The notes beneath the pieces are model-generated. The model did no database searches, was not told the origin of the DNA, and was given only the letters and a program-made list of their open reading frames with translations. Positions 1 through 64,000 of a stretch of 64,000 bases of DNA are shown in pieces. Origin of the DNA: Halostagnicola kamekurae (GTDB lineage Archaea > Halobacteriota > Halobacteria > Halobacteriales > Natrialbaceae); NCBI RefSeq assembly GCF_900116205.1, contig NZ_FOZS01000003.1, forward strand, positions 1 to 64,000, given 5' to 3'. The translations under genes were made by a program, and so were the position numbers. The stretch's first letter is position 1, and each line of letters opens with the position of its first letter.

Positions 1-239
1 GTTATCTCCCAACCACCACCGCTGGCATACTCCCAATAGATTTCACTCGTTGCAGGTTCGTATCGGATCGCCTGTAGTGAATCAGGTCCCGGCGAATGAT
101 ATATTTTAACGTCGAACGTCCCATCATCCCATAACTGGATTCGGCAACTTCGCGGTTCTGGAAGTTCTTCGCGGGCGATTTCTTGCATTTGATCGACGAT
201 CGGTGCCAGTGGCTGCATCGGCGGAATTTCTCTGTTCAT
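1..239 (-). CDS. Partial hypothetical protein cut by the window edge
   Basis: On the minus strand an ATG at 239 opens a frame that stays open to the window edge, giving 79 residues beginning MNREIPPMQPLAPIVDQM. It is too interrupted by the edge to be complete and I do not recognise the family. The visible part has an amphipathic start followed by an alternating hydrophobic/polar stretch typical of a small beta-rich domain. The codons are less GC-biased than those of the neighbours. A short hairpin lies 19 nt upstream of the start. Function is unknown. Confidence 0.5.
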   Translation of the reverse strand, partial: MNREIPPMQPLAPIVDQMQEIAREELPEPRSCRIQLWDDGTFDVKIYHSPGPDSLQAIRYEPATSEIYWEYASGGGWEI

Positions 240-257
240 GTATGATCTTGGCCCGTC

Positions 258-276
258 CTCCCGCAGGCAGCGGGAG
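258..276. repeat. Perfect 7-bp-stem hairpin upstream of the edge gene
   Basis: CTCCCGC (258-264) and GCGGGAG (270-276) form an inverted repeat with a 5-nt loop. It lies just upstream of the start codon at 239, where an operator or leader hairpin for the edge gene is possible. The remainder of 240-503 shows no gene that I can support. Confidence 0.4.
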
Positions 277-503
277 CACCGGCTCAAACGTGGAAGTGAA
301 ATACTCGATTCTACAACGTAGCAGATCCACCCACAGCTGCGAGAAAACGGTGCATGAAGGGAAAAGACGACAGCAGATAAAGATCTATCGACCGTCCGAA
401 TTCGTTCTCAAGATTCTAAGAATAGTTAGAGAAATCTATCGAATCCGCCAGGCCAACGCGTATCGCGCTCGAGACGCGGCCCGCCCGCGAACGTGTCGAC
501 GAC

Positions 504-1799
504 TTACGGCCAGAGCCCGCGGACCGCTTTCGCCTCGGCGATCCGAGAGAGCGCCACCACGTAGGCGGCGTCGCGCCACGTCAGGTCCTTCGCTTCGACC
601 TGCTCGCGGACGTCCGCCCAAGCCGCGAGCATCTTCGTCTCGAGTTCCTCGTTGACGCGCTCGAGCGACCACTGGCGGCGGTTGATGTCCTGGAGCCACT
701 CGAAGTAGCTCACCGTCACGCCGCCGGCGTTCGCGAGGATATCGGGGATCACCGAGACGCCGCGTTCCTCGAGGATGGCGTCGGCGGCGAACGTCGTCGG
801 CCCGTTGGCCCCTTCGACGACGATTTCGGCCTCGATCGCGTCGGCGTTGTCGGCGGTGATGACGTTGCCCACGGCCGCCGGAATCAGGACGTCGACCTCG
901 AGTTCGAGAATCTCCTCGTTGGTGACCGTCTCGGGGGCGTCGTGCTCGAGGACGGCCTCCGGCTCCTCCTCGTGGGTCGGGATCGCATGGGTATCGAGTC
1001 CGTCGGGGTCGTAGATCGCCCCGTTGACGTCGCTGACGGCGACGACGGTCGCGCCCCAGTCGTCGAGCAATCGAGCCGCGTTCGCGCCGACGCTGCCGAA
1101 GCCCTGGACGGCGACGGTCGTCTCGGCGAGGTCGCGGTCGTCGTACTCGATCGCCTCGCGGGCGATGATGGCGGTGGAGCGGCCGGGGGCCTCCTCGCGG
1201 CCGTAGGAGCCGCCGACGACGGGCGGCTTGCCGGTGACGACGCCGGGAGTCGTCTCGCCCTGCTGCATCGAGTAGGCGTCCATGAACCAGGCCATCGTCT
1301 GGGCGTCGGTGCCCATGTCGGGCGCGGGGACGTCCTGTTTCGGGCCGACGACGTCGCGGATCTCCTCGGCGAACCGGCGGGTGAGCCGTTCGGTTTCGGC
1401 CTCCGAGAGTGATTTGGGATCGACGGCGATGCCGCCCTTCCCGCCGCCGAAGGGGATGTCCATCACGGCGCACTTCCAGGTCATCCACATCGAGAGGCCG
1501 ATACACTCCTCGGCGGTAACCGCCGGATGGTACCGCAGCCCGCCCTTGTAGGGGCCGCGAACGTCGTCGTGTTGTGCCCGGTAGCCAGTGAACACCTCGA
1601 CGGAGCCGTCGTCTCGCTCGAGGGGGACCGATACCCGCTGGACCTTCGTCGGGTGCTTCAGTCGTTCGACGACGCCGGCGTCGACGTCGACGTGGGCCGC
1701 CGCGCGCTCGAGCTGTCGGCGCGCGGTGAGCAGCGCCGAGTTCGGTTCGTCGTCCGCCGATTCCGCGTCGGCCGTCTGTGTCGGTGGTGTCGAACTCAT
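504..1799 (-). CDS. gdhB: Glutamate dehydrogenase (Glu/Leu/Phe/Val family)
   Basis: The 431-residue product has the normal length for hexameric glutamate dehydrogenases, which interconvert glutamate with 2-oxoglutarate and ammonium in the cytoplasm. Visible marks are the substrate-pocket stretch [11 protein letters not shown], the catalytic-lysine motif PFGGGKGGI near residue 120, PAPDMGT near 165, the dinucleotide-binding [10 protein letters not shown] near 230, and the C-terminal [12 protein letters not shown]. The start at 1799 is followed by an acidic, Ala-rich extension typical of haloarchaeal proteins. The neighbour M24 hydrolase is in the same orientation 52 nt upstream, so co-transcription is possible. 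Whether it uses NAD or NADP cannot be read reliably. The symbol follows common haloarchaeal usage and is tentative. Confidence 0.93.
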
Positions 1800-1851
1800 G
1801 TGGTGGGTCGAATGGTCGAAATCGAAGGTTGGTGGTCGAATATCGAGTCGG

Positions 1852-3030
1852 TTACGTCGTAAACAGCCGTCGCGGGAAGTCCGCCAGCGTCTCCGCGCCG
1901 CTGCCCGTGACGCGGAACGTCTCGCTGATCTCCATGCCGATCTCGTCGGTCCAGATGCCGGGGATCATGTGGAACGTCATGTCCTCCTCGAGGACGGTCT
2001 CGTCACCGGGCCGGATGCTCGCGGTGTGCTCGCCCCAGTCCGGCGGGTAGCCCAGGCCCATCGAGTAGCCGATGCGGTCCTCCTTCTCGAGGCCGTACTG
2101 GGCGATCGTCTCGCGCCAGGCCTCCTCGACGCGCTCGCAGGTGACGCCGGGTTCGACGGCGTCGAGCGCGGCCTCGATCCCTTCGACGACGATATCGGCG
2201 GTCCGCTCGAGCTCGTCGGGCGGGTCGCCGACGAACGTCGTCCGGGCCAGCGGCGAGTGATAGCGGTGCCGACAGCCCGAGAGTTCGATGATGACCGGAT
2301 CGCCCTTCTCGAACTCGCGGTCGGTCCAGGTCAGGTGGGGCGTCCCGGTGTGGTCGCCCGAGGGCATCAGCGGCACGATCGAGGGGTAGTCGCCGCCGTA
2401 TTCCTCGGTGCCCCTGACGAGTTGCTCGTAGATCGCGGCCGCCGCCTCGTACTCCGGTACCCCCGCCTCGATCGCGTCGAGGCCCGCCTGCATGGCGTTC
2501 TCCGAGATGCGTGCGGCTTCCTGCATGTACTCGAGTTCCTGTTCGGACTTCTTGATCCGCACCCAGCCGACCAGCAGCGTCGCGTCCTCGAACGCCGCCT
2601 CGGGGAGGTTCTCCTGTAGCCGCGTGTAGGACTTGGCAGTGAAGTACGACGCGTCCATCTCGAGGCCGATCCGGCCGTCCGCGACCTCGAGTTCCTCTAG
2701 GACTCCCGCGACGTAATCCATCGGATGGAGGTCGTACGGGGAGTGGACGTGATCGTCGCTGTAGGATCGAATGCTATTCTCACCGAGGGCGGTCGTCGCT
2801 CGCGCCCCGTTCGCGTCCATCTCGCGGCCGACCCAGACGGGTTCGTCGCGGTCGGCGGTGACGATCACCGCCTGATGAACGTAGAACGACCAGCCGTCGT
2901 AGCCCGTGAGATAGTTCATGTTGGCCGGATCGGCGACGACGATCGCGTCGAGGTTCTCCTCGCGCAACCGGTCTTTCGTCCGATCGACCCGGCGTTCGTA
3001 TTCGGTCTCGTCGAAAACGTTGCGGGACAT
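1852..3030 (-). CDS. doeA: M24-family (creatinase fold) hydrolase, ectoine-hydrolase (DoeA)-like
   Basis: This 392-residue protein has the creatinase/aminopeptidase P two-domain layout. I chose the ATG at 3030 because the residues before it (from 3057) do not look like family sequence. The N-terminal domain contains [13 protein letters not shown] and [13 protein letters not shown], which I associate with ectoine hydrolases (DoeA/EutD), enzymes that open the ectoine ring to N-acetyl-diaminobutyrate. In the C-terminal pita-bread domain the usual M24 metal aspartates are replaced ([16 protein letters not shown] instead of an Asp-rich D...D motif), as expected for DoeA-type rather than Xaa-Pro peptidases. 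A TATA-like TTTAATGA box lies upstream. No doeB, doeC or doeD gene is visible nearby, so substrate is an inference. The alternative is a generic Xaa-Pro peptidase-family protein. Confidence 0.65.
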
Positions 3031-3354
3031 GGTAGCAGACCGTGTGGAGAACGTCACCTACAATCATTAAAAGTATTTCGTTTACTACGAGTACAGATAT
3101 CGTTTACCCATCCCGTAGTGAGGATGCAGGGTTCCGCAGGGCTCTCGAGAATTACAACGCCGTTTCGAGCCGCCTCTGCTTGCGGCTATGCACGCGGTTC
3201 TCCGCGGATTCGACGTACAGCTCGGATACAAATCGATCACCGTCGACGCGTCGGACTCGAGAGCAGCACCGACATCGACATTCCGACGGCGGCTGTCGTC
3301 CGATTGCCGTCGGATCACCGACACCGATCGTCACGTTCGTCGGCGGTCTCGCTA
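3031..3354. other. Intergenic region, no gene seen
   Basis: These 324 bases separate two minus-strand genes. They carry the TATA-like element of the M24 gene near 3066-3075 and a short AGCCGC/GCGGCT hairpin near 3165-3185. I see no supportable coding sequence. Confidence 0.5.
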
Positions 3355-4509
3355 TCAGCGGCGGCGCTCGGTCGCGATCTCGGCGCCTTCGACGAGCGCC
3401 TCGAGTTTGGCCCACGCGATCTCGGGGTCGACCATGCCGAGGCCGGCCTGCGTGCCGAAACCGCAGTCGGGCGCGGCGACGATCGGCGTCGACTCGTCGA
3501 CCGCGTCCACGACGCGCTCGAGTCGGTCCGCGATCGTCTCGGGGTGGTCGATAACGTTCGTCTTCACGTCGACGACGCCCGGCATGAGCGTCCAGTCGTC
3601 CGGAAGCGGCTGCTCGGCGAACGCGCGGTACTCGTGCTGGTGGCGAGGGTTGGCCTGTTCGACGCTCAGCCCCGTGATGTCGGCCTCGTAGATCTCCGGC
3701 AGCATCTCGACTAAGTCCGCATCGAGATGGTGGGGCCCCTCGTAGCTCCCCCAGCAGGTGTGGAGTCGGACCTGTTCGGCAGGGACGTTCTCGAGGGCCT
3801 CGTTGAGCGCCTCGACGTGGAGACGCGTGGCTGCTCTGATCTCCTCGAGCGGTTCGCCCGCGTAGGCCGCCGTCTGTCCGATGGTGAGCAGTTCGGGTGC
3901 GTCGATCTGGAGGTCCATCCCGGTCTCTGCGACGAGCTCGTACTCCGCTTGCATCGCCTCGGCGACGGCGAAGAGGAACTCCTCGTAGGTGTCGTAGTAC
4001 TCGTTGACGTGCGTGGTCGCGACGATGCTCGGCGACGCCGAGGTCACGAACGTCCCCTCGAAGTCGGCGTCGACCGTCTCGAGCGTGTCTCGGAACTCCT
4101 CGAGTTCGTCCTCGGCCTCCGCGTGGCCGGTGTACTCGATGGGGCCGTCGACGACGGGTTGCATCGAGAGATCGATCACGTCCGTCTCGAACGTCTCCTC
4201 GGCGTACGCGGGGAACTCCTGAAGGTCCGCCCAGAGCTCCTGTTCGCGCTTCCCGTCGATCCCGCTCAATCGGTCCGCGACGTACCAGTTAAAGGAGACT
4301 CGCGACTGCTCGCCGTTGTTGACGATGTCGAGCCCGGCCTCGGCCTGCCGCTCGACGACGGCCCGCGTGGCCTCCGCGACGGTTTCGGTCCACTCGTCCT
4401 CGTCGACCGGTTCGTCGTTCTGACGCGCCTCGAGGAGCTCGAGCAACGCCGGCGGGCGAGGGAGACTCCCGATGTGTGTCGTGCGTATTCGGTCGTTAGT
4501 CGTCGTCAT
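3355..4509 (-). CDS. Cobalamin-independent methionine synthase (MetE C-domain) family protein
   Basis: At 384 residues this matches the short archaeal MetE-like proteins that carry only the catalytic C-terminal barrel. The opening TTHIGSLPRP is the family signature, and zinc ligands are visible as His and Cys in LHTCWGSYEG and a second Cys in APDCGFG near the C-terminus. Known family members transfer a methyl group to a thiol such as homocysteine; several short homologues act on other methyl donors, and the sequence does not tell which applies here. A TATA-like TTATATTT box lies upstream at 4540-4548. The gene stands alone with an unrelated MBL protein divergent to it. Confidence 0.8.
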   Translation of the reverse strand: MTTTNDRIRTTHIGSLPRPPALLELLEARQNDEPVDEDEWTETVAEATRAVVERQAEAGLDIVNNGEQSRVSFNWYVADRLSGIDGKREQELWADLQEFPAYAEETFETDVIDLSMQPVVDGPIEYTGHAEAEDELEEFRDTLETVDADFEGTFVTSASPSIVATTHVNEYYDTYEEFLFAVAEAMQAEYELVAETGMDLQIDAPELLTIGQTAAYAGEPLEEIRAATRLHVEALNEALENVPAEQVRLHTCWGSYEGPHHLDADLVEMLPEIYEADITGLSVEQANPRHQHEYRAFAEQPLPDDWTLMPGVVDVKTNVIDHPETIADRLERVVDAVDESTPIVAAPDCGFGTQAGLGMVDPEIAWAKLEALVEGAEIATERRR

Positions 4510-4539
4510 TGGGTACTCTTGTGAGTAATAGTCACATCG

Positions 4540-4548
4540 AAAATATAA
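4540..4548 (-). promoter_or_regulatory. TATA-like promoter of the MetE-like gene
   Basis: Read on the minus strand, GTTATATTTT lies about 35 nt upstream of the ATG at 4509, giving a predicted leader of roughly ten nucleotides. Confidence 0.4.
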
Positions 4549-4684
4549 CTGACGGTATTCTCACGACCGGGACGGTCGCAGTGAGTCGATCGCAGTCGCG
4601 TTCCGCTGGGACGGTGATCCCTCGGGGAAGAAAATTGTTCGGAGATGGGTACTAAGTCACTCGAATTCGTACGAGAAGATAGCA

Positions 4685-5350
4685 ATGGCTACCGAATACG
4701 ATAGTTTGAGCTTCGACCGGCTCGGACATGCGAGCGTTCGGATCGAAACCGACGATAGCACCGTTATCTACATCGATCCCTGGAGCGAGGTACTGGATAG
4801 CGAGCCGAAAGACGGGGATATCGTGTTCGTCACGCACGACGATTTCGATCACTACGACCCTGACGCGATCGAGGCAGTCGCCGCCTCAAATTCTACCATT
4901 GCCGTCTACGACGCGGTTGATACGAGCGATCTCGACTTCGATGTCGTCGATCTCCCACTCGAGGGAGAAAAAACGGTCGACGGGATCACTGTTCGGACGA
5001 TACCCGCCTACAACGATCCCGAAGGCGAACACGTCGACGAAGACGGAGCTCCGTTCCACGCCGAAGGGGAGGTAATCGGTCTCTTCCTTACCGTCGACAA
5101 CACAACTGTTTTCTTCACGTCTGACACTGACTTCCTCGACCACCATCAGTCCGTCACTACCGACGTATTTATTCCGCCGATCGGCGGCCACTTCACCATG
5201 GATCGTCGTGAAGCCGCCGAATTCGCACAGCACATCGATCCTGGGATAGTGCTCCCAGTCCACTACGATACCTTCGAGCCTATTGAAACCGATACCGATG
5301 CATTTGTCAGTGATCTCGAAGATGCAGATATCCGGATTGAATTGTTCTAA
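4685..5350 (+). CDS. MBL-fold metallohydrolase, UlaG-like
   Basis: The 221-residue protein has the short metallo-beta-lactamase layout of the UlaG/YtnP group. It opens with LGHASVRIETDDSTVIYIDP, then VFVTHDDFDHYDPDAIE carrying the metal-binding HxxxDH variant, FFTSDTDF, and HYDTFEPI near the C-terminus. UlaG enzymes hydrolyse lactone or phosphodiester rings, but most archaeal members are uncharacterised. The start at 4685 gives the expected N-terminus directly before the first beta strand. The gene is divergent from the MetE-like gene and followed by a 334-base spacer, so it seems monocistronic. Confidence 0.8.
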   Translation: MATEYDSLSFDRLGHASVRIETDDSTVIYIDPWSEVLDSEPKDGDIVFVTHDDFDHYDPDAIEAVAASNSTIAVYDAVDTSDLDFDVVDLPLEGEKTVDGITVRTIPAYNDPEGEHVDEDGAPFHAEGEVIGLFLTVDNTTVFFTSDTDFLDHHQSVTTDVFIPPIGGHFTMDRREAAEFAQHIDPGIVLPVHYDTFEPIETDTDAFVSDLEDADIRIELF

Positions 5351-5684
5351 CTGGAATTCGGTCCTCAGGAATCTGTGACTCGGGTCACACGCTATAGATT
5401 CGGACAACTCTCGCCACTTCACGCTGGCACTGTGAACGGAAAATTACTCACCGGACGTATAAGTGATAGCCGTTTAGACACGTCAGGACGTGAGTCGGGC
5501 CTAATATAGAAAATCGGAACAGTAAGGGTTGAGATATTCTCGCTCAATTGGATCCAGCTATGGCGCGTTCGCGCCCATTGTCCGCTTGATCGAACAGCCA
5601 ACAAGGAGACACACAGCGATCGACTCTGTCGATAAGTTACAGCCATCTGCGTATGGTCGATAGCAATTCCCTGTCGATCGCAGT
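5351..5684. other. Intergenic region, no gene seen
   Basis: The spacer lies between the 3' ends of two convergent MBL-fold genes. Short frames exist on both strands, but none has haloarchaeal codon bias or a recognisable product. Confidence 0.5.
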
Positions 5685-6488
5685 CTACGGCAGTCCGCCG
5701 GTTAACCGCTCGGCATCAACCGGTGCGTGCCCGCAGAAAACGTCTGCGTCGTGTCGTCGCTCGAGTTCTTTGAGTCGGGTAAGGCTATCGTGCCAGTGGC
5801 GCTGGCTCCAGAGCAGGCCGGCACCGAGCGGGACTTCGTTGTCGTAGTTTTCGCGCATATAGACCTCGTCACCCGCAAAAATAGCCGTTCCGTAGTCGTC
5901 GAGATGGATCATCGTTCCCATCAGTCCCGGCGTGTGGCCGGGCAAGCGGATGAACTCGATGTCTTCAAAGAATGTCGTGCGATCGCGATGGATGACGTGC
6001 CAGTTCAGGTCGTGGTCGAAGTCCTCGAGGACGTACGCGCTGCTTCCTTCGTCCGTCTTCGCGCTGTAGTAGGCGTATTTGAGCTCCTTTTCGTGGACGA
6101 AGACGGGGATGTCGGTACCGGCGAAGTGGTGCAAACTTCCGGCGTGATCCAGATGCAGGTGGGTCTGGAAGACGTAATCGATATCTCCGATTGTGTACCC
6201 CACGTCGTCGAGCGCTGTCTCGAGGTCGCGTTCGGCGGCGTCGTAGTGTTCGAACGCAGCGTACAGTTCGTCGGGCCAGTAGCCCTCGCCAGCTTGCGGA
6301 TGTGAACCGGTATCCCAGAGAATCGTCCCCACTGGGTGATCGATTACCAACCCGTAGACCGGCCCCTCGTCCATCGGGGTTTCCGGGTTCGGTTCGGCTG
6401 CGGACCCCATCTCGTACCCCTCGATGAGGTGGTTCAGATCGGTTCTGATCGTTCCCCGGTCGACGAGTGATACGGTTGCGTTAACCAT
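5685..6488 (-). CDS. N-acyl-homoserine-lactonase-like MBL-fold hydrolase
   Basis: From the ATG at 6488 the product has 267 residues, close to AiiA-type quorum-quenching lactonases. The dinuclear zinc motif HxHxDH is present as THLHLDHAG near residue 107, followed by the second-shell LPGHTPG, the metal-bridging Asp in FAGDEVY, and a C-terminal FCGHAP histidine. Known relatives hydrolyse the lactone ring of acyl-homoserine lactones, but many family members act on other lactones or esters. The frame extends upstream to 6539, but those residues look non-homologous. It is transcribed convergently with the UlaG-like gene and divergently from the acyl-CoA synthetase. Confidence 0.82.
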   Translation of the reverse strand: MVNATVSLVDRGTIRTDLNHLIEGYEMGSAAEPNPETPMDEGPVYGLVIDHPVGTILWDTGSHPQAGEGYWPDELYAAFEHYDAAERDLETALDDVGYTIGDIDYVFQTHLHLDHAGSLHHFAGTDIPVFVHEKELKYAYYSAKTDEGSSAYVLEDFDHDLNWHVIHRDRTTFFEDIEFIRLPGHTPGLMGTMIHLDDYGTAIFAGDEVYMRENYDNEVPLGAGLLWSQRHWHDSLTRLKELERRHDADVFCGHAPVDAERLTGGLP

Positions 6489-6667
6489 GGATAATATTGA
6501 CAATATCCCGCTATAGAAGCTACGGACGCTCGCACGCACGCAAAAATTGCTAGTCCTTTTTTGTCTCAGTGGGACGGAATTCCGTGTTATGTTCCCTGTT
6601 ATATGTCACCAACAAACGTATATTACCGAACGGCCAAGCGAGTGCCACCATCGGAGAGGTGGTCTCG

Positions 6668-8335
6668 ATGCGTGGTGACCGCCTCGAGGCGTATCACTTC
6701 TACGAGAACGAGTACGAGAGCTACGGCCAGCTCAGAGCGGAGTTCGAGTGGGAAATCCCATCCCGGTTCAACATGGCGTGGTACGCCTGTGATCGTTGGG
6801 CAGACGATAAGAGCCGTGTCGCAGTCTTCGAAGAACACGAGTCGGGCGAGCGGGCGACGTACACGTTTTGGCAACTCCAGAACCTGACGAACAAACTGGC
6901 AAACTACCTTCGACAACGGGGTGTCGAGCGCGGCGACTGCGTTGGCGTCAATACCCCACAGCGTATCGAGACGGTCCTCGCCCACATCGCCTGTTGGAAA
7001 CTCGGGGCCGTTTCGGTCCCTCTATCGACGCTGTTCGGTCCTGACGCACTGTCTTACCGTCTCGAGGACGCCGGTGCTGTCGCGGCGATCGCCGGAGAAT
7101 CGAACGTCACTGATTTCCGCGAGGCCCGCGAGCAGACGTCACTCGAGACGGTTCTCACGGTCGGTGACGTCGACTCACAGGAGGGAGAATACGACCTCTG
7201 GGAGGCGATCGAAGACCAGCCTCGAGCGTTCGATCCCGTCGAGACCGACTCCGAGGACGATGCGATCGTTATCTACACGTCGGGGACCACGGGCGATCCG
7301 AAGGGCGTTCGCCACGCACATCGCGTCCTCCTCGGGCATCTACCGCTGTTTATCACGACCTTCGGAAACATGCGACTCGAAGACAGCGATGTCTTCTGGA
7401 CGCCGTCGGAGTGGGCGTGGGTCGCGTCGCTGTTCGATGTGTTGTTCCCCGGACTGTACTACGGTAAGCCGGTTGTCGCCTACAACGGTGGGCAGTTCGA
7501 TCCATCGACCGCGTTTCGTCTGCTCGAGTCCTACGGCGTGACGAACTTCTTTGCGCCCCCGACGGCCCTACGGATGATGAAACAGGTCGAACCCAAGTCT
7601 CGGGTGGATGAGCTCCGAACCATCGCCAGCGGCGGGGAGTCACTCGGCCAAGATATCGTCGAGTGGGCGGCAGACACGTTCGGTGGCGCAGCGGTCCACG
7701 AGGGGTACGGCCAGACCGAAGCCAACCTGCTCATCGGGGATTGTACGGCCCTGTTCGAGTTTCGTGAGGGAACGATGGGGCGAGCGGCGCCGGGCCACGA
7801 GATTACGATCGTCGACCCACAGAGTGCGGAACCCACCATCGAGCCCGACGAAACCGGTGAAATCGCGGTTAGATACGAATCCAATCCCGTGTGCTTCAAG
7901 GAGTACTGGAACAAGCCCGATAAAACAGACGCCAAAGTTCGGAACGGCTGGTTGCTCACCGAGGATCTGGGTCGTCAAGACGAAGACGGCTACATCGCTT
8001 TCGAGGGCCGGACGGACGACGTTATTATCAGTGCCGGGTACCGAATTGGCCCGGTCGAGATCGAGGAGTCCCTCGCCAGCCACGACGCTGTCGCTGACAG
8101 TGCAGTGATCGGCGTTCCCGACGACGAGCGCGGCGAAGTTCCGAAAGCCTACGTGGTCCTTACAGCGGGTTCGAACAGAAGTGAAAATTTGCGTGAGACG
8201 CTTCAGCAACACGTTCGCGACCGACTCGCACAGTACGAGTATCCGCGCGAAATCGCGTTCGTCGAGGAGTTACCAAAGACGACCACCGGGAAGGTTCGAC
8301 GGGCATCTCTCCGAGAGCGCGAAGGGCTCTCGTAA
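6668..8335 (+). CDS. AMP-forming acyl-CoA synthetase (acetyl/medium-chain type)
   Basis: The product from the ATG at 6668 is 555 residues, normal for ACS/ACSM-type ligases that activate carboxylic acids with ATP and CoA. The P-loop IYTSGTTGDPKGVRHAH lies near residue 205, the adenylate motif GYGQTEANL in the middle, the hinge EGRTDDVIISAGYRIGP near 445, and the C-terminal catalytic lysine in TTTGKVRR. GGAGAGG 10 nt before the ATG is a plausible Shine-Dalgarno and favours this start over the frame extension to 6569. The context is unrelated hydrolases, so the substrate acid is not fixed; short- or medium-chain acids fit the subfamily. Confidence 0.9.
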   Translation: MRGDRLEAYHFYENEYESYGQLRAEFEWEIPSRFNMAWYACDRWADDKSRVAVFEEHESGERATYTFWQLQNLTNKLANYLRQRGVERGDCVGVNTPQRIETVLAHIACWKLGAVSVPLSTLFGPDALSYRLEDAGAVAAIAGESNVTDFREAREQTSLETVLTVGDVDSQEGEYDLWEAIEDQPRAFDPVETDSEDDAIVIYTSGTTGDPKGVRHAHRVLLGHLPLFITTFGNMRLEDSDVFWTPSEWAWVASLFDVLFPGLYYGKPVVAYNGGQFDPSTAFRLLESYGVTNFFAPPTALRMMKQVEPKSRVDELRTIASGGESLGQDIVEWAADTFGGAAVHEGYGQTEANLLIGDCTALFEFREGTMGRAAPGHEITIVDPQSAEPTIEPDETGEIAVRYESNPVCFKEYWNKPDKTDAKVRNGWLLTEDLGRQDEDGYIAFEGRTDDVIISAGYRIGPVEIEESLASHDAVADSAVIGVPDDERGEVPKAYVVLTAGSNRSENLRETLQQHVRDRLAQYEYPREIAFVEELPKTTTGKVRRASLREREGLS

Positions 8336-8628
8336 CGAGGTCAGGGCTACGAACTGATTGTGAGGGCGAGCAATTCACCTCACTCGTCTTCCCTACGATC
8401 GTCCTATCGGACAGCTCGACGAACTCGAGGAGACGACCACCGATTCCGCTGTGGATACGGAGAGCGGTTCCTTTCGGTGCCGCCGGAGATTCTTGTCCTG
8501 AAGTACAAGAAGATATGCCTTCGGTAAATCCTGTGTGTCTGATCATACAGCGTCACATTCCAAATTGAGCGTTTTAGTAGAGACTATTCTGAATATAAGC
8601 TTATAATGCAAGTGTATAGCGACTATCG
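8336..8628. other. Intergenic region with an ATP-grasp gene promoter
   Basis: No gene is visible in this stretch. Its last 60 bases are AT-rich and hold the TATA-like box of the next gene. Confidence 0.5.
8600..8607 (+). promoter_or_regulatory. TATA-like promoter of the ATP-grasp gene
   Basis: CTTATAAT is centred 26 nt before the ATG at 8629, the spacing expected when transcription starts at or next to the start codon (leaderless transcript). Confidence 0.5.
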
Positions 8629-9759
8629 ATGATCCGAGAGGCATACCAGACCGTAAATCGGGCTCGAAAACTCATCCGGGAAGAGCGCCAATCCGGCCCC
8701 GAATTCGATGTTTCGCCCCGCGACCGGCTTCGATACTACAAGCGTGGGTTTTTGAGTAAATCTGCGGTTCTTTATGACTTCGAGACCCACGATCCCAGCA
8801 CCTATCTCAGCGATTACCAGCGGTTCATTCGATCGAGCCGCATCAACGGTCACTGGAATGCCCTCATCGATAATAAGCTCGCGTTTCATCGGGTCCTCGG
8901 CGAGTTTCCCTCGCACCGACCGTCGGTATATGGACTGCTCAAGGACGGGCACTTTCATCGCTTCAACCCGGATGACAGGACAGTTGTGAGCGGCGGCGGG
9001 AGTGAACTCGAGTATCAGAACCAGACCGTTCTCGCCGCTTTAGAACCGACCATGGATCCACTCGAGTGGTTCGACGCGACGCTCTCGAACGGGGATCAAC
9101 TCGTGCTGAAGTGGTTCAGCGGCGGTGGCGGAAACAATGTTCACTTTCTCGAACAGAGAGACGGGTCGTACCTGTACGACGGAACGGAGAAAACCGACGC
9201 CGAACTCGCTGAGGTAGTCGGCTCCCTCGAGGACTACCTCGTCTGTGAGTTTGTCGAACAAGCTGACTACGCGGACGAACTGTTCCCTACCACAACAAAC
9301 ACGATTCGAGTACTCACAATGTACGATGAGCAGGCACAGGAAGCATTTATTCCCATTGCGATTCACCGAATCGGGAGCAGCGATTCCGTCCCCGTCGACA
9401 ATTTCTCGAACGGTGGATTGAGTGCCGAAGTCGATCGAGAAACGGGACTACTCAGTGCCGGTGCTGAATATCCGCATGATGGCGCTGTTGGCTGGCACGA
9501 TACACACCCTGAAACCGGTGCTCCAATCGAAGGCACAGCGATTCCCGGATGGGAGGCAATTCGCGAGCGACTGCTCGAGATCGCCAGTACGTTTTCACAC
9601 CTGCCATATGTCGGCTGGGACCTCGTTGTGACCAGCGAGGGCGAGTTCAAGATCATAGAGGCCAACAGTTATCCGGGCGTGGCATCGCTTCAGGTCCATC
9701 GCCCCCTCCTGGCAGAGAGCCGGATACGGCGCTTCTATCGACGCCATCACGTCGTCTGA
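8629..9759 (+). CDS. Sugar-transfer-associated ATP-grasp family protein
   Basis: This 376-residue protein resembles the ATP-grasp domain proteins found near polysaccharide genes. The glycine-rich loop LKWFSGGGGNNVHFL near residue 160 would clamp ATP, EFVEQADYADEL near 205 contains acidic base-binding residues, and GWDLVVTSEGEFKIIEANSYPG near 330 holds the Asp and Glu/Asn typical of the magnesium-binding end of the fold. Such enzymes ligate a carboxylate to an amine or other nucleophile; the partner is unknown. It stands alone with its own promoter and its 3' end abuts the IS6 element. Confidence 0.72.
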   Translation: MIREAYQTVNRARKLIREERQSGPEFDVSPRDRLRYYKRGFLSKSAVLYDFETHDPSTYLSDYQRFIRSSRINGHWNALIDNKLAFHRVLGEFPSHRPSVYGLLKDGHFHRFNPDDRTVVSGGGSELEYQNQTVLAALEPTMDPLEWFDATLSNGDQLVLKWFSGGGGNNVHFLEQRDGSYLYDGTEKTDAELAEVVGSLEDYLVCEFVEQADYADELFPTTTNTIRVLTMYDEQAQEAFIPIAIHRIGSSDSVPVDNFSNGGLSAEVDRETGLLSAGAEYPHDGAVGWHDTHPETGAPIEGTAIPGWEAIRERLLEIASTFSHLPYVGWDLVVTSEGEFKIIEANSYPGVASLQVHRPLLAESRIRRFYRRHHVV

Positions 9760-9766
9760 TAGAGAA

Positions 9767-10578
9767 TAGAAGGTGGCACTGTCTAGTTTAGCACCTCAGC
9801 TGGCGTTTGTCTGTTGAGTGATTGGTTCAGTCGTTGTGTGTTATAGTAGTGTACGAACTGATCAAGCCACTCCTGACGCTCGTCCGACTTCCCACCCACG
9901 AGTTATGGAAGCGGTTAACTCGCATCTTGAGGGTGTGAAACCACTTTTCGATGAGGTTTCGCTCGACGTAGTCGAGCTGACCGCGTAACCCTAACCGAGA
10001 GACAGCAGTCAGATAGCCGTAGCCATCAACGAGAAACACCGTGTCAGAGAGATCGTGTTTCTCGGTCAATCGATGCAGGAATGAAGCGGCAGGATCGGTG
10101 CCTCGTCGTCCGTATACTGCGACATCGAGAATAAGCCGCGAGTCTAGGTTGATTGCATCGTATACCCAAGACCAGTCGCCGTTGATCTTGACAGCTGTTT
10201 CATCAATGGCGACCCGCGACGGCTTCGCCATCCTCAGAACGCATCGCATTCTGATGGACCCCACGAGACCGTTGCTCTCGTGGACGTCGGCGGCCTGAAA
10301 CGCTGTCGGCCAGCCGATGTACCAAGTGCCAGATCTCTTGGTGAGGCCGTTCAACTCTGATCAAGCGAAGAATAGCTTGTGTCTCTCGAAGCAAACAACC
10401 GGTCGCGTGGAGACGGACGGCGACACCCGCCAGGTGTTCGCCGTCCGCTCACGCTCCCCAGCTTCATCAAATTCCGCCGCATAGCACTCGCTGAGCAGGT
10501 CTACGAGTGCCATTCCAAACTAACTCTACGACCTGGCCCGCTTCTCAAACCGCACTAACTAGACGGCGCCTAGAAAGT
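9767..10578. mobile_element. Decayed IS6-family insertion sequence with target duplication
   Basis: The element spans about 9775-10570. Its ends are imperfect inverted repeats: GGCACTGTCTAGTT on the left and, read inward, GGCGCCGTCTAGTT on the right. Flanking 8-bp direct repeats, TAGAAGGT at 9767-9774 and TAGAAAGT at 10571-10578, differ by one base. An 8-bp duplication is what IS6 transposition generates. The near-800-bp size also fits the family. The internal transposase is frameshifted, so the copy is probably immobile by itself. Confidence 0.85.
9783..10513 (-). pseudogene. IS6-family transposase, frameshifted
   Basis: Read from an ATG at 10513, the frames together give an IS6 DDE transposase. 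The start is LLSECYAAEFDEAGERE, then LHATGCLLRETQAILRLIRV (helix-turn-helix). After a frame change come VAIDETAVKINGDWSWVYDA with the first catalytic Asp, VFLVDGYGYLTA with the second, and NLIEKWFHTLKMRV with the catalytic Glu. The tail LNQSLNRQTPAEVLN is normal for the family but again needs a frame change near 9840. At least two frame disruptions separate these pieces, so no full-length enzyme can be made. Confidence 0.85.
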
Positions 10579-10688
10579 GGATACCTGAGTGAATCGCCAC
10601 TAATGTATTATCGAATATAGGGTTAGACTCGAGAAGCCGAGCCGAAGCGACCCGAGTCGGCGAGCGAAACTGGTCGCCTATCAGGTCA

Positions 10689-11852
10689 CTACTGATAGGC
10701 CGGGATGCCGGTGAATTCCTCGCCGAGGATGAGTGTGTGGATGTCGTGGGTCCCCTCGTAGGTGTAGACTGTCTCCATGTTGGCCATGTGTCGCATCGGC
10801 GAGTAATCCGTGGTGATGCCGTTGCCGCCGAGCATCTCTCGAGCGATCCGGGACTGATCGCGGGCCGTCCGAACGTTGTTCCGCTTCGCCATCGAGACGT
10901 GTTGCGGTCGCATCTCCCCGCGCTCTTTGAGTTCGGCGAGCCGGTGTGCCAGCAGTTGGGCCAGGGTGATCTGCGTTCCCATCTCCGCGAGCTTGCGCTG
11001 CTGGAGTTGGAACCGACCGATCGGACCGCCGAACTGGTCGCGGTCTTTCGCGTATCGGCGGGCCTCCTCGAAGCAATCCCGCGCCGCCCCGACCGCACCC
11101 CAGGCGATGCCGTAGCGAGCCTGCGTGAGACAGGACAGCGGCCCCTTCATGCCGGAGACACCGGGCAGGACGTTCTCCTCGGGAACGCGGACGTCGGTGA
11201 GCGCGATCTCGCCCGTAATCGACGCGCGAAGCGAGAGCTTCTCGGTGATCTCGTTGGTCGAAACGCCGTCGCGATCGGTCTCGACGAGGAAGCCGCGTAC
11301 GGGTTCGTCCTCGCTCGAGCGGTCCCGCGCCCACACGATCGCGACGTCGGCGATCGGGGAGTTCGTGATCCACGTCTTCGTACCGTTCAGGACGTAACCG
11401 TCACTGTCGCGCTCGGCGTAGGTCTCCATCGCCGACGGGTTCGAACCGTGTTCGGGTTCGGTGAGACCGAAACACCCGATCGCCTCGCCCCGGCCCATCG
11501 CGGGCAGCCACTCCACTTTCTGTTCGTCGCTCCCGTAGGCACGGATCGGGTACATGACGAGCGCACCCTGAACGGAGGCCATCGATCGCAGCCCGGAGTC
11601 GCCCGCCTCGAGTTCCTGCATCAAGAGCCCGTACGCCGTCTCGGAGACGTTCGGCGAGCCGTAGCCCTCGAGGTTCGGCGCGTAAAAGCCGAGGTCGCCC
11701 ATCTTCGAAATCAACTCTTTCGGGAAGGTTCCGTTCTCGAAGTGTTCGCCGATGTCGGGCTTGACGTGTTCGTCGACGAATTCTCGAGCCGTATCCCGGA
11801 TCATGCGCTCTTCCTGGCCTAAGTCCGCCTCGAGCCGCACGAAATCGAGCAT
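10689..11852 (-). CDS. Acyl-CoA dehydrogenase, glutaryl-CoA dehydrogenase-like
   Basis: The 387-residue flavoprotein begins MLDFVRLEADLGQEERMIRD; upstream residues in the same frame (to 12053) are not family sequence. It has CFGLTEPEHGSNPS (flavin contact), TWITNSPIADVAIVWAR, and near the C-terminus ANMETVYTYEGTHDIHTLI with the catalytic glutamate in YEGT. The combination and the overall sequence resemble glutaryl-CoA dehydrogenases, which oxidise and decarboxylate glutaryl-CoA to crotonyl-CoA in lysine and aromatic degradation. Non-decarboxylating relatives are known, so the exact reaction is inference. It is divergent from the acyl-CoA ligase gene and shares a 243-nt promoter region with it. 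Confidence 0.87.
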   Translation of the reverse strand: MLDFVRLEADLGQEERMIRDTAREFVDEHVKPDIGEHFENGTFPKELISKMGDLGFYAPNLEGYGSPNVSETAYGLLMQELEAGDSGLRSMASVQGALVMYPIRAYGSDEQKVEWLPAMGRGEAIGCFGLTEPEHGSNPSAMETYAERDSDGYVLNGTKTWITNSPIADVAIVWARDRSSEDEPVRGFLVETDRDGVSTNEITEKLSLRASITGEIALTDVRVPEENVLPGVSGMKGPLSCLTQARYGIAWGAVGAARDCFEEARRYAKDRDQFGGPIGRFQLQQRKLAEMGTQITLAQLLAHRLAELKERGEMRPQHVSMAKRNNVRTARDQSRIAREMLGGNGITTDYSPMRHMANMETVYTYEGTHDIHTLILGEEFTGIPAYQ

Positions 11853-12095
11853 ACGTTGACCTAGACGAATGGCACAATAGGTATTGCGGTGCCAGATACC
11901 ACGTGCGGGCGTCGTGGCGGCGAGGGCTCTTCGAACGCGGCTGTCACCGGGCCGAAACGAGGGAGCGGCGACGACAGTGTGCCGGGGCGGATCCGGTCCA
12001 GCGTTGGCGGCGACGATCGGGTTCCGGCCAAATTCGAGGGGGTGTGTTGACAAGTAACAATACTTTTGTGCCGTTCAGCCGTTGACACACATCGC

Positions 12096-13712
12096 ATGAC
12101 AAATCTCGTGACGGACGTAGCCGAGACGGTAGCGACGCACCCGGATTCAACCGCGATCGCGTACCGAGAATCCGAACTGACCTACGCGGAGTTCTGGGAG
12201 CGCGCCGGGCGGTTCGCACAGGCCCTGGACGATCGCGGCATCGACGAGGGCGAGCGCGTCGCGATCTATCTACCGAACCTCCCGCAGTTCGTGACGGCCT
12301 TCTACGGCACGCTACGCGCCGGCGGAATCGTCGTTCCGATGAACCCCCAGTACAAGGCTCGAGAGATCAGCCACATGCTCGGCGACAGCGGGGCGCGAGC
12401 AGTCGTCGCGCTCACGGATCTCGTCCCCAACGTCCGCGAGGTACGGGACGGCACCGATGTCGAACGGATCGTCAGCGTGGGCGGAAACGCCGACGGCGCC
12501 ACCGAGTTCGGCGACTTCCTCGCGGACGACACCCGGGAGGTCGTTGATCGCGCGGACGACGACGTCGCGGTCCAGCCCTACACGTCCGGGACCACTGGCA
12601 CTCCGAAGGGCGTCCTGTTGACCCACTACAATCTGGCGTTCACGACGCGGGCCAACGCCGACGTTCTGCCGGATGGCTTCCAGACCTCCGACCGACTCAT
12701 CGGCACGCTCCCGTTGTTCCACATCTACGGCATGTCCGTCGTCATGAACGGCGCGATGTACAGCGGCGGGACGTACTACCCCGTTCCAGAGTGGGACGCA
12801 TCGGCCGTCATGGACCAACTGGAAGAGGACGAGATCACGATCATGTTCGCCGTCCCTGCGATGTTCAACGACATGATCAACCAGCCCGACGCCGCCGAGT
12901 ACGAGTTCGAGTCGCTTCGGTTCGCCAACTCCGGCGGCTCGAGCCTCCCGATGGAGGTGTTAGACCGGTTCGAGGAGCTGTGGAGCGTCCAGCTCAACGA
13001 GGGCTACGGCCTGACCGAGACGAGCCCGGTCACACACGCGAACACGAACGAGAACCGCCGGAAGGGAAGCATCGGTCAGCCGCTCGAGGGGGTCGAGGCG
13101 AAAATCGTTGATAGCGCGGAATTCCATTCCGCTGACCGTTCGGGCGGCAGCGGACCGCCCGAAGACGAGGGGTTCGAGGAAGTGCCGCGCGTCGAGGAGG
13201 GGCCGATCGACGAGGACGAGACCGATCTCCACGCGGTCACGGGCGAGCTGGTCGTCCACGGCCCGAACGTGATGAAGGAGTACTACGGCCTGCCGGAGGC
13301 CAACGAGGAGGCGTTCACCGACGAAGACGGCACGCGCTGGTTTCACACCGGCGACATCGGCTACTGGGACGAGGACGGCTTCTTTTACGTGGTCGACCGC
13401 GAGAAGCACATGATCGTCACCGGCGGCTACAACGTCTACCCGCGGGAAGTCGAGGAACTCCTCTTCGAACACGAGGACGTCGCCGACGCCGCCGTCGTCG
13501 GGATTCCGGATGAGCGCCGCGGCGAGACCGTCAAGGCGTTTATCGTAACCACGCCGGACGCTGAATCGACGCCCGAGGACATCAAACAGTACTGTCTGAC
13601 GAATCTCGCCGAGTATAAGCATCCCCGCGAGGTCGAGTTCGTGGGAGAACTGCCGCGGACGACGACCGGCAAGGTACAGAAGTTCGAACTCCGCGCCGAA
13701 AGCAACGACTGA
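12096..13712 (+). CDS. Long-chain-type acyl-CoA ligase with a hairpin-bearing insertion
   Basis: The 538-residue AMP-forming ligase activates a carboxylic acid to its CoA thioester. The P-loop YTSGTTGTPKGVLLTHYN lies near residue 165, the adenylate motif LNEGYGLTETSPV near 305, the hinge VVDREKHMIVTGGYNVYPRE near 430, and the catalytic lysine in TTTGKVQKFEL at the end. Between AKIVD (about residue 340) and EGFEEVPRVEEG is an extra polar stretch encoded by DNA containing two hairpins (13116-13161); ordinary ligases are shorter here. The loop is on the surface, so activity is probably kept. The ATG at 12096 lies about 32 nt after an AT-rich TACTTTTG box. Confidence 0.9.
   Translation: MTNLVTDVAETVATHPDSTAIAYRESELTYAEFWERAGRFAQALDDRGIDEGERVAIYLPNLPQFVTAFYGTLRAGGIVVPMNPQYKAREISHMLGDSGARAVVALTDLVPNVREVRDGTDVERIVSVGGNADGATEFGDFLADDTREVVDRADDDVAVQPYTSGTTGTPKGVLLTHYNLAFTTRANADVLPDGFQTSDRLIGTLPLFHIYGMSVVMNGAMYSGGTYYPVPEWDASAVMDQLEEDEITIMFAVPAMFNDMINQPDAAEYEFESLRFANSGGSSLPMEVLDRFEELWSVQLNEGYGLTETSPVTHANTNENRRKGSIGQPLEGVEAKIVDSAEFHSADRSGGSGPPEDEGFEEVPRVEEGPIDEDETDLHAVTGELVVHGPNVMKEYYGLPEANEEAFTDEDGTRWFHTGDIGYWDEDGFFYVVDREKHMIVTGGYNVYPREVEELLFEHEDVADAAVVGIPDERRGETVKAFIVTTPDAESTPEDIKQYCLTNLAEYKHPREVEFVGELPRTTTGKVQKFELRAESND
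13116..13161. repeat. Double-hairpin insertion inside the acyl-CoA ligase gene
   Basis: GCGGAATTCCATTCCGC (13116-13132) is a 7-bp stem with a 3-nt loop. At 13141-13161 a second inverted repeat has arms CGGGCGG and CCGCCCG around a 7-nt loop. The segment keeps the reading frame and codes for a Ser/Gly/Asp/Glu-rich loop not expected in the family. Confidence 0.6.
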
Positions 13713-13864
13713 ACACCGCCGCAGCACCGCCGCAGATCGTGTCCGTCCGGACTCCGGGCGGGGCCACCATTTCCACTCTCAAATCTTAGATTCGAATAGA
13801 TTAACAAAAGCAAATCGAGAGTATATTCGAACCTACTTTGTAAGACGATCCCGATGAAACGCGT

Positions 13865-15004
13865 ATGGCATTCCAGCTGTCAGCCGAGCACGAGGCTATC
13901 CGTGACGCCGTCCGCGAGTTCGGCGAAAACGAGATAGCGCCCGTCGCCGAGGAGCACGACCGAGAGCACAGGTACCCCGAGGATCTCCGGAGGAAGGCCG
14001 CCGAGTACGACTTCGTCGCGCCGAACATCCCCGTCGAGTACGGCGGTGCCGGGATGGACAAGCTCTCCGCGACGATCGTCATCGAGGAACTCTGGCGGGC
14101 CGATCCGGGCATCGGCTCGGCCGTCGGTTCCGCCGGCTTCGGGACGGACATGATCGTCGAGTTCGGCGACGAGTGGATGAAAGAGGAGTGGCTCCCCGAG
14201 ATCGCCACCGGCGAGACCGCCTCCTGTTCGATGATCTCCGAGCCCGCACACGGCTCGAACGTCGCGGGCATCGAGACGGTCGCCGAAACGGACGGCGACG
14301 AGTACGTTCTCAACGGCAGCAAGATGTGGATAACGAACGGGACCGTCGCCGACGTCGGCGTCTGCATGGCGAAGACCAGCCCCGGCGAGAGCCACCGCGG
14401 GATCACCGCCTTCCTCGTCGAGATGGACCGCGACGGCGTCTCGACCGACAAGATCGACAACAAACTCGGGATTCGTGCCTCCGACCTCGCCGAGGTCGTC
14501 ATCGACGACGTCCGGGTCCCCGAGGAGAACGTCATCGGCGAGGTCGACGAGGGCTTCTACCAGCTGATGGAGTTCTTCGCCTCCGGCCGCACCAGCGTCG
14601 CCGCCCAGGCCGTCGGCGCCGCCCAGGGAGCCCTCGACGCCGCCGTCGAGTACGCCACCCAGCGCGAGCAGTTCGATCAGAAGATCGCCGAGTTCCAGGC
14701 CATCCAGCACAAGATCGCCGAGATGGCCACCAAGGTCGAGGCCGCTCGATCGCTGACCTACCGCGCCGCAACCCAGGTCGAACAGGAGAACCAGGACGTC
14801 GCCGCCCAATACTCGAGTATGGCGAAGTACTTCGCATCCGAAATAGCGGTCGAGGTCGCCGACGAGGGCGTCCAGGTCCACGGCGGTTCGGGCTACGTCA
14901 CAGACTATCCTGCCGAACGCTACTATCGAGACGCCCGCATCACGAAAATCTACGAGGGCACGAGCGAGATCCAGAAGAACATCATCGCCGATCAGATCCT
15001 GTAA
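13865..15004 (+). CDS. Acyl-CoA dehydrogenase (short-chain/butyryl type)
   Basis: The product has 379 residues, the standard length for short-chain acyl-CoA dehydrogenases, which introduce a trans-2 double bond with FAD and pass electrons to ETF. Typical features are CSMISEPAHGSNVA near 120, KMWITNGTVADVGV near 155, REQFDQKIAEFQAIQHKIAEM near 275, VHGGSGYVTDYPAERYYRD near 335, and the catalytic glutamate in KIYEGTSEIQKNII at the end. A GTATATTC box at 13821 gives a short predicted leader. It follows the ligase in the same direction and precedes enoyl-CoA hydratase, giving activation, oxidation and hydration in order. Confidence 0.93.
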   Translation: MAFQLSAEHEAIRDAVREFGENEIAPVAEEHDREHRYPEDLRRKAAEYDFVAPNIPVEYGGAGMDKLSATIVIEELWRADPGIGSAVGSAGFGTDMIVEFGDEWMKEEWLPEIATGETASCSMISEPAHGSNVAGIETVAETDGDEYVLNGSKMWITNGTVADVGVCMAKTSPGESHRGITAFLVEMDRDGVSTDKIDNKLGIRASDLAEVVIDDVRVPEENVIGEVDEGFYQLMEFFASGRTSVAAQAVGAAQGALDAAVEYATQREQFDQKIAEFQAIQHKIAEMATKVEAARSLTYRAATQVEQENQDVAAQYSSMAKYFASEIAVEVADEGVQVHGGSGYVTDYPAERYYRDARITKIYEGTSEIQKNIIADQIL

Positions 15005-15044
15005 TCGGGCTCCGCTCGAGAACGGATTCGCCGCCGAGCGTACC

Positions 15045-15052
15045 TTTTTTAT
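15045..15052 (+). promoter_or_regulatory. TATA-like promoter of the enoyl-CoA hydratase gene
   Basis: The T-rich box TTTTTTAT is centred 26 nt before the ATG at 15074, fitting a leaderless start. It also follows the stop of the preceding gene by 40 nt and could double as a T-rich terminator for it. Confidence 0.45.
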
Positions 15053-15073
15053 CGTTGCCCGTGACTGTCCATC

Positions 15074-15871
15074 ATGGTCGAATCACTGGAGACCGTTCTG
15101 GTAGAGTACGACGAAGCCCGCGGCGTCGGCACGCTCACGATGAACCGACCGGACGCACTGAACGCGCTGAACGCGCAACTGGGAGCCGACATCGTCGCCG
15201 GACTCGAACGCCTCGAGGAGCGAAACGACGGCGCCGACGGCGTCGAACTGCGGGCCGTCGTGCTCGAGGGGGCAGGCGAAAAGGCCTTCTGCGCCGGTGC
15301 GGACATCGGCGGCTTCTCCAGGGAGTCGTCCGGCGGCTCCTCGCCCCGATCGCACTACGAGTTCATCCGCGACTACCCCGCGCCGGTCGTCGCCAAGATC
15401 GACGGCTACTGTCTGGGCGGCGGGTTCGAGACCGCGCTGGCCTGCGATTTCCGACTGGCCAGCGAGCGCAGCACGCTCGGCTTCCCCGAGGTGGACCTCG
15501 GCATTTTGCCCGGCGCGGGCGGCGTTCAGGACGTCACGAAGATCGCCGGCTCCGCCGTCGCGAAGGAACTCGCGATGACCGGCGAGCACATTTCCGCGGC
15601 ACGCGCCGACGAAGAGGGGCTCGTCAACCGCGTTTACGCGGACGACGAGTTCGACGAGGGTGTCGACGACTTCGTCACCGAACTGGCCGGGAAAGCGCCG
15701 CTCGCCGTCCAGGCGATCAAGCAGTCCGCCGACATGGCCGTCAACAGTGGGCTCGAGGAGGGGATCGCGTACGACCGCTCCCTCTTCCAGGAGTTGCTCC
15801 GGACCGAGGACCACGCGGAGGGCGCGGCGGCGTTCTCCGAGGATCGCGAGCCCGAGTTCGAGGGAAAGTAA
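15074..15871 (+). CDS. Enoyl-CoA hydratase/isomerase family protein
   Basis: This 265-residue crotonase-fold protein would hydrate 2-enoyl-CoA to 3-hydroxyacyl-CoA. The oxyanion-hole segments are KAFCAGADIGGFS near residue 75 and GYCLGGGFETALACDFRLAS near 112, and LGFPEVDLGILPGAGGVQ near 137 carries the first catalytic glutamate and the PG.GG turn. The second acidic residue of classical hydratases is replaced by Asp in this stretch, so an isomerase or related reaction is possible. It lies 69 nt after the acyl-CoA dehydrogenase in the same direction. The 3-hydroxyacyl-CoA dehydrogenase gene is convergent to it. Confidence 0.9.
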   Translation: MVESLETVLVEYDEARGVGTLTMNRPDALNALNAQLGADIVAGLERLEERNDGADGVELRAVVLEGAGEKAFCAGADIGGFSRESSGGSSPRSHYEFIRDYPAPVVAKIDGYCLGGGFETALACDFRLASERSTLGFPEVDLGILPGAGGVQDVTKIAGSAVAKELAMTGEHISAARADEEGLVNRVYADDEFDEGVDDFVTELAGKAPLAVQAIKQSADMAVNSGLEEGIAYDRSLFQELLRTEDHAEGAAAFSEDREPEFEGK

Positions 15872-15922
15872 CCGGACACGGCGGACGACTGCCGTTTCAC
15901 TCTCGACCGATTTTCGACCTGC

Positions 15923-16056
15923 GGTGGCGCGCGCTGTCAGTCGGCCGAACGAGAGTGAGGGCGGCCGACGATACTGCGCGAGGGATGAGCGAGTGTAACG
16001 AGCGAATCGGCTGGGGAGGACGTGGTTTCTCCGTGTTGCCACGATAGCAGGACACC
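15923..16056. repeat. Dispersed ~135-bp intergenic repeat, copy A
   Basis: The segment starts GTGGCGCGCGCTG, contains GCGAGGGATGAGCGAG and CGAATCGGCTGGGGAGG, and ends TGCCACGATAGCAGGACAC. The same ordered blocks recur at 31398-31537. It lies between convergent genes. No open frame with a product is supportable, and the blocks resemble no transposase end seen here. A partial echo, CTATCGTGG followed by CAGGACACGCC, sits near 16116-16136. Confidence 0.75.
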
Positions 16057-16197
16057 CTGACTCGCTGGTTCTACACACTGCTCAACGAGTCTCGGTGATC
16101 GAGATCGTGATACTACTATCGTGGTCAGGACACGCCACAGCATATCGGTTTATCGATCCAGCGTGGAAACGAGTCCACACCGGCGAGGAAACGGCTC

Positions 16198-16935
16198 TCA
16201 GTCCCACTCCTCGCCGATGCCGGCAAGCGAGAACGGCCCGACCGGGAGGTTGTACCCGTCCTCGAGCGCCTTGTCGACCTGCTCTTCCGTGGCGATGCCC
16301 TCGTCGACGATCTTCTGGGCCTCCTCGCCCATCGCCGCGTAACAGCGGTTCGCGATGAAGCCGTAGGAGCCGGGGTCGTCGTCGATGGTGACGCGCGTCT
16401 TGTCGAGTTCGTCGACGAGTTCCTCGGCGCGCTCGACGACGGCCTCGTCGGTCTCCGGCGCTCTGACGATCTCGACCATGTCCATGACCGCGACCGGATT
16501 GAAAAAGTGCGTCACCGCGACCCGCGAGGGGTCGGAGACGGCGTTGGCGATCGAGGTCACCGCAAAGCCGCTCGTGTTCGAGTAAAGCGGCTGGTCGTCC
16601 GTGACCTCGTCCAAGTCGCGAAAGACCTGCCCCTTGATCGCCAGGTCCTCCGTCACCGCTTCGATGACGAACTCCGTCCCCTCCGTCGCCGCCTCGAGGT
16701 CAGTCGTGAACGTCATCCGCTCTAAGACTCCGTCCATCTCCGCTTCCGAGAGATAGCCGCCCTCGACCGCATCCTTGAGGCCGTAGTTGCCCGAAATAAC
16801 CCGTTCGCGGGCGGAGTCTGCCAGCTCCTCGTTCATCTCGCGGACGGCTACCTCGTAGCCGTTGCGTGCGAGTACCTGTGCGATACCGGCGCCCATAATG
16901 CCGCCACCGACGACGGCAGCACTCTGCTGTGCCAT
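16198..16935 (-). CDS. 3-hydroxyacyl-CoA dehydrogenase, short C-terminus
   Basis: The 245-residue product oxidises 3-hydroxyacyl-CoA with NAD. The N-terminus holds the Rossmann motif VVGGGIMGAGIAQVLARNGY, then VIEAVTEDLAIKGQVF, SNTSGFAVTSIA, the catalytic-His motif VTHFFNPVAVMDMVEI, and a C-domain helix with GFIANRCYAAMGEEAQKI. I start at the ATG at 16935; upstream residues are not homologous. Family members normally have about 285 residues; here the protein stops at GPFSLAGIGEEWD and lacks the final ~40 residues that complete the C-terminal dimer domain. Copy A of the repeat lies 140 nt beyond the stop. It may be a shortened but working enzyme or a truncated gene. Confidence 0.82.
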   Translation of the reverse strand: MAQQSAAVVGGGIMGAGIAQVLARNGYEVAVREMNEELADSARERVISGNYGLKDAVEGGYLSEAEMDGVLERMTFTTDLEAATEGTEFVIEAVTEDLAIKGQVFRDLDEVTDDQPLYSNTSGFAVTSIANAVSDPSRVAVTHFFNPVAVMDMVEIVRAPETDEAVVERAEELVDELDKTRVTIDDDPGSYGFIANRCYAAMGEEAQKIVDEGIATEEQVDKALEDGYNLPVGPFSLAGIGEEWD

Positions 16936-17180
16936 GATACCAACCTTCACGAGAACTGTCTTAGTTCTTGTCAAGCCGGAACGACGCTGGGCCGAAGCGC
17001 CGTTCTCGGCCGGGATCGACCGCTCGGAATCGGAACCTTCGACACCTCGAGCGTGGCTTCGGACCGTCCGACCTCCTCGGCGTTGATTGCAGACCGTCCG
17101 ATTCCTCGAGGCCGGTGTCGGCCTGGGTCGATTCTGCGAGGACGGGTTTCGGATCGCCCCCATCAGTCAACGTCCGAACA

Positions 17181-17188
17181 TTTAATAG
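17181..17188 (+). promoter_or_regulatory. TATA-like promoter of the R2-like oxidase gene
   Basis: TTTAATAG is centred 26 nt upstream of the ATG at 17210, consistent with a leaderless transcript. Confidence 0.5.
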
Positions 17189-17209
17189 CCGGCTCGGGGA
17201 TCACGACGT

Positions 17210-18142
17210 ATGGCAACGGAGTACACGCCGTCCGAGATGATGGACCGAGAGTCCAGATCGAACCGCTACTACCGCAACGCGGTCGAGCGCCACTGGGACC
17301 CCGGCGAGATCGACCTCGAGCGGGATGTCGAGAACCTCCTCGCGTTCGTCGAGGCGTCGGAGTCGTACGATCGGGAGTCATGGTATGGCACGCTCACCGG
17401 CATCGCGAAGTTCGGCGCGGGAGAGGACGCCGTCACCGAGGACCTCGCACCCCTGGGGACCGTTCTCGAGGACATCGACGACCAGTTGTTCCTGACGACC
17501 CAGCTGTACGAGGAGGCCAAACACGCTGACTTCTTCGATCGCTACTGGCGCGAGGTCGTCTGGCCGGTCGAGGACGAACTCGGGTGGGAGCGATCCGATC
17601 CCCGCCACGAGCGGTGGTTCAACGAGCCCTACATCGAACTGTTCGACCGCAATCGCACGGCCCAGTACCGACTGCTCGAGGACGACACGCCCGAAAACCG
17701 AGTGAAGGCGTACTGTCACTACCACCTCACCGTCGAGGGTATCCTGGCCCAGACGGGCTACTACGGGATGCAGACCTCCTACGGCGGCGAGTTCGAGGAG
17801 CTGCCCCACCTGCCGGGGCTCGTGCGGGGATTCGCGAAGATCCGCAGCGACGAGGGCCGCCACGTCGGCTTCGGGATGAACCAGGTCAAGAAGCTAATCG
17901 CCGAGGGAGTCGATCCACAGCTCGTCGAGAAGACAGTGGAGGACCTGCTCCCGCTGGTGCAGGACATCACGGAGGACGACCGGTACCAGGCCGACGACCC
18001 CGAAACTCGCCCGGGCCTCGAACCGGGGAAACTGGCCGAGTACGCCGTCGAGAAACACGCCGACCGGATGCGACAGATCACCGACGCCGCGGCCGACATT
18101 CCCGACATCGACGACCTCGTGGCGCTCGAGGAAGACGACTGA
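17210..18142 (+). CDS. R2-like di-metal oxidase (ribonucleotide-reductase small-subunit-like)
   Basis: The 310-residue all-helical protein has the ferritin-like di-metal ligand pattern. Candidate ligands are Glu72, Glu102 and His105 in LYEEAKHADF, Glu176 in YHLTVEGILAQTG, and Glu215 and His218 in RSDEGRHVGFG. Tyr171 lies five residues before Glu176, the spacing of the cross-linked tyrosine in R2-like ligand-binding oxidases (R2lox), which bind fatty acids and carry an Mn/Fe site. I cannot verify the partner valine. No class I large subunit (NrdA) lies nearby, and the neighbours are acyl-CoA genes, so an oxidase acting on a fatty-acid-like substrate is more likely than a reductase subunit. It is followed by the CoA-transferase 73 nt later. 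Confidence 0.78.
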   Translation: MATEYTPSEMMDRESRSNRYYRNAVERHWDPGEIDLERDVENLLAFVEASESYDRESWYGTLTGIAKFGAGEDAVTEDLAPLGTVLEDIDDQLFLTTQLYEEAKHADFFDRYWREVVWPVEDELGWERSDPRHERWFNEPYIELFDRNRTAQYRLLEDDTPENRVKAYCHYHLTVEGILAQTGYYGMQTSYGGEFEELPHLPGLVRGFAKIRSDEGRHVGFGMNQVKKLIAEGVDPQLVEKTVEDLLPLVQDITEDDRYQADDPETRPGLEPGKLAEYAVEKHADRMRQITDAAADIPDIDDLVALEEDD

Positions 18143-18215
18143 GGGGGGTCTGGTAAGGGTGGGCGAGGCAGATCATCGGCGGCAGGTTTTTGCGCGCCGA
18201 TCGAGACGTGATACC

Positions 18216-19379
18216 ATGCGACTCGATTCGATTCGAATACTCGATCTGACGCGACTGCTGCCCGGCCCCTACGCGACGCAACTGTTCGCCGACGTGGGTG
18301 CGGACGTGATCAAAGTCGAGGACACGGACGCGGGTGACTACGCCCGACACATGCCGCCGACGACGGACCGCGACACCGGCGCGCTCTTCGATAGCGTCAA
18401 TCGCGGCAAGCGCAGCGTCGCGCTCGACCTGAAGTCGGAGGGCGGTCGCGAGGCGTTTTACGACCTCGTCGCGGACGCGGACGTCGTCTTCGAACAGTTC
18501 CGGCCGGGCGTCGCCGAACGACTCGAGATCGAGTACGAGACGCTCCGCGAGTACAACGACGAGCTCGTCTACTGTTCGCTGTCCGGCTACGGGGGAACCG
18601 GACCGTACGCCCGGCGTGCGGGTCACGATCTCAACTACGTCGGCGTCGCCGGCCTGCTCGAGATGACCCGCGCGGACGAGTCGATGGCCCCCCAGATCCC
18701 GGGCTACCAGATCGCCGACCTCGGCGGCGGGCTGTTCGCGGCCTTCTCGATCGTCGGCGGGCTGCTCTCGCGAGAACTGGGGGAGGGCGGCGAGTACGTC
18801 GACGTGTCCATGACGGACGTGGTCGCCTCCTTCTCGCAGACTGTCGCTCACGAGGCGCTGACCGGTGACGATCCCCGCCCCGGCGAGACGGCGCTCACTG
18901 GGCAGTACCCGTGGTACGACGTCTACGAGGCTTCAGACGGACGCTACGTGACCCTCGCGGCCCTCGAGCCGAAGTTCTGGGAGGCTTTCTGCGAGGAAGT
19001 CCGTCGCGAGGAGTTGATCGACGCCCACGGCACCGACGACGCCGCGGAACTCGAAGCCGTCCGCGAGGAGGTCGAGTCGCTTTTCGCCGGCCGCACGCGG
19101 GACGCCTGGCTCGAGGCGCTGAGCGACGAGACGATGACCGGACCGGTTTGTACGCCCGCGGAGGCACTCGAGCATCCGCAACTCGAGGCCCGCGGGATAG
19201 TCGAGCGCCCCGACGACGCGCCGCCGCGAGTCGGCTTTCCCGCCGTCGGGTCGGCAACACCCGAGAGTCTCGACGAGTCGGTCCCCGATCACGGCGAGCA
19301 CACGGACGAACTGCTCGCCAGCGTTGGGTACGGCGAGGACGAGCGGGCCGCGCTCCGTGACCGCGGTGCGATCCGCTGA
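18216..19379 (+). CDS. CaiB/BaiF family (class III) CoA-transferase
   Basis: This 387-residue protein belongs to the formyl-CoA transferase/alpha-methylacyl-CoA racemase family. It opens LDSIRILDLTRLLPGPYATQLFADVGADVIKVED, then NRGKRSVALDLKSEGG near 65, FEQFRPGVAERL near 95, LSGYGGTGPYARRAGHDLNY near 125 with the characteristic G-[HP]-D aspartate, and VDVSMTDVVASF near 200. Transferases move CoA between acids through this Asp; racemases use an Asp/His pair to epimerise 2-methylacyl-CoA. The HDLNY stretch and length fit racemase-like members, which would allow degradation of branched substrates. The start at 18216 follows a T-rich box at 18186-18193. A frame upstream to 18159 is not homologous. 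Confidence 0.87.
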   Translation: MRLDSIRILDLTRLLPGPYATQLFADVGADVIKVEDTDAGDYARHMPPTTDRDTGALFDSVNRGKRSVALDLKSEGGREAFYDLVADADVVFEQFRPGVAERLEIEYETLREYNDELVYCSLSGYGGTGPYARRAGHDLNYVGVAGLLEMTRADESMAPQIPGYQIADLGGGLFAAFSIVGGLLSRELGEGGEYVDVSMTDVVASFSQTVAHEALTGDDPRPGETALTGQYPWYDVYEASDGRYVTLAALEPKFWEAFCEEVRREELIDAHGTDDAAELEAVREEVESLFAGRTRDAWLEALSDETMTGPVCTPAEALEHPQLEARGIVERPDDAPPRVGFPAVGSATPESLDESVPDHGEHTDELLASVGYGEDERAALRDRGAIR

Positions 19380-19439
19380 TCGGTCCGGTAGCGCAGCGAG
19401 CCAGCTCCGACGCCGGCGGTTCGATCCGGGTTCCGGCGA

Positions 19440-19661
19440 ATTCCTTTGCGTGTACGGCCGCAAACCCACGCGAGGCGTCGTTCCGAACGTCACCCGTCCG
19501 AAAGCGCTCGCGGGTGTACTCGCTCCCGTCGGTCCCGACGCTCGAGACCTACTCGAGGACGACGTTCGCGCCCCCTCGGCGAGCGTTCGACAGTCTGCGC
19601 GTCCGATGCGGTCGGCCCCGCCGATTACCATGGCGGTTGGGTCCTGAATACCAAAGTTCAT
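19440..19661 (-). pseudogene. Short-chain dehydrogenase (SDR) N-terminal remnant
   Basis: From an ATG at 19661 the minus strand reads MNFGIQDPTAMVIGGADRIG and continues RADCRTLAEG, a recognisable SDR Rossmann start (normally TGG...GIGRA). A one-base slip in the C-run near 19570 moves the continuation (NVVLE-like) into another frame, which then ends quickly. The rest of the ~250-residue enzyme is missing, replaced by CoA-transferase 3' sequence. The family would have supplied an alcohol or 3-hydroxyacyl dehydrogenase step. Confidence 0.65.
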
Positions 19662-19676
19662 CCTCGAGAAAACACT

Positions 19677-19799
19677 ATGGAATCTGACTTAATCCTTGGA
19701 GAGAGTTACCGTGTTTCTTGGCAGGTTCGAGAAAGTATTCGACGGTACGGTCTCCAGCGCGATCGGTCACGATTTATGCACAACATCTATGACCGGTGA
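19677..19799 (+). CDS. Possible 40-residue protein (doubtful)
   Basis: An ATG at 19677 opens a frame of 40 residues starting MESDLILGESYRVSWQVRES and ending MHNIYDR, directly before the thiolase gene. It is charged and has no recognisable motif. It could be a small protein, a remnant, or chance. Codon bias is weaker than in neighbours. Confidence 0.2.
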   Translation: MESDLILGESYRVSWQVRESIRRYGLQRDRSRFMHNIYDR

Positions 19800-19820
19800 C
19801 GGAATACTCGTGCGTACGTC

Positions 19821-20990
19821 ATGAACTCCGCAGTCATCGTCGACGCCGTCCGAACGCCCTTTGGCAAACGAGACGGCTCGTTCAGGGACACGCACCCGCA
19901 GGACCTCGCTGCCGAACCGCTCGAGGCGCTGCGCGAGCGCAACGGGTTCGAACCGGAGACGATCGAGGATGTGATATACGGCTGTGTCACGCCCATCGAC
20001 GAGCAGGGACTGAACATCGCCAGACTCGCGCCGATGGTCGCAGGCTGGGGCGATATCGTCCCGGGCGTCCAGTTGAACCGGATGTGTGGCTCCGGCCAGC
20101 AGGCGGCGAACTTCGCCGCGGCGAACGTCATGGCCGGCCAACACGACGTGCTCGTCGCGGGCGGCGTCGAGCACATGACTCGCGTCCCGATGGGTTCGGA
20201 CGGCGCGGACGGGGCAGACGGGGCCGACAGCGTCACCGACACCTACTTCGAGCACTTCGACGAGGTGACCCACCAGGGAGAGGGGGCAGAACGGATCGCC
20301 GAGGAGTACGACTTCTCGCGCGAGGAACTCGACGAGATCGCCGCCGACTCCCAACGGCGCTGGAAGGAGGCCTGGGATGACGGTCGCTACGACGATCAGA
20401 TCGTCCCGGTCGAGACCGAACTCGACGGCGAGGAGGTCGTCGTCGAACGGGACGAACACCCGCGTCCCGGGACCGACGTGGAGACCCTGTCCGAGCTTCC
20501 ACTTTCCTTCCGCGAGGAGGGCGAGGGCTTCCACCATCCCGGCAACTCCTCGGGGATCGTCGACGGCTCGGCTGCACTGTTAATCGCGAGCGAGGAGGCC
20601 GCCGCGGAACACGGCTGGGAGCCGATGGCCCGGATCGTCCAGACCGAAGTCGTCGGCGTCGACCCGATCACGATGCTCAAGGGGCCGATTCCGGCGACCG
20701 AGAACGTCCTCGAGAAAGCCGATATGACGGTCGGCGACGTCGACCTCTTCGAGGTCAACGAGGCGTTCGCAGCGGTCGTGGCCGCCTGGCTCGAGGAGAC
20801 CGGCGCGTCGTGGGAGGACGTCAACGTCAACGGCGGCGCGATCGCCCACGGCCACCCGCTGGGTGCGACCGGGGCGATGTTGCTGACCAAACTGGCCCAC
20901 GAACTCGAGCGGACGGGACAGGACACGGCCCTCTCGGCCATGTGTATCGGCTTCGGGCAGGGCGTCGCGACGATCCTCGAGCGAGTCTGA
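19821..20990 (+). CDS. Acetyl-CoA C-acyltransferase (thiolase)
   Basis: The 389-residue enzyme has all catalytic parts of degradative thiolases: nucleophilic Cys in NRMCGSGQQAANFA near residue 89, the His of GGAIAHGHPLGATGAM near 350, and the second Cys in AMCIGFGQG near the end. It would cleave 3-ketoacyl-CoA to acetyl-CoA and a shortened acyl-CoA, closing the beta-oxidation cycle encoded around it. A GADGADGAD triplet repeat near residue 134 is an acidic loop enlargement. It is followed by an acyl-CoA dehydrogenase 160 nt downstream with its own promoter. Confidence 0.94.
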   Translation: MNSAVIVDAVRTPFGKRDGSFRDTHPQDLAAEPLEALRERNGFEPETIEDVIYGCVTPIDEQGLNIARLAPMVAGWGDIVPGVQLNRMCGSGQQAANFAAANVMAGQHDVLVAGGVEHMTRVPMGSDGADGADGADSVTDTYFEHFDEVTHQGEGAERIAEEYDFSREELDEIAADSQRRWKEAWDDGRYDDQIVPVETELDGEEVVVERDEHPRPGTDVETLSELPLSFREEGEGFHHPGNSSGIVDGSAALLIASEEAAAEHGWEPMARIVQTEVVGVDPITMLKGPIPATENVLEKADMTVGDVDLFEVNEAFAAVVAAWLEETGASWEDVNVNGGAIAHGHPLGATGAMLLTKLAHELERTGQDTALSAMCIGFGQGVATILERV

Positions 20991-21152
20991 GCGGAGTTTC
21001 CCGGCGGTTTTCGAATCGGTGCGGACGGGGCCACGGTTCGGACGGGGACGGGTACGCGGACGTGACATGGGGTCGCGTAGCAGACCGATCCCTCCTCTTG
21101 CTTCCAATGTATGCGATCGGACACCTATAGATTTACAATTCTGTATACTATC

Positions 21153-22412
21153 ATGGATAGTATGGAATACCACGATTCCGAGAAAGCGACGGAGGTCGCG
21201 GGGCGCGTAGCGGACTTCATGGACGAAGTCGTCATCCCGCGCGAGCGAGAGGCACTCGCGACGGGCGAGGACATCACGATGGACGAGATTCACGAGCTGT
21301 GGGAGCTGGCCAAAGAGAGGAATCTGTTCGCGCCGCAGGTTCCCGAAGAGTACGGCGGCCAGGGACTCGACTTCAGCGACATGCTTCCCTCCTTCGAGCA
21401 AGTCGGGCGCTCGCTCATCGGTGCGCTCGCGATCCGAGCCAACGCGCCACAGGAGGGGAACATGCACACACTCGAGATGGTCGGCACGGAAGCGCAGAAA
21501 GAGGAGTGGCTCCGACCGCTCGTGCAGGGAGAGATCCAGACGGCGTTCGCGATGACCGAGCCCAGGGCCGGGGCCGGCTCCGACCCGAAGATGCTCCAGA
21601 GCACCGCCGTCAAGGACGGCGACGAGTGGGTTATCAACGCCCACAAGTGGTGGACGTCCGACGGGCTCGGCGCTGACTATTACTTGGCGATGGTTCGGAC
21701 CGACCTCGAGGCCCACCCATACGAGGGAACCTCTATCATCATGGTACCGCGCGACGCCGACGGGGTCGAGGTCCAGCGGAACATCCCCCACCTCGGCGGC
21801 CACGGCATCACCGAACGCGAGGGCGGCCACGCAGAGGTGAAGTTCGACAACGTCCGGGTCCCCGTCGAGAACACGCTCGGGGAGGAAGGCGAGGGGTTCC
21901 GGATCGCCCAGATGCGACTGGGCGGCGGCCGACTCACCCACTGCATGCGCTACTCCGGGATGGCGGAACGCTCGCTCGAGATCGCGAAGGCTTACCTGCA
22001 AGAGCGGGACGCGTTCGGCTCGAAACTCGAGGAGAAACAGGCGCTGCGCCACCGCATCGCCGACGCCGAGACGCGCCTGCACGCCGCCCGCTGTATGGTC
22101 CGTCACGCCGCGCGCGAACTCGATCGCAGCGACGCCCGCATCGAGGTCGCGATGTCGAAGATGTTCACCGCGAACGTCACCAACGAGACCATCGACCTCG
22201 CGCTGCAGTGTCTGGGCGGCAACGGGATCGGCAAGGACCTGCCGATCGCTCACTTCTACGAGAACGTCCGTGCGTTCCGAATCGTCGACGGTGCCGACGA
22301 GGTTCACCGCCGCTCGATCGCCCGCTGGGCGTTCGAGGACGTCGACGAAGCCGAGATCGAGAACACCCTGCAGTTCGACGAGGAGCTGCGGATCGCCGCG
22401 CTCGAGGAGTAA
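21153..22412 (+). CDS. Acyl-CoA dehydrogenase, ACAD10/11-like
   Basis: The 419-residue protein is longer than the short-chain type and of the ACAD10/11 group, which prefers long or unusual (including 4-hydroxy) acyl-CoAs. Key segments are FAMTEPRAGAGSDPKML near 130, HKWWTSDGLGADYYLAMV near 160, and FRIVDGADEVHRRSIARWAF near 385, where the catalytic acid is Asp rather than Glu, as in that group. Two ATGs, 21153 and 21162, are possible. TTTACAA at 21132 is placed for a start at either. It follows the thiolase in the same direction. Confidence 0.9.
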   Translation: MDSMEYHDSEKATEVAGRVADFMDEVVIPREREALATGEDITMDEIHELWELAKERNLFAPQVPEEYGGQGLDFSDMLPSFEQVGRSLIGALAIRANAPQEGNMHTLEMVGTEAQKEEWLRPLVQGEIQTAFAMTEPRAGAGSDPKMLQSTAVKDGDEWVINAHKWWTSDGLGADYYLAMVRTDLEAHPYEGTSIIMVPRDADGVEVQRNIPHLGGHGITEREGGHAEVKFDNVRVPVENTLGEEGEGFRIAQMRLGGGRLTHCMRYSGMAERSLEIAKAYLQERDAFGSKLEEKQALRHRIADAETRLHAARCMVRHAARELDRSDARIEVAMSKMFTANVTNETIDLALQCLGGNGIGKDLPIAHFYENVRAFRIVDGADEVHRRSIARWAFEDVDEAEIENTLQFDEELRIAALEE

Positions 22413-22554
22413 CGCCTTAGAGCGCCTCGTTTCCGACGGCGTCCGCTGGGATTCGTCGCCGCTGGGGACTCGAGGGGCGGGGAATCGAGTTCGATTCTGT
22501 GCGTGTCACCACCACCCATAGATATATGGCCATCGATGGGAAAAACGGCAGTAT

Positions 22555-22836
22555 ATGAGCCGCGAGAGCGCGTCACGGAAATCCGATAGCGCGGGTCTGG
22601 AGAACATCCGCGAGGCATCGGACGCGGTCGAGAAATCCGCGCCGGGGATCGTCCTCGAGAAGGTCGCAGAACGCTGGCGAACGGTCGGTGCCATCGTCAT
22701 GTTGGCGGTCACCAGCGTCCTGTTGTACTGGATAGACGGCTACCTCTCGATCGATTCGCAGGTGTTCGGCGGCATCACGCTCCTCCTGTTGGGCTACTTC
22801 CTCGTAACGTTGCGGACGGACGTCCGCATGGGGTGA
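22555..22836 (+). CDS. Small two-helix membrane protein
   Basis: The 93-residue product has a charged amphipathic N-terminal half (residues 1-40) and two hydrophobic segments, about 44-60 and 70-86, separated by DGYLSIDSQ. I do not recognise a family. Codon bias is typical for the genome, supporting expression. It precedes an RDD-family membrane protein by 75 nt in the same direction, so both may belong to one transcription unit in the membrane. Confidence 0.65.
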   Translation: MSRESASRKSDSAGLENIREASDAVEKSAPGIVLEKVAERWRTVGAIVMLAVTSVLLYWIDGYLSIDSQVFGGITLLLLGYFLVTLRTDVRMG

Positions 22837-22911
22837 CGGCATGCGAGCGATGGCAGGCGTTCCCCACCCACTCGCGAACGACTCGGTCGCACATGGCGAG
22901 GCGATCGGACC

Positions 22912-23487
22912 GTGATCGACTGGAAACTAGATGGGTTCGTACCGACCCGACGGCAACCGGCACCGGAGGTCCAAACCGCGAGCGACCGCGGGGTGTTGCT
23001 CGCCCGCACCGGGGCGGCGGCGATCGACCTGTTCGTCTGTTACGTCCTCCTCGAGTTTCCCCTGATCTACGTCGCGAGCGTGCTCTTCAACGGACCTTAC
23101 GAGGCCCTCGGCGGGGCGGTGATCCCCCTGTCGCTACTCGTTCTCCTGCCGCTTTACGCCACGTACTCGTTCACCCTCGAGTGGCGCTACGGCCGGACAC
23201 CGGGGAAGGTAAATCGCGGTCTGCTGGTCGTGATGACAGATGGGAGACAGTGCACCCTCCGAGCCAGCGCCGTGCGAAACCTGTCTCGATACGTCGACCT
23301 GCTGGGCGTCCCGCCGCTGGTGGTCGGTCTCGTCGTTGCGCTTGCGACCGACGGCCGTCGCGTCGGCGATCACGCGGCGAACACGATCGTCGTTCGCTCG
23401 ACGGCGCCGACCGATCTCGAGACGGCGGTCGCCGCCGACGCGGACGCGAGCGCGGCCGCTCGAGCGAGCGGCGAGGAAAAGAACTGA
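22912..23487 (+). CDS. RDD family membrane protein
   Basis: The 191-residue protein starts with GTG. It shows the RDD-family layout: a first helix after LARTGAAAIDLFVCYVLLE with the conserved R and D, a second helix VIPLSLLVLLPLYATYSFTLEW, the GRTPGKV turn, and a third hydrophobic segment LLGVPPLVVGLVVALATDGR followed by RVGDHAANTIVV. Some RDD proteins have been implicated in ion transport, but most are of unknown role. An Ala/Asp-rich cytoplasmic tail ends the protein. The 3' end faces the ABC transporter ATPase gene across 5 nt. Confidence 0.8.
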   Translation: MIDWKLDGFVPTRRQPAPEVQTASDRGVLLARTGAAAIDLFVCYVLLEFPLIYVASVLFNGPYEALGGAVIPLSLLVLLPLYATYSFTLEWRYGRTPGKVNRGLLVVMTDGRQCTLRASAVRNLSRYVDLLGVPPLVVGLVVALATDGRRVGDHAANTIVVRSTAPTDLETAVAADADASAAARASGEEKN

Positions 23488-23492
23488 CCCGA

Positions 23493-24578
23493 TTACGCGA
23501 TCCGGACGCCGGAGTCAGTATCGAACAGTTGGATGTACTCGTCGTCGAAGACGAGGCCGTACTCCTCCCCGTCGCCCTCGAAGTCGGGGCCGGTGACGAC
23601 GACGATCTCGCCGAACTCGGTGTCGAAGAAGCTGTGGGTCGCGTCGCCCAGCGGCTCGTCGAGCAGGTGCGTCGCCGGGATGCCGGTCCCGGGATCGTCG
23701 CTGGTCCGGATGTACTGGGGGCGGATCCCGACGCGGACGCCCTCGTCAGCCCAACCGTCGAGGCCGTCGCGAGCGAGGTCGTACTCGTAGCCGCCGACGT
23801 CGAGTTCTGCCGTGCCGTTGACCGACCGGACGTTACCGTCGAAGAACTGGGTGGATGGTTGGCCGATGAACTGGCTGACGAACTGCGAGTCCGGTTCGTC
23901 GTAGACCTCCTTCGGTGGGGCGACCTGAGCCAGTTCGCCGTCGTTGATGACTGCGACCCGATCGGACATGGTCATCGCTTCCTCCTGGTCGTGGGTCACG
24001 TACAGCGTCGGACAGCCGATCTCGTCGGTCACCTTCTCGATGACCGGGCGCAGTTCGGCCTTGAGCTTGGCGTCTAGATCCGACATCGGCTCGTCGAACA
24101 GGAAGATCTCCGGATCGCGCACGAGCGACCGGCCCAGCGCGACGCGCTGTTGCTGGCCGCCCGAGAGATCGGCCGGCATCTTCTCGAGTTGGTCGGTAAT
24201 CTGGAGCAGTTCGGCGGCCTCCTCGACGCGTGCGATCCGTTCCTCTCGAGAGAATCCGGCGATCTTGAGGCCGTACGCCATGTTCTCCTGAACGCTCATG
24301 TGCGGGTACAGCGCGATGTCCTGGAAGAGCAACGCGATGTTGCGCTCCTGGACCGGCTTGTCCGTCACGTCGCGGTCACCGAACGTGATCGTCCCGCTGG
24401 TCGGCTTGTTCAGCCCCGCGACACAGCGAAGCGTCGTGGTCTTCCCGCAACCGGAGGGGCCGACCAGTGTGACGAATTCGCCGTCCTCGATCGTGAGATC
24501 GACGTCGTCGACGGCGACGATTTCGTTGCCCGATTCCCGATACACCTTCGTCAGGTTCCGGATTTTGATATCTGTCAT
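23493..24578 (-). CDS. CUT1-type ABC transporter ATP-binding protein (MalK/UgpC-like)
   Basis: The 361-residue ATPase has Walker A GPSGCGKTTTL near residue 40, Q-loop FQDIALYPHM, signature LSGGQQQRVALGRSL near 135, Walker B FLFDEPMSDLDAKL, and the switch His in YVTHDQEEAMTMSD. The C-terminal ~120 residues form the OB/TOBE regulatory domain of MalK/UgpC proteins. It powers the two permeases encoded immediately upstream, importing a sugar or polyol-type solute. It is the last gene of a four-gene minus-strand operon (binding protein, two permeases, ATPase), separated from the second permease by 44 nt. Confidence 0.93.
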   Translation of the reverse strand: MTDIKIRNLTKVYRESGNEIVAVDDVDLTIEDGEFVTLVGPSGCGKTTTLRCVAGLNKPTSGTITFGDRDVTDKPVQERNIALLFQDIALYPHMSVQENMAYGLKIAGFSREERIARVEEAAELLQITDQLEKMPADLSGGQQQRVALGRSLVRDPEIFLFDEPMSDLDAKLKAELRPVIEKVTDEIGCPTLYVTHDQEEAMTMSDRVAVINDGELAQVAPPKEVYDEPDSQFVSQFIGQPSTQFFDGNVRSVNGTAELDVGGYEYDLARDGLDGWADEGVRVGIRPQYIRTSDDPGTGIPATHLLDEPLGDATHSFFDTEFGEIVVVTGPDFEGDGEEYGLVFDDEYIQLFDTDSGVRIA

Positions 24579-24622
24579 ATGTTAGTATTTCTCGTGGTAT
24601 TCGTTGTAAAGGTACTGTTCAC

Positions 24623-25495
24623 TCACAGCGCTCTGACCTGGAACCCCTTCAGCAGGTAGCTCTGCATGAAGTAGGCGAACAGGAGCGGTGGGAGCGTCAT
24701 GGCCAGCGAGATCGCCATCAGGTAGGCGTCGGGCAGGAACTGCGCCTGTCCCATCGCCCGGAGGATTCCGGGTGCGAACGTCGTGGTGTCGGTCTCGGGC
24801 AGGAGGATCTCAGCGAACGTGAAGTCGTTCCAGGCGAGCGCGAACGCGAACAGCGCCGCGGCGATGATCGCCGGCCGACACTGGGGCACGACCACGTCTC
24901 GAAAACCGCGCCACCGTGATGCGCCATCGACCCACGCTGCCTCCTCGTGGGCCTCTGGGATCGTCATGATGTACTTCCACATCAGCCAGACCGAGAAGGG
25001 CATGGAGATCGCAGACAGGGCGATGATGAGCCCGACACGAGTTCTGAGCAGCCCGATGTTCTGCCAGATCTGATAGAGCGGAATTCCGATGACGATCGGG
25101 CTGAAGAGATAGCCGATGAGGAGGACTCGAGCGAAGTGCTCCTTGTATGGGAACTCCAGTCTCGCGAGGCCGTAGCCGGCGACCAGCGACACGAGGACGA
25201 CCGTCACGATGGTCCCGATGGCGACCACGACCGTGTTGATCATGTAGGTGTACATCTCCGGCTGTGTCAACACGGAAAAATTACCGAGTGTGAAGATGTC
25301 CTGCGTGGGGAAAACCGTGACAACGTTCTCGACCGTCTCGTAATCGGTGAAAGCCAGCTGGGCGATCCAGTAGATTGGCCAGACGCCGACGAGTACGATG
25401 ATCGCGGTGCTGACGAGTTTCAGTGCTTCGAAGGCGCGGGTTTCGCTGTCGTAGGAGAGGCCGAAGATGCCTCCCGGTGGTTCGTTTTGGCTCAT
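24623..25495 (-). CDS. ABC transporter permease, MalG-like
   Basis: This 290-residue inner-membrane permease has six predicted helices. The coupling EAA loop reads EEAAWVDGASRWRGFRDVVVPQCRPAI near residue 195, followed by AFALAWNDFTFAEIL. The C-terminus ends in YLLKGFQVRAL, close to the GLTAGAVKG-type ending of MalG/UgpE. I choose the ATG at 25495, which overlaps the TGA of the upstream permease by four bases (ATGA), a sign of translational coupling. The long frame extending upstream is antisense-like noise. Confidence 0.92.
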   Translation of the reverse strand: MSQNEPPGGIFGLSYDSETRAFEALKLVSTAIIVLVGVWPIYWIAQLAFTDYETVENVVTVFPTQDIFTLGNFSVLTQPEMYTYMINTVVVAIGTIVTVVLVSLVAGYGLARLEFPYKEHFARVLLIGYLFSPIVIGIPLYQIWQNIGLLRTRVGLIIALSAISMPFSVWLMWKYIMTIPEAHEEAAWVDGASRWRGFRDVVVPQCRPAIIAAALFAFALAWNDFTFAEILLPETDTTTFAPGILRAMGQAQFLPDAYLMAISLAMTLPPLLFAYFMQSYLLKGFQVRAL

Positions 25496-26445
25496 GTGGT
25501 TGTTTCGACCTCCTCGCTGGGATTGAACAGTTTGAAGTAGATGATCGCCGACGCGAGCAAGAACAGGAACATGACGACGGAAATTGCGTTGGCGAGTCCG
25601 TAGGCCTGTTCCGTGTAGACGGTCTTGTAGGCCAGTATCGGCAGGGTGGTCGTCGCGTTGCCGGGTCCGCCCTCCGTGAGCTGCCAGATGATATCGAACT
25701 TGTTGAACATGAAGACCGAACGGAGCAAGACGACGACCGTCACGATACCCATGAGACGCGGCAGCGTGATGTCTCGGAACATCTGCCATCGGTTCGCGCC
25801 GCAGATCTTGGCCGCCTCGTAGAACCGGTCCGGAATCGCGCGCAGTTGCGCGAGCGTGAAGATGGTAACGAAGACGGCGAATTTCCAGGTGCCGATGAGG
25901 ATCAGCAGTTGCATGGCCCAGTCTCGAGAGCCGAGCGGCGCCTCCTGTGTGCCCCACAGGCCGAACCACTCGGCTCCTATCATCTGGAAGACGCCGCCGG
26001 CCGGATCGAAGATCCGCATCGCCACCAGCGAAACGATGATCGTCGGGATCAGATAGGCAGTAAAGACCACCGCGGTGAGCAGTTTCTGCCCGCGGGTGAT
26101 GCGATTGAGCACAAGCGCCATCCAGAGCCCGACGGCGAGTTGGAGGAGCGTACTGCCGACCATGTAGACGATCCCTCGCCACAGCGAGCCCCAGAACGTG
26201 GAGATGTTCAGGACCTCGCGGTAGTTCGAGAAGCCAGCCCACTGCCACTCGGGGTTGAGCGTGTGGATGTTGTGTAACGATGCCCAGAACGCGAACGCGA
26301 TCGGGAGCGCCGCGATGAGTAGGTACAGGACGATGACGGGCAGAACGGTCGCGACCCCGACGACCGTCTCTCGCCGTACCGGGAGGTCGTCCCACGGAAC
26401 GTACGCCCTGCCGGTTCGTACCGATTTTCCGGTCTCACTGGCCAT
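25492..26445 (-). CDS. ABC transporter permease, MalF-like
   Basis: The product has 317 residues with six predicted helices, starting with LPVIVLYLLIAALPIAFAFW. The EAA loop is FYEAAKICGANRWQMFRDITLPRLMG near 210. The ATG at 26445 is chosen; residues upstream to 26481 look untranslated. It pairs with the MalG-like protein to form the channel of a CUT1-family importer. The solute cannot be deduced from the permeases alone. Confidence 0.92.
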   Translation of the reverse strand: MASETGKSVRTGRAYVPWDDLPVRRETVVGVATVLPVIVLYLLIAALPIAFAFWASLHNIHTLNPEWQWAGFSNYREVLNISTFWGSLWRGIVYMVGSTLLQLAVGLWMALVLNRITRGQKLLTAVVFTAYLIPTIIVSLVAMRIFDPAGGVFQMIGAEWFGLWGTQEAPLGSRDWAMQLLILIGTWKFAVFVTIFTLAQLRAIPDRFYEAAKICGANRWQMFRDITLPRLMGIVTVVVLLRSVFMFNKFDIIWQLTEGGPGNATTTLPILAYKTVYTEQAYGLANAISVVMFLFLLASAIIYFKLFNPSEEVETTT

Positions 26446-26640
26446 ATCTGTGTCCCCTCTGCATGTGTGTGTTAATCTCACGGTAGCATATAAACGATTC
26501 GCTCGCTCTATCGCTACCCCCTCAAACGTCGGCTAAGGGCCAAACTGACAGCCCGGTAGTAATTCCACTCATCAGGCTAAATTTTGAACGCCGATAGCGT
26601 CCGAGTGCGTTCGACCGCGTGCTAAGTTGCGTCTCATCGA

Positions 26641-28053
26641 CTATCCGAACGTGTCCTGGGCCTCCGAGAAGGCCTCTTCGAGTTGTTCGTAGCCCCAGTC
26701 GTAGGCCTCCTGAACGGAGTCGGACTCGGTGACCACGCGGTTGATCATCTCGCCGTAGAACCACTGGCGCTGCATGTAAAGCGACTCCGGCGAGGAGGTG
26801 TTTGCCTCGTCGACGCTGCCGTAGTGGTTCCCCCAGATCTCGTCTTGAACGTACTCGAGTTTCTCGAGCAAGTGAGGATGCGCCTCGAAGATGTCCTGGT
26901 TCTGGAACTCGTCCGATCCGAGCACGTCGGCGTAGGTCGGCAGGAACCGGCCAGGATCCGTCTGGTAAAAGCTGACGGTCCGCTCCATACTATCGGCGTA
27001 GAGCCACTCGAACCACTCCTTGGCGTCGCCCGGCCGCTCACCGCCGGCGAAGATGTGATACCCGTCGGGGGCCGGCGAGGACAGCCAGTTCTCGTCCGGG
27101 TCGACTCCGTCGAGCATCGGGTACGGGATGACCTCGGTGTTCTCGGCCACCGCGCGCAACTCGTCACTGTCGTTCGCTTCGGCCTGCTGTGCGGTGACGC
27201 CGATCGGCCAGCAGTTGAGGTGATAACACTGGCCGTAGTTCCCCTGGACCCAACTGCTGAGCGAACTGGACCAGCCGATGCTCGTCGGATCGGGCGAATA
27301 CTCGGCGAGGTCCTTGGCGTACTGCAACACCTCGGTCACCGTCTCCTCGGGCCACCAGACCTCGAGTTCCTCGCGGGCGTCCGGATCGCTCCAGCGAAGG
27401 CCGATCCCCGAGATGCCAGCGCTCGCTAGGAGGACGAGGAGTTCGTCCTGACTCTTGCCGGTCGGTGCACCGGCGAGTCCGTACCCGCGCATGTTGGGGT
27501 ACTCCTCTGAATCGTCGATGACCTGTGCGTTCTCGAGGACATCGTCGAACGTCTCGGGTTCCTCGAGTCCGAGTTCGTCGTAGACATCCGCTCGGTACTG
27601 GAAGTTAGACACGTACAGCCCGTGTGGGATCTGATAGAGTTCGTCACCCTCCCCGAGGAACGCCTCGGTGTTTATCTCCCCGTTGACTTCCTCGATCGAC
27701 GCTACCACGTCGTTTACAGTTTCGAGCTGGTCTGTCTCCCAGATATCGGCCACCTGATCGAACGTCGAGGTGTTCGCGTCCGGCGGCGTGCCGGCCTGAA
27801 TCAACTGCGAGAGTCGCCCCTCCTGCGTTCCGGACATACCGCCCTCCTCGATGTTCATGGCGATGTCCGTCTCGTCGGTGAACGCCGACTCGAGTTCCTC
27901 CCAGAGACTCTCCCAGGGACCGGTGTAATAGTCCGTGATGAAGTGGACGCCATCGCTGCCGCCGCCGCCACCTATACACCCCGCGATCGCCGAAGCGATT
28001 CCGACACCTGCTCCCGTAAGTACCCGACGCCTGTTGATAGTATCCCGTGTCAT
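26641..28053 (-). CDS. ABC transporter solute-binding lipoprotein (Tat-exported)
   Basis: The 470-residue extracellular binding protein begins MTRDTINRRRVLTGAGVGIA with a twin-arginine motif, and the lipobox IAGC at about residue 23-26 is followed by a Gly-rich linker, so it should be exported folded and lipid-anchored outside. The mature part has the type-I/cluster D sugar-binding-protein layout with SAFTDETDI, RLSQLIQAGTPPD, GLYVSNFQYRADVYDELGL and WFEWLYADSME segments. It is the first gene of the importer operon, 195 nt upstream of the MalF-like gene, which is long enough for an RNA-processing or attenuation site. Sugar, polyol or glycerophosphodiester are candidate ligands. Confidence 0.92.
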   Translation of the reverse strand: MTRDTINRRRVLTGAGVGIASAIAGCIGGGGGSDGVHFITDYYTGPWESLWEELESAFTDETDIAMNIEEGGMSGTQEGRLSQLIQAGTPPDANTSTFDQVADIWETDQLETVNDVVASIEEVNGEINTEAFLGEGDELYQIPHGLYVSNFQYRADVYDELGLEEPETFDDVLENAQVIDDSEEYPNMRGYGLAGAPTGKSQDELLVLLASAGISGIGLRWSDPDAREELEVWWPEETVTEVLQYAKDLAEYSPDPTSIGWSSSLSSWVQGNYGQCYHLNCWPIGVTAQQAEANDSDELRAVAENTEVIPYPMLDGVDPDENWLSSPAPDGYHIFAGGERPGDAKEWFEWLYADSMERTVSFYQTDPGRFLPTYADVLGSDEFQNQDIFEAHPHLLEKLEYVQDEIWGNHYGSVDEANTSSPESLYMQRQWFYGEMINRVVTESDSVQEAYDWGYEQLEEAFSEAQDTFG

Positions 28054-28098
28054 TCGGTCTCAAGCCATATTGGCTATTGATAGCATTCCTCCATATCC

Positions 28099-28106
28099 AT
28101 ATAAAC
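28099..28106 (-). promoter_or_regulatory. TATA-like promoter of the ABC importer operon
   Basis: On the minus strand GTTTATAT is centred about 49 nt before the ATG at 28053, predicting a leader of about 20 nt containing GGAGG, a plausible ribosome binding site further upstream. Confidence 0.45.
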
Positions 28107-28209
28107 CTCATGTTTTTCCATACGAATTGAGGGGTCGGTTGCAGGGTCGTTTCGGTTCTCCGCTTGCGAGCCGTTTTTTCGAATTCACGCCGGAGAAACG
28201 ATCCGACAC

Positions 28210-29754
28210 TCACTGCGGTGTGACGGTCTCGGAAACCCAGCCGGTGGCACCGTCGGGACGCGGACCGTCCTTCTCGGGAATCTGCAGGTTCCCGTCGCCG
28301 TCACGGGCTCGAACGATTACTTCGTGACGCCCGCCCGCCCCGTACTCGTGGCACCACTGTCGCCAGACGTCCTCGCCAGGAAGGGGATCGGAGAGTTCGG
28401 CGTCGACCCAGGTGTCGCCCCCATCGGTCGAAACCTCGACCGCCCCGATACCTCTGGTGCCGGCGTAGGCGTGACCGGCCACCTCGAAGCGGCCACTTCC
28501 CAGGGAGTGGGTCTGCCAGAGCTTGGCGACGGTGTTGACCGGGCCGGTGCCGTGCCAGCCCCGGTGCTCCCAGTAGCCCGTGGTGTCTTCGTCGCGAACC
28601 TCGATCTCGGTCAGCCACTTCACGTTGATCTCGCCCCAGTGGCCCGGAACGAGCGCGCGAACCGGCGCGCCGTGTGCTCGCGGCAGCGGTCGCCCGTTCA
28701 TCCGGTAGGCCAGTAGCCCCGACCACAGGGCCTCGAGCGGGAACTCGTTGTAGTAGCCGTCCGCGCCGTGTAAAATGACGCGATCGCCCTCCGGTTCCGC
28801 CGCCTCGAGGAGACGCCGGACGGGCACGCCGCTCCAGAGCGCGGTGTCCATCTGCCAGCCGTTGAGCTGGTCGCCGACGCATCGCAGGGTCGCGAACCGG
28901 TCCGCTAGGGTCATGCCCTCGATGGCCTCGAAGTCGTACTCTGCGCTCTCGCCGACCGCGCCGGTGATCGAGAGCGACCACTCCTCGCGGTCGACGTCGG
29001 GGTCGACGTTGCCGATGTCGACCTCGTAGAAGTCCGTACTGACCAGCGGCTCGAGGCCCTCGACGTCGAACGACTGCGCTTTCGCCTGCTCGAGCAACTC
29101 CCGTACCTCGGGTCGGGCGTCCGCTGGGATCTCGAGGGGAGAGGGGAACGATTCCTCGTTGGTTCCGCGGACGAAGAGGCCGAGCGCGCCCACGCCGATC
29201 GCCGATCCGACGGCTCCGAGGACGCGCCGCCGGGCGAGCGATCCGGTGGGAGGGTCCTCGCCAGCGACGAGCGCGGTCGTCCCGGCGGTCGCGAGCAGGG
29301 CGAATTCCGCTCCGCCGGCCGCGCCGAGCGCCGACAACCCCGAGCGCGTTAGTCCGTACGCGAGGAGGCCCGGCGGGACCGCTCCGAGTGTCGCGCCGAG
29401 GACGATCGTGGCGCTCCCGCGAGACAGCACGCGGGATACGGGGCCTCGAGCGAGCACGAACGCCGCGCCGGGTACGGTGACCAGACCGAAGACCGCGCCG
29501 GTCGCCGCGATGGCCGTCAGGAACGCCAGCCGATGGCCCAGCGTTCCGAGCTGCGTGATCGCGAAGGTCACGAGGGCGTCCGGGCTGAGCACCACCACGA
29601 GTCGATCGAACGGCGTCGCGACGAAGGCCGGCCGTCGACCCACGGACAGGTAGGATCCTCCCACTGCGGCCAGTCCCGCGGCGAACGCGACTGCGACCGC
29701 GGGGAGTCGCGGACGCACCCGGGCGACTGCGCCTCGAATGCGTGTCTTCACCAT
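28210..29754 (-). CDS. Membrane-anchored sulfite-oxidase-like molybdopterin protein
   Basis: The 514-residue protein has two parts. Residues 1-175 contain about four hydrophobic helices, followed by a second RR segment SLARRRVLGAVGSAIGVGA near 180 that forms a further helix. Residues about 240-400 form the sulfite-oxidase molybdopterin domain, with the Mo-ligand Cys in FATLRCVGDQLNGWQMD, DGYYNEFPLE, and PVRALVPGHWGEINVKWLTEIEV. Residues 400-514 are the Ig-like dimerisation domain (TRGIGAVEVSTDGGDTW). No heme domain is present. Family members oxidise sulfite or reduce sulfoxides; membrane anchoring puts the active site outside. The ATG at 29754 is chosen. The neighbours do not indicate an electron acceptor. 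Confidence 0.85.
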   Translation of the reverse strand: MVKTRIRGAVARVRPRLPAVAVAFAAGLAAVGGSYLSVGRRPAFVATPFDRLVVVLSPDALVTFAITQLGTLGHRLAFLTAIAATGAVFGLVTVPGAAFVLARGPVSRVLSRGSATIVLGATLGAVPPGLLAYGLTRSGLSALGAAGGAEFALLATAGTTALVAGEDPPTGSLARRRVLGAVGSAIGVGALGLFVRGTNEESFPSPLEIPADARPEVRELLEQAKAQSFDVEGLEPLVSTDFYEVDIGNVDPDVDREEWSLSITGAVGESAEYDFEAIEGMTLADRFATLRCVGDQLNGWQMDTALWSGVPVRRLLEAAEPEGDRVILHGADGYYNEFPLEALWSGLLAYRMNGRPLPRAHGAPVRALVPGHWGEINVKWLTEIEVRDEDTTGYWEHRGWHGTGPVNTVAKLWQTHSLGSGRFEVAGHAYAGTRGIGAVEVSTDGGDTWVDAELSDPLPGEDVWRQWCHEYGAGGRHEVIVRARDGDGNLQIPEKDGPRPDGATGWVSETVTPQ

Positions 29755-29860
29755 GATAGTTAATAACAATGTTAGCGGCCAAACATCAAAGCTTCGTCCG
29801 TGAGTGGGGTATCGGGTTCGAGGCGGGGAACGACCACCGATCCCCGCGATATCGGCGACC

Positions 29861-31153
29861 TCAATCCGCTTTCACGCCCGCCCGCGAGACTTCGGGGTTG
29901 CGTAGCAGCGGCAGCGAGACGACCGTCAGACAACTGAAGACGAGCGCCGCACACAGAATGTAGGTCAGCTGGTAGCCGAACCAGAGGTCCACCGCGGGGA
30001 TGGCGACGAGGGGCCCGAGGCTGAGGCCGACGTCGCCCATCACCTGGTAGACGCCGCCCATTCGCCCGAGTTCGTCGCCCGGCGTCAGATCGCCCACGAT
30101 CGCCAACATCGCAGGCGCGGCAGCGCCCATGCCCGCGCCGACGAGAACGATCGCTCCGAGCAGCGCCTCGAGCGTCGGGACGTAGGCGATGATCAGAAAG
30201 CCCGCGCCCATCGAGAGGAACGCGGGCACCGTCAGCAGCGTCCGGTCGCTGACCATGTCTGACGCCCAGCCGGTGACGACCGTCATCGACCCCGAGGTGA
30301 TCACGCCCAGCCCCATCACGATCCCGCTGATGCCGGCCGCACCGAGCGTAGAGAGCTCGAGGCCGTAGTCGCTGGCGTAGCGGGCCAGCGTCGAGAGGAC
30401 GATCCCGCCCCAGAGAAAGCGGACGGCGAAGTTGCCGTAGCCGATCAGGACGACGGTCGGGTTGGCGGCGAGCAGCGCGGGGACCTCGCGGAGCTTCGCG
30501 GCCCGCCCGTCCGCGCCGGCGTGGACGTCGGGCAGGACGAGCGTCGCGACGGTGCCGGCGAGCAACGCGAGGAACCCGGCGGTGAGAAACGCCGTTTGCA
30601 TGCTCGCGAGATCCGTCAGGAGGCCGCCGAGGACGAGCCCGGTCGGGAAGCCGAGCGACTGGCCCCCGCGCATGTAGCCGACCCACCGGCCGCGGTTGTC
30701 GGCCGTCGTGACGTACGTGATCGTCGCGAACGCGCCGATGAAGACGAACGCGCTGCCGACGCCCCAGAACAGCCGCGAGACGACGAATACGACGCCCGGA
30801 AGCGACACGTCCCCGAGTATCGGCACCGTTCCCAGATCGGTCGGCGGCGCGTGGAGGCCGACGACGTAGCCGAAGGGGGCCAGCGCCTGCGTGAAGAGGC
30901 CGAAGATCATCGGGGTCCGCGCGCCGATCCGGTCGATGATCGTCCCGGCGGGCGTGTTCATGAACAGCCGCGCGATACGGTTGGCCGAGAGGATCACGCT
31001 CAGGATGAGCGCGGAGATGACAAGTCGCTCGTCGAGCAGCGGCAGCGTCGGGAACGCGACGCCGGTCGCGACGCCGCCGAAGAACACGCCGGCGATGACC
31101 GCCAGCGCGATGGTCCTGATCTCCGCCGTCGAGTAGATTGACTCTTCAGACAT
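29861..31153 (-). CDS. MFS transporter (DHA1-like)
   Basis: The 430-residue permease has 12 predicted helices. It starts at 31153 (MSEESIYSTAEIRTIALAVI). The loop 2-3 region reads NRIARLFMNTPAGTIIDRIGARTPMI, the conserved D-R-x-G-R type motif of the superfamily, and a second copy MTVVTGWASDMVSDR sits after helix 8. The substrate is unknown; it could export or import a compound related to the surrounding acyl-CoA pathway. It is monocistronic as far as visible. Confidence 0.87.
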   Translation of the reverse strand: MSEESIYSTAEIRTIALAVIAGVFFGGVATGVAFPTLPLLDERLVISALILSVILSANRIARLFMNTPAGTIIDRIGARTPMIFGLFTQALAPFGYVVGLHAPPTDLGTVPILGDVSLPGVVFVVSRLFWGVGSAFVFIGAFATITYVTTADNRGRWVGYMRGGQSLGFPTGLVLGGLLTDLASMQTAFLTAGFLALLAGTVATLVLPDVHAGADGRAAKLREVPALLAANPTVVLIGYGNFAVRFLWGGIVLSTLARYASDYGLELSTLGAAGISGIVMGLGVITSGSMTVVTGWASDMVSDRTLLTVPAFLSMGAGFLIIAYVPTLEALLGAIVLVGAGMGAAAPAMLAIVGDLTPGDELGRMGGVYQVMGDVGLSLGPLVAIPAVDLWFGYQLTYILCAALVFSCLTVVSLPLLRNPEVSRAGVKAD

Positions 31154-31195
31154 CGTCGTGATACCCACCTGATCGCATCTCCGTGTACGGCTCGC

Positions 31196-31291
31196 TCACG
31201 GTTCGATTCCGCGCTCCTCGAGGAGGCGCGCCCCGTTACCGTCGTATGGCGGTTCCATGAGCGTCTCCGCGGAGACGATATCGGCCTCCAT
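31196..31291 (-). CDS. Possible 31-residue protein or gene remnant
   Basis: An ATG at 31291 on the minus strand opens MEADIVSAETLMEPPYDGNG and ends LLEERGIEP before TGA. Codon use is strongly haloarchaeal (GCC, GTC, CTC, GAG) and a TATATTT box lies about 33 nt upstream at 31322-31330, so it could be translated. It may be a small protein in front of the MFS gene or a leftover terminus of a lost enzyme. No family is recognised. Confidence 0.35.
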   Translation of the reverse strand: MEADIVSAETLMEPPYDGNGARLLEERGIEP

Positions 31292-31397
31292 GTTGCCCGT
31301 GGTTTGTCACTCGAGCTGAAAAATATATGGGTACTGGTAACATGAGTCTCGCTTCGGGGTCCTTCCACGCGGGGGTTGCCTCGCCCGGCGGCATGTG

Positions 31398-31537
31398 GTG
31401 GCGCGCGCTGGCGGCCGACCGAGCGCTCGCGAGGGCGCGACAGCCTCGTGCGAGGGATGAGTGAGCGACGCAGGGAGCGAACGAATCGGTTGGGGAGGGC
31501 GTGGCGACGCAGTGGTGCCACGATAGCAGGACACGCC
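31398..31537. repeat. Dispersed ~135-bp intergenic repeat, copy B
   Basis: It carries the same ordered blocks as 15923-16056: GTGGCGCGCGCTG, GCGAGGGATGAGTGAG, CGAATCGGTTGGGGAGG and TGCCACGATAGCAGGACAC. The spacing between blocks differs by several bases. Orientation is the same as copy A. It lies between the divergent MFS and MaoC genes, so it is not restricted to gene 3' ends. The rest of the 31154-31740 spacer has no other supportable gene besides the short frame at 31196. Confidence 0.75.
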
Positions 31538-31740
31538 GCACGTGGGACGGTCGTACTCCGGCCGGCGAATTCAGATCGGTCGAGGAGCCCGCGAGAATAG
31601 CGTCCGAGAGGGGTACTGTTATGTCAGTCGTCCACAAACCATGACGGCAATGAAACGCGGCCACCGCAGATCCGAGGTGCGATCCGATGCGACGAACCGA
31701 CGACCGAAAACCACACCCGCTCGAGCCACGGAGGGCCACG

Positions 31741-32778
31741 ATGCCGAATAGACCCATCGAGGAACTCGAGGCGATGGTCGGCGACTCCCGAGCCACCACC
31801 GAAAAGTTCCGCATCGAACCCGGCAAAGTCGAGGAGTTCGCCCGAGCGATCACGGCCGACGATGCCGTCTTCCGTGACAAATCGGTCGCCGCCGACCGGG
31901 GCCACGACCGCGTCCCTGCGCCGCTGACCTACTCGCAGGTCGCTCGCTTCCCGCGGTACACCCCCGACGATGTCGACGGCAAAGGCTTCGACCTCGCCTT
32001 CCAGCCGGAGTACGTCATCCACGGCGAGCAGGCTTACGAGTACGAACGCCCCGTCTACGTCGGCGATGTCCTCGAGGGAACGACCACGCTCGCGGACGTC
32101 TTCCAGCGCGAGGGCGGCCGCGCGGGGACGATGACCTTCGCCGTTCTCGAGACCGAGTACCGGACGCCGGATGGCGAACTCGTCCTGATCGACCGCTCGA
32201 CGGCGATCGAGACCGAAGGAGCGATCGACGACGAGAGCTCGATGGACGACGAGGACGCGGCCGAGAACGACGCCGACGGGTCTGCCAGCGACGAGGGGGC
32301 CGAACTCGACAGCGCCACCGCCGACGCGGCCCCCGAGACTCCCGGATCGACAGTCGACGAGTTCGAGCGCGTTCGAACGGTCGACGGACTCGAGCCCGGC
32401 GCGACCGGTCCGACGGTCGTCGTCGAGGACCTCGAGCGCAAGCACTTCGTGAAGTACGCCGGCGCGAGCGGCGACTTCAATCCGATCCACTACGACGAGC
32501 CCTACGCGACGGCGGCGGGCAACGAGAGCGTCTTCGGCCCGGGGATGTTCACCGCCAGCGTCACCTCGCGGGTCGTCGCCAACTGGTTCGACCTGCGGGA
32601 CGTGACGAGCTTCGGCGTTCGGTTCCAGTCGAGGGTCTTCCCCGGCGACACCGTCGTCGCGAGCGGCGAAGTCGCCGGGATCGACGCCGATGCGGGCACG
32701 GTGGAGACGGAACTCGAGGCGCGGACGGTAGCGGGTGAAACGCTGCTGACCGGAACTGCGACGGCCGACCTCGAGTAG
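31741..32778 (+). CDS. Double hot-dog MaoC-family enoyl-CoA hydratase
   Basis: The 345-residue protein has an N-terminal hot-dog domain (about 1-155; PLTYSQVARFPRYTP, FQPEYVIHGEQAYEYERPVYVGD), an acidic Asp/Glu/Ala linker (about 160-205) and a C-terminal MaoC domain. The latter has the hydratase motif GDFNPIHYDEPYA near residue 243, with the catalytic Asp/His pair, and GPGMFTASVTSRVV. Proteins like this hydrate 2-enoyl-CoAs with R specificity. GGAGGG 5-6 nt before the ATG at 31741 decides this start. It is convergent with a DUF35/thiolase-like pair, matching the gene content of the ChsH/Ltp2 hydratase-aldolase module. Confidence 0.85.
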   Translation: MPNRPIEELEAMVGDSRATTEKFRIEPGKVEEFARAITADDAVFRDKSVAADRGHDRVPAPLTYSQVARFPRYTPDDVDGKGFDLAFQPEYVIHGEQAYEYERPVYVGDVLEGTTTLADVFQREGGRAGTMTFAVLETEYRTPDGELVLIDRSTAIETEGAIDDESSMDDEDAAENDADGSASDEGAELDSATADAAPETPGSTVDEFERVRTVDGLEPGATGPTVVVEDLERKHFVKYAGASGDFNPIHYDEPYATAAGNESVFGPGMFTASVTSRVVANWFDLRDVTSFGVRFQSRVFPGDTVVASGEVAGIDADAGTVETELEARTVAGETLLTGTATADLE

Positions 32779-32816
32779 GGAAGCGAAACGATGCGACCGA
32801 TTTTCCGTCGGCTCGA

Positions 32817-33242
32817 CTACTCCGGCGCGAACACCGGAATCGCCGCCTCGTCGGAGACTCGCCAGAACGTGACGCCGACCGCCGCATCGATCTCGAGGTT
32901 GTCGGGATCGGCGTCGAGCAGGGCGAGCAGGCGGGGACCCTCCGCGAGGTCTATCGCGCCGACGATATACGGCGTCCGATCACCGAACCCGGGTTCGCCG
33001 GGGACGTGACAGACGGTGTAGGTGTAGATCGTTCCGACGCCCTCGCTGTCCTCGAACGGCGGGTCCTCGGCGCCGCAGACGGTACAGACCGCCCGTGGGT
33101 AGAGCTGGCGGTGGCCGCAGTCGCAGGCCTGGTAGCGCAGTTCGCCCTCGAGGGTTCCCTCCCAGAACGGGACCGTCGCGCCGGTCGGGACCGGAACCGG
33201 GCCGTCCCACTCCTCGCGGCAGTCCTCGACTCGTCCGGTCAT
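32817..33242 (-). CDS. DUF35 zinc-ribbon/OB-fold acyl-CoA-associated protein
   Basis: The 141-residue protein has the DUF35 architecture: an N-terminal helix with FWEGTLEGELRYQACDCGHRQ, a zinc ribbon with four cysteines (CDCG and CTVCG, about residues 38-60), then an OB fold (VGTIYTYTVCHVPGEPGFGDRTPYIVGAIDL). DUF35 proteins form complexes with thiolase-fold partners: HMG-CoA synthase and thiolase in archaea, and Ltp2 aldolases in steroid-degrading actinobacteria. Its ATG overlaps the stop of the thiolase-like gene by four bases, so the pair is translationally coupled and almost certainly a complex. Confidence 0.9.
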   Translation of the reverse strand: MTGRVEDCREEWDGPVPVPTGATVPFWEGTLEGELRYQACDCGHRQLYPRAVCTVCGAEDPPFEDSEGVGTIYTYTVCHVPGEPGFGDRTPYIVGAIDLAEGPRLLALLDADPDNLEIDAAVGVTFWRVSDEAAIPVFAPE

Positions 33243-34387
33243 GATTCCCTCCGGAGGACAACGGTACTGCTCGAGGAGAGCACACCGCCGGTACCGTGGG
33301 CGACGGCCACCTCAGCGTCGTCGACCTGCCGATTGCCCTCGTAGTCGCCCCGGAGCTGGCGGGCGGCCTCGATGAGAACGAAGACGCCGAAGTGGCCGGG
33401 GTGGCAGTACGAGAGCCCGCCGCTCTGCGTGTTCATCGGCAGCTCGCCGCCGGGGGCGGTCGTGCCGCCGGAGACGAACTCGCCGCCGTCGCCCTTCTCG
33501 CAGAAGCCCAGGTCCTCGAGGGTGACCAGCGCGGTGTAGGTAAATGAGTCGTATATTTCGGCGACATCGACGTCGTCGTGGGTGATTCCAGCTTGCGCGA
33601 ACGCCTTCGGTCCCGTCACCGCCGCCCCAGTGGTCGTCATGTCCGGCATTTCGCTGATGTCCTGGCGGTGGGTGCTCGTCGAGGCGACGCCCGCGACGGC
33701 GATCTCCGGAACGCCGAGTTCCCGCGCTTTCGCCTCGCTCACCAGCACGACCGCGCCGCCACCGTCGGAGACGAGACAGCAGTCGAGCAGGGTAAAGGGC
33801 TCTGCGATCGGTCGGGACTCGAGCACGTCGTCGATCGAAATCGGCTCTCGCTGGGCCGCTTTCGGATTCATCGCGGCCCACTCGCGGGTCGCGACGGCGA
33901 TCTCCGCGAGCTGTTCCTCGGTCGTGCCGTACTCGTGCATGTGCCGGCGCGCCGCCATCGCGTAGGCACCGGGCGGCCGGAAGAGCCCCGTCGGTCGAAC
34001 GAAGCCGTCGACGGGATGGGTCTCCGCGAGCGATCGGTCCCGGTCCGGGCCGGTCTTGCTCGTGGAGCCGTAGGCGACGACTACCACGTCCGTCTCCCCA
34101 CGGACCATCGCGTCACGGACGTGCCCGCAGAAGTGCTCGAACGACGAGCCCCCGATCTCCGTCCCCTCGAGGAACGAGGGGTCGTCGAGATCGAGGTACT
34201 CGGACAGCAATAGCGCGGGCATGTAGTCCTCGCCGCCGGCGACCGCGATGCCGTCGACCGACTCGAGGGTGCAGCCGGCGTCCTCTACGGCGCGCACGGT
34301 TGCGATGGCGGCGTTGTCCAGCCAGTTCCGGTCGGGCGTCTCGCCGAGCTCGCTCTCGGCGACGCCTACGATGACCGGTTCAGCCAC
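33239..34387 (-). CDS. Thiolase-fold protein, Ltp2/SCP2-like, without the thiolase nucleophile
   Basis: I start at the GTG at 34387, which has GGAGGG 6 nt upstream; another GTG at 34408 is in frame. The 382-residue product has the thiolase fold (PVIVGVAESELGETPDRN, MAARRHMHEYGTTEEQLAEIAV), but the usual nucleophile site reads EIGGSSFEHFCGHV rather than N-x-x-CGSG, and the second Cys motif is replaced by AHGTGGVLSSSS. GLSYCHPGHFG and EIYDSFTYTALV retain His and two Tyr. Loss of the Cys is known in the non-thiolytic Ltp2 group, which with a DUF35 partner cleaves beta-hydroxyacyl-CoAs by retro-aldol reaction. Aldolase function is inferred. Confidence 0.83.
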   Translation of the reverse strand: MAEPVIVGVAESELGETPDRNWLDNAAIATVRAVEDAGCTLESVDGIAVAGGEDYMPALLLSEYLDLDDPSFLEGTEIGGSSFEHFCGHVRDAMVRGETDVVVVAYGSTSKTGPDRDRSLAETHPVDGFVRPTGLFRPPGAYAMAARRHMHEYGTTEEQLAEIAVATREWAAMNPKAAQREPISIDDVLESRPIAEPFTLLDCCLVSDGGGAVVLVSEAKARELGVPEIAVAGVASTSTHRQDISEMPDMTTTGAAVTGPKAFAQAGITHDDVDVAEIYDSFTYTALVTLEDLGFCEKGDGGEFVSGGTTAPGGELPMNTQSGGLSYCHPGHFGVFVLIEAARQLRGDYEGNRQVDDAEVAVAHGTGGVLSSSSTVVLRRES

Positions 34388-34567
34388 GGGTATCCCTCCG
34401 CGCGACACGTTGTACCATGGTCATCCGATATCCGGACCGAACACAAATAGATTGTGGTGAGAAGTAACACACCATTTCCCGAACGGACACCACTGTTGTT
34501 TGATTCTACCACATTCGCTACCAACGTAACAGCATCGTGTGCCTCACTCTGCCAAACATAGGTACTA

Positions 34568-34575
34568 TTTTATAC
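34568..34575 (+). promoter_or_regulatory. TATA-like promoter of the acyl-CoA ligase gene
   Basis: TTTTATA is centred 26 nt before the ATG at 34597, consistent with a leaderless transcript and supporting that start over the upstream ATG at 34537. Confidence 0.5.
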
Positions 34576-34596
34576 CATTCCGTGATACCATGGGAC

Positions 34597-36162
34597 ATGA
34601 ATTTGGCAGACGTTACCGAGGATGGCAGAGAAGGGAACGTGGCCCGCCTCCACGACGAGACAGCCCAACTGCACGGCGACGCCCAGGCCATCGAGTACCA
34701 CGGACGGGCGCGTACCCACGACGACCTGCGGACCGAAAGCGCCCGGTTCGCCGGCGGGCTGGCGGACCTCGGAATCGAGCCCGGAGATATCATGCTCCAG
34801 TACCTCCCGAACTGTCCGCCGTACCTGATCGGCGCGCTCGGTGCGTTCAAGGCCGGTGTCGTCGTCTCGCCGGTCAATCCCCAGTACCGCAAACGGGAAC
34901 TGACCTATCAACTCGAGGATACCGACGCCTCGGTCGTCCTGACCCACGAGGCCGTCGCGCCCCACCTCGAGGAAGCCCTTGAGGCGATCGACCGGGAACC
35001 GGTGATCATCTCGGTCGGCGGCGATAGTGACGACATCCACGCTTTCGACGACGTTCGCGGCGAGGAGCGATTCGTCGAACGGGCCGACGACGACGTGGCC
35101 CTCCTGCCGTACACCTCGGGAACCACGGGCAAACCCAAGGGAGTCCAACTGACTCACCGGAACTTTCGGGCCCAGACGTTCGTGACCCTCTCGCAGGAGC
35201 AGGCGGTCGCGGACGAGGACGTCAGGAGCCTCGTCTGGCTCCCGCTCTATCACATCACCGGCTTCACGCACACCGCCTGGCAACCCCTCGTCCGGGGCGG
35301 CAGCGTCTACCTGCGCAGCGCCGCGAACTGGGACGGCGACGCCGCCATGGAACTGATCGAGACGGAGGAGATCAGCCACTACGTCGGCGTCACCGCGATG
35401 TACGTCGATATGATAAACAGCGAGAAGTTCGGGGCGTTCGACCTGACCAGTCTCGAATCGGTCTCCGAGGGCGGGGCGAAGATGTCCGTCGCCGTCCAGG
35501 AGGAATTCGAGGAGACCGCCGGCGTCGAGCTGTCGGAGGGGTACGGGCTCACCGAAACCACCGGCGCGACCCACACCCAGAGCGGTTCGACATTCGGCCT
35601 CCGCCACGGGACGATCGGCCAACCGACCCGGATGACCGAGGCCGTGATCGTCGACGGAAGCGGCGAGACGGTCGGCATCGGTGAGGAGGGCGAACTCCTG
35701 GTGCGCGGCCCGTCGGTGATGAAAGGCTACCACGGCATGCCCGCAGCAACCGAGGAGTCGTTCACCGAGGACGGCTTCTTCCGGACCGGCGATATCGCCC
35801 GCCGGGACGCCGACAACTACTACGAGATCGTCGACCGGAAGAAGCACATGATCAACTCAGCGGGCTACAACATCTACCCCAGCGAACTCGAGGAGGTGCT
35901 GGCCGAACACGAGGCCGTCGCCGAGGGCGCCGTCGTCGGGATCCCGGACGAGCGGCGCAACGAAGTGCCGAAGGCCTACGTCGTCACCACACCGGGCGTC
36001 GAAGCCGGCGAAGACGTCACGGGCGAGGAGATTACGGAGTACTTCCTCGACAAGGTCGCCTCCTACAAACACCCCCGCGAGGTCGAGTTCATCGAGGAAC
36101 TGCCACGTACTACCTCCGGCAAAATCCAGAAGTACAAGCTCGAGGAGCGAACGGAGGGGTAA
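34597..36162 (+). CDS. AMP-forming acyl-CoA ligase
   Basis: The 521-residue ligase activates a carboxylate to CoA thioester. The P-loop PYTSGTTGKPKGVQLTHRN lies near residue 170, the adenylate motif LSEGYGLTETTGA near 315, VDRKKHMINSAGYNIYPSE near 415, and the catalytic lysine in TTSGKIQKYKL at the end. The length matches medium/long-chain and fadD3-like enzymes. It is divergent from the thiolase-like/DUF35 pair, and may supply the substrate of the acyl-CoA dehydrogenase and hydratase next to it. Compared with the ligase at 12.1 kb it lacks the hairpin insertion in the loop after the adenylate motif. Confidence 0.92.
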   Translation: MNLADVTEDGREGNVARLHDETAQLHGDAQAIEYHGRARTHDDLRTESARFAGGLADLGIEPGDIMLQYLPNCPPYLIGALGAFKAGVVVSPVNPQYRKRELTYQLEDTDASVVLTHEAVAPHLEEALEAIDREPVIISVGGDSDDIHAFDDVRGEERFVERADDDVALLPYTSGTTGKPKGVQLTHRNFRAQTFVTLSQEQAVADEDVRSLVWLPLYHITGFTHTAWQPLVRGGSVYLRSAANWDGDAAMELIETEEISHYVGVTAMYVDMINSEKFGAFDLTSLESVSEGGAKMSVAVQEEFEETAGVELSEGYGLTETTGATHTQSGSTFGLRHGTIGQPTRMTEAVIVDGSGETVGIGEEGELLVRGPSVMKGYHGMPAATEESFTEDGFFRTGDIARRDADNYYEIVDRKKHMINSAGYNIYPSELEEVLAEHEAVAEGAVVGIPDERRNEVPKAYVVTTPGVEAGEDVTGEEITEYFLDKVASYKHPREVEFIEELPRTTSGKIQKYKLEERTEG

Positions 36163-36248
36163 CGCGTGACCGCCGTCGACGTTTCATAGGTCCTCGCGGG
36201 CGGCGGACCGGTCGTCGCTGCCGAGAACCGCGTCGTCTTCTCCATAGA

Positions 36249-37244
36249 TTACGGCGAGGCTTTCTCGAACGAGTAGTAGCGGACGCCGTCGCGCTCCTCG
36301 AACTCGACTCTATCCCGATCGTCGAGCGTTCCTAGGGCCCCGAGCGTGTCTAGCAACTGGGCCGGATACCGGACCTCGCCGGCGCGGTTCCGGGTGATCT
36401 CCCGGGGCGTCGCCGGCCCGACGGCCGTCACCGCCTCGAGGGTCTCCCCCGTGAGCGATTCGAGTTTCGAGCGCGTGTTCTCGATGGCGCTCGCGTAGTC
36501 GGTAAAGACCGGGCCGTGGCCGGGAAAGACCCGATCCACGGCGCGCCCCTCAAGGCGGTCCATCGTGCAGTGGAAGTCGTCGACGGCCTCGTAGGCCCCG
36601 TAGTCGATACCGACGTTGATCGCCCCCGATCGGAACGGCTCGATGAGCGCGTCTCCCGAAAAGAGGACGCGCTCGCCGTTCAAATCCGTCGCCAGGGCGG
36701 CGTGATGAACCTGATGCCCGGGCGTGTGAATCGGCTCGAACTCTCGACCCGAGACGGTAAACGACTCGTCGAACGCGAAGGGAATCGTTCCCTCGGAGGC
36801 GAGCAGGTCGCGGTTGCGCTCGAGCGACGACGTCGCACGCTCAATCTCGCGCTCGATGGCCTCGCCGCGGTAGCCCGCCGAGAGACCGATATTGCGGACG
36901 CCAGCGGCGAGGTCGGCCGGATCGCGCTCGAGTTGCTCGAGGACGGGGCGGGGAGCGTAGACCGTGGCACCGGCCTCGCGTAACAGCGGTATCTGTCCGA
37001 TGTGATCGGTGTGGGGGTGGGTGACGACGACCGCTTCGATGTCCGCGGGATCGTATCCTCTCGTCGCGAGCCCTTCGCGGATCGTCGCTTCGGCGCGCTC
37101 TCGAGGGTCTCCGGCGTCGATCAGGATCGGCGCCGGCTCCTCTATGAGGTAGGCAGCGGCGTGTTTCGGCGGCCACTCGATGTCGAAGTCGATGCGGGAG
37201 ACCTCGCTCGCGGCGCTCGCGCCTCGATCCGTCGATTCACCCAT
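36249..37244 (-). CDS. MBL-fold hydrolase (LACTB2/glyoxalase II-like)
   Basis: The 331-residue metallohydrolase has the motif VVTHPHTDHIGQIPLL near residue 75 (HxHxDH), TPGHQVHHAALA near 170, LFSGDALIEPF near 190, and FPGHGPVFTDY near 240, a complete dinuclear zinc site. The C-terminal ~70 residues form a winged-helix-like tail (TPREITRNRAGEVRYPAQLLDTLGALG) as in LACTB2-type proteins. It starts one base after the stop of the upstream acyl-CoA dehydrogenase (TGAGATG), so the two are an operon. A thioesterase or lactonase role in acyl-CoA metabolism is plausible but not shown. Confidence 0.85.
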   Translation of the reverse strand: MGESTDRGASAASEVSRIDFDIEWPPKHAAAYLIEEPAPILIDAGDPRERAEATIREGLATRGYDPADIEAVVVTHPHTDHIGQIPLLREAGATVYAPRPVLEQLERDPADLAAGVRNIGLSAGYRGEAIEREIERATSSLERNRDLLASEGTIPFAFDESFTVSGREFEPIHTPGHQVHHAALATDLNGERVLFSGDALIEPFRSGAINVGIDYGAYEAVDDFHCTMDRLEGRAVDRVFPGHGPVFTDYASAIENTRSKLESLTGETLEAVTAVGPATPREITRNRAGEVRYPAQLLDTLGALGTLDDRDRVEFEERDGVRYYSFEKASP

Positions 37245-37245
37245 C

Positions 37246-38490
37246 TCAGATGAGTTCGCGGGCGATCGTTCGCTTCTGGATCTCGTCGGTTCCCTCGAAG
37301 ATGCGGAAGACCCGCGCCGAGCGGTAGTTGCGCTCGATCGGCAAGTCCTTCATGAAACCGGCCCCGCCGTGGACCTGCATCGCGATGTCGGCCGCGTCGT
37401 TGGCGAGTTTCGCGCCGCGGAGCTTCGCCATCGACTCCTCCTTGCGGGCGCGCTCGCCGTTGTCCATTTTCCAGGCGGCGTAGCGGTAGAGCTGGCGGAC
37501 CTGCTCGATGTCGGTCGCGAGTTCGGCCAGTTGGAACGACACCCCCTGCCGGTGGCCGATTGGCTTTCCGAACGTCTCCCGGTCGCGGGCGTACTCGACG
37601 GACAGATCGAGCAGGTACTCGGCCGTCCCGACCGCGCCGGCGGCGATGTTGATCCGGCCGCCGCCGATCCAGTCCATCGCGGACTGGAACCCCTTGTCGA
37701 CCTCGCCCAGCACCTGCTCCTCGCCGACGCGGCAATCGTCGAGGTGGATTTCGGCGTGCGTGCCGGGGGTCATTCCCATCGCGCGGTGGATCGTCCCGAT
37801 TTCGTACCCGGGCGTCTCCTCGTCGACGAGGAAACACGTGATCCCGCCGAGGTCGCCGTCTTCGCCGCTCGTGCGAGCGAAGACCATCGCGAAGTCGGCG
37901 TAGGGCGCGTTCGTGATGTAGACCTTCTGACCGTTGATGACCCACTCGTCGCCGTCTTTCTCCGCGGCGGTGCCGCTTCGTTCCGAGTCGCTACGCGACT
38001 CGCTCTTCTCCGCGCGAGTGTCCATGTGGTGGGCGTCGCTGCCGTGGCCCGGCTCGGTCAGCGCGAAGCAGGTCGTGATCTCGCCGTCCATCAGCGGCTC
38101 GAGATACTCCTCGCGCTGGCGCTCGTCGCAGGCGAGCAGAATGGGCGTCGGGCCGCCCGCGCCGCCGAAAATGGCGCTGTGAAAGCCCGGCGGCCGGTTG
38201 GACATGTGTTCGCCGACGATGGCGCGGGTGAGGATATCGACGTCGCCGCCGCCGACCTCCTCGGGCATCGTCATGCCGTAGAAGCCCGCCTCGACGGATT
38301 TTTGGCGGATCTGCTCGACGATATTTCGATACTCGGGGACCTGCCGATGATCCTCGTCGACGATGTGTTTCTCGTAGTCCGCACCGAGGAACTCGTCGTA
38401 CTCGGTCTCGAGAGGCGCGACCTCCTGCTTGATGAATTCGTCGAGCGCCTTCTTGATTTGCACCGCTTCGGACGGTTCGCTAAAGTCCAT
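37246..38490 (-). CDS. Acyl-CoA dehydrogenase with a 48-bp in-frame insertion
   Basis: The product has 414 residues, about 20-30 more than its group. It has CFALTEPGHGSDAHHM near 130, VINGQKVYITNAPYADFAMVF near 180, REMETFGKPI-type RETFGKPIGHRQGVSFQL near 300, VHGGAGFMKDLPIERNYRSARV near 370, and the catalytic Glu in RIFEGTDEIQKRTIA. Between DTRAEK and DGDEW lies an extra SESRSDSERSGTAAEK encoded by 48 bp bounded by 9-bp direct repeats. The loop is before the flavin-contact strand. It starts an operon with the MBL hydrolase and is divergent from the IclR regulator, a probable controller. Confidence 0.93.
   Translation of the reverse strand: MDFSEPSEAVQIKKALDEFIKQEVAPLETEYDEFLGADYEKHIVDEDHRQVPEYRNIVEQIRQKSVEAGFYGMTMPEEVGGGDVDILTRAIVGEHMSNRPPGFHSAIFGGAGGPTPILLACDERQREEYLEPLMDGEITTCFALTEPGHGSDAHHMDTRAEKSESRSDSERSGTAAEKDGDEWVINGQKVYITNAPYADFAMVFARTSGEDGDLGGITCFLVDEETPGYEIGTIHRAMGMTPGTHAEIHLDDCRVGEEQVLGEVDKGFQSAMDWIGGGRINIAAGAVGTAEYLLDLSVEYARDRETFGKPIGHRQGVSFQLAELATDIEQVRQLYRYAAWKMDNGERARKEESMAKLRGAKLANDAADIAMQVHGGAGFMKDLPIERNYRSARVFRIFEGTDEIQKRTIARELI
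37958..38014. repeat. 48-bp insertion with 9-bp flanking repeats inside the acyl-CoA dehydrogenase gene
   Basis: TTCTCCGCG occurs at 37958-37966 and again at 38006-38014, exactly 48 bp apart. The intervening DNA holds the hairpin GAGTCGCTACGCGACTC (37985-38001) and a smaller GCGGC/GCCGC hairpin. The layout looks like a mini-element with a target-site duplication that keeps the frame. Confidence 0.7.
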
Positions 38491-38655
38491 AACTTGCCTT
38501 TCATAACGTCCTACTTAAACGTTACCGTGTGACACAGATTCAATCGGCTCGTAATCGATCCGACGGCGCGTATCGGCTAAATTAGCGTCTGAAACGAACG
38601 AACGCGATTCGACGGGATTTTTTCGGGTTCGATTTCCGTTCATTAGAGCGGAACA

Positions 38656-38663
38656 GTTTTACT
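38656..38663 (+). promoter_or_regulatory. TATA-like promoter of the iclR-type gene
   Basis: GTTTTACT is centred 26 nt before the ATG at 38685 (leaderless spacing). The 194-bp divergent region with the acyl-CoA dehydrogenase gene is where an autoregulating IclR protein would be expected to bind. Confidence 0.45.
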
Positions 38664-38684
38664 GAACTTCGTGGAACACGAATT

Positions 38685-39458
38685 ATGGCAACGACACGCA
38701 CGGACGGAGGAAATCGGGTCGAGGCAGTGGTCAAAACCCTCGATATCCTCGAGGCACTGTGGCAGGCCGATGGAGCCGGCGTAACGGAGCTTACAGAGCG
38801 GACCGGACTCGCGAAGAGTACGGTCCACGCCCACCTGACGACGCTGTGCTCGAAGGGGTACGTGGTCCAGAAAGGCAACGAGTACCGACTGAGCCTTCGA
38901 TTCCTTTCCTTCGGCGAGCACGTCAAACACGCCGAACCACTGTACGAGGCGTCGACCGAGCCCATCGAGGCGCTGTCGGAGCGCACCGGAGAACGGGTGC
39001 TCTGTTCGACACCCCAGAACGGCCTCGGGACGGTCATCAACGTCAGGGAGGGCAGCCGCTCGTTCACGAGCGATATCGACGTCGGAACGCATACCTACCT
39101 TCACAACTCGGCCGGCGGGAAGGCCATGCTCGCGCACTTTTCAGCGGAGCGAGTCGACGAGATTATCGACGAGTGGGGACTCCCCGTCTTCACCGAGAAG
39201 ACGATCACGGATCGAGACGCCCTCTTCGACGAACTCGCCACGGTTCGCGAGGAGGGAATCGCGTATAATCAGGGGGAGTATCTCCACGGGGTCAGTGCCA
39301 TCGCCGCCCCGATTCTGGACAACGACGGGACCGTCTACGGCGCCGTCACCGTCACCGGGCCGGAACACCGACTCGCGAACGAGTGGGAGGAAAACAATCT
39401 CGACAACGAACTGTTATCCACGGCGAACACGATCGAAGTGAACGTGATGTTCTCGTAA
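38685..39458 (+). CDS. IclR family transcriptional regulator
   Basis: The 257-residue regulator has an N-terminal winged helix-turn-helix (about 10-70; VTELTERTGLAKSTVHAHLT then KGYVVQKGNEYRLSLRFLS) and a C-terminal ligand-sensing IclR domain (about 80-250) with NSAGGKAMLAHFS, GIAYNQGEYLHGVSAIAAPI and the closing EVNVMFS. IclR proteins control catabolic operons in response to acids or acyl-CoA-type effectors. It is divergent from the acyl-CoA dehydrogenase/MBL operon and sits at the end of the whole acyl-CoA cluster, so that cluster is its likely target. Confidence 0.92.
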   Translation: MATTRTDGGNRVEAVVKTLDILEALWQADGAGVTELTERTGLAKSTVHAHLTTLCSKGYVVQKGNEYRLSLRFLSFGEHVKHAEPLYEASTEPIEALSERTGERVLCSTPQNGLGTVINVREGSRSFTSDIDVGTHTYLHNSAGGKAMLAHFSAERVDEIIDEWGLPVFTEKTITDRDALFDELATVREEGIAYNQGEYLHGVSAIAAPILDNDGTVYGAVTVTGPEHRLANEWEENNLDNELLSTANTIEVNVMFS

Positions 39459-40424
39459 CCGTTCAGTCGAGGCGAACACGCTCTGTCATGCCCGGTCCCC
39501 GCTGATCGAGACTTCAGCAGCAGACTCGATCTCGAGTCGCAGATTTGATTACACATGTACGACCGTAATACTGGTCAATTCCGTGCTCGACACGGGTCGG
39601 TCCGTCAGCAAACGCTCGAAGACGATCAGTAACGGATGAGCTGGGGCTGTCCACACGGGGGTGGCGTTCATCTGCGCCGTCGACGATCATATCAGCGTGT
39701 GGGGACGACCCGGTCGGCCAGAGCCCGAGTTGCATCTGCTCGCATCGTCTCGCTGTTTGGTGAGGCATCGGCCGTTCCCGTTACCATCATACTCCCATTT
39801 AATCGGTATTCGCCACGCGATACTTCTCTTATTTTCCGATATTTATATTATTAATGTAGATTATAGTCTCGTGAAAAGTTACGTTGCAACTCGATATGGC
39901 GAAATACTGATGGGAAAGGTCCCAGTTAGTATTGTGTATATTCTGAAATGAATCTTGACTCGGGATTCGTTCACGATATCGGGATCGCTGACCGGAAAAT
40001 ATGGGTCACCTACTATCTTCTGCTTCAGGACGCCGAGAAAACCGGTTTCGTGTACTACCGTTTTCACGTTGATGGCTACGGTTCAGTTCTTCTGAGGCGC
40101 AAGCATTGGTGATTCGGTCGATTCCGTCAACCGAAACCGCATGAGTCGGAGGTCTTCTGCTTGCGACGTGCGGTGTCAGTTTTCCTACCCCGTAGGTAAC
40201 TTCACGAAAGCAGCTGAGTTTTCTTGGGGAGTAAGCACATTACTGTGGACTGTACGACCTTAACAAATCATTAAATAGATAATACATAGGAGGAGTGTGA
40301 ATCAGACCATCCCCCAAATTATATTCAGAGTATGACAAATATGGATTCCGGTCGCGTCTCGAGTGACATACCCACGAGAAACCGATCAAAAATCGAACTA
40401 TCCCGCAACGAAATCGCCGTTTCG
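39459..40424. other. 966-bp AT-rich intergenic region
   Basis: No convincing gene is visible. The part 39800-39960 and the part 40240-40330 are strikingly AT-rich for this genome, with stretches such as TATTTATATTATTAATG near 39840. The long spacer separates the acyl-CoA cluster from the glycosyltransferase genes. The only frame worth mention is the 54-codon one at 39948. Confidence 0.5.
39948..40112 (+). CDS. Possible 54-residue protein (doubtful)
   Basis: ATG at 39948 opens MNLDSGFVHDIGIADRKIWV, continues TYYLLLQDAEKTGFVYYRFH and ends VLLRRKHW before TGA. The composition (aromatic-rich, beta-like) resembles a piece of a folded domain. It is preceded by an AT-rich tract that could hold a promoter. 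No family recognised; it may be a remnant. Confidence 0.25.
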   Translation: MNLDSGFVHDIGIADRKIWVTYYLLLQDAEKTGFVYYRFHVDGYGSVLLRRKHW

Positions 40425-41717
40425 TCATCGACCGTGTTTTTCCACCTGGTACCAGCTGGTCTCCCGTCCGACGACATAGCTAACGACCACCTGTACGACG
40501 ACGAGCCCGAACAGCGTCAGTGCCACCGGGACGAGCAGCCACGCCAGATCGAATCCCTCGGTGTCGGCGGTGTAATTGTCTATCCCACGGGTTGTGAGCG
40601 TGATTCCGTAGATGCCGGACAGCCCCATAGCGACGACTCCGGGGTGAGCGAGGGCGACGAGCACGAGCAGCGGGACGGTCACCGAGAGGAGTGAGCCGAC
40701 GGCGAACGTCCCCACGAGTGACAGGAGCGAACTCAGAAACGCGCGGTCGCGGAGATTGCGCCAATCGCTGAGGTGGCGATGACAGACGGAGACGTGGCCG
40801 GATATCCAGCGGACTCGCTGGCCCCACCAGTCACGCAGGGTGTGTGCCGCCTCCTCGTAACAGGGATAGTACAACAGCTCTCGAACCGAGCAGTTGGCCT
40901 GATGACACCGATGGGTGAAGTCCATATCTTCGGTCAGCGTCTCCTCGTCGAACAGGCCGACCTCGTCGAAGACCGAGCGCTCTATCAGAACACTGCGTGT
41001 GCCGACGATGCCGAGTCCGAGGATAGTCCGAGCGAGCTTCTGGGGTAGGAAAAAGAGCAGCAGGTACTCGTAGTATGCCATCGATTCGATCCGTCCCGTC
41101 GGTCGAGGGAGGCTCCGAACCCGCGCGATGTCATGATCTCGTAACGCGGCCATTCCGTGGGCGATCAGCTCCGGGTGCGGTTCCTGATCGGCGTCGAACA
41201 TCGCGATCACGTCGGCATCGCTGCGGTCGATGGCGTCGTTGAGCGCGCCCGCCTTCGATCCCGGCCGACGGTTTTGAATGTACTCGACTCGGTCGTGTTC
41301 GGCGGCCAGCTCGGCGGCTCGAGCGAGAGAGGGCTGATCGTCCGGTTCGCAGATGATCGTGATAGCGAGGTCCTCGTAGGTCGAAGCCACGAGATGTTCT
41401 ACCGACCGGTGCATCACGTCGGATTCGTCGTGAACGGGGACCACCGCCTCGACGGACCGGCCCGCATGGACCAGCGCGTCGGAATCCTCTCGGAACAGCC
41501 CATAGAGATACAACAGCAACGAGGCCGCGAGGATTACGACGGCGACCGCGAACCACACGCGTACGTCGAGGACGGTGTCGAGGAACCAAAACGGGTGTGC
41601 GAACACGATCTCGAAGAACGAAGTCACGTGCTCGACGACACGGAAATCGCCAAGCAACGCTACCGCCGTGAGAACGGCGATACCAGCGGCTGCGAGGTAT
41701 CGGTGGAGGGACGTCAT
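40425..41717 (-). CDS. Membrane-bound GT2 glycosyltransferase
   Basis: The 430-residue enzyme, taken from the ATG at 41717 (another in frame at 41738), has two N-terminal helices, a GT-A catalytic domain and three C-terminal helices. Motifs are VVPVHDESDVMHRSVEHLVA near 95, GSKAGALNDAIDRSDADVIA near 150, the metal-binding DADQEPHPEL, the catalytic TEDMDFTHRC near 260, and the processivity motif QRVRW (WWGQRVRWISGH). QxxRW points to processive synthases of the cellulose/hyaluronan-synthase type or to related archaeal polysaccharide enzymes. The neighbour on the same strand is a flippase-like membrane protein, 95 nt downstream of it in transcription order reversed, suggesting joint action on a cell-surface glycan. 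Confidence 0.88.
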   Translation of the reverse strand: MTSLHRYLAAAGIAVLTAVALLGDFRVVEHVTSFFEIVFAHPFWFLDTVLDVRVWFAVAVVILAASLLLYLYGLFREDSDALVHAGRSVEAVVPVHDESDVMHRSVEHLVASTYEDLAITIICEPDDQPSLARAAELAAEHDRVEYIQNRRPGSKAGALNDAIDRSDADVIAMFDADQEPHPELIAHGMAALRDHDIARVRSLPRPTGRIESMAYYEYLLLFFLPQKLARTILGLGIVGTRSVLIERSVFDEVGLFDEETLTEDMDFTHRCHQANCSVRELLYYPCYEEAAHTLRDWWGQRVRWISGHVSVCHRHLSDWRNLRDRAFLSSLLSLVGTFAVGSLLSVTVPLLVLVALAHPGVVAMGLSGIYGITLTTRGIDNYTADTEGFDLAWLLVPVALTLFGLVVVQVVVSYVVGRETSWYQVEKHGR

Positions 41718-41812
41718 ACCCCAGAGTTGTGATAGCAATACTATAAACTTATAGGTTCAATTGTACGTCCAGAAATCCGGTACGAATCACAGTTTCGTGA
41801 GCCGTTCGAACG

Positions 41813-42853
41813 TCAATGACGGCGATACAGGTTGTCCACGATAACAGCGGCGATGCCGCCACCAACCAGCATTGGGAGCCAGTAGGTCGCTCCCCGATAG
41901 ATGACGACGGCAGCCGTCGCAGCCGTCGTCGCAACGCCAGTCGTAGAGACGACCAGAACGATAAACGCCGTCTCGACGCCGCCGATACCGCCCGGAAGTG
42001 GGAAGATCCCGGCGATACTGGCGACTGGCAACACCACGAGCATCGCCACGAAGGGGACGGTAACACCGATCGACGCCAGCGATATCCATAGACAGATCGC
42101 CAGCGTGAGCCACCCGGCACACGAGAACAGTCCGGCCAGAACGAGAAGTCGCCCATTGCTGGCGATTCGGTCGATAGAAGCGAAAAATCCGTCTATGCGG
42201 TGCTCGATGTCCGCTCGAGTCGGCGTCTCAATACGCGGGACGGTCCGACCGATCCAGCGGGTGATCGGCGGGATTACGGAGAGGACCGTCGCCTCGATCC
42301 GATCGCGGAATCGCCATCCGAGCGTGAGCGCGAGACCGAACCCGGTCAGGAGCACGACGACAGTGAAACTGGCGAGGAGGAGGTTTTGATCGAAGTCGAG
42401 TCCACGCAGGGCGAACAGACCGATACCGACTATCCCCATGCCGATCGAGGGGAAAAAGTGCAGCGTATCGACGCTTGCGATCGCGGCCAGTCCGTTCTCG
42501 TACTCCGTATCTGCGGTCTTCGAGATCAAGAACGCGCTGATGGGTTCACCGCCGGCCTGTCCGAAGGGAGTGACCTGATTCGCGAAGGTCGCAGCGGTGA
42601 ATACGACGATCGACTGGACTCGAGAAATCGGCGTTCCCATCGCTCGCAAGACGGTGTGCAGGCAGAGTCCCCAGGCGGTGAGCCAGAGCGGAATGAAACC
42701 GAGCAAAACGGCGATGACGGCTGGCTGGGCTCGCCGGAGTTGTGCAACGATCCCGTCGATACCGACGACCCACAGCATCAACGCGAGGACGAGTCCGGCA
42801 CCGACGAAGCCGATGAGGATGGACCGCCACTCGAGTAGCCTCTCAGTTTTCAT
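41813..42853 (-). CDS. Flippase-like UPF0104/LPG-synthase-TM family protein
   Basis: The 346-residue integral membrane protein has 7-8 predicted helices, with ATFANQVTPFGQAGGEPISAFLI near residue 95 and LPGGIGGVETAFIVLV near 285. These two Gly-rich segments are the mark of the lysylphosphatidylglycerol synthase transmembrane/UPF0104 family, which includes the archaeal AglD-associated proteins and putative polyisoprenoid-linked sugar flippases. It is upstream of the GT2 gene on the same strand, 95 nt away, so the two probably form one unit for polymer or glycolipid assembly. The exact substrate is unknown. Confidence 0.85.
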   Translation of the reverse strand: MKTERLLEWRSILIGFVGAGLVLALMLWVVGIDGIVAQLRRAQPAVIAVLLGFIPLWLTAWGLCLHTVLRAMGTPISRVQSIVVFTAATFANQVTPFGQAGGEPISAFLISKTADTEYENGLAAIASVDTLHFFPSIGMGIVGIGLFALRGLDFDQNLLLASFTVVVLLTGFGLALTLGWRFRDRIEATVLSVIPPITRWIGRTVPRIETPTRADIEHRIDGFFASIDRIASNGRLLVLAGLFSCAGWLTLAICLWISLASIGVTVPFVAMLVVLPVASIAGIFPLPGGIGGVETAFIVLVVSTTGVATTAATAAVVIYRGATYWLPMLVGGGIAAVIVDNLYRRH

Positions 42854-43540
42854 TGAAGATTCTCACCAGATACCGGCGAGCGTACAGCGCTTTCTAGCGG
42901 TGGATTCTCACTACTCACAGTCGGTGAGTGTCAGCACCCATCTCTTTCGACAGTCGACGGGTTGGCAGACGTGTGCTGGATGCCCCTCTGTGTCGACGTA
43001 AATCTCGGCCCTCGAGCGATCTGTGGTCCGATATGTGCACCAGACGGGTGCGAGAGGACGCTGCGTATGTATCCACGAACCGAACAGTTCCCATATTCAG
43101 CCGATAGGACGGGTCATATTTAAAATTGCTTGGTCCGTAAATCGCTGTAGGAGCTATGGTCTGGATGGTTTCACGTTCCGGATTGGGGAGCGACGACGAG
43201 GCTGTCCTCGTCGCCGACGACGGGCTCGGATACCAGATTTCACTTTGACTCCTCGAAGTGCTCGAGGACCGCATTCGCGGTGACGACCCTTGGTAGTATT
43301 CGATACCGAGTACGGCGCGCCGGCCGAGGAGGTGCCGGTCGTCTGTACCGAGTTCGGTTGGGTCCAGACACCGACGATCACTACGCCGGAACTACCTTTA
43401 CATCGACTCTGGTTCTCACGCAGTTACAGTTGACCGATGACTGCCAAGTAGTTCATCTGTACTTACCGGTCCCATCAACATTTGTTAGCCGATGAGAATT
43501 TTTATAGATCCGATTTTAACAATATGCTCAATGTTACATC
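42854..43540. other. 687-bp intergenic region with a possible coding fossil
   Basis: No intact gene is visible. From 43156 the plus strand reads MVWMVSRSGLGSDDEAVLVA with strongly haloarchaeal codons and stops at TGA. In another frame 43290-43430 reads DTEYGAPAEEVPVVCTEFGW and ends at a stop. The two pieces look like parts of one lost gene, which I cannot identify. The region around 43480-43540 is AT-rich and probably holds the permease promoter. Confidence 0.35.
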
Positions 43541-44950
43541 GTGAAACAGAAAGCGATGGTGGCTCACCAGCGGGATGGTAGCCGAAACTCCGTAAAGTCT
43601 AGACCCACAACCGAAGATATGGAGCAAAGGGAATACGCGATCCTCGCGGTTATCGCGCTTGCGACGGTTGCGCTCGGCGCCCTCACGACATCGGAACCCT
43701 TGTGGGCGTTCTTCGTCGAGAGTACGCGCCAATTCCTGACCACGACCGCGGCAATGGCGTGGATCACGTGGTGGGCGCTCGTCATCGGATTCGCGATCGC
43801 CGGCGGCGTCGAGGCCTGGACGTCCGATGAGGAGGTCTCGGACCTATTGGAAGGCCACGGCCTCCGAGAAATCGGGTACGGGTCGCTGTTCGGGTTCGTC
43901 TCCTCGTCGTGTTCCTACAGCGCAATCGCCACGGCGAAGAACCTCTTCAAGAAAGGTGGGTCCGCTGCAGCGACGCTCGGCGCGTTCATGTTCGCATCGA
44001 CGAACCTCGTCATCGAGATCGGCATCGTCATCTATCTCCTGTTGGGTTGGCAGTTCCTGGTCGCCGACGTCGTCGGCGGGTTCATGCTTATCGGTCTGAT
44101 GGTGGTCGGCTTCGTGTATCTCACGCCCGACGAGGTCATTGAACGGGCCAGAGAGAATGTCCAAGACGAGAACGACTCGACGGTAACGGACCCCGTCTGT
44201 GGAATGGAGATCGACCCTAATGAGGCGGACTACTCCACCGAACACGACGGTCGGACGTACTACTTCTGCTCGGCGTCCTGCAAGGAGAGCTTCGACCCCG
44301 AGGAGGTAAACACCACTATCCGCGAGCAGGCGACATCCCTGTCGGGCTGGAAGGCGCTCGCCGACAAACAGTGGTCGGAGTGGGGAATGCTCTGGGACGA
44401 GATCGCCATCGGATTCATCTTCGCAGGTCTCATTTCGGGGTTCATCCCCGAAAGCGTCTGGACGAGTGTCTTCTCGGGCCCGACGCTCGGCTTGCCGGTG
44501 TACGTTTTCTGGACGGCAGCGCTTGGGGCGGTCATTGGCGTCGCCACGTTCGTTTGCTCGGTCGGGAACGTCCCGTTTGCCGCCGTCCTCTACGCGAACG
44601 GTCTTCCGTTCGGATCGGTGCTCTCCTACATCTACGCGGACCTCATCGTCCCACCGATCATGGACGCCTACCGCGAGTACTACGGTACCGAATTCGCGGC
44701 GATCCTCTCGGGAATGATCTTCCTCTCAGCCGTGCTCACGGGCTTCGTTATCCACTTCATCTTCCTCGGGGCGGGCGTCATCCCGTCTGCCTCGAGCGTC
44801 CAGATCGCGGAAGTGAGCATCGAGATGAACTACAAACTGGTTCTGAACGTGCTCGCGACGATCTTCTTCCTGTTCCTCTACTGGCTCCACCGCTCGGAGT
44901 CGACGATCGACGAGGGTGACCATAGCGAGCACGTCCACACCGCGAACTAA
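43541..44950 (+). CDS. Permease (YraQ/ArsP-type, PF03773-like) with a central YHS metal-binding domain
   Basis: The 469-residue protein consists of two membrane halves, each of about four helices, joined by a soluble YHS domain. The first half has GFVSSSCSYSAIATAKNLFKKG and the second TFVCSVGNVPFAAVLYANGL, each with a Cys-Ser motif typical of this permease family (relatives export methylarsenite or other metal(loid) species). The YHS domain at about residues 215-260 has DPVCGMEIDPNEA, FCSASCKESF and spaced cysteines that bind copper or other soft metals. The start is uncertain: GTG at 43541 or ATG at 43619, the latter directly before the first helix. Metal detoxification is inferred. Confidence 0.83.
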   Translation: MKQKAMVAHQRDGSRNSVKSRPTTEDMEQREYAILAVIALATVALGALTTSEPLWAFFVESTRQFLTTTAAMAWITWWALVIGFAIAGGVEAWTSDEEVSDLLEGHGLREIGYGSLFGFVSSSCSYSAIATAKNLFKKGGSAAATLGAFMFASTNLVIEIGIVIYLLLGWQFLVADVVGGFMLIGLMVVGFVYLTPDEVIERARENVQDENDSTVTDPVCGMEIDPNEADYSTEHDGRTYYFCSASCKESFDPEEVNTTIREQATSLSGWKALADKQWSEWGMLWDEIAIGFIFAGLISGFIPESVWTSVFSGPTLGLPVYVFWTAALGAVIGVATFVCSVGNVPFAAVLYANGLPFGSVLSYIYADLIVPPIMDAYREYYGTEFAAILSGMIFLSAVLTGFVIHFIFLGAGVIPSASSVQIAEVSIEMNYKLVLNVLATIFFLFLYWLHRSESTIDEGDHSEHVHTAN

Positions 44951-45117
44951 TTGCTCTCTACCTCCCGTACGCCCGTTGTAACTGGTGAAGACATACGCTG
45001 ACTCATAGCGGAAGCAGACCGACTGCCTCAAGTCGCGATCTCGACGCGGTTCGCTCAATAGAGAGAGTGCCATAACATCTATTCTCCAGAGCGGTCGACG
45101 ACGAGTTCACCAGTTGA

Positions 45118-45252
45118 ATGAGTGTCGGTTCGGGATACATCAAACAAGAGCAGATGATGAAAGCCGGCATCATTCTCAACATCGTAATGACCACTGTACT
45201 GACCGGCCTCATCTGGTTCATGTTCCAGTTCGTCTGGCCGACAGTCCTCTGA
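45118..45252 (+). pseudogene. C-terminal remnant of a DASS/SLC13-type anion permease
   Basis: The frame from the ATG at 45118 codes for 44 residues, including GSGYIKQEQMMKAGIILNIV and TGLIWFMFQFVWPTVL. This matches the last transmembrane helix and tail of SLC13/DASS sodium-dicarboxylate or sulfate symporters. Everything upstream (about 400 residues in the family) is absent. It may still be translated as a one-helix peptide, but a leftover after deletion is more likely. Confidence 0.55.
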
Positions 45253-45317
45253 TAAGCGGCAAACAGCACTGGTTTCGATCTGGTCAACTATTACCGATCG
45301 TAAATGGTATCGAATAC

Positions 45318-45584
45318 ATGGAGCGTCTCTCCATCTACAACGGATTATTTGCCATCATCGGAATACTATTTGGCTTGAACGCGCTCGCCCTGTTCGTCAC
45401 TGGAGAGTGGGGACTCCCCGCGCTCCTGGTCGCGGTCGGTTCAGTCGTGATGATCACTGGCGCCGTGAACGAGTTGGTATCGACCGATCCACCTGCGCTC
45501 GAGATCTCTTCAACCGAGCTCCTCGTGGTATTCGTCGGTGGCTGTATGATCCTTATCGGCACTGTCTTGGAATTCCGAGTGTAG
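45318..45584 (+). CDS. Small membrane protein with three hydrophobic segments
   Basis: The ATG at 45318 gives an 88-residue protein starting MERLSIYNGLFAIIGILFGL. Hydrophobic stretches lie at about 7-29, 32-50 and 66-84. It is acidic in the loop VSTDPPALEISST. I do not recognise a family. Haloarchaeal codon bias and hydrophobic periodicity make it likely real. The frame upstream to 45114 overlaps the permease remnant and is not coding. Confidence 0.55.
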   Translation: MERLSIYNGLFAIIGILFGLNALALFVTGEWGLPALLVAVGSVVMITGAVNELVSTDPPALEISSTELLVVFVGGCMILIGTVLEFRV

Positions 45585-45590
45585 GTTGTT

Positions 45591-45849
45591 ACTCGTCGTC
45601 GATCGATTCCGTTCGGATATAGTACGGCCACTCCCAGTCTTGAACCCACTCCGTGGGCGCATCGCGGGACCGTAACTGGTTCGCTTCGTACGATTTGTCC
45701 GAGAAAACGGTTCCATCTTCGTCAGTTCCCCTCATGTGGAACGACGTATGTCATCGAGTCTCGATCTTCTGCGGGAATCAGGTGCTTTTCTTCTCCGTCG
45801 TGGACGTGCCCCGGTGAGTTGAACCACTCCTGCGGTTGAACGTAACGGC
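45591..45849 (-). pseudogene. Frameshifted remnant of an unidentified gene
   Basis: On the minus strand, one frame reads RYVQPQEWFNSPGHVHDGEE and continues KHLIPAEDRDSMTYVVPHEGN before a stop near 45733. One base over, a second frame reads TDEDGTVFSDKSYEANQLRS and continues to WVQDWEWPYYIRTESIDDE and a TAA at 45591. The codons and composition are clearly haloarchaeal, and the two pieces adjoin, so this is one gene broken by a frameshift, without a visible start. Family unknown. The rest of 45585-46112 shows no other gene. Confidence 0.5.
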
Positions 45850-46112
45850 TATTTCTGAATTAGTGTTGTCATGGTGATCGTAATGCCGTGATTGTTTCAA
45901 ACGCTCGAGTTGACATAACTACCGAGGACACTTTCCACGCCTGAATTTTTCCCACTCACTTACGGCGTTCGTCGAACACCGTTCTGATCACCCGACTCGA
46001 GCAGTATCCGCAACTCCGGCGACAGCTACTCTCGACCGCTGGTTTCGGCTTTCTAAAGAAAGAGTATTTACCACGTTGCGCGATAAACGGGCATATATCG
46101 TCTCTCACTCAC

Positions 46113-47477
46113 ATGAGCCAAGAGCAGGTCACCGTCGACGCGGATGATTCGGGCCCGCTAGGCACGTTCAGACAGTTCTTCGCCTTGGAACGGGACGTCT
46201 TGGTCCTCTCGGCGGCGATGTTCGCGTTCAGTCTGGGCTTTCAGATGACTAGCCGCTATCTTCCGGAGTACATGGCAGCACTCGGTACCAGCGGCTTCGT
46301 TATCGGTCTCTACGGGACGGTTGGAAACGTTATCTCGGCAGTGTATCCCTACCCCGGCGGCGCCGTCTCGGACCGCATCGGCTCTCGATACGCGCTCACA
46401 CTGTTCGGCCTGCTCTCGACCCTCGGATTCGTCGTCTGGCTACTCGCTCCCTCCGTCGGCACGATCGAAATCGCGGGCGTGACGCTCGAGCCGTGGGTCT
46501 GGATTTTCGTCGGATTACTGCTCGCACAGGCGTGGAAGTCGTTCGGCCTCGGTGCGACGTTCGCCGTCGTCAAGCAAGCGACCGATCCGTCGAAACTGGC
46601 CGCAGGATTCGCGAGCACCGAAACGTTTCGTCGGACCGCCTTCTTTATCGGTCCCGTCCTCGCGGCCGTGCTGATCGGCCTCTTCGCCGAGTTCACGGTG
46701 AGCTTCCAGTACGTGCTCGCGGTCGCGGCCGTCTTCGGAGCTATCGGCACGGTCGTGCAGCACGTCCTCTACGACGCCAGTGAGGACACGATCGGTGACA
46801 ACTTCGAAGGCCTCGGCCAGATTCGTTCTGATCTCCGCGAGATGCCGGACACGCTCCGGCCGCTGCTGATCGGGGACACACTCGTGCGGTTCGCCAACGG
46901 CATGGTCTACGTGTTCTTCGTGCTCGTCATCACGCAGGTCTACGAGGTCGGCTTCGAAACCACACTTGCGCTCGGCCAGTTCTCCTACGCGATCGACCTC
47001 TCTCCGGCGGCGTTCTTCGGCTACCTGCTGGGCGTCGAGATGCTCGTCGCGCTGGTGACGATGGCGCCGGCGGCAAAACTCGCCGAGCGAATCGGCCTCA
47101 AACCCGTCGTCGCCCTCGGATTTCTCGTCTACGGGACCTTCCCCATCGTCCTCATCGCCGGTCCCGAGGTGCTCGCCCCGGCGGTGGGGCTTCAGTGGGC
47201 GATAATCCTCATCTTCGCCTTTTCGGGCCTTCGGTTTGCGGGCCTGCCGTCCCACAAAGCGCTCATCGTCGGTCCCGCCGAGCAAGACGCCAGCGGTCGA
47301 GTCACCGGTGCATACTACCTTCTGCGGAATACGATCGTTATTCCGAGTGCGGCACTCGGAGGGTACCTCTGGGACTTCGTTAGCCCCGAAATCGCCTTCA
47401 CTATTGCGGCGGCGGTCGGTGTCGTCGGGACGGGTTACTTCCTCATATTCGGCGAGGAGTTCGACGCCTACGCCTGA
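46113..47477 (+). CDS. MFS transporter
   Basis: The 454-residue permease has 12 predicted helices after an acidic 25-residue N-terminus. The first intracellular loop has GGAVSDRIGSRYALTLFGLL, a variant of the superfamily GxxxDRxGRR motif, and a second one, AAKLAERIGLKPVVALGFL, lies after helix 8. An 11-residue acidic loop separates halves. The start at 46113 is shortly after an AT-rich ATATATCG stretch. The substrate is unknown, and neighbours (gene fossils and a flavoprotein) do not help. Confidence 0.87.
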   Translation: MSQEQVTVDADDSGPLGTFRQFFALERDVLVLSAAMFAFSLGFQMTSRYLPEYMAALGTSGFVIGLYGTVGNVISAVYPYPGGAVSDRIGSRYALTLFGLLSTLGFVVWLLAPSVGTIEIAGVTLEPWVWIFVGLLLAQAWKSFGLGATFAVVKQATDPSKLAAGFASTETFRRTAFFIGPVLAAVLIGLFAEFTVSFQYVLAVAAVFGAIGTVVQHVLYDASEDTIGDNFEGLGQIRSDLREMPDTLRPLLIGDTLVRFANGMVYVFFVLVITQVYEVGFETTLALGQFSYAIDLSPAAFFGYLLGVEMLVALVTMAPAAKLAERIGLKPVVALGFLVYGTFPIVLIAGPEVLAPAVGLQWAIILIFAFSGLRFAGLPSHKALIVGPAEQDASGRVTGAYYLLRNTIVIPSAALGGYLWDFVSPEIAFTIAAAVGVVGTGYFLIFGEEFDAYA

Positions 47478-47664
47478 CTTTCGAGACGGTCCGGTCAGAT
47501 ATCACTTAGACAACCGTCGTATAGTTTCTACCAGGCGGAGTAGGCCGAAGCGGTTCACGTTATATGTGAGAATAATGTGGTACACGAGGAAGGAGGTCTC
47601 ATCGTACTGAACGTACGGGGTACTGTAGTAGGGTACTTTCTATCCACGCGTCCTGCGAGACGAT

Positions 47665-48114
47665 ATGCAAGGACTGCGCTGGGTTCAAATGACCGAGGAG
47701 GAAGTCGACGAGTTCCTCGGTCGAGGTGGAACGGGCGTCGTTTCGTTCTCGACGGATCCCGATGAGCCGCCAGTATCGATACCTATTTCGTACGGATACA
47801 GTGCGGACGTGAATCGCTTTTACTACCGCCTCTCGTTCCCGCGAGACAGCAGGAAAGACGAGCTCGTCGAAAAACCGATCGCGTTCGTTGCACACGAGAA
47901 GACTGACGACGGATGGCAAAGTGTCGTCGCCACCGGTCGGCTCTCGGACATCGCCGACGCACCGTACGACTCGGCCGAGATACAGGGAATGTGGTCGATT
48001 CAAATCCCGCTCGTCGACATCTTCGAACGGCCGCCGAAAGAAACGACGTTCCGGTATTTCAGCCTCGAGCCGGATACGATGACGGGGAGAAAAGAGGTGA
48101 TTAGCGACACGTAA
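47665..48114 (+). CDS. Pyridoxamine 5'-phosphate oxidase-like FMN/F420-fold protein
   Basis: The 149-residue protein matches the split-barrel flavin-binding family. It starts MQGLRWVQMTEEEVDEFLGR, then GTGVVSFSTDPDEPPVSIPISYGY, the FMN-phosphate region FYYRLSFPRDSRKDELVEKP, and WQSVVATGRLSDI. Members include PNP oxidases, heme-degrading and F420-dependent enzymes and nitroreductase-like proteins; the true substrate cannot be deduced. It begins the stress/ion-homeostasis stretch and is followed by the CPA2 antiporter in the same direction 136 nt later. Confidence 0.85.
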   Translation: MQGLRWVQMTEEEVDEFLGRGGTGVVSFSTDPDEPPVSIPISYGYSADVNRFYYRLSFPRDSRKDELVEKPIAFVAHEKTDDGWQSVVATGRLSDIADAPYDSAEIQGMWSIQIPLVDIFERPPKETTFRYFSLEPDTMTGRKEVISDT

Positions 48115-48250
48115 CGACAAAATCCAGGTGTAATGACCTACCAGCCGGCTTTATGATGCTCAATGGGGCCGACCACCAACGGGTCGGTCGATTATACCAT
48201 AGAAGGTTGTCATTACGGATGTCACGCGATGCCATTTTTTATCGTTCGAC

Positions 48251-49426
48251 GTGGATACCGTCCCCGTGACGGACGTTCATGTCTTTCTCTCGGTCGGTAT
48301 CGCGCTCGTCGGTTCGCTCCTGCTCGGCGAACTCTTCGAACGCGCGGGTGAGCCGGTCATCCTCGGAGAGATCGTCGTCGGGATCGTCCTCGGGACGTCC
48401 GTTCTGGGAATCGTCGATCCGTCGGGGCCGTTCTCCCTGCTCGCTGCGATCGGATCGATGCTGTTGCTGTTCGACGCGGGCTACGAGGAGATCGATCTCG
48501 CTGACCTCGAGCGAGGCGGTGGGTCCGTCGCTGTCGTTGCGCTGTTCGGTGTGGGACTTCCCGCGGCTGCTGGCGTTGTGGTCGGAGTCATCTTTGGCTA
48601 CTCGCTCGCTGCGAGCGGTATCCTGGCGATCACGATGGGTGTCACGTCGGTCGGAATCACCGCACGGGTGTTTCTCGATCTCGACCGACTCGAGACCCGA
48701 TACGGCCTCCATGTCGTCGGCGCCGCAGTCACCGCAGAAATAGTGGGTCTCGTTTCGTTTTCGCTGTTGCTCGCGACAGTCCGTGCAGGTGGAACAATCG
48801 CACAGTACGGGAGAATTGTCGGTCTCGTAATCGCGTTTTTCCTCGGTGCGATCCTCGTTCAGTGGCTGCTGATCGATCGGTTCTCGCAGCTACTCGCTCG
48901 CTTCGAGCAGACGGCTGCCGATTTGATCGGCATTATGGGCATTCTATTTCTTTTCGGTTACGCCGCCGACGTCGCGGGCCTCGACGTGATCGTCGGCGGG
49001 TTGGTAGCCGGGTTGCTCGTCGGCGGTCAGGATCGATTTCGGGAGTTGGAGATTCGAGAAGGAATATCCGGAATCGCATACGGCGTGTTCGTCCCCCTAT
49101 TCTTCGTGAACGTCGGAGCGCAGTTGGATCCGGCCGTCTTCCGTCAGTTCGATCCCCTCGTGGTGACCGTCGTTGTCGTGGGAGTGCTGGTGAAGATTTC
49201 TGGGAGTTACATCGGCGCACGGCTCGTGAACCATCCGTCCAACGAAGCGTTGGTCGTCGGCGTCGGCATGCTTCCTCGTGCTGGCGTCGAGTTGGTCGTC
49301 ATTACGGGTGCACTCGCCGCGGGGATCATCGACGAGCGGTTGTTCTCCGCGGGACTCGGTCTCGTCCTCGTTTCGGTGCTCGCGACGCCGCCGCTCCTTC
49401 GGAGGGCCGCGGAACGAGTCGACTGA
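48251..49426 (+). CDS. CPA2-family cation:proton antiporter
   Basis: The 391-residue protein starts with GTG at 48251 and has 12 predicted helices in the Na+/H+ exchanger (CPA2, KefB-like) layout. It starts HVFLSVGIALVGSLLLGELF, with VILGEIVVGIVLGTSVLGIV near 40 and LFDAGYEEIDLADL near 73. No RCK/TrkA domain follows, so it is the membrane part alone. It would exchange Na+ or K+ for protons across the membrane, fitting osmotic or pH stress. The 3' end faces a UspA gene. The assignment of ion is not possible. Confidence 0.88.
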   Translation: MDTVPVTDVHVFLSVGIALVGSLLLGELFERAGEPVILGEIVVGIVLGTSVLGIVDPSGPFSLLAAIGSMLLLFDAGYEEIDLADLERGGGSVAVVALFGVGLPAAAGVVVGVIFGYSLAASGILAITMGVTSVGITARVFLDLDRLETRYGLHVVGAAVTAEIVGLVSFSLLLATVRAGGTIAQYGRIVGLVIAFFLGAILVQWLLIDRFSQLLARFEQTAADLIGIMGILFLFGYAADVAGLDVIVGGLVAGLLVGGQDRFRELEIREGISGIAYGVFVPLFFVNVGAQLDPAVFRQFDPLVVTVVVVGVLVKISGSYIGARLVNHPSNEALVVGVGMLPRAGVELVVITGALAAGIIDERLFSAGLGLVLVSVLATPPLLRRAAERVD

Positions 49427-49564
49427 TAGGCCTCGAGTGCGTCTCGAACGAAACATCGAATTCGGATCCCGCACTATCCGACGGTTGCGCCGGATACGAC
49501 AGCTCGGTTTCGTCGCTCGTCCGAAATCTCGATCGCCCTTTCGTGCCCAATCGGGCACGGATAC

Positions 49565-49993
49565 CTACCGGACGAACGTAACGGGTACCGGTGCTCGTTG
49601 GAATACCATCTTCGCGACGTTTCCAACGAGAAACTGGCGGGTTACCCCCTCACTGTGCTTTCCGTGGCTACCGAGTACGACCGTATCGTAGTTCTCCGAC
49701 CGTTCGACGATCGGTCGAACGGGATGACCGATTTCGACGATCGTATCGCAGGTTCGGTCTCGTCGTGCTGCGATCTCGCGTGCTCGCTCGAAGATGGGTT
49801 CGGCGCGTTCGTGAGCCGCTTCCTCGAGGTCGTCTTCGAGTGCGAGCGCGACCGCTTGCCCCATCATCATCGTCGGACCACCAACGGAATGGAGCACGGT
49901 AACATCGGCATCTGGATGGTTCTCGAGAGCGTACTCGAGCGCCCGTTCAGCCATCTCGGAGCCGTCCATGGGAACGAGGATACGTGAAATCAT
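49565..49993 (-). CDS. Universal stress protein (UspA family)
   Basis: The 142-residue protein has the Usp fold: ILVPMDGSEMAERALEYALE at the start, DADVTVLHSV, GHPVRPIVERSENYDTVVLG and the ATP-binding GSHGKHSEGVTRQFLVGNVA-type G-2x-G-9x-G motif, ending in VPVTFVR. These dimeric cytoplasmic proteins are induced by stress and often bind ATP. It is convergent with the CPA2 antiporter and lies 72 nt after the PiT permease stop on the same strand, so it may be co-transcribed with the PiT gene. Confidence 0.92.
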   Translation of the reverse strand: MISRILVPMDGSEMAERALEYALENHPDADVTVLHSVGGPTMMMGQAVALALEDDLEEAAHERAEPIFERAREIAARRDRTCDTIVEIGHPVRPIVERSENYDTVVLGSHGKHSEGVTRQFLVGNVAKMVFQRAPVPVTFVR

Positions 49994-50065
49994 GCCGTCG
50001 TTACACCGTGTCAGCGAATAAGTGTGGGGGGATATTCCATTCGGGAAGGTACGTTTCGATGGTCG

Positions 50066-51238
50066 TCACGTAATTCCCGGAACGAGCAGGAAGAAGCCGT
50101 ACGCCAGTACCGTCGACATCGACGGCCCGATAATCCACATCGAAACGTACCTGATGACGGCCTGTGGCCTGAACAGTTCGTCCGCCTCGAGTACTTCTTC
50201 GGGTTCTGGTTCGCCGATCGGCGGCAGTTCCTCGTGTTCGTCCTCGACCGTTAGCGCTCCTGGGACGATTTCGGTACTTTCTGTCTCGCCAACGAGTGCT
50301 TCTCGAGCGGTGATCGGTCGGGTTGCTCTCCCCCAGCCGAGTCCGACGATCGCCATGACCGAGGCCATGACGAGGCTGATCGGGATGCCGATGTACGAGA
50401 GCGCAGTCGTGATCGTTGCAGCCGTAATCATGACGATCAGGGCGGCCAGAAGCGTGATATCACTGAGATCGCTTCCGACCGATTCCATCGTCCTGCGGGC
50501 GATCGTGAACCCACCGAGACCGATCGCGAACGTCGCGATGACGATTGCAGGGCCCGCCGTCAGCGCTCCCCCGCTCACTAGCGGTGCGGCCGCATTCGGG
50601 ACATTGCTCGCGCCGGCACTGAACGCCATATAACAGCCGGTGACAATGACTACCGCCGTGGTGGCGACTTCACGCCAGGTCGTGTTTGGGCCGAGAACCG
50701 GCCGTGGAACCGCTCCATCACGGTCGAGAACGATCAGTGGCCCATCGGAGTTTTCGATCTGAACTCGTCGACTTAACGCGGGGTAGACGTATCGACCGAT
50801 CGTCGCCCCGATCCAGAAGCCGGCGATAGGAGCGAAAATCCACCACGAGATGATCCAAACGACGGTCTGATAGTTCAGCGAGTTCGTCGCTAACCCGAGC
50901 CCCGCGATCGCTCCAACGGTCGTCATCGATGTCGGTACGGGGACGCCGAAAACGTTGGCGAGCAGGATGCCAAGCCCGATGAAAAACAGGATGGCGATAC
51001 CAGCCGAAAGTGAAATCTCGATTGTGATTATCCCCTCAGAAAGCGTATCTATCACGTTTCGACCGACGGTCCAGCCACCGAGAAAGACAAAAAACGTCAT
51101 GATTCCCGCCGCAGTCGCCTTCCGTATCAGCCCAGCACCGACAGCGGGCCCCCACGCGATGCCAGTTGACGATCCGCCAATATTGAATCCCACGAATATC
51201 GATGCAGCGATACCCGCTACCAGCATACCCGCTACCAT
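50066..51238 (-). CDS. PiT-family inorganic phosphate transporter
   Basis: The 390-residue membrane protein has 10 or more helices. The two family signature loops are visible as GFNIGGSSTGIAWGPAVGAG near residue 18 and FSAGASNVPNAAAPLVSGG near 210, replacing the bacterial GANDVANxxxP. Between halves is an acidic loop (PLIVLDRDGAVPRPVLGPNTTW), and a second acidic stretch near the C-terminus follows. PiT proteins carry phosphate with protons or sodium. The start ATG at 51238 is preceded by an AT-rich region (51255-51310) with the probable promoter. The gene is upstream of a UspA gene. Confidence 0.87.
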   Translation of the reverse strand: MVAGMLVAGIAASIFVGFNIGGSSTGIAWGPAVGAGLIRKATAAGIMTFFVFLGGWTVGRNVIDTLSEGIITIEISLSAGIAILFFIGLGILLANVFGVPVPTSMTTVGAIAGLGLATNSLNYQTVVWIISWWIFAPIAGFWIGATIGRYVYPALSRRVQIENSDGPLIVLDRDGAVPRPVLGPNTTWREVATTAVVIVTGCYMAFSAGASNVPNAAAPLVSGGALTAGPAIVIATFAIGLGGFTIARRTMESVGSDLSDITLLAALIVMITAATITTALSYIGIPISLVMASVMAIVGLGWGRATRPITAREALVGETESTEIVPGALTVEDEHEELPPIGEPEPEEVLEADELFRPQAVIRYVSMWIIGPSMSTVLAYGFFLLVPGIT

Positions 51239-51502
51239 CTGGAGGGACTACAATCGTGCCCAATAAAAAATTATTTAGCCAATATTATTATTTATTTTGT
51301 GTTATATTTACTTCATCTATGACATACCTTCTTGATTAGTGAACGTCGTTGCGTACTCGCGAACGTCGGTGGATCGGTAACAGCGTCGAACGGATCGGTC
51401 GTGCCACGAACGGTTTGGTCGTGGCCGATCGACTCATTAGAGTCATTTATCCACAATCACACTCCTCGAGAAACGGGGGCTGACTGGGTTTGTTACTGGC
51501 CC

Positions 51503-51754
51503 CTATCCGAGGGATACTGCCAGAACGAGTACGAGCAAAAACGCGTGCCACCCGATGGCGGAAGCCACGACCACTGGGTCGGTCGGCGAGCGCGGTGGAT
51601 TACGGATCATGGCATCATACATAAAGAACGTTGCGACGAACGATCCGAGCAGGAGGCCCGTCTGGAACCCAAACCCGATTACTATGCCGGCGAGTATCCC
51701 TCCGATGACGCTTCCAGCGACACCGACGATAATTTTGTCGTAATAATCAACCAT
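51503..51754 (-). CDS. Small two/three-helix membrane protein
   Basis: From the ATG at 51754 the product has 83 residues, starting MVDYYDKIIVGVAGSVIGGI. Two or three hydrophobic, Gly-rich segments (about 8-26, 28-45 and 62-82) are separated by IRNPPRSPTDP. No family recognised. Composition suggests a small integral membrane protein. It lies upstream of the PiT gene on the same strand, 264 nt away. Confidence 0.6.
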   Translation of the reverse strand: MVDYYDKIIVGVAGSVIGGILAGIVIGFGFQTGLLLGSFVATFFMYDAMIRNPPRSPTDPVVVASAIGWHAFLLVLVLAVSLG

Positions 51755-52078
51755 CGGATATCTCCACCGTTCGCACTGTACGACGGCCAGTGAGATCAAA
51801 CCCTCGCACGTAAATAGTTGTTATATTACCTATCGTGGATGGCAAATACCAATTACGCCGGTGAAAGGCTTGCAGTCGTCAGCCCTAATCCACAGATTTC
51901 GGTCAGGATCGATGCGGTTCCACAAACGTTCCATTGCGACTGTCGAAGCCGAGCAACGTGTAGTTTCCACGGTCACGCTTGAACAGCGGCCTTGGCTCGT
52001 GTGGATTCTGATCCAGATCGCGTTACGCGCCTTTCACGTGCCCAATAGTTATTCTGAGTGCCGGTGTACCCCGAGGTC
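51755..52078. other. Intergenic region, no gene seen
   Basis: This 324-bp spacer separates the divergent small membrane protein and sulfatase genes. It holds AT-rich patches at 51805-51830 that can serve as promoters. No supportable gene is present. Confidence 0.45.
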
Positions 52079-53434
52079 ATGGTCAACCAACGACCGAACG
52101 TTCTCCTGATCCACGGCCACGATATCGGTCGGTATCTCGGTTGTTACGGTGTGGACATCGAGACGCCGAACGTCGATTCGATAGCGACGGACGGAGCGTT
52201 GTTCGAGCGCCACTTCGCGACCGCCCCGCAGTGCTCGCCGAGTCGTGGGAGCCTCATGACCGGCCGTATACCGCACATAAACGGTCTGATGGGGCTCGCA
52301 CACCAGAACTGGGAGCTTCACGACGACGAACGGATCCTCCCGCAGTATCTCAGCGACGCCGGATACGAGACGCACTTGTTCGGTCTCCAGCACATCACCC
52401 AGGATACGGATCGACTTGAATACGATCACGTTCACTCAGAGGGGAACCTGTATCCTGGCGTCTCCCCGTCGGTCCACCAGGCCAATCGAGCCCGTAACGT
52501 CGCGTCGGTCGTCACGTCGTTTCTGGAAAAATCGGCGTATGACGCCCCATTTTTCGCGTCGGTCGGCTTCTTCGAGTGCCACCGGGTCGAAGAGGAGAAC
52601 GGTCGGTTCGGATTCGATGCCGACTATTACCGGGGCGACGAACCGGAATCGGTCCGTCCACTCCCGTATCTCCCGGACCGACGCGGAATTAGACACGATC
52701 TCGGAGAAATGCACGGCATGGTGTACGCCCTCGACGACGCAGTCGGGACCATCCTCGAAGCGCTTGCTGCCGCCGGTATCGAAGAGGAAACGCTCGTAAT
52801 CTTCACCACAGAACACGGTATCGCGTTTCCGCGTGCGAAAGGCACATGCTACGACGCAGGACTCGAGGCCGCGCTGGTGATACGCTATCCGGGCGTTGTC
52901 GACGCCGGCGTGCGGTACGAGGACTTGATGAGCAACATCGACGTATTACCGACGATCCTCGATCTCGTGGACGTAAACCGTTCCGAGTCGATTGGCGGTC
53001 GAAGCGTTGCCGGCCTGATCGCTGATACTGAAACGGGCTACAACGAGCGGGAGCGGATCTTCGCAGAGATGACGTGGCACGACGTGTACAATCCGGTCCG
53101 TGCAATTAGGACCGGACGCTACAAATACATTCGAAACTTTTGGCATCTCCCGACAGTCTACCTGTCGACGGATATTTTCGCGAGCGAGTCCGGCCGCGAA
53201 GTTCGCGAAACGGACGGAATCCCGTCCAGAGAGTACGAAGAACTCTACGATCTCCGAGATGCTCCCCAAGAGGACGACAACGTCGTACGCGAACCTCGCT
53301 ATCAAGACATCAGACGGGACCTCTCGAAGCAACTCTACGAGTGGATGGACGAAACAGGTGATCCGCTCCTCGATGGACCCGTCGTTCCGGGCGACTATGA
53401 AGAAATTTTGTCGTGGCCACACGACAGTTCATGA
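52079..53434 (+). CDS. Sulfatase (alkaline phosphatase superfamily)
   Basis: The 451-residue enzyme begins RPNVLLIHGHDIGRYLGCYG with a metal Asp, and has the sulfatase active-site signature PQCSPSRGSLMTGR near residue 60, where Cys or its formylglycine form attacks the sulfate ester. Further metal and substrate positions are FFASVGFFECHRVEE, HGMVYALDDAVG and TTEHGIAFPRAKGTCYDAG. The start at 52079 is followed directly by the family N-terminus; a GTG at 52058 is an alternative. Without a signal peptide it should act inside the cell. In Cys-type sulfatases a maturase is needed; none is nearby. Some relatives are phosphonate or phosphoester hydrolases. Confidence 0.9.
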   Translation: MVNQRPNVLLIHGHDIGRYLGCYGVDIETPNVDSIATDGALFERHFATAPQCSPSRGSLMTGRIPHINGLMGLAHQNWELHDDERILPQYLSDAGYETHLFGLQHITQDTDRLEYDHVHSEGNLYPGVSPSVHQANRARNVASVVTSFLEKSAYDAPFFASVGFFECHRVEEENGRFGFDADYYRGDEPESVRPLPYLPDRRGIRHDLGEMHGMVYALDDAVGTILEALAAAGIEEETLVIFTTEHGIAFPRAKGTCYDAGLEAALVIRYPGVVDAGVRYEDLMSNIDVLPTILDLVDVNRSESIGGRSVAGLIADTETGYNERERIFAEMTWHDVYNPVRAIRTGRYKYIRNFWHLPTVYLSTDIFASESGREVRETDGIPSREYEELYDLRDAPQEDDNVVREPRYQDIRRDLSKQLYEWMDETGDPLLDGPVVPGDYEEILSWPHDSS

Positions 53435-53724
53435 GTGATCGTCGGGTGAGCATTCGCGGGACAGAGCCGCCGGTACCGCCAGTACGAATCCGGTCGCAGT
53501 GAGAGAACTGCCTCCTCCATAGATGAGCAAGGCCAGCGACTCGAGATCAAGCCTCGAGGCAATTCACTCAACCAATTATACGGGATTCTCTGTGAATCCT
53601 CGTGTCGGATGAACGGAAGATTACGACCTAACGCTGCTGTCACAGTCTGCAAGGCATCGACGGATCAGTCCGCCGACCAACCAGTAGAGCAAACTTCTAT
53701 CGGCTCTGGATCGTACGACTCGAT

Positions 53725-54192
53725 ATGTACGTTCAACGGCTGAAACGTCTGCTCGAGTTCTTCGTTATCGGCATCGTATTCGGTGTGACAGAAGACCTTC
53801 TCGCTGTCGTCATCGCAACGGATGCTGCGGTAACGCCCGAGGTGCTCGTCGTCGTCGTGTTGATCGCAATCCCGTTCGCGATCATTTCGGAACTCGTTGT
53901 CGATCACCCGCAATTTATCCACTTTGAACGACTGGCTATCCTACTCAAGCGAACGCTCCCGGGCGGCTCCGCCAATGAATACCATTTGAAACCGCGGATT
54001 CATTCGGACGGACATCGTGATACCGTTCTGTCGCCGAAACACCACTATCACCGCTGTAACCTCTGTGGAAGCGACTTCGATACCGGTACACAACTTCACG
54101 AACACGTCGAGCGGCGTCATCCCAAACAGGACGTGCGGTGGTGGGTCGTCGCGGAGGACCCCGCAAAAGAACTCCGGTTTTCTCCGGAGTGA
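53725..54192 (+). CDS. Two-helix membrane protein fused to a C2H2 zinc finger
   Basis: The 155-residue product has two N-terminal hydrophobic segments, about 10-30 and 40-58. A charged linker (60-105) follows, and then a zinc finger: Cys111, Cys114, His127 and His132 in HRCNLCGSDFDTGTQLHEHV, spaced C-x2-C-x12-H-x4-H like a classical C2H2 finger. C2H2 fingers in haloarchaea are usually small soluble proteins; the membrane fusion is unusual. The N-terminal part slightly resembles PsiE-like membrane proteins. A role in membrane-tethered regulation or stress sensing is conjecture. It stands alone between the sulfatase and the convergent DUF2267 gene. Confidence 0.7.
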   Translation: MYVQRLKRLLEFFVIGIVFGVTEDLLAVVIATDAAVTPEVLVVVVLIAIPFAIISELVVDHPQFIHFERLAILLKRTLPGGSANEYHLKPRIHSDGHRDTVLSPKHHYHRCNLCGSDFDTGTQLHEHVERRHPKQDVRWWVVAEDPAKELRFSPE

Positions 54193-54281
54193 GCATATTT
54201 CTACAGTGCATCGTCCGGTCGTCTCCAGATCTCAAGACTCATTGAAAACGTATTTTCGATCATACTTTGGCGTGAAATACG

Positions 54282-54743
54282 TTATCTGTCCTCGGGTTGT
54301 GGTCCGCCGCCTGTCTGGGCTTCTTCTGCGTCACCCCAGCCACCGGCGTCGACGACTTCGAATAACTTCCCCCAGTTTTCGTCCTGGCTACCTTCCGGTA
54401 GTTGATCACGGAGTTGCTGAAAGTCAGATTCCGGAACCTGCGTGTGGACGAGATCGAGTATTACCCGAGCGTGGTAGGCGGCGTCCGATCGATCGGCCGC
54501 TTCGATTTCACTCACCCGTGAAACGAACTCTTTCCAGTCGAATCGCTGGCCGTGTTCGTGGACGGCACCGGTCATGTACCAGCGAATCTCCATCGGGAGC
54601 GACGCGGCGAGATCTTCGGCCGCCCCCGCCGGAATCCGCTCTCCGAGCGTCATGAGCGTGGCTCTGATCGCGCGAACCGTTTCACCCGTGCCCGGTAGCT
54701 CGAGGCGATGTTGCACCTGTCCGGTGAATTCATCGAAATTCAT
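54282..54743 (-). CDS. DUF2267 family protein
   Basis: From the ATG at 54743 the product has 153 residues. It starts MNFDEFTGQVQHRLELPGTG and has two helical repeats: RAIRATLMTLGERIPAGAAEDLAASLP (residues 25-51) and ARVILDLVHTQVPESDFQQLRDQLP (about 92-116). These hold the DUF2267 signature in which an LGERIP/LPxE block repeats twice. The family is found near stress proteins, and its role is unknown. The C-terminus is Gly/Glu-rich. It lies near UspA genes in this window, as in other haloarchaea. Confidence 0.87.
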   Translation of the reverse strand: MNFDEFTGQVQHRLELPGTGETVRAIRATLMTLGERIPAGAAEDLAASLPMEIRWYMTGAVHEHGQRFDWKEFVSRVSEIEAADRSDAAYHARVILDLVHTQVPESDFQQLRDQLPEGSQDENWGKLFEVVDAGGWGDAEEAQTGGGPQPEDR

Positions 54744-54817
54744 GGCACGAAGACCCAACGCCGCTCAGGCGCATAAAACCCGACCGTGAGTACAGGTGTG
54801 ACACCGTCAGGAGATGA

Positions 54818-54932
54818 GAGGAGGCCGACGAACTCGACGCGGACCTCGTCGCGATCGGCGACGAGGGACAAAACCACCCGCGGTCTGGAAAGATCGGTAG
54901 CGTCGACGAGCGTATCGTCTGTACGACGGATT
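54818..54932 (+). pseudogene. UspA C-terminal remnant
   Basis: The plus strand reads EEADELDADLVAIGDEGQNH and continues RSGKIGSVDERIVCTTD before a TGA at about 54933. This is the C-terminal half of a Usp domain (ADLVAIG-x-x-G and the GSV-x-x-R-V helix). The N-terminal half is missing and nonsense codons follow. It lies between the DUF2267 gene and the winged-helix-like gene. Confidence 0.5.
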
Positions 54933-55003
54933 GAACGGTGCCGACAGCGTGATCGATCGTATCGTGTTTGTACCCATCGGCCTGTCTCGCGGTCGAGTGG
55001 CGG

Positions 55004-55294
55004 TTAGCCGTCCGTTCGTGTGCTCTCCTCCAGTTCCGTCTCGAGGGTGAGCCACCAGAGGTGCCACCGGTCTTCGACACTGTGATGCTCGAGGATTCCG
55101 TCTTCGACTCGCTCGAACAGCTGTTCGAAGAGCGCGTCGACAGAAATGTCACACTCGTCGGCAAGGTATTGTGTGTTCACGACGGGAACGGGAGCGGCCC
55201 GGATCACATCGACGATTTCTTCGGTCGATACCCGTTCTATATCGGCGTCCGCGCCGGAACCTGTCTCCGGGCGCGAAGCGCGTTCATCTGTCAC
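55004..55294 (-). CDS. Small acidic protein, possible winged-helix DNA-binding
   Basis: The 96-residue protein begins MTDERASRPETGSGADADIE. The central part VSTEEIVDVIRAAPVPVVNTQYLADECDIS with VDALFEQLFERVEDGILEHHSVE reads as a helix-turn-helix plus wing, resembling MarR/ArsR-like small haloarchaeal regulators. The C-terminus DRWHLWWLTLETELEE is amphipathic. Codon bias supports expression. Family assignment is tentative. It is divergent from dodecin across 126 nt and could control that gene. Confidence 0.6.
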   Translation of the reverse strand: MTDERASRPETGSGADADIERVSTEEIVDVIRAAPVPVVNTQYLADECDISVDALFEQLFERVEDGILEHHSVEDRWHLWWLTLETELEESTRTDG

Positions 55295-55387
55295 GCGCTT
55301 CGTACTCGGTCGCTGGTAATGAACCCAGTGGGTGACACTCGCGCGGAATTCACGCTTGCGACAAATGTCACGGTCGGAGCGAGAGAG

Positions 55388-55395
55388 AATTATAC
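55388..55395 (+). promoter_or_regulatory. TATA-like promoter of the dodecin gene
   Basis: AATTATAC is centred about 29 nt before the ATG at 55421, consistent with a leaderless transcript. Confidence 0.45.
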
Positions 55396-55420
55396 CGGAG
55401 TTAGTCGTACACCGATTGCC

Positions 55421-55624
55421 ATGACAGCAGTCAAAATCATTCGCGTGATGGGAACGTCAGAAGAATCCTGGGAAGACGCCGCTCACGAAGCGTTCCGCGA
55501 AGCGAGCCAGACGGTCGACGACATCTCCGGAATCAACGTCGAGCGCTGGACGGCTACCGTCGAAGATGACGAGATTGTCGAGTACAAAGTCACGACCGAG
55601 ATCGCGTTCCCAGTCGAGTACTGA
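55421..55624 (+). CDS. Dodecin (flavin-binding)
   Basis: The 67-residue product has the dodecin pattern. It starts MTAVKIIRVMGTSEESWEDA, with the helix AAHEAFREASQTVDDISGINV, the flavin-stacking Trp in VERWTATVEDD, and a closing YKVTTEIAFPVEY strand. Dodecins form hollow dodecamers that store riboflavin or FMN and are well described in Halobacterium. The start is fixed by homology, although the frame is open from 54968. It precedes a UspA gene by 185 nt, in line with its stress-related setting. Confidence 0.95.
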   Translation: MTAVKIIRVMGTSEESWEDAAHEAFREASQTVDDISGINVERWTATVEDDEIVEYKVTTEIAFPVEY

Positions 55625-55809
55625 TCGATAGCAGTGTCTCCCCCGTCCTAAACGGCATGGGGACGACTTCCGAGGAACACACTTCCTCGAGCCAGTACGT
55701 CGCACGGCTTGAGTCAGTAGTGCCGGCCAAATTGAACTCACGGGACCGGGGTCGAATCGAGCCCAAATACCCCAGCGAGTTTCTTGTATTCTCGAATTGT
55801 TCTCCCGGT

Positions 55810-56250
55810 ATGGGAATACACGTACTCGTCCCACTCGACGGGTCGCCACAATCGTGGGCCGCGTTCGACCACGCAGTTGCGACGTACGACGAGGGGACGA
55901 TCACGGCGCTCCACGTCGTCAACCCGATGGCCGGCGTCTACGGAGATTACGAGGGCGGCGGTTACTACGATGCGCAGGCCTACGACCGGGCCGTCGAACG
56001 CGGCGAAGGATTTCTCGAACGAGCACGTACTCGAGCCGAAGATGCAGATATTCTCGAGACGACAGTTTTAGAGACGACGGTCGAAACGGGTCCGCCTGCT
56101 CGAACGATCGTACAATATATCGACGAGAACGATGTCGACCACGTCGTCATGGGAAGTCACGGTCGATCCGGCGTGGCACGGGTATTGCTCGGCAGCGTTG
56201 CTGAGTCCGTCACACGACGAGCGTCGGTCCCGGTAACGGTCGTTCGCTAG
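55810..56250 (+). CDS. Universal stress protein (UspA family)
   Basis: The 146-residue protein begins MGIHVLVPLDGSPQSWAAFDH, with TITALHVVNPMAGVYGDY, then VDHVVMGSHGRSGVARVLLG and a closing ASVPVTVVR. The ATP-binding G-2x-G-9x-G(S) pattern is intact. It is followed by a broken paralogue with the same opening, suggesting tandem duplication. It probably acts as a nucleotide-binding stress protein in the cytoplasm. Confidence 0.93.
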   Translation: MGIHVLVPLDGSPQSWAAFDHAVATYDEGTITALHVVNPMAGVYGDYEGGGYYDAQAYDRAVERGEGFLERARTRAEDADILETTVLETTVETGPPARTIVQYIDENDVDHVVMGSHGRSGVARVLLGSVAESVTRRASVPVTVVR

Positions 56251-56343
56251 GCGATCGGCGAGGCGGCGATCGGGTGACGATTGGACCCGTGACACTCGCC
56301 GCCACGACCGAGCTATTTGTTGTTGCCCGTCGACCGGAATCGT

Positions 56344-56813
56344 GTGACGACCACGACCCTGGTCGCGTTCGACGAATCACCGCAATCGGTCGACGCGCTG
56401 GGTCACGCACTCTAGACCTACGACGATGCGACGATTCGTGTGTTGTACGTGAACGACCCGTGGGAGCGGGCCGGTGGGAGGGGATCAACGACATTTTCTT
56501 CGCGGAGGACGCGTTCGAGCGATCCAAGGATATCGCATCTGACGTGATTACTGCAGCGGACGAGATCGCACGCGAGTACGACCGAGAGATAGTCGCGGAA
56601 ACGGAAATCGGCGGGACCGCGGAAGCGATCGTTTCCTATGCTGAGGACCACGATATCGACCACCTCATCCTCGGCAGTCATGGGCAACGGGGTCTCACGC
56701 GATTCTTCCTCGGAAGCGTCGCTCAGTACGTCGCCAAGCGGTCGCCCACTTCTGTCGCCCTCATTCGGGGCGACGACGCCGACGAAGACCCGTCGAGTTC
56801 CGACGACACCTAA
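56344..56813 (+). pseudogene. UspA paralogue broken by a stop codon and a frameshift
   Basis: From a GTG at 56344 the frame reads VTTTTLVAFDESPQSVDALGHAL and then meets TAG at 56413-56415. It continues TYDDATIRVLYVNDPWERA in the same frame. Near 56470 the reading shifts, and the rest (INDIFFAEDAFERSKDIASD then IDHLILGSHGQRGLTRFFLG and SPTSVALIRG) lies in another frame to 56813. So two independent lesions separate the start from the ATP-binding C-terminus. The C-terminal part is a clean Usp domain and was probably functional recently. Confidence 0.85.
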
Positions 56814-56909
56814 CCGTCTCGAGGCTACTTCGAACCAACTTCTCGAGCGAGCGCACACGGTTCCGTCCCGGCTGGAACGTATAAGGTCACCGGGAGCGTC
56901 GTCTCGCAC

Positions 56910-57851
56910 GTGAACCGCGCCGCGTCACGGCCGATCGAACTCGACTCGTTGACGAAGTATTACGGCGACGTTCGCGGCGTTGAGGACCTCACGTTCGGCG
57001 TCGACCGGGGCGAGATATTCGGCTTTCTCGGTCCGAACGGCGCGGGCAAGTCGACGGCGATTCGGCTCCTTCTCGGTCTGTTGAAGCCGACCGACGGGAC
57101 GGCGTCCCTGTTCGGAGCCAGCATATCGGAACGAAACGAACTGCGCACCGTCAAAGCACGTCTCGGCTATCTCCCGAGCGACGTGACGTTTTACAGTCGC
57201 GTGACGGGGCGGGAGGTGCTCGATCACTTCGGTCGGCTACGTGGGGAAAAGCGCCGCGAGGAACTCCTCGAGCGGTTCCCCGTTCCGCTCGATCGGCCCG
57301 TGGCGACCTACTCGAGCGGCAACGAGCAGAAACTCGCCATCGTCGCGGCGTTCATGCACGAACCCGACCTGGCGATCATGGACGAACCGACCTCAGGACT
57401 GGACCCGCTCGTCCAGAACGAGTTCTACGAACTGCTCGACGCTCGACGGGACGCCGGCCGGACGAGTTTCTTCTCCTCGCACATCCTGAGCGAGGTTCGT
57501 CGCGTCTGCGACCGCGTCGGGATTATCAGAAACGGTCGGCTGATCGAACTCGACACCGTCGACAACCTGCTCTCCGAGGGGGGGACCGTCGTCACCGTCC
57601 GACTCGCCGAGGAGCCACCGGCCGACGCGCTCGAGTTCCCCGGCGTCGCGACGGTCGATCGGCTGAACGGCGAGTACCGGTTCGTCCTCGCGCGGGAGTT
57701 CGACGCCCTGATCGATCGGCTGGGCGAGTACACGGTCCTCGATCTGTCGGTCCGCGAGGCGTCCATCGAGGACGTCTTCATGCACTTCTACGGGGAAACG
57801 GACGACCGCGACGGCGACGCGGCCGACACGCCGACGAGCGACGGCGGTTGA
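56910..57851 (+). CDS. ABC-2 type transporter ATP-binding protein
   Basis: The 313-residue ATPase starts with GTG at 56910. Motifs: Walker A FLGPNGAGKSTAIRLLLGLL near 38, a signature of the degenerate type YSSGNEQKLAIVAAF near 133, Walker B LAIMDEPTSGLDPL near 155, and the switch His in FFSSHILSEVRRV near 190. The C-terminal ~90 residues are the accessory domain of CcmA/NatA-type exporters. The partner permease is probably the gene at 59227, although a divergent gene lies between. It could export a drug, sodium-linked substrate or surface compound. Confidence 0.9.
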   Translation: MNRAASRPIELDSLTKYYGDVRGVEDLTFGVDRGEIFGFLGPNGAGKSTAIRLLLGLLKPTDGTASLFGASISERNELRTVKARLGYLPSDVTFYSRVTGREVLDHFGRLRGEKRREELLERFPVPLDRPVATYSSGNEQKLAIVAAFMHEPDLAIMDEPTSGLDPLVQNEFYELLDARRDAGRTSFFSSHILSEVRRVCDRVGIIRNGRLIELDTVDNLLSEGGTVVTVRLAEEPPADALEFPGVATVDRLNGEYRFVLAREFDALIDRLGEYTVLDLSVREASIEDVFMHFYGETDDRDGDAADTPTSDGG

Positions 57852-57905
57852 CCAACCCGCCCTCTGCTGGTCGCGCCCGCTGACCACGTCACCATCGATC
57901 GGATT

Positions 57906-59063
57906 TCAGCGCCGACGGACCCACCAGATCGCCGCGAGCACGAGAACGAGCCCGACGGCGATGAACGGCCCGACGGAATCGACGTCCGCGTCGTCGTCCT
58001 CCTCGACGATCGCAACCGGTACCTGGACGGGATCCGCGCTCGCTCGCTCGCCGGATCCGGCGTCGTAGGAGAGCGAGAGCGCGACGCTGGTCGTCGTCTC
58101 AACGGCGTCCGAGGACGACTCGAGACCGAATCGAACCGTTTCCGACTCGCCGCCCTCGAGCGCTCCGACGTACGCCGTCGGCGACTCGCTCGATAGGGGC
58201 GGGCCGGCCTCGATGGTGGCCGTAACGCCCGTCACCCGTTCGTCGTCGACGTTCTCGATTCGGACCGCGTAACTCCGCTCTCCATCGATCGGGACGCCGT
58301 CGCCGACGGGAGTCACGTCGAACGACGGGGCGTCGGTGATCTCGACCTCAAGCATCGTCGGCCCACTCGTCTCGACGATTTGGTCCGATTCGGCGGGCGC
58401 ACTGACGTTCTGTCTATCGATTTCTCTCGAGTCGGCATCGACGCGATACTGCGCGGTGGCGAACAGCGGGTACGTTCCGGGATCGACCCTCGTCGCGACG
58501 ACATCGACGCCGACGGTCGCCGCCTCGTCCGGCGAGAGATCCTCGACCGCGATCGATCGAGTCGGTCGGGGCGTGGCGAGCGGTCCGAACGCGATGGCTC
58601 CGTCGGACGCTTGGAGCGACACCACGATATCGGTCGCCGATCGGTCGCCGTCGTTCGTTACCTCGAGTTCGATCGAGCCACTCGTCCCGGCGCGGATCGA
58701 TTCGTTCTCCGCGACGGCCACGGTGACGGCTCCTTCGGGACCCTGCACAATCTGCGTATTCGCCTCGGGGGCGGCCTGTGGCGACCCGGACGAGGGCGTG
58801 TCATTCTCGGCTGACGGCGGGAGCACGGTCTCGTTTTGAACCCCCACAGGGGGCGATACGAGGCCATCTTCTGTCGGAGCCCCTCCTTGTCCGTCCGCCG
58901 ACGTCTGATTTTGTGATTCGATCTGTGTCGGCGTCCCCGTCTGCGCTCCGACCGGACCCATCACAGCGACGGCGCCGAGGAGGAGTCCGCAGGTAAGCAA
59001 AAACACGCCCGTCGTTCGGAGCGCTCGAGACCGCCCGCTCCGTCTCGTCGCAGACCCCCGCAT
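57906..59063 (-). CDS. Exported CARDB/S-layer-like repeat protein with C-terminal anchor
   Basis: Starting at the ATG at 59063, the 385-residue product begins with a basic N-terminus and the hydrophobic signal TTGVFLLTCGLLLGAVAVMG. Then come low-complexity Thr/Gln/Ser residues and two beta-sandwich (COG1361/CARDB) domains: AVTVAVAENESIRAGTSGSIE near 110 and VEITDAPSFDVTPVGDGVPI near 255. A TM helix (SVGPFIAVGLVLVLAAIWWV) with an RRR tail anchors it in the membrane, facing outward. It lies between the ATPase and permease genes but on the other strand; in haloarchaea such genes are a frequent third partner of this exporter type. Confidence 0.83.
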   Translation of the reverse strand: MRGSATRRSGRSRALRTTGVFLLTCGLLLGAVAVMGPVGAQTGTPTQIESQNQTSADGQGGAPTEDGLVSPPVGVQNETVLPPSAENDTPSSGSPQAAPEANTQIVQGPEGAVTVAVAENESIRAGTSGSIELEVTNDGDRSATDIVVSLQASDGAIAFGPLATPRPTRSIAVEDLSPDEAATVGVDVVATRVDPGTYPLFATAQYRVDADSREIDRQNVSAPAESDQIVETSGPTMLEVEITDAPSFDVTPVGDGVPIDGERSYAVRIENVDDERVTGVTATIEAGPPLSSESPTAYVGALEGGESETVRFGLESSSDAVETTTSVALSLSYDAGSGERASADPVQVPVAIVEEDDDADVDSVGPFIAVGLVLVLAAIWWVRRR

Positions 59064-59226
59064 GTCCCTGCCGAAACGACTGAGCGACCGATAAATCGAC
59101 CCGCTCGTTCCCCGGTTTGAAAGCCCGGTTACCGGATCGTTACCGCGACAACTCCGCGTTACCTCTACGATTTCGCCCACGTATATGAGCCCTGCCGTTG
59201 TCGGGGGACGGAACGGTCCACACCCG

Positions 59227-60027
59227 ATGCTCGAGCTCACTTCGTTCGAAGCCGGTCGACGGGTCCGCGGGTCCCTGCTACTGGCGGGCGCGATGGTCGC
59301 GCTGATCGTGCTCACCGTGGCGCTCTTTCCGTCGATCCAGGAGACCGGCGCCGACCTCGACGCCTATCTCGAGTCGCTCCCGCCCGAAGCGACGCGCGCG
59401 TTCGTCGGGAACGTGACGACGCTCACGACGATCGAGGGGTATCTGGTCTCACAGCTCTACCAGTTCGGATGGGTGATACTGCTCGCGATATACTACGCGT
59501 ACGCCGCGGCCACGACGGTCGCCGGGGAAGTCGAACGCGGAACGATCGGGCTCACGCTGTCGCTGCCGGTGACGCGGTCTCGAGTCGTCCTCAGCAAGTT
59601 CCTCTCGCTCGTTCCGAGCGTCGCGGTCGTCAACGCGATCACGTTCCTCGCCGTCTACGCCGGCGTGGTGTTCGTCGGCGAATCGATCGACGTCACGGAT
59701 CTGTTCGTCATACACGCGTACTCGACGGTCTATCTGCTCGCGTGTGCGGGCGTCGGCCTGCTCGCCTCGGTCGCGTTCGACTCGATCCGGCGAGCGCAGA
59801 CGGTCGGCGCCGGTGCGGTGTTCGCGCTCTTTTTGCTCGATACGTTCACGTTCGATACCGACTACGAGTGGCTCGGTGCCGTCGCGTTCTCCCGGTACTT
59901 CGATCCGGGCGGAATTCTCGTATCCGGCGACCGATCGTGGTCCGATCTCTGCGTCCTCCTGAGCGCCGTCATCGTCCTCGTGATCGTCAGCGCCGAGTAC
60001 TTCGAACGCCGCGACCTTTCCAGTTGA
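59227..60027 (+). CDS. ABC-2 type transporter permease
   Basis: The product from the ATG at 59227 has 266 residues; an in-frame ATG at 59185 adds 14. It has six predicted helices, starting LLLAGAMVALIVLTVALFPS, with AAATTVAGEVERGTIGLTLSLPVTRSRVVL in the loop after helix 2, the ABC-2 coupling region. The last helix is LCVLLSAVIVLVIVSAEYF. It probably works with the ATPase at 56910. The 3' end is 15 nt from the convergent PAC2 gene. Confidence 0.87.
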   Translation: MLELTSFEAGRRVRGSLLLAGAMVALIVLTVALFPSIQETGADLDAYLESLPPEATRAFVGNVTTLTTIEGYLVSQLYQFGWVILLAIYYAYAAATTVAGEVERGTIGLTLSLPVTRSRVVLSKFLSLVPSVAVVNAITFLAVYAGVVFVGESIDVTDLFVIHAYSTVYLLACAGVGLLASVAFDSIRRAQTVGAGAVFALFLLDTFTFDTDYEWLGAVAFSRYFDPGGILVSGDRSWSDLCVLLSAVIVLVIVSAEYFERRDLSS

Positions 60028-60042
60028 CAACCCGTGAGCGGA

Positions 60043-60813
60043 CTACATGTACATCCGATCCTCCGGAAAGTCGCGGCTATCGACCGATTGCTGTCGTTCT
60101 TTCAGCGCAGTGAGTCGAGACGTGAGCTCTTCGTAATATCGCTTCATTTCATCCGATTGCCGGCGCAGTTCCCGTTCGTCGACCTCGATCGGATAGCAGG
60201 TTTCGACGCCCTCGAGAAGTCGAAGGGCGGCCTCGAGGTCGGGTCCGGGAAGGTGGACGGGCGTGACGAAGACGCCGACTGACGGCTGTCTCGCCTCGAG
60301 TCCGTCTCTGAGTAACTCGCCGGCGACCCCATCGAGGACGCCCCCAGGGAGCGGATCGATCTGATCACTCTCCCCATCGTCCCAGTGTGACCGTCTGAAC
60401 GATGGAGTCGCGGCGTAGAAGACGTGATGTTCCGCTTCGGCGTGGGGAAACGGCGTCCCGTGAACGACGCAGATTTCGTCGATGTCGTGACCTCCGGCCC
60501 ACTCCAGGAGGGCACCCACGAACCGATCGGCGACGGTGACGGGGATGAAAACCTCGCTCACGAGTATCGTCATCGGCACGTCGTCGACGCGGTACAGCCG
60601 AATCGGGCGACGGGGGACGCCGCCCTCGATCGGGGTGACGCTCGGGACGTTCGAAGTTTCGATAAAGCCGATCTGTGTCGTCTCGAGGTGGCTGACGAGA
60701 TAGTCGACCACGGTGAGGTTCGCCGCCCCGATGTCGGCGAGTCCGACCAGAAGGATGTCACTCGAGTCGATCGCGGCGGCCGTGTGGACATCGAAGGACG
60801 GTTCGCGAGTCAT
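60043..60813 (-). CDS. PAC2 family (proteasome assembly chaperone-like) protein
   Basis: The 256-residue protein has the PAC2 layout: SDILLVGLADIGAANLTVVDYLVSHLETTQIG near residue 20, PIRLYRVDDVPMTILVSEVFIP near 75, then WAGGHDIDEICVVHGTPFP near 105, and GGVLDGVAGELLRDGLEARQPSVGVFVT near 155. Eukaryotic PAC2 chaperones proteasome alpha-ring assembly; archaeal homologues of the COG1938/COG2047 group are assumed to act similarly but are little studied. The tail is a coiled-coil-like helix, SDEMKRYYEELTSRLTALKE. Confidence 0.88.
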   Translation of the reverse strand: MTREPSFDVHTAAAIDSSDILLVGLADIGAANLTVVDYLVSHLETTQIGFIETSNVPSVTPIEGGVPRRPIRLYRVDDVPMTILVSEVFIPVTVADRFVGALLEWAGGHDIDEICVVHGTPFPHAEAEHHVFYAATPSFRRSHWDDGESDQIDPLPGGVLDGVAGELLRDGLEARQPSVGVFVTPVHLPGPDLEAALRLLEGVETCYPIEVDERELRRQSDEMKRYYEELTSRLTALKERQQSVDSRDFPEDRMYM

Positions 60814-60845
60814 ACGCCGCGTTCGTTACTGAGTAACATAGCTGT

Positions 60846-62060
60846 CTAGGCCGTTGTTCCGTCGTCTGTTCCGAAATCAGAGCCGTCGGTTTCTGTCGCG
60901 CGATTTTCGCCCCGTTCGCCGACGTTCTCCGAGAATTCGTCGAGAGTGTGGTTTCGGTCGCCGTCGACGCGGTCGCGCTCCGGGCCCACTAGAGCGGGAA
61001 GGATCGTTCGGATGAACGTCACGATGAACAGCATCAGGAACGGACCGAGAAAAACGCCCGACCAGCCGAAAAGCGGCGGGCCGAACAGGTACGCGAACAT
61101 GACCAGCCCGGTGTCGAGCAACCGCCCGGAGAGGTACGGTCGGATGTACGTCCGGACGAGGGTGTCGAACGCGACGATCATAACTACGAGAAACGCCAGC
61201 GGGAACCAGAGGAGTCGGGGGTCGACGGCGATCGCTTGCACGGCGAGGATAGCAGCTATCGTGAAGTACACGACCGAACGCCCGACGAGCGGCACGAGCG
61301 TGAAGAGACCGGTAACGACGGCGAAAAGCACCGCCGAGGGAATCGCCATATCGGCTGGCGCGAGGAGATTGAATCCCGTGTAAAGCAGCGTCGTGAGGAG
61401 TATGACCACGAAGATGGTCATCGTGTACCCGAAGTAAACCGAGCTGAGGCCGCGATCGATCTTAGAGAGGTACGCCGCTGCGGCGCTTCCCTCGCCGAAC
61501 ACGTTCGACTCGAACCACGCCGCGATGTCGCGATCGCTAATCAACAGGAAGAACGCGATCAACAGCGATACGAACGCGTTGAATAGGACCGCACCGATGC
61601 CGCCGAGTATGCCGCCGACCGTGCCGAGCAGGTTCTGAACCGACGGTTGCTGTATCAGTACCACCGTCGTATCGTACACCTCCGTCGGCGTGTTCGGGAG
61701 ATCCGAAACCTGAACCGGGAGCTGCGAGACGATTCTGTCAATCGGCAGATCCGCAATCGCCGTCACGAGTTGCCCAAGGGCGACGAGCAGGAGGACGCCG
61801 ACCACGCCGATGATCGGCACGATGATCACGAGCAACGTCAGGGCAGCGACGAGCGTCGGCGAGTCGATTCGTCGCTCGAGTCGTCGGGTAATCGGCCGCG
61901 CCACGTAGTAGACGAACAGCCCGAAGACGAGCCACGGGAGATAGCGATTGACCACCAGTCCGACCACGGCCAGTAACGCGAGCCCCAGAATCCACCAACC
62001 GCGGCGCTGCCGTGTCGACCAGTCGTAGCTGTTTCGTACTCGAGAATCGTTCCGGACCAT
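60846..62060 (-). CDS. AI-2E family transporter
   Basis: The 404-residue protein, taken from the ATG at 62060, has eight predicted helices. It opens YDWSTRQRRGWWILGLALLA, with VVNRYLPWLVFGLFVYYVARPITRRLERRI near residue 50, then a long loop and PLVGRSVVYFTIAAILAVQAI near 260, and PPLFGWSGVFLGPFLMLFIV near 345. The family includes Na+/H+ antiporters as well as proteins once thought to export autoinducer-2. The C-terminal tail is acidic and hydrophilic. The upstream frame to 62177 is not homologous. It is upstream of PAC2 by 32 nt on the same strand, so a two-gene operon is possible. Confidence 0.9.
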   Translation of the reverse strand: MVRNDSRVRNSYDWSTRQRRGWWILGLALLAVVGLVVNRYLPWLVFGLFVYYVARPITRRLERRIDSPTLVAALTLLVIIVPIIGVVGVLLLVALGQLVTAIADLPIDRIVSQLPVQVSDLPNTPTEVYDTTVVLIQQPSVQNLLGTVGGILGGIGAVLFNAFVSLLIAFFLLISDRDIAAWFESNVFGEGSAAAAYLSKIDRGLSSVYFGYTMTIFVVILLTTLLYTGFNLLAPADMAIPSAVLFAVVTGLFTLVPLVGRSVVYFTIAAILAVQAIAVDPRLLWFPLAFLVVMIVAFDTLVRTYIRPYLSGRLLDTGLVMFAYLFGPPLFGWSGVFLGPFLMLFIVTFIRTILPALVGPERDRVDGDRNHTLDEFSENVGERGENRATETDGSDFGTDDGTTA

Positions 62061-62683
62061 GTTTTTGTCTGCCACGCAGAGCGTATTAACGGGGTTGCAC
62101 TTTCGATATGATAAGAAGGGAGCATCCGTTTCCGCCCGATTATGCAGGCATGAGACTGCGTCAGACCCGTCGAACACATGATCCAGTGGACGGTTATCGA
62201 CCCAATCGTCGTCCGTCGTGGCTGCGCTCTTAGAACGTGGCGGCGATGCGCTTGCCGGCGGGCGTCGGCCCTCCTCCGTCCATCGCGTACCTCGTAAGGA
62301 TCGAACTGATTGGACTACTTTTCCCTACTTGAGCAGGAGCTACAATCAGATACTTCGAACAGAGGCGAGACCACTCGATCCGACGGAACAAGATATGTGT
62401 CGTGTATCACCGAAGGATACTAGACTGTACACTTCAGGTTCGCGTTCGTAAAATAGACACTGGATTGTGAGGTCCGCAGTTGTCAAATTCACTATTGATA
62501 GGGTCCTTTTTCTGCCTTCACGTCGAAACTGACAGTGATGTCTTCGTCGCTCGGTGCTTGCGGGGTCGAGGGACGGTCGAGACGATCTCGCCCTCTCTGA
62601 GTCCGCCAAGATAGTGGCTGGTTCCTCGAGCGTCGGTCTTAGTTGCTAATAATTCATTGGTGCCGCTACTTTCCGTGTTCTGT
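62061..62683. other. 623-bp intergenic region with coding remnants
   Basis: There is no intact gene. Two stretches on the minus strand have haloarchaeal codon use. Around 62234-62340 the frame ends TRYAMDGGGPTPAGKRIAAT F with a stop near 62231. Around 62518-62660 it reads TSHYLGGLREGEIVSTVPRP and continues to a TGA at 62518. Neither has a recognisable family or a credible start. They look like decayed ends of lost genes. Confidence 0.35.
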
Positions 62684-63319
62684 TTAGTCGGCGGCGTACG
62701 GCGTGTCACCGTCTATGTTCTCCGGATAATACTTCTCTACTAGGTCTTTGACTTCGGCGATGGTCGGCACTTCTTCGGGATCGGGCTTTACGATCTCCGT
62801 GGGAGCAATTTGGAAGATATTTTCGCCGATTAGTCGCTCATCCTCCGTGTACGGCCAGAAGATGGCGTGCCGGTTCTTTAACACGTACGTAGCATCAGGG
62901 TTGTCGATTTCGACATCTTGGTAATACCATGCATCCAGATCTTCCTCGTCAAGGATTCGCTGGCCGGTCTTGATTTCGATCTCAGTTGCGAACTCGGCGA
63001 GTCCGTTGTCGTTGACGAATAATTCGTGGTTGCCTTCGTCGATGAAGAGGAGATTCTCGTCTATGAGACCTTTATAGAAGCCCTTAACGTCTTCCGTGCC
63101 GTCGAGCCTCAGCACCTCGTTGCCATCGCGGATCTGGTACTGAGGGTTGTCGATAATCATTTCGGGATCGAAGATGCGTTCCCAGTCCTTGCCAGTCTCG
63201 AATGCGCCGTGGTGCACGTAGTTCCAGAGGATCTTACTCCGGTGTGGGTCCGTTTCTGCTTCCGCTGCTCGCTTGATGTTTCCAAGGTGGTTGTCAAGCT
63301 GCTCGAGGTAGAGTTTCAT
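62684..63319 (-). CDS. NTF2-fold (SnoaL-like) protein
   Basis: The 211-residue protein is taken from the ATG at 63319. It has the nuclear-transport-factor-2-like layout: a helical start (MKLYLEQLDNHLGNIKRAAE), HGAFETGKDWERIFDPEMII, the hallmark YQIRDGNEVLRLDGTEDVKGFYKGLIDEN, then alternating strands ending with HAIFWPYTEDERLIGENIFQ. NTF2-fold enzymes isomerise or cyclise small molecules, or only bind ligands; no catalytic residues can be assigned here. The gene uses more A/T in wobble positions than its neighbours, which may indicate recent acquisition. It lies in a fossil-rich stretch. Confidence 0.7.
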   Translation of the reverse strand: MKLYLEQLDNHLGNIKRAAEAETDPHRSKILWNYVHHGAFETGKDWERIFDPEMIIDNPQYQIRDGNEVLRLDGTEDVKGFYKGLIDENLLFIDEGNHELFVNDNGLAEFATEIEIKTGQRILDEEDLDAWYYQDVEIDNPDATYVLKNRHAIFWPYTEDERLIGENIFQIAPTEIVKPDPEEVPTIAEVKDLVEKYYPENIDGDTPYAAD

Positions 63320-63513
63320 CCGTATTGCTTTTCTATTCTTCATTCTAAATATCTTATTGCCGCTTCAATCATGATTCGTTGGATATAGCTGGCGGAGTTT
63401 GATGCGAGCTTCGTCAGTCGTGAACTACCAGTCAATCGTGGATTCGTTCCTGTTGCGTTCCCACGCAGCGAACTCCGATCGTCGATTTCGGTCTCCCCCC
63501 AACCATCAACGAG

Positions 63514-63826
63514 ATGAGCGTTGACGATGCTCGAGGAACGCTCGAGGGGATTTTTCGTGACACCCATTACGACGATCCAAGTGAGGAATTTGTCGAAGGG
63601 ATGCTCGCGCCCTGGGACTCCCAGGCGGCAATCATTTCGCTTTCGTGCAACGCCATCGGTACCAACACCAGTCATACGACTGAGACCGATACGAGCGAGG
63701 TTACGACTCGAAGACGACATCCCTGACGCCGAACTCGTCGAGTTAGACGAGGCGAGTCACTGGGTCATTGCCGACCGACCCGACGCCTATGGTGATCGAC
63801 TCCGCGGATTTCTCGAAACGCCCTAA
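63514..63826 (+). pseudogene. Alpha/beta-hydrolase C-terminal remnant with an internal frameshift
   Basis: The first frame (63514-63726) codes for FVEGMLAPWDSQAAIISLSC and NAIGTNTSHTTETD, the region before the catalytic Asp strand of haloalkane-dehalogenase-like alpha/beta-hydrolases. It then goes out of frame. The second frame resumes LEDDIPDAELVELDEASHWV with the catalytic His and ends IADRPDAYGDRLRGFLETP before TAA at 63824. The usual strand PTLLLWG with the catalytic Asp is missing between them, as if about 60 bp had been deleted. The N-terminal two-thirds are absent. Confidence 0.75.
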
Positions 63827-63840
63827 TGGGAGTTCACCGT

Positions 63841-63958
63841 CCCTCTTTCTCACAAATCTTTCTAAATCCGCGTCATAGCGCTCGCTAGGTGAATTTGCAA
63901 GCATCTTCGGAACTCAGCGACTTGCTCGGTCCTCAAACTGGCTCAACTAGGTAGCGCC
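63841..63958 (-). mobile_element. Degenerate end of an IS6-type element
   Basis: The segment parallels the right end of the IS6 copy at 9.8 kb. GGCGCTACCTAGTT (read inward from 63958) corresponds to GGCGCCGTCTAGTT there, and a decayed transposase start, MLANSPSERYDADLERFVRK from an ATG at 63904, corresponds to LLSECYAAEFDEAGERE. It stops abruptly at the hydrolase pseudogene, so only the 5' end of the transposase gene plus the terminal repeat remain. Confidence 0.5.
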
Positions 63959-64000
63959 TGCTGATTCAAAAGAGCTGATGTAGACGCTGTAAATATCACT

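Follow-up and report, generated by a model that had tools for sequence, protein, structure and literature searches.

In the window, a stretch of 64,000 nucleotides that opens contig NZ_FOZS01000003.1 of Halostagnicola kamekurae, a minus-strand gene pair encodes a thiolase-fold protein and a DUF35 protein, and there is, in our judgement, about an even chance that the pair is a DUF35-bound thiolase-fold retro-aldolase added to a beta-oxidation island. Among characterised proteins, Sal and Ltp2, aldolases of steroid side-chain degradation, come closest to the thiolase-fold protein by profile and fold. Judged by its residues, the protein itself is neither Sal nor Ltp2: its second catalytic residue is His, in contrast to Tyr in Ltp2 and Cys in Sal.

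Gene layout around the DUF35-thiolase-fold pair

The two genes of the pair share a 4-base ATGA overlap, which the first-pass annotation had already described and which is kept in 9/9 orthologues checked. The same annotation had grouped them with MaoC as a clustered trio; the three open reading frames and their coordinates were right, but the strand had been omitted, and MaoC runs on the plus strand towards the pair, with 38 bp between them (Table 1). Because MaoC is opposite and convergent, it is not co-transcribed with the pair; the operon contains two genes only, and a single three-gene operon is ruled out. The small protein of the pair consists of the zf-ChsH2 and OB_ChsH2_C (DUF35) domains, stands alone at 141 aa and has its best PDB match in the DUF35 of the Sal aldolase (9myr_B, 2.4e-22); its gene adjoins the thiolase-fold gene in 66 of the loci of 78 relatives. 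Most relatives carry an ACS2 acyl-CoA ligase and an SDR gene at the place of the decayed remnant in the window. A 67% identical copy of the minus-strand acyl-CoA dehydrogenase flanks the thiolase-fold orthologue (64% identical) in genome G015, and several genomes that lack the pair have an orthologue of the plus-strand one immediately upstream of MaoC.

Table 1. Features of the window discussed in the text (positions are those of the window)
Feature	Coordinates	Strand	Remarks
Thiolase-fold gene	33239..34387	-	382 aa from GTG 34387; alternative GTG 34408
Thiolase-fold protein, Tyr279	codon 33551-33553	-	within YDSF
Thiolase-fold protein, His329	codon 33401-33403	-	within CHPG motif
Thiolase-fold protein, other residues			Gly80 at nucleophilic Cys position; His364 in HGTGG
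DUF35 / ChsH2-type zinc-ribbon + OB-fold partner	32817..33242	-	downstream of thiolase-fold gene, translationally coupled
MaoC, double hot-dog MaoC/FAS1-DH enoyl-CoA hydratase	31741..32778	+	convergent with the pair
Acyl-CoA ligase (AMP-binding)	34597..36162	+	divergent from thiolase-fold gene, gap ~200 bp
Metallo-beta-lactamase-fold hydrolase	36249..37244	-	
Acyl-CoA dehydrogenase	37246..38490	-	
IclR-family regulator	38685..39458	+	
MFS transporter	29861..31153	-	conserved cassette edge
Decayed remnant of second acyl-CoA ligase (ACS2) region	31201..31342	.	80% identity over 142-144 bp
Canonical Cys thiolase	19821..20990	+	CGSG, NEAF, GHPLG, CIGFGQG; MaoC's usual linkage partner in relatives
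Acyl-CoA dehydrogenase adjoining canonical thiolase	21111..22412	+	

Relatives of the thiolase-fold protein

The thiolase-fold protein contains a Thiolase_C_1 domain (1.5e-59) and scores 458.8 bits against PRK06158 (NCBIfam NF004811), for which the curated cut-off is 421. In the profile search that the first-pass annotation had proposed, 4u4e scored 547 bits, followed by CtSal (335) and TcLtp2 (291), the best characterised matches, with the Cys thiolases at 259 or below. The same three proteins, with CtSal again second, were the top fold matches of an AlphaFold model built from a 47-row alignment (pLDDT 90, pTM 0.91; TM 0.88-0.90 to 9myr, 6ok1 and 4u4e), and the Cys thiolase 7yvy was nearly as high in fold score. 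Its sole segment with pLDDT <50, residues 117-135, matches the beta4-alpha4 loop of CtSal and TcLtp2, which is disordered in both and is there tied to bulky substrates. The tree separates Ltp2, Sal and the thiolase-fold family from the own-genome paralogues and 7yvy (SH-aLRT 99), with Sal and Ltp2, 31-32% identical to the thiolase-fold protein, on long branches and uncertain in their placement.

The structural-genomics entry 4u4e, a 'putative thiolase' of the bacterium Sphaerobacter thermophilus, is nearer than Sal or Ltp2 (51% identity by fold alignment) and is the same kind of family member, carrying the motifs of the thiolase-fold protein (GGSS, YDSFTYT, SYTHPG and HGTGG); a literature search found no reported function for it, and nothing relevant on haloarchaeal steroid degradation or DUF35 in haloarchaea. 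A haloarchaeal invention is ruled out, given that outside Natrialbaceae the nearest relatives come from bacteria and that the tree places another haloarchaeal clade separately; the family is mostly bacterial and not archaea-specific, which weakens the archaeal module suggested earlier.

CtSal-CtShyDUF35 (9myr), the bile-acid side-chain aldolase of Comamonas testosteroni, has the thiolase fold, the Gly at the Cys position, the Tyr of YD-x-[FY] and the DUF35 partner in common with the pair, but it is 32% identical, bears Cys304 and Gln352 where Ser281 and His329 stand here, and acts on a steroid, a substrate of which the thiolase-fold protein gives no indication. TcLtp2-ChsH2(DUF35) of Thermomonospora curvata, found with the ChsH1/ChsH2 hydratase (6ok1), likewise shares the fold, the lack of a nucleophilic Cys and the DUF35 partner, at 31% identity. 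The Ltp2 tyrosines, whose alignment had been suggested as a check, were matched in part: Tyr294 of YDHF aligned with Tyr279, whereas the general acid Tyr344 is met by His329, and the oxyanion His of YDHF is absent from YDSF. A thiolase fold with a DUF35 partner also occurs in BbsAB benzoylsuccinyl-CoA thiolase (7pxp) and in the archaeal acetoacetyl-CoA thiolase-DUF35-HMGS complex (6esq), both solved as thiolases; unlike the thiolase-fold protein, BbsB still has a nucleophilic Cys in the corresponding loop.

Linkage of the MaoC hydratase

MaoC is a double hot-dog protein (PF13452, 1.9e-30; PF01575, 3.2e-18) without a DUF35 domain, and its GDxNPxH catalytic motif is intact in the C-terminal domain (SGDFNPIHYDE, motif start at residue 244). 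The first-pass annotation had likened the trio to the ChsH1-ChsH2-Ltp2 module, and the likeness stands for the nucleophile-less, DUF35-coupled protein with Sal and Ltp2 as nearest characterised relatives, but not for the hydratase, which is convergent with the pair and separable from it. In the ChsH1-ChsH2-Ltp2 and Shy-Sal modules, the hydratase and aldolase genes lie in one operon and a DUF35-MaoC fusion, such as that of CtSal's partner, tethers hydratase to aldolase; here DUF35 is separate, and MaoC is a FAS1-DH/MaoC fusion on the opposite strand.

The trio, whose absence from related genomes the first-pass annotation had named as contrary evidence, was found with convergent MaoC in 25 of the 27 Natrialbaceae genomes with the pair and in several genera, whereas MaoC lies within 5 kb of the family gene in just 12 of 78 loci of bacterial and other relatives. 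Each also occurs without the other adjoining: of the 125 family genomes, 61 contain MaoC and 36 of these have no pair next to it, the sister genome G018 and G015 have the pair without MaoC alongside, and G069 has lost the pair and retained MaoC. A canonical Cys thiolase lies within 25 kb of MaoC in 40 of the 61 genomes, often as its direct neighbour, and the linkage state changes at least nine times on the MaoC tree, which speaks against co-evolution of MaoC with the pair. The link between them is real but weak. A tightly coupled three-enzyme module is unsupported, because MaoC is convergent, separable, thiolase-linked and rarely near the distant relatives, and the family is not specifically archaeal.

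The same data bear on an alternative in which the pair carries out retro-aldol cleavage (or the reverse) independently of MaoC, the hydroxyl coming from another route and MaoC serving only as hydratase for the nearby beta-oxidation operon with the Cys thiolase. The thiolase linkage of MaoC, adjoining where the pair is absent, its scarcity at distant loci, the pair's persistence in G018 and G015 and the changes on the MaoC tree all favour it, as does a precedent in the ibuprofen pathway, where the thiolase-annotated gene pair IpfD/IpfE is assigned to acyl-CoA retro-aldol cleavage (PMC9195938), a likeness in assigned function; the IpfDE substrate is a dioxygenase-made diol-CoA that arises without a MaoC step, unlike in the role proposed here. 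However, the convergent adjacency across several genera exceeds what is expected of an indifferent neighbour, and the cassette has no conserved oxygenase: many g15 relatives contain a luciferase-like gene, but neither the window nor any of the g9, g11 and g23 loci does. We hold MaoC-independent action to be a tentative and somewhat unlikely reading.

Active site and proposed role of the pair

Gly80 occupies the catalytic Cys position, and no Cys is present in this loop in any of 88 family members (88/88 without it), while five of seven own-genome paralogues keep the nucleophilic Cys. Tyr279 and His329 are invariant in all 88, YD-x-F replaces the thiolase HD-x-F throughout, and the position of Ser281, equivalent to CtSal Cys304, is Ser in 58, Ala in 26 and Cys in 4. 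His329 aligns with TcLtp2 Tyr344, through a gapped stretch, and with CtSal Gln352. The first-pass annotation had thus correctly reported retained His and Tyr residues and a missing nucleophile, and a catalytic Cys at a thiolase-type position, which it had named as contrary evidence, was not found in these relatives. It had also cited the second Cys, which is absent too (HGTGG); this loss was dropped as a mark of a non-thiolase, because the genuine Cys thiolase BbsB lacks that Cys as well (HVTGG; QNIGG in 7yvy). The Tyr of YD-x-F has been proven to act as catalytic base in both TcLtp2 and CtSal. In CtSal, Y302F abolishes activity and the equivalent Gly is said to preclude thiolysis (PMC12329534); Cys304, part of YDCY, is required, C304S being inactive.

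The Tyr/His pair could alternatively serve enolate chemistry without aldol C-C cleavage, in a non-aldolase CoA enzyme (e.g. a decarboxylase) or a CoA-binding scaffold. TbSLP has YDCF and slow malonyl-CoA decarboxylation (PMC12329534), and no characterised PRK06158 member was found in the literature searched; against this, CtSal is without such decarboxylase activity, and the invariant Tyr and Gly fit the aldolase signature better, which makes the alternative improbable. Thiolase function was rejected on the active-site residues, and a thiolase or Claisen-type acyltransferase using another residue, with the NCBIfam name 'acetyl-CoA acetyltransferase' correct, is highly improbable: the curated cut-off is exceeded and the GHP-motif His kept, but the nucleophile and HD-x-F are missing in every relative, and a canonical Cys thiolase already lies in the window, besides five Cys-bearing paralogues in the genome. 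The PRK06158 label looks wrong for the family, its activity name being unsupported because the required Cys is absent in every examined relative.

As a retro-aldolase, the pair would split a 3-hydroxyacyl-CoA into acetyl-CoA (or propionyl-CoA) and an aldehyde or ketone; we infer this reaction and its direction, as well as the complex itself. Tyr279 would be the base that removes the beta-hydroxyl proton, Gly80 would leave space for the beta-hydroxyl and hydrogen-bond to it, the C-C bond would be cleaved after this deprotonation, and His329, at the place of TcLtp2 Tyr344, would protonate the enolate of the departing acyl-CoA, while DUF35 would hold the dimer and shape the substrate cleft. The pair may have joined a beta-oxidation island of MFS transporter, CoA ligases, acyl-CoA dehydrogenases, SDR, MaoC and Cys thiolase, in which MaoC would be the 3-hydroxyacyl-CoA source for both routes: ordinary products would pass to SDR and Cys thiolase, and those not oxidisable at C3 (beta-branched) to the pair, whose substrates are perhaps beta-branched acyl-CoAs. 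Besides the residues, the profile and fold matches, the tree and the DUF35 adjacency, purifying selection (dN/dS 0.09-0.14) and the intact MaoC motif count in favour of the retro-aldolase pair. Against it stand the absence of the second residue on which catalysis depends in either characterised aldolase (His329 vs Tyr344; Ser281 vs Cys304), the gapped alignment of His329, the low identity and long branches of Sal and Ltp2, the nearly equal fold score of 7yvy and a MaoC gene that is convergent and separable.

A bolder proposition, which we consider unlikely, is that the family follows a third catalytic route, with a Tyr base and the old thiolase His as acid and with neither a catalytic Cys nor a second Tyr, by which haloarchaea and many bacteria would bypass beta-branched (e.g. 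isoprenoid) acyl-CoAs that beta-oxidation cannot oxidise, and that the whole PRK06158 family is misnamed. The absent nucleophilic Cys in the 88 relatives alone suffices to question the acetyl-CoA acetyltransferase label, and Tyr279 together with His329 offers a testable prediction for the conversion of a thiolase fold to aldol chemistry. If the retro-aldolase reading is true, aldol C-C cleavage of the steroid-side-chain type would extend to archaea and to a broad family of bacterial proteins that databases label as acetyl-CoA acetyltransferases.

Gene arrangement and neighbourhood

The first-pass annotation gave correct coordinates for the MaoC, DUF35 and thiolase-fold genes, but the arrangement it implied was wrong: MaoC lies on the plus strand and the other two on the minus strand, and the order is therefore MaoC -> <- DUF35 <- thiolase-fold, with the convergent ends 38 bp apart. 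On the plus strand, the DUF35 frame translated into no recognisable protein and the thiolase-fold frame was interrupted by stops. The thiolase-fold gene is the first of its operon, and its ATGA overlap with DUF35 was kept in 9/9 orthologous loci. The suggested hydratase-aldolase module, taken as a hydratase tethered to its aldolase, could not be upheld, as there is neither a fusion nor an operon shared with MaoC; gene order across genomes gives a mixed picture.

Features of the cassette and of related loci
Feature	Position	Strand	Remarks
Canonical Cys thiolase	19821-20990		In window; both Cys motifs present
MaoC	31741-32778	+	Plus-strand translation
DUF35 protein	32817-33242	-	141 residues, minus-strand translation
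Thiolase-fold protein	33239-34387	-	382-389 residues, minus-strand translation
Acyl-CoA ligase	34597-36162	+	Upstream of thiolase-fold gene, divergent across ~200 bp
MBL-fold hydrolase, acyl-CoA dehydrogenase, IclR genes			Beyond the acyl-CoA ligase
MFS gene			Opposite side of cassette
Bac_luciferase (luciferase-like) gene	L149:14073-15062		Between ligase and MBL gene in most relatives of group g15; absent from window
Thiolase paralogue L005	C3:314380-315099		TSASG at/beside Cys position
Thiolase paralogue L008	C1:1327270-1328109		TSSSG at/beside Cys position
DUF35 paralogue	L193:7935-8318	-	Own genome, C2; CATGH-x8-C-x2-C
HMG-CoA-synthase-like/DUF35 fusion	L188:7470-10093 (C5:35470-38093)		Own genome; adjoins Cys thiolase

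MaoC was adjacent and convergent to the thiolase-fold/DUF35 pair in 25 of 27 genomes, the exceptions being G015 and the sister genome G018, which kept the pair without MaoC; in G069, the pair alone was lost and the remainder of the cassette kept. A MaoC orthologue was found in 61 genomes. In 40 of these, one canonical Cys thiolase lay no more than 25 kb away, and in genomes without the pair MaoC often directly adjoined that thiolase or sat behind an acyl-CoA dehydrogenase. On the MaoC tree, the linkage label switched nine or more times. If MaoC has a general role in this cassette, that would agree with Haloferax mediterranei, where experiments connected MaoC hydratases with beta-oxidation and PHA turnover (PMC4823750). 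Among the tabulated genes, a second CoA ligase (ACS2) best matched the presence of the pair (23/27 pair genomes, 28 genomes overall; Fisher p 1.9e-16, a value that ignores shared ancestry). ACS2 and an SDR are missing from the window genome. All that is left is an 80% identical remnant, at 31201-31342, of the deleted CoA ligase region, which most pair-bearing relatives still have in full.

Active site and fold of the thiolase-fold protein

Pfam assigned FAS1_DH and MaoC to the MaoC protein, zf-ChsH2 and OB_ChsH2_C to the small protein, and Thiolase_C_1 to the thiolase-fold protein, which also exceeded the NCBIfam cut-off of PRK06158 (NF004811), "acetyl-CoA acetyltransferase". That name is likely a database misnaming, because all the examined relatives lack the nucleophilic Cys: the nucleophile loop held no Cys in any of 88 relatives, all of which had Tyr279 and His329, and the former second-Cys position was His in 71. 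The residue following YD was Ser in 58, Ala in 26 and Cys in 4. Gly80, Tyr279, Asp280, Phe282 and His329 were invariant in a 47-row alignment. Among the own-genome thiolase paralogues, five of seven kept the Cys and all seven HD-x-F; L005 and L008, with Ser at or beside the Cys position, retain HD-x-F and GHP-x-G, so that this one genome holds two kinds of nucleophile change.

In the steroid side-chain aldolase CtSal, Gly at the Cys position is said to preclude thiolysis, and the Tyr (Y302F) and Cys304 are essential; the catalytic pair of TcLtp2 is Tyr294 and Tyr344 (PMC12329534). The window protein has the base Tyr and the Gly, but lacks the acid of either enzyme. In the alignment, the place of TcLtp2 Tyr344 is taken by His329, which, since Ser281 is replaceable by Ala and thus argued not to be the acid, is left as the candidate acid. 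The protein has the sequence-testable features of the DUF35-linked thiolase-fold aldolases and lacks the second residue of both Ltp2 and Sal, and is therefore filed as a variant distinct from both. The steroid side-chain parallel drawn at first holds as a way of working, not as membership in a steroid system; the ibuprofen retro-aldolase step is a precedent for such chemistry outside steroids (PMC9195938).

The AlphaFold model (47-row alignment) reached pLDDT 90 and pTM 0.91, with a sole segment below 50 at residues 117-135, the beta4-alpha4 loop, which is disordered in CtSal and TcLtp2, where it has been connected with open pockets that take bulky substrates (PMC12329534). Foldseek ranked 4u4e (a Sphaerobacter thermophilus "putative thiolase"), CtSal and TcLtp2 ahead of the Cys thiolase 7yvy, and profile searches gave 547, 335, 291 and 259 bits, respectively, with 225 for BbsB, which also keeps the Cys. 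In the tree, Ltp2, Sal and the family of the window protein split from the own-genome paralogues and 7yvy (SH-aLRT 99), Ltp2 and Sal being long branches of unsure exact placement.

Zinc ribbons of the DUF35 proteins

Residues 39-55 of the window DUF35 protein form a zinc ribbon, C-x-C-G-H-x8-C-x2-C, one residue shorter than the C-x2-C-x10-C-x2-C usual in orthologues of other genera; some close orthologues have Asn in place of the His. Its spacing agrees with the Cys-x3-His-x8-Cys-x2-Cys finger that has been called unique to CtShy, the hydratase partner of CtSal. The own-genome paralogue at L193 has a clear C3H1 pattern, so this finger type is not limited to Shy. The HMG-CoA-synthase-like/DUF35 fusion is carried on C5, a 92 kb contig of weak GC3 contrast that is probably a plasmid or recent import.

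Distribution and proposed role

Thiolase-fold orthologues of at least 64% identity occurred in 27 of 125 Natrialbaceae genomes and, among 394 genomes of the class, in none outside this family; two named ones are Natrinema. The nearest relatives beyond Natrialbaceae are bacterial (~50% identity), and a separate haloarchaeal clade (43-48%) stands apart in the tree; lateral entry from bacteria would be the simplest reading. Among the loci of these other relatives, DUF35 lay within 1.5 kb of the thiolase-fold gene in 66 of 78 loci, and acyl-CoA dehydrogenase and MaoC within 5 kb in 24 and 12, respectively.

Judging from its anatomy, the thiolase-fold protein is most likely a retro-aldol lyase acting on 3-hydroxyacyl-CoA, in which Tyr279 would be the base, Gly80 would lie near the substrate hydroxyl and His329 would be the acid, with DUF35 as putative structural partner; the substrate could come from MaoC. 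With dN/dS values of 0.09-0.14 (thiolase-fold gene) and 0.13-0.19 (DUF35), both genes evolve under purifying selection, which shows that they are retained for function. As most relatives carry both the pair and the SDR plus Cys-thiolase route, the pair may take those 3-hydroxyacyl-CoAs that are out of reach of SDR oxidation, namely the beta-branched tertiary alcohols.
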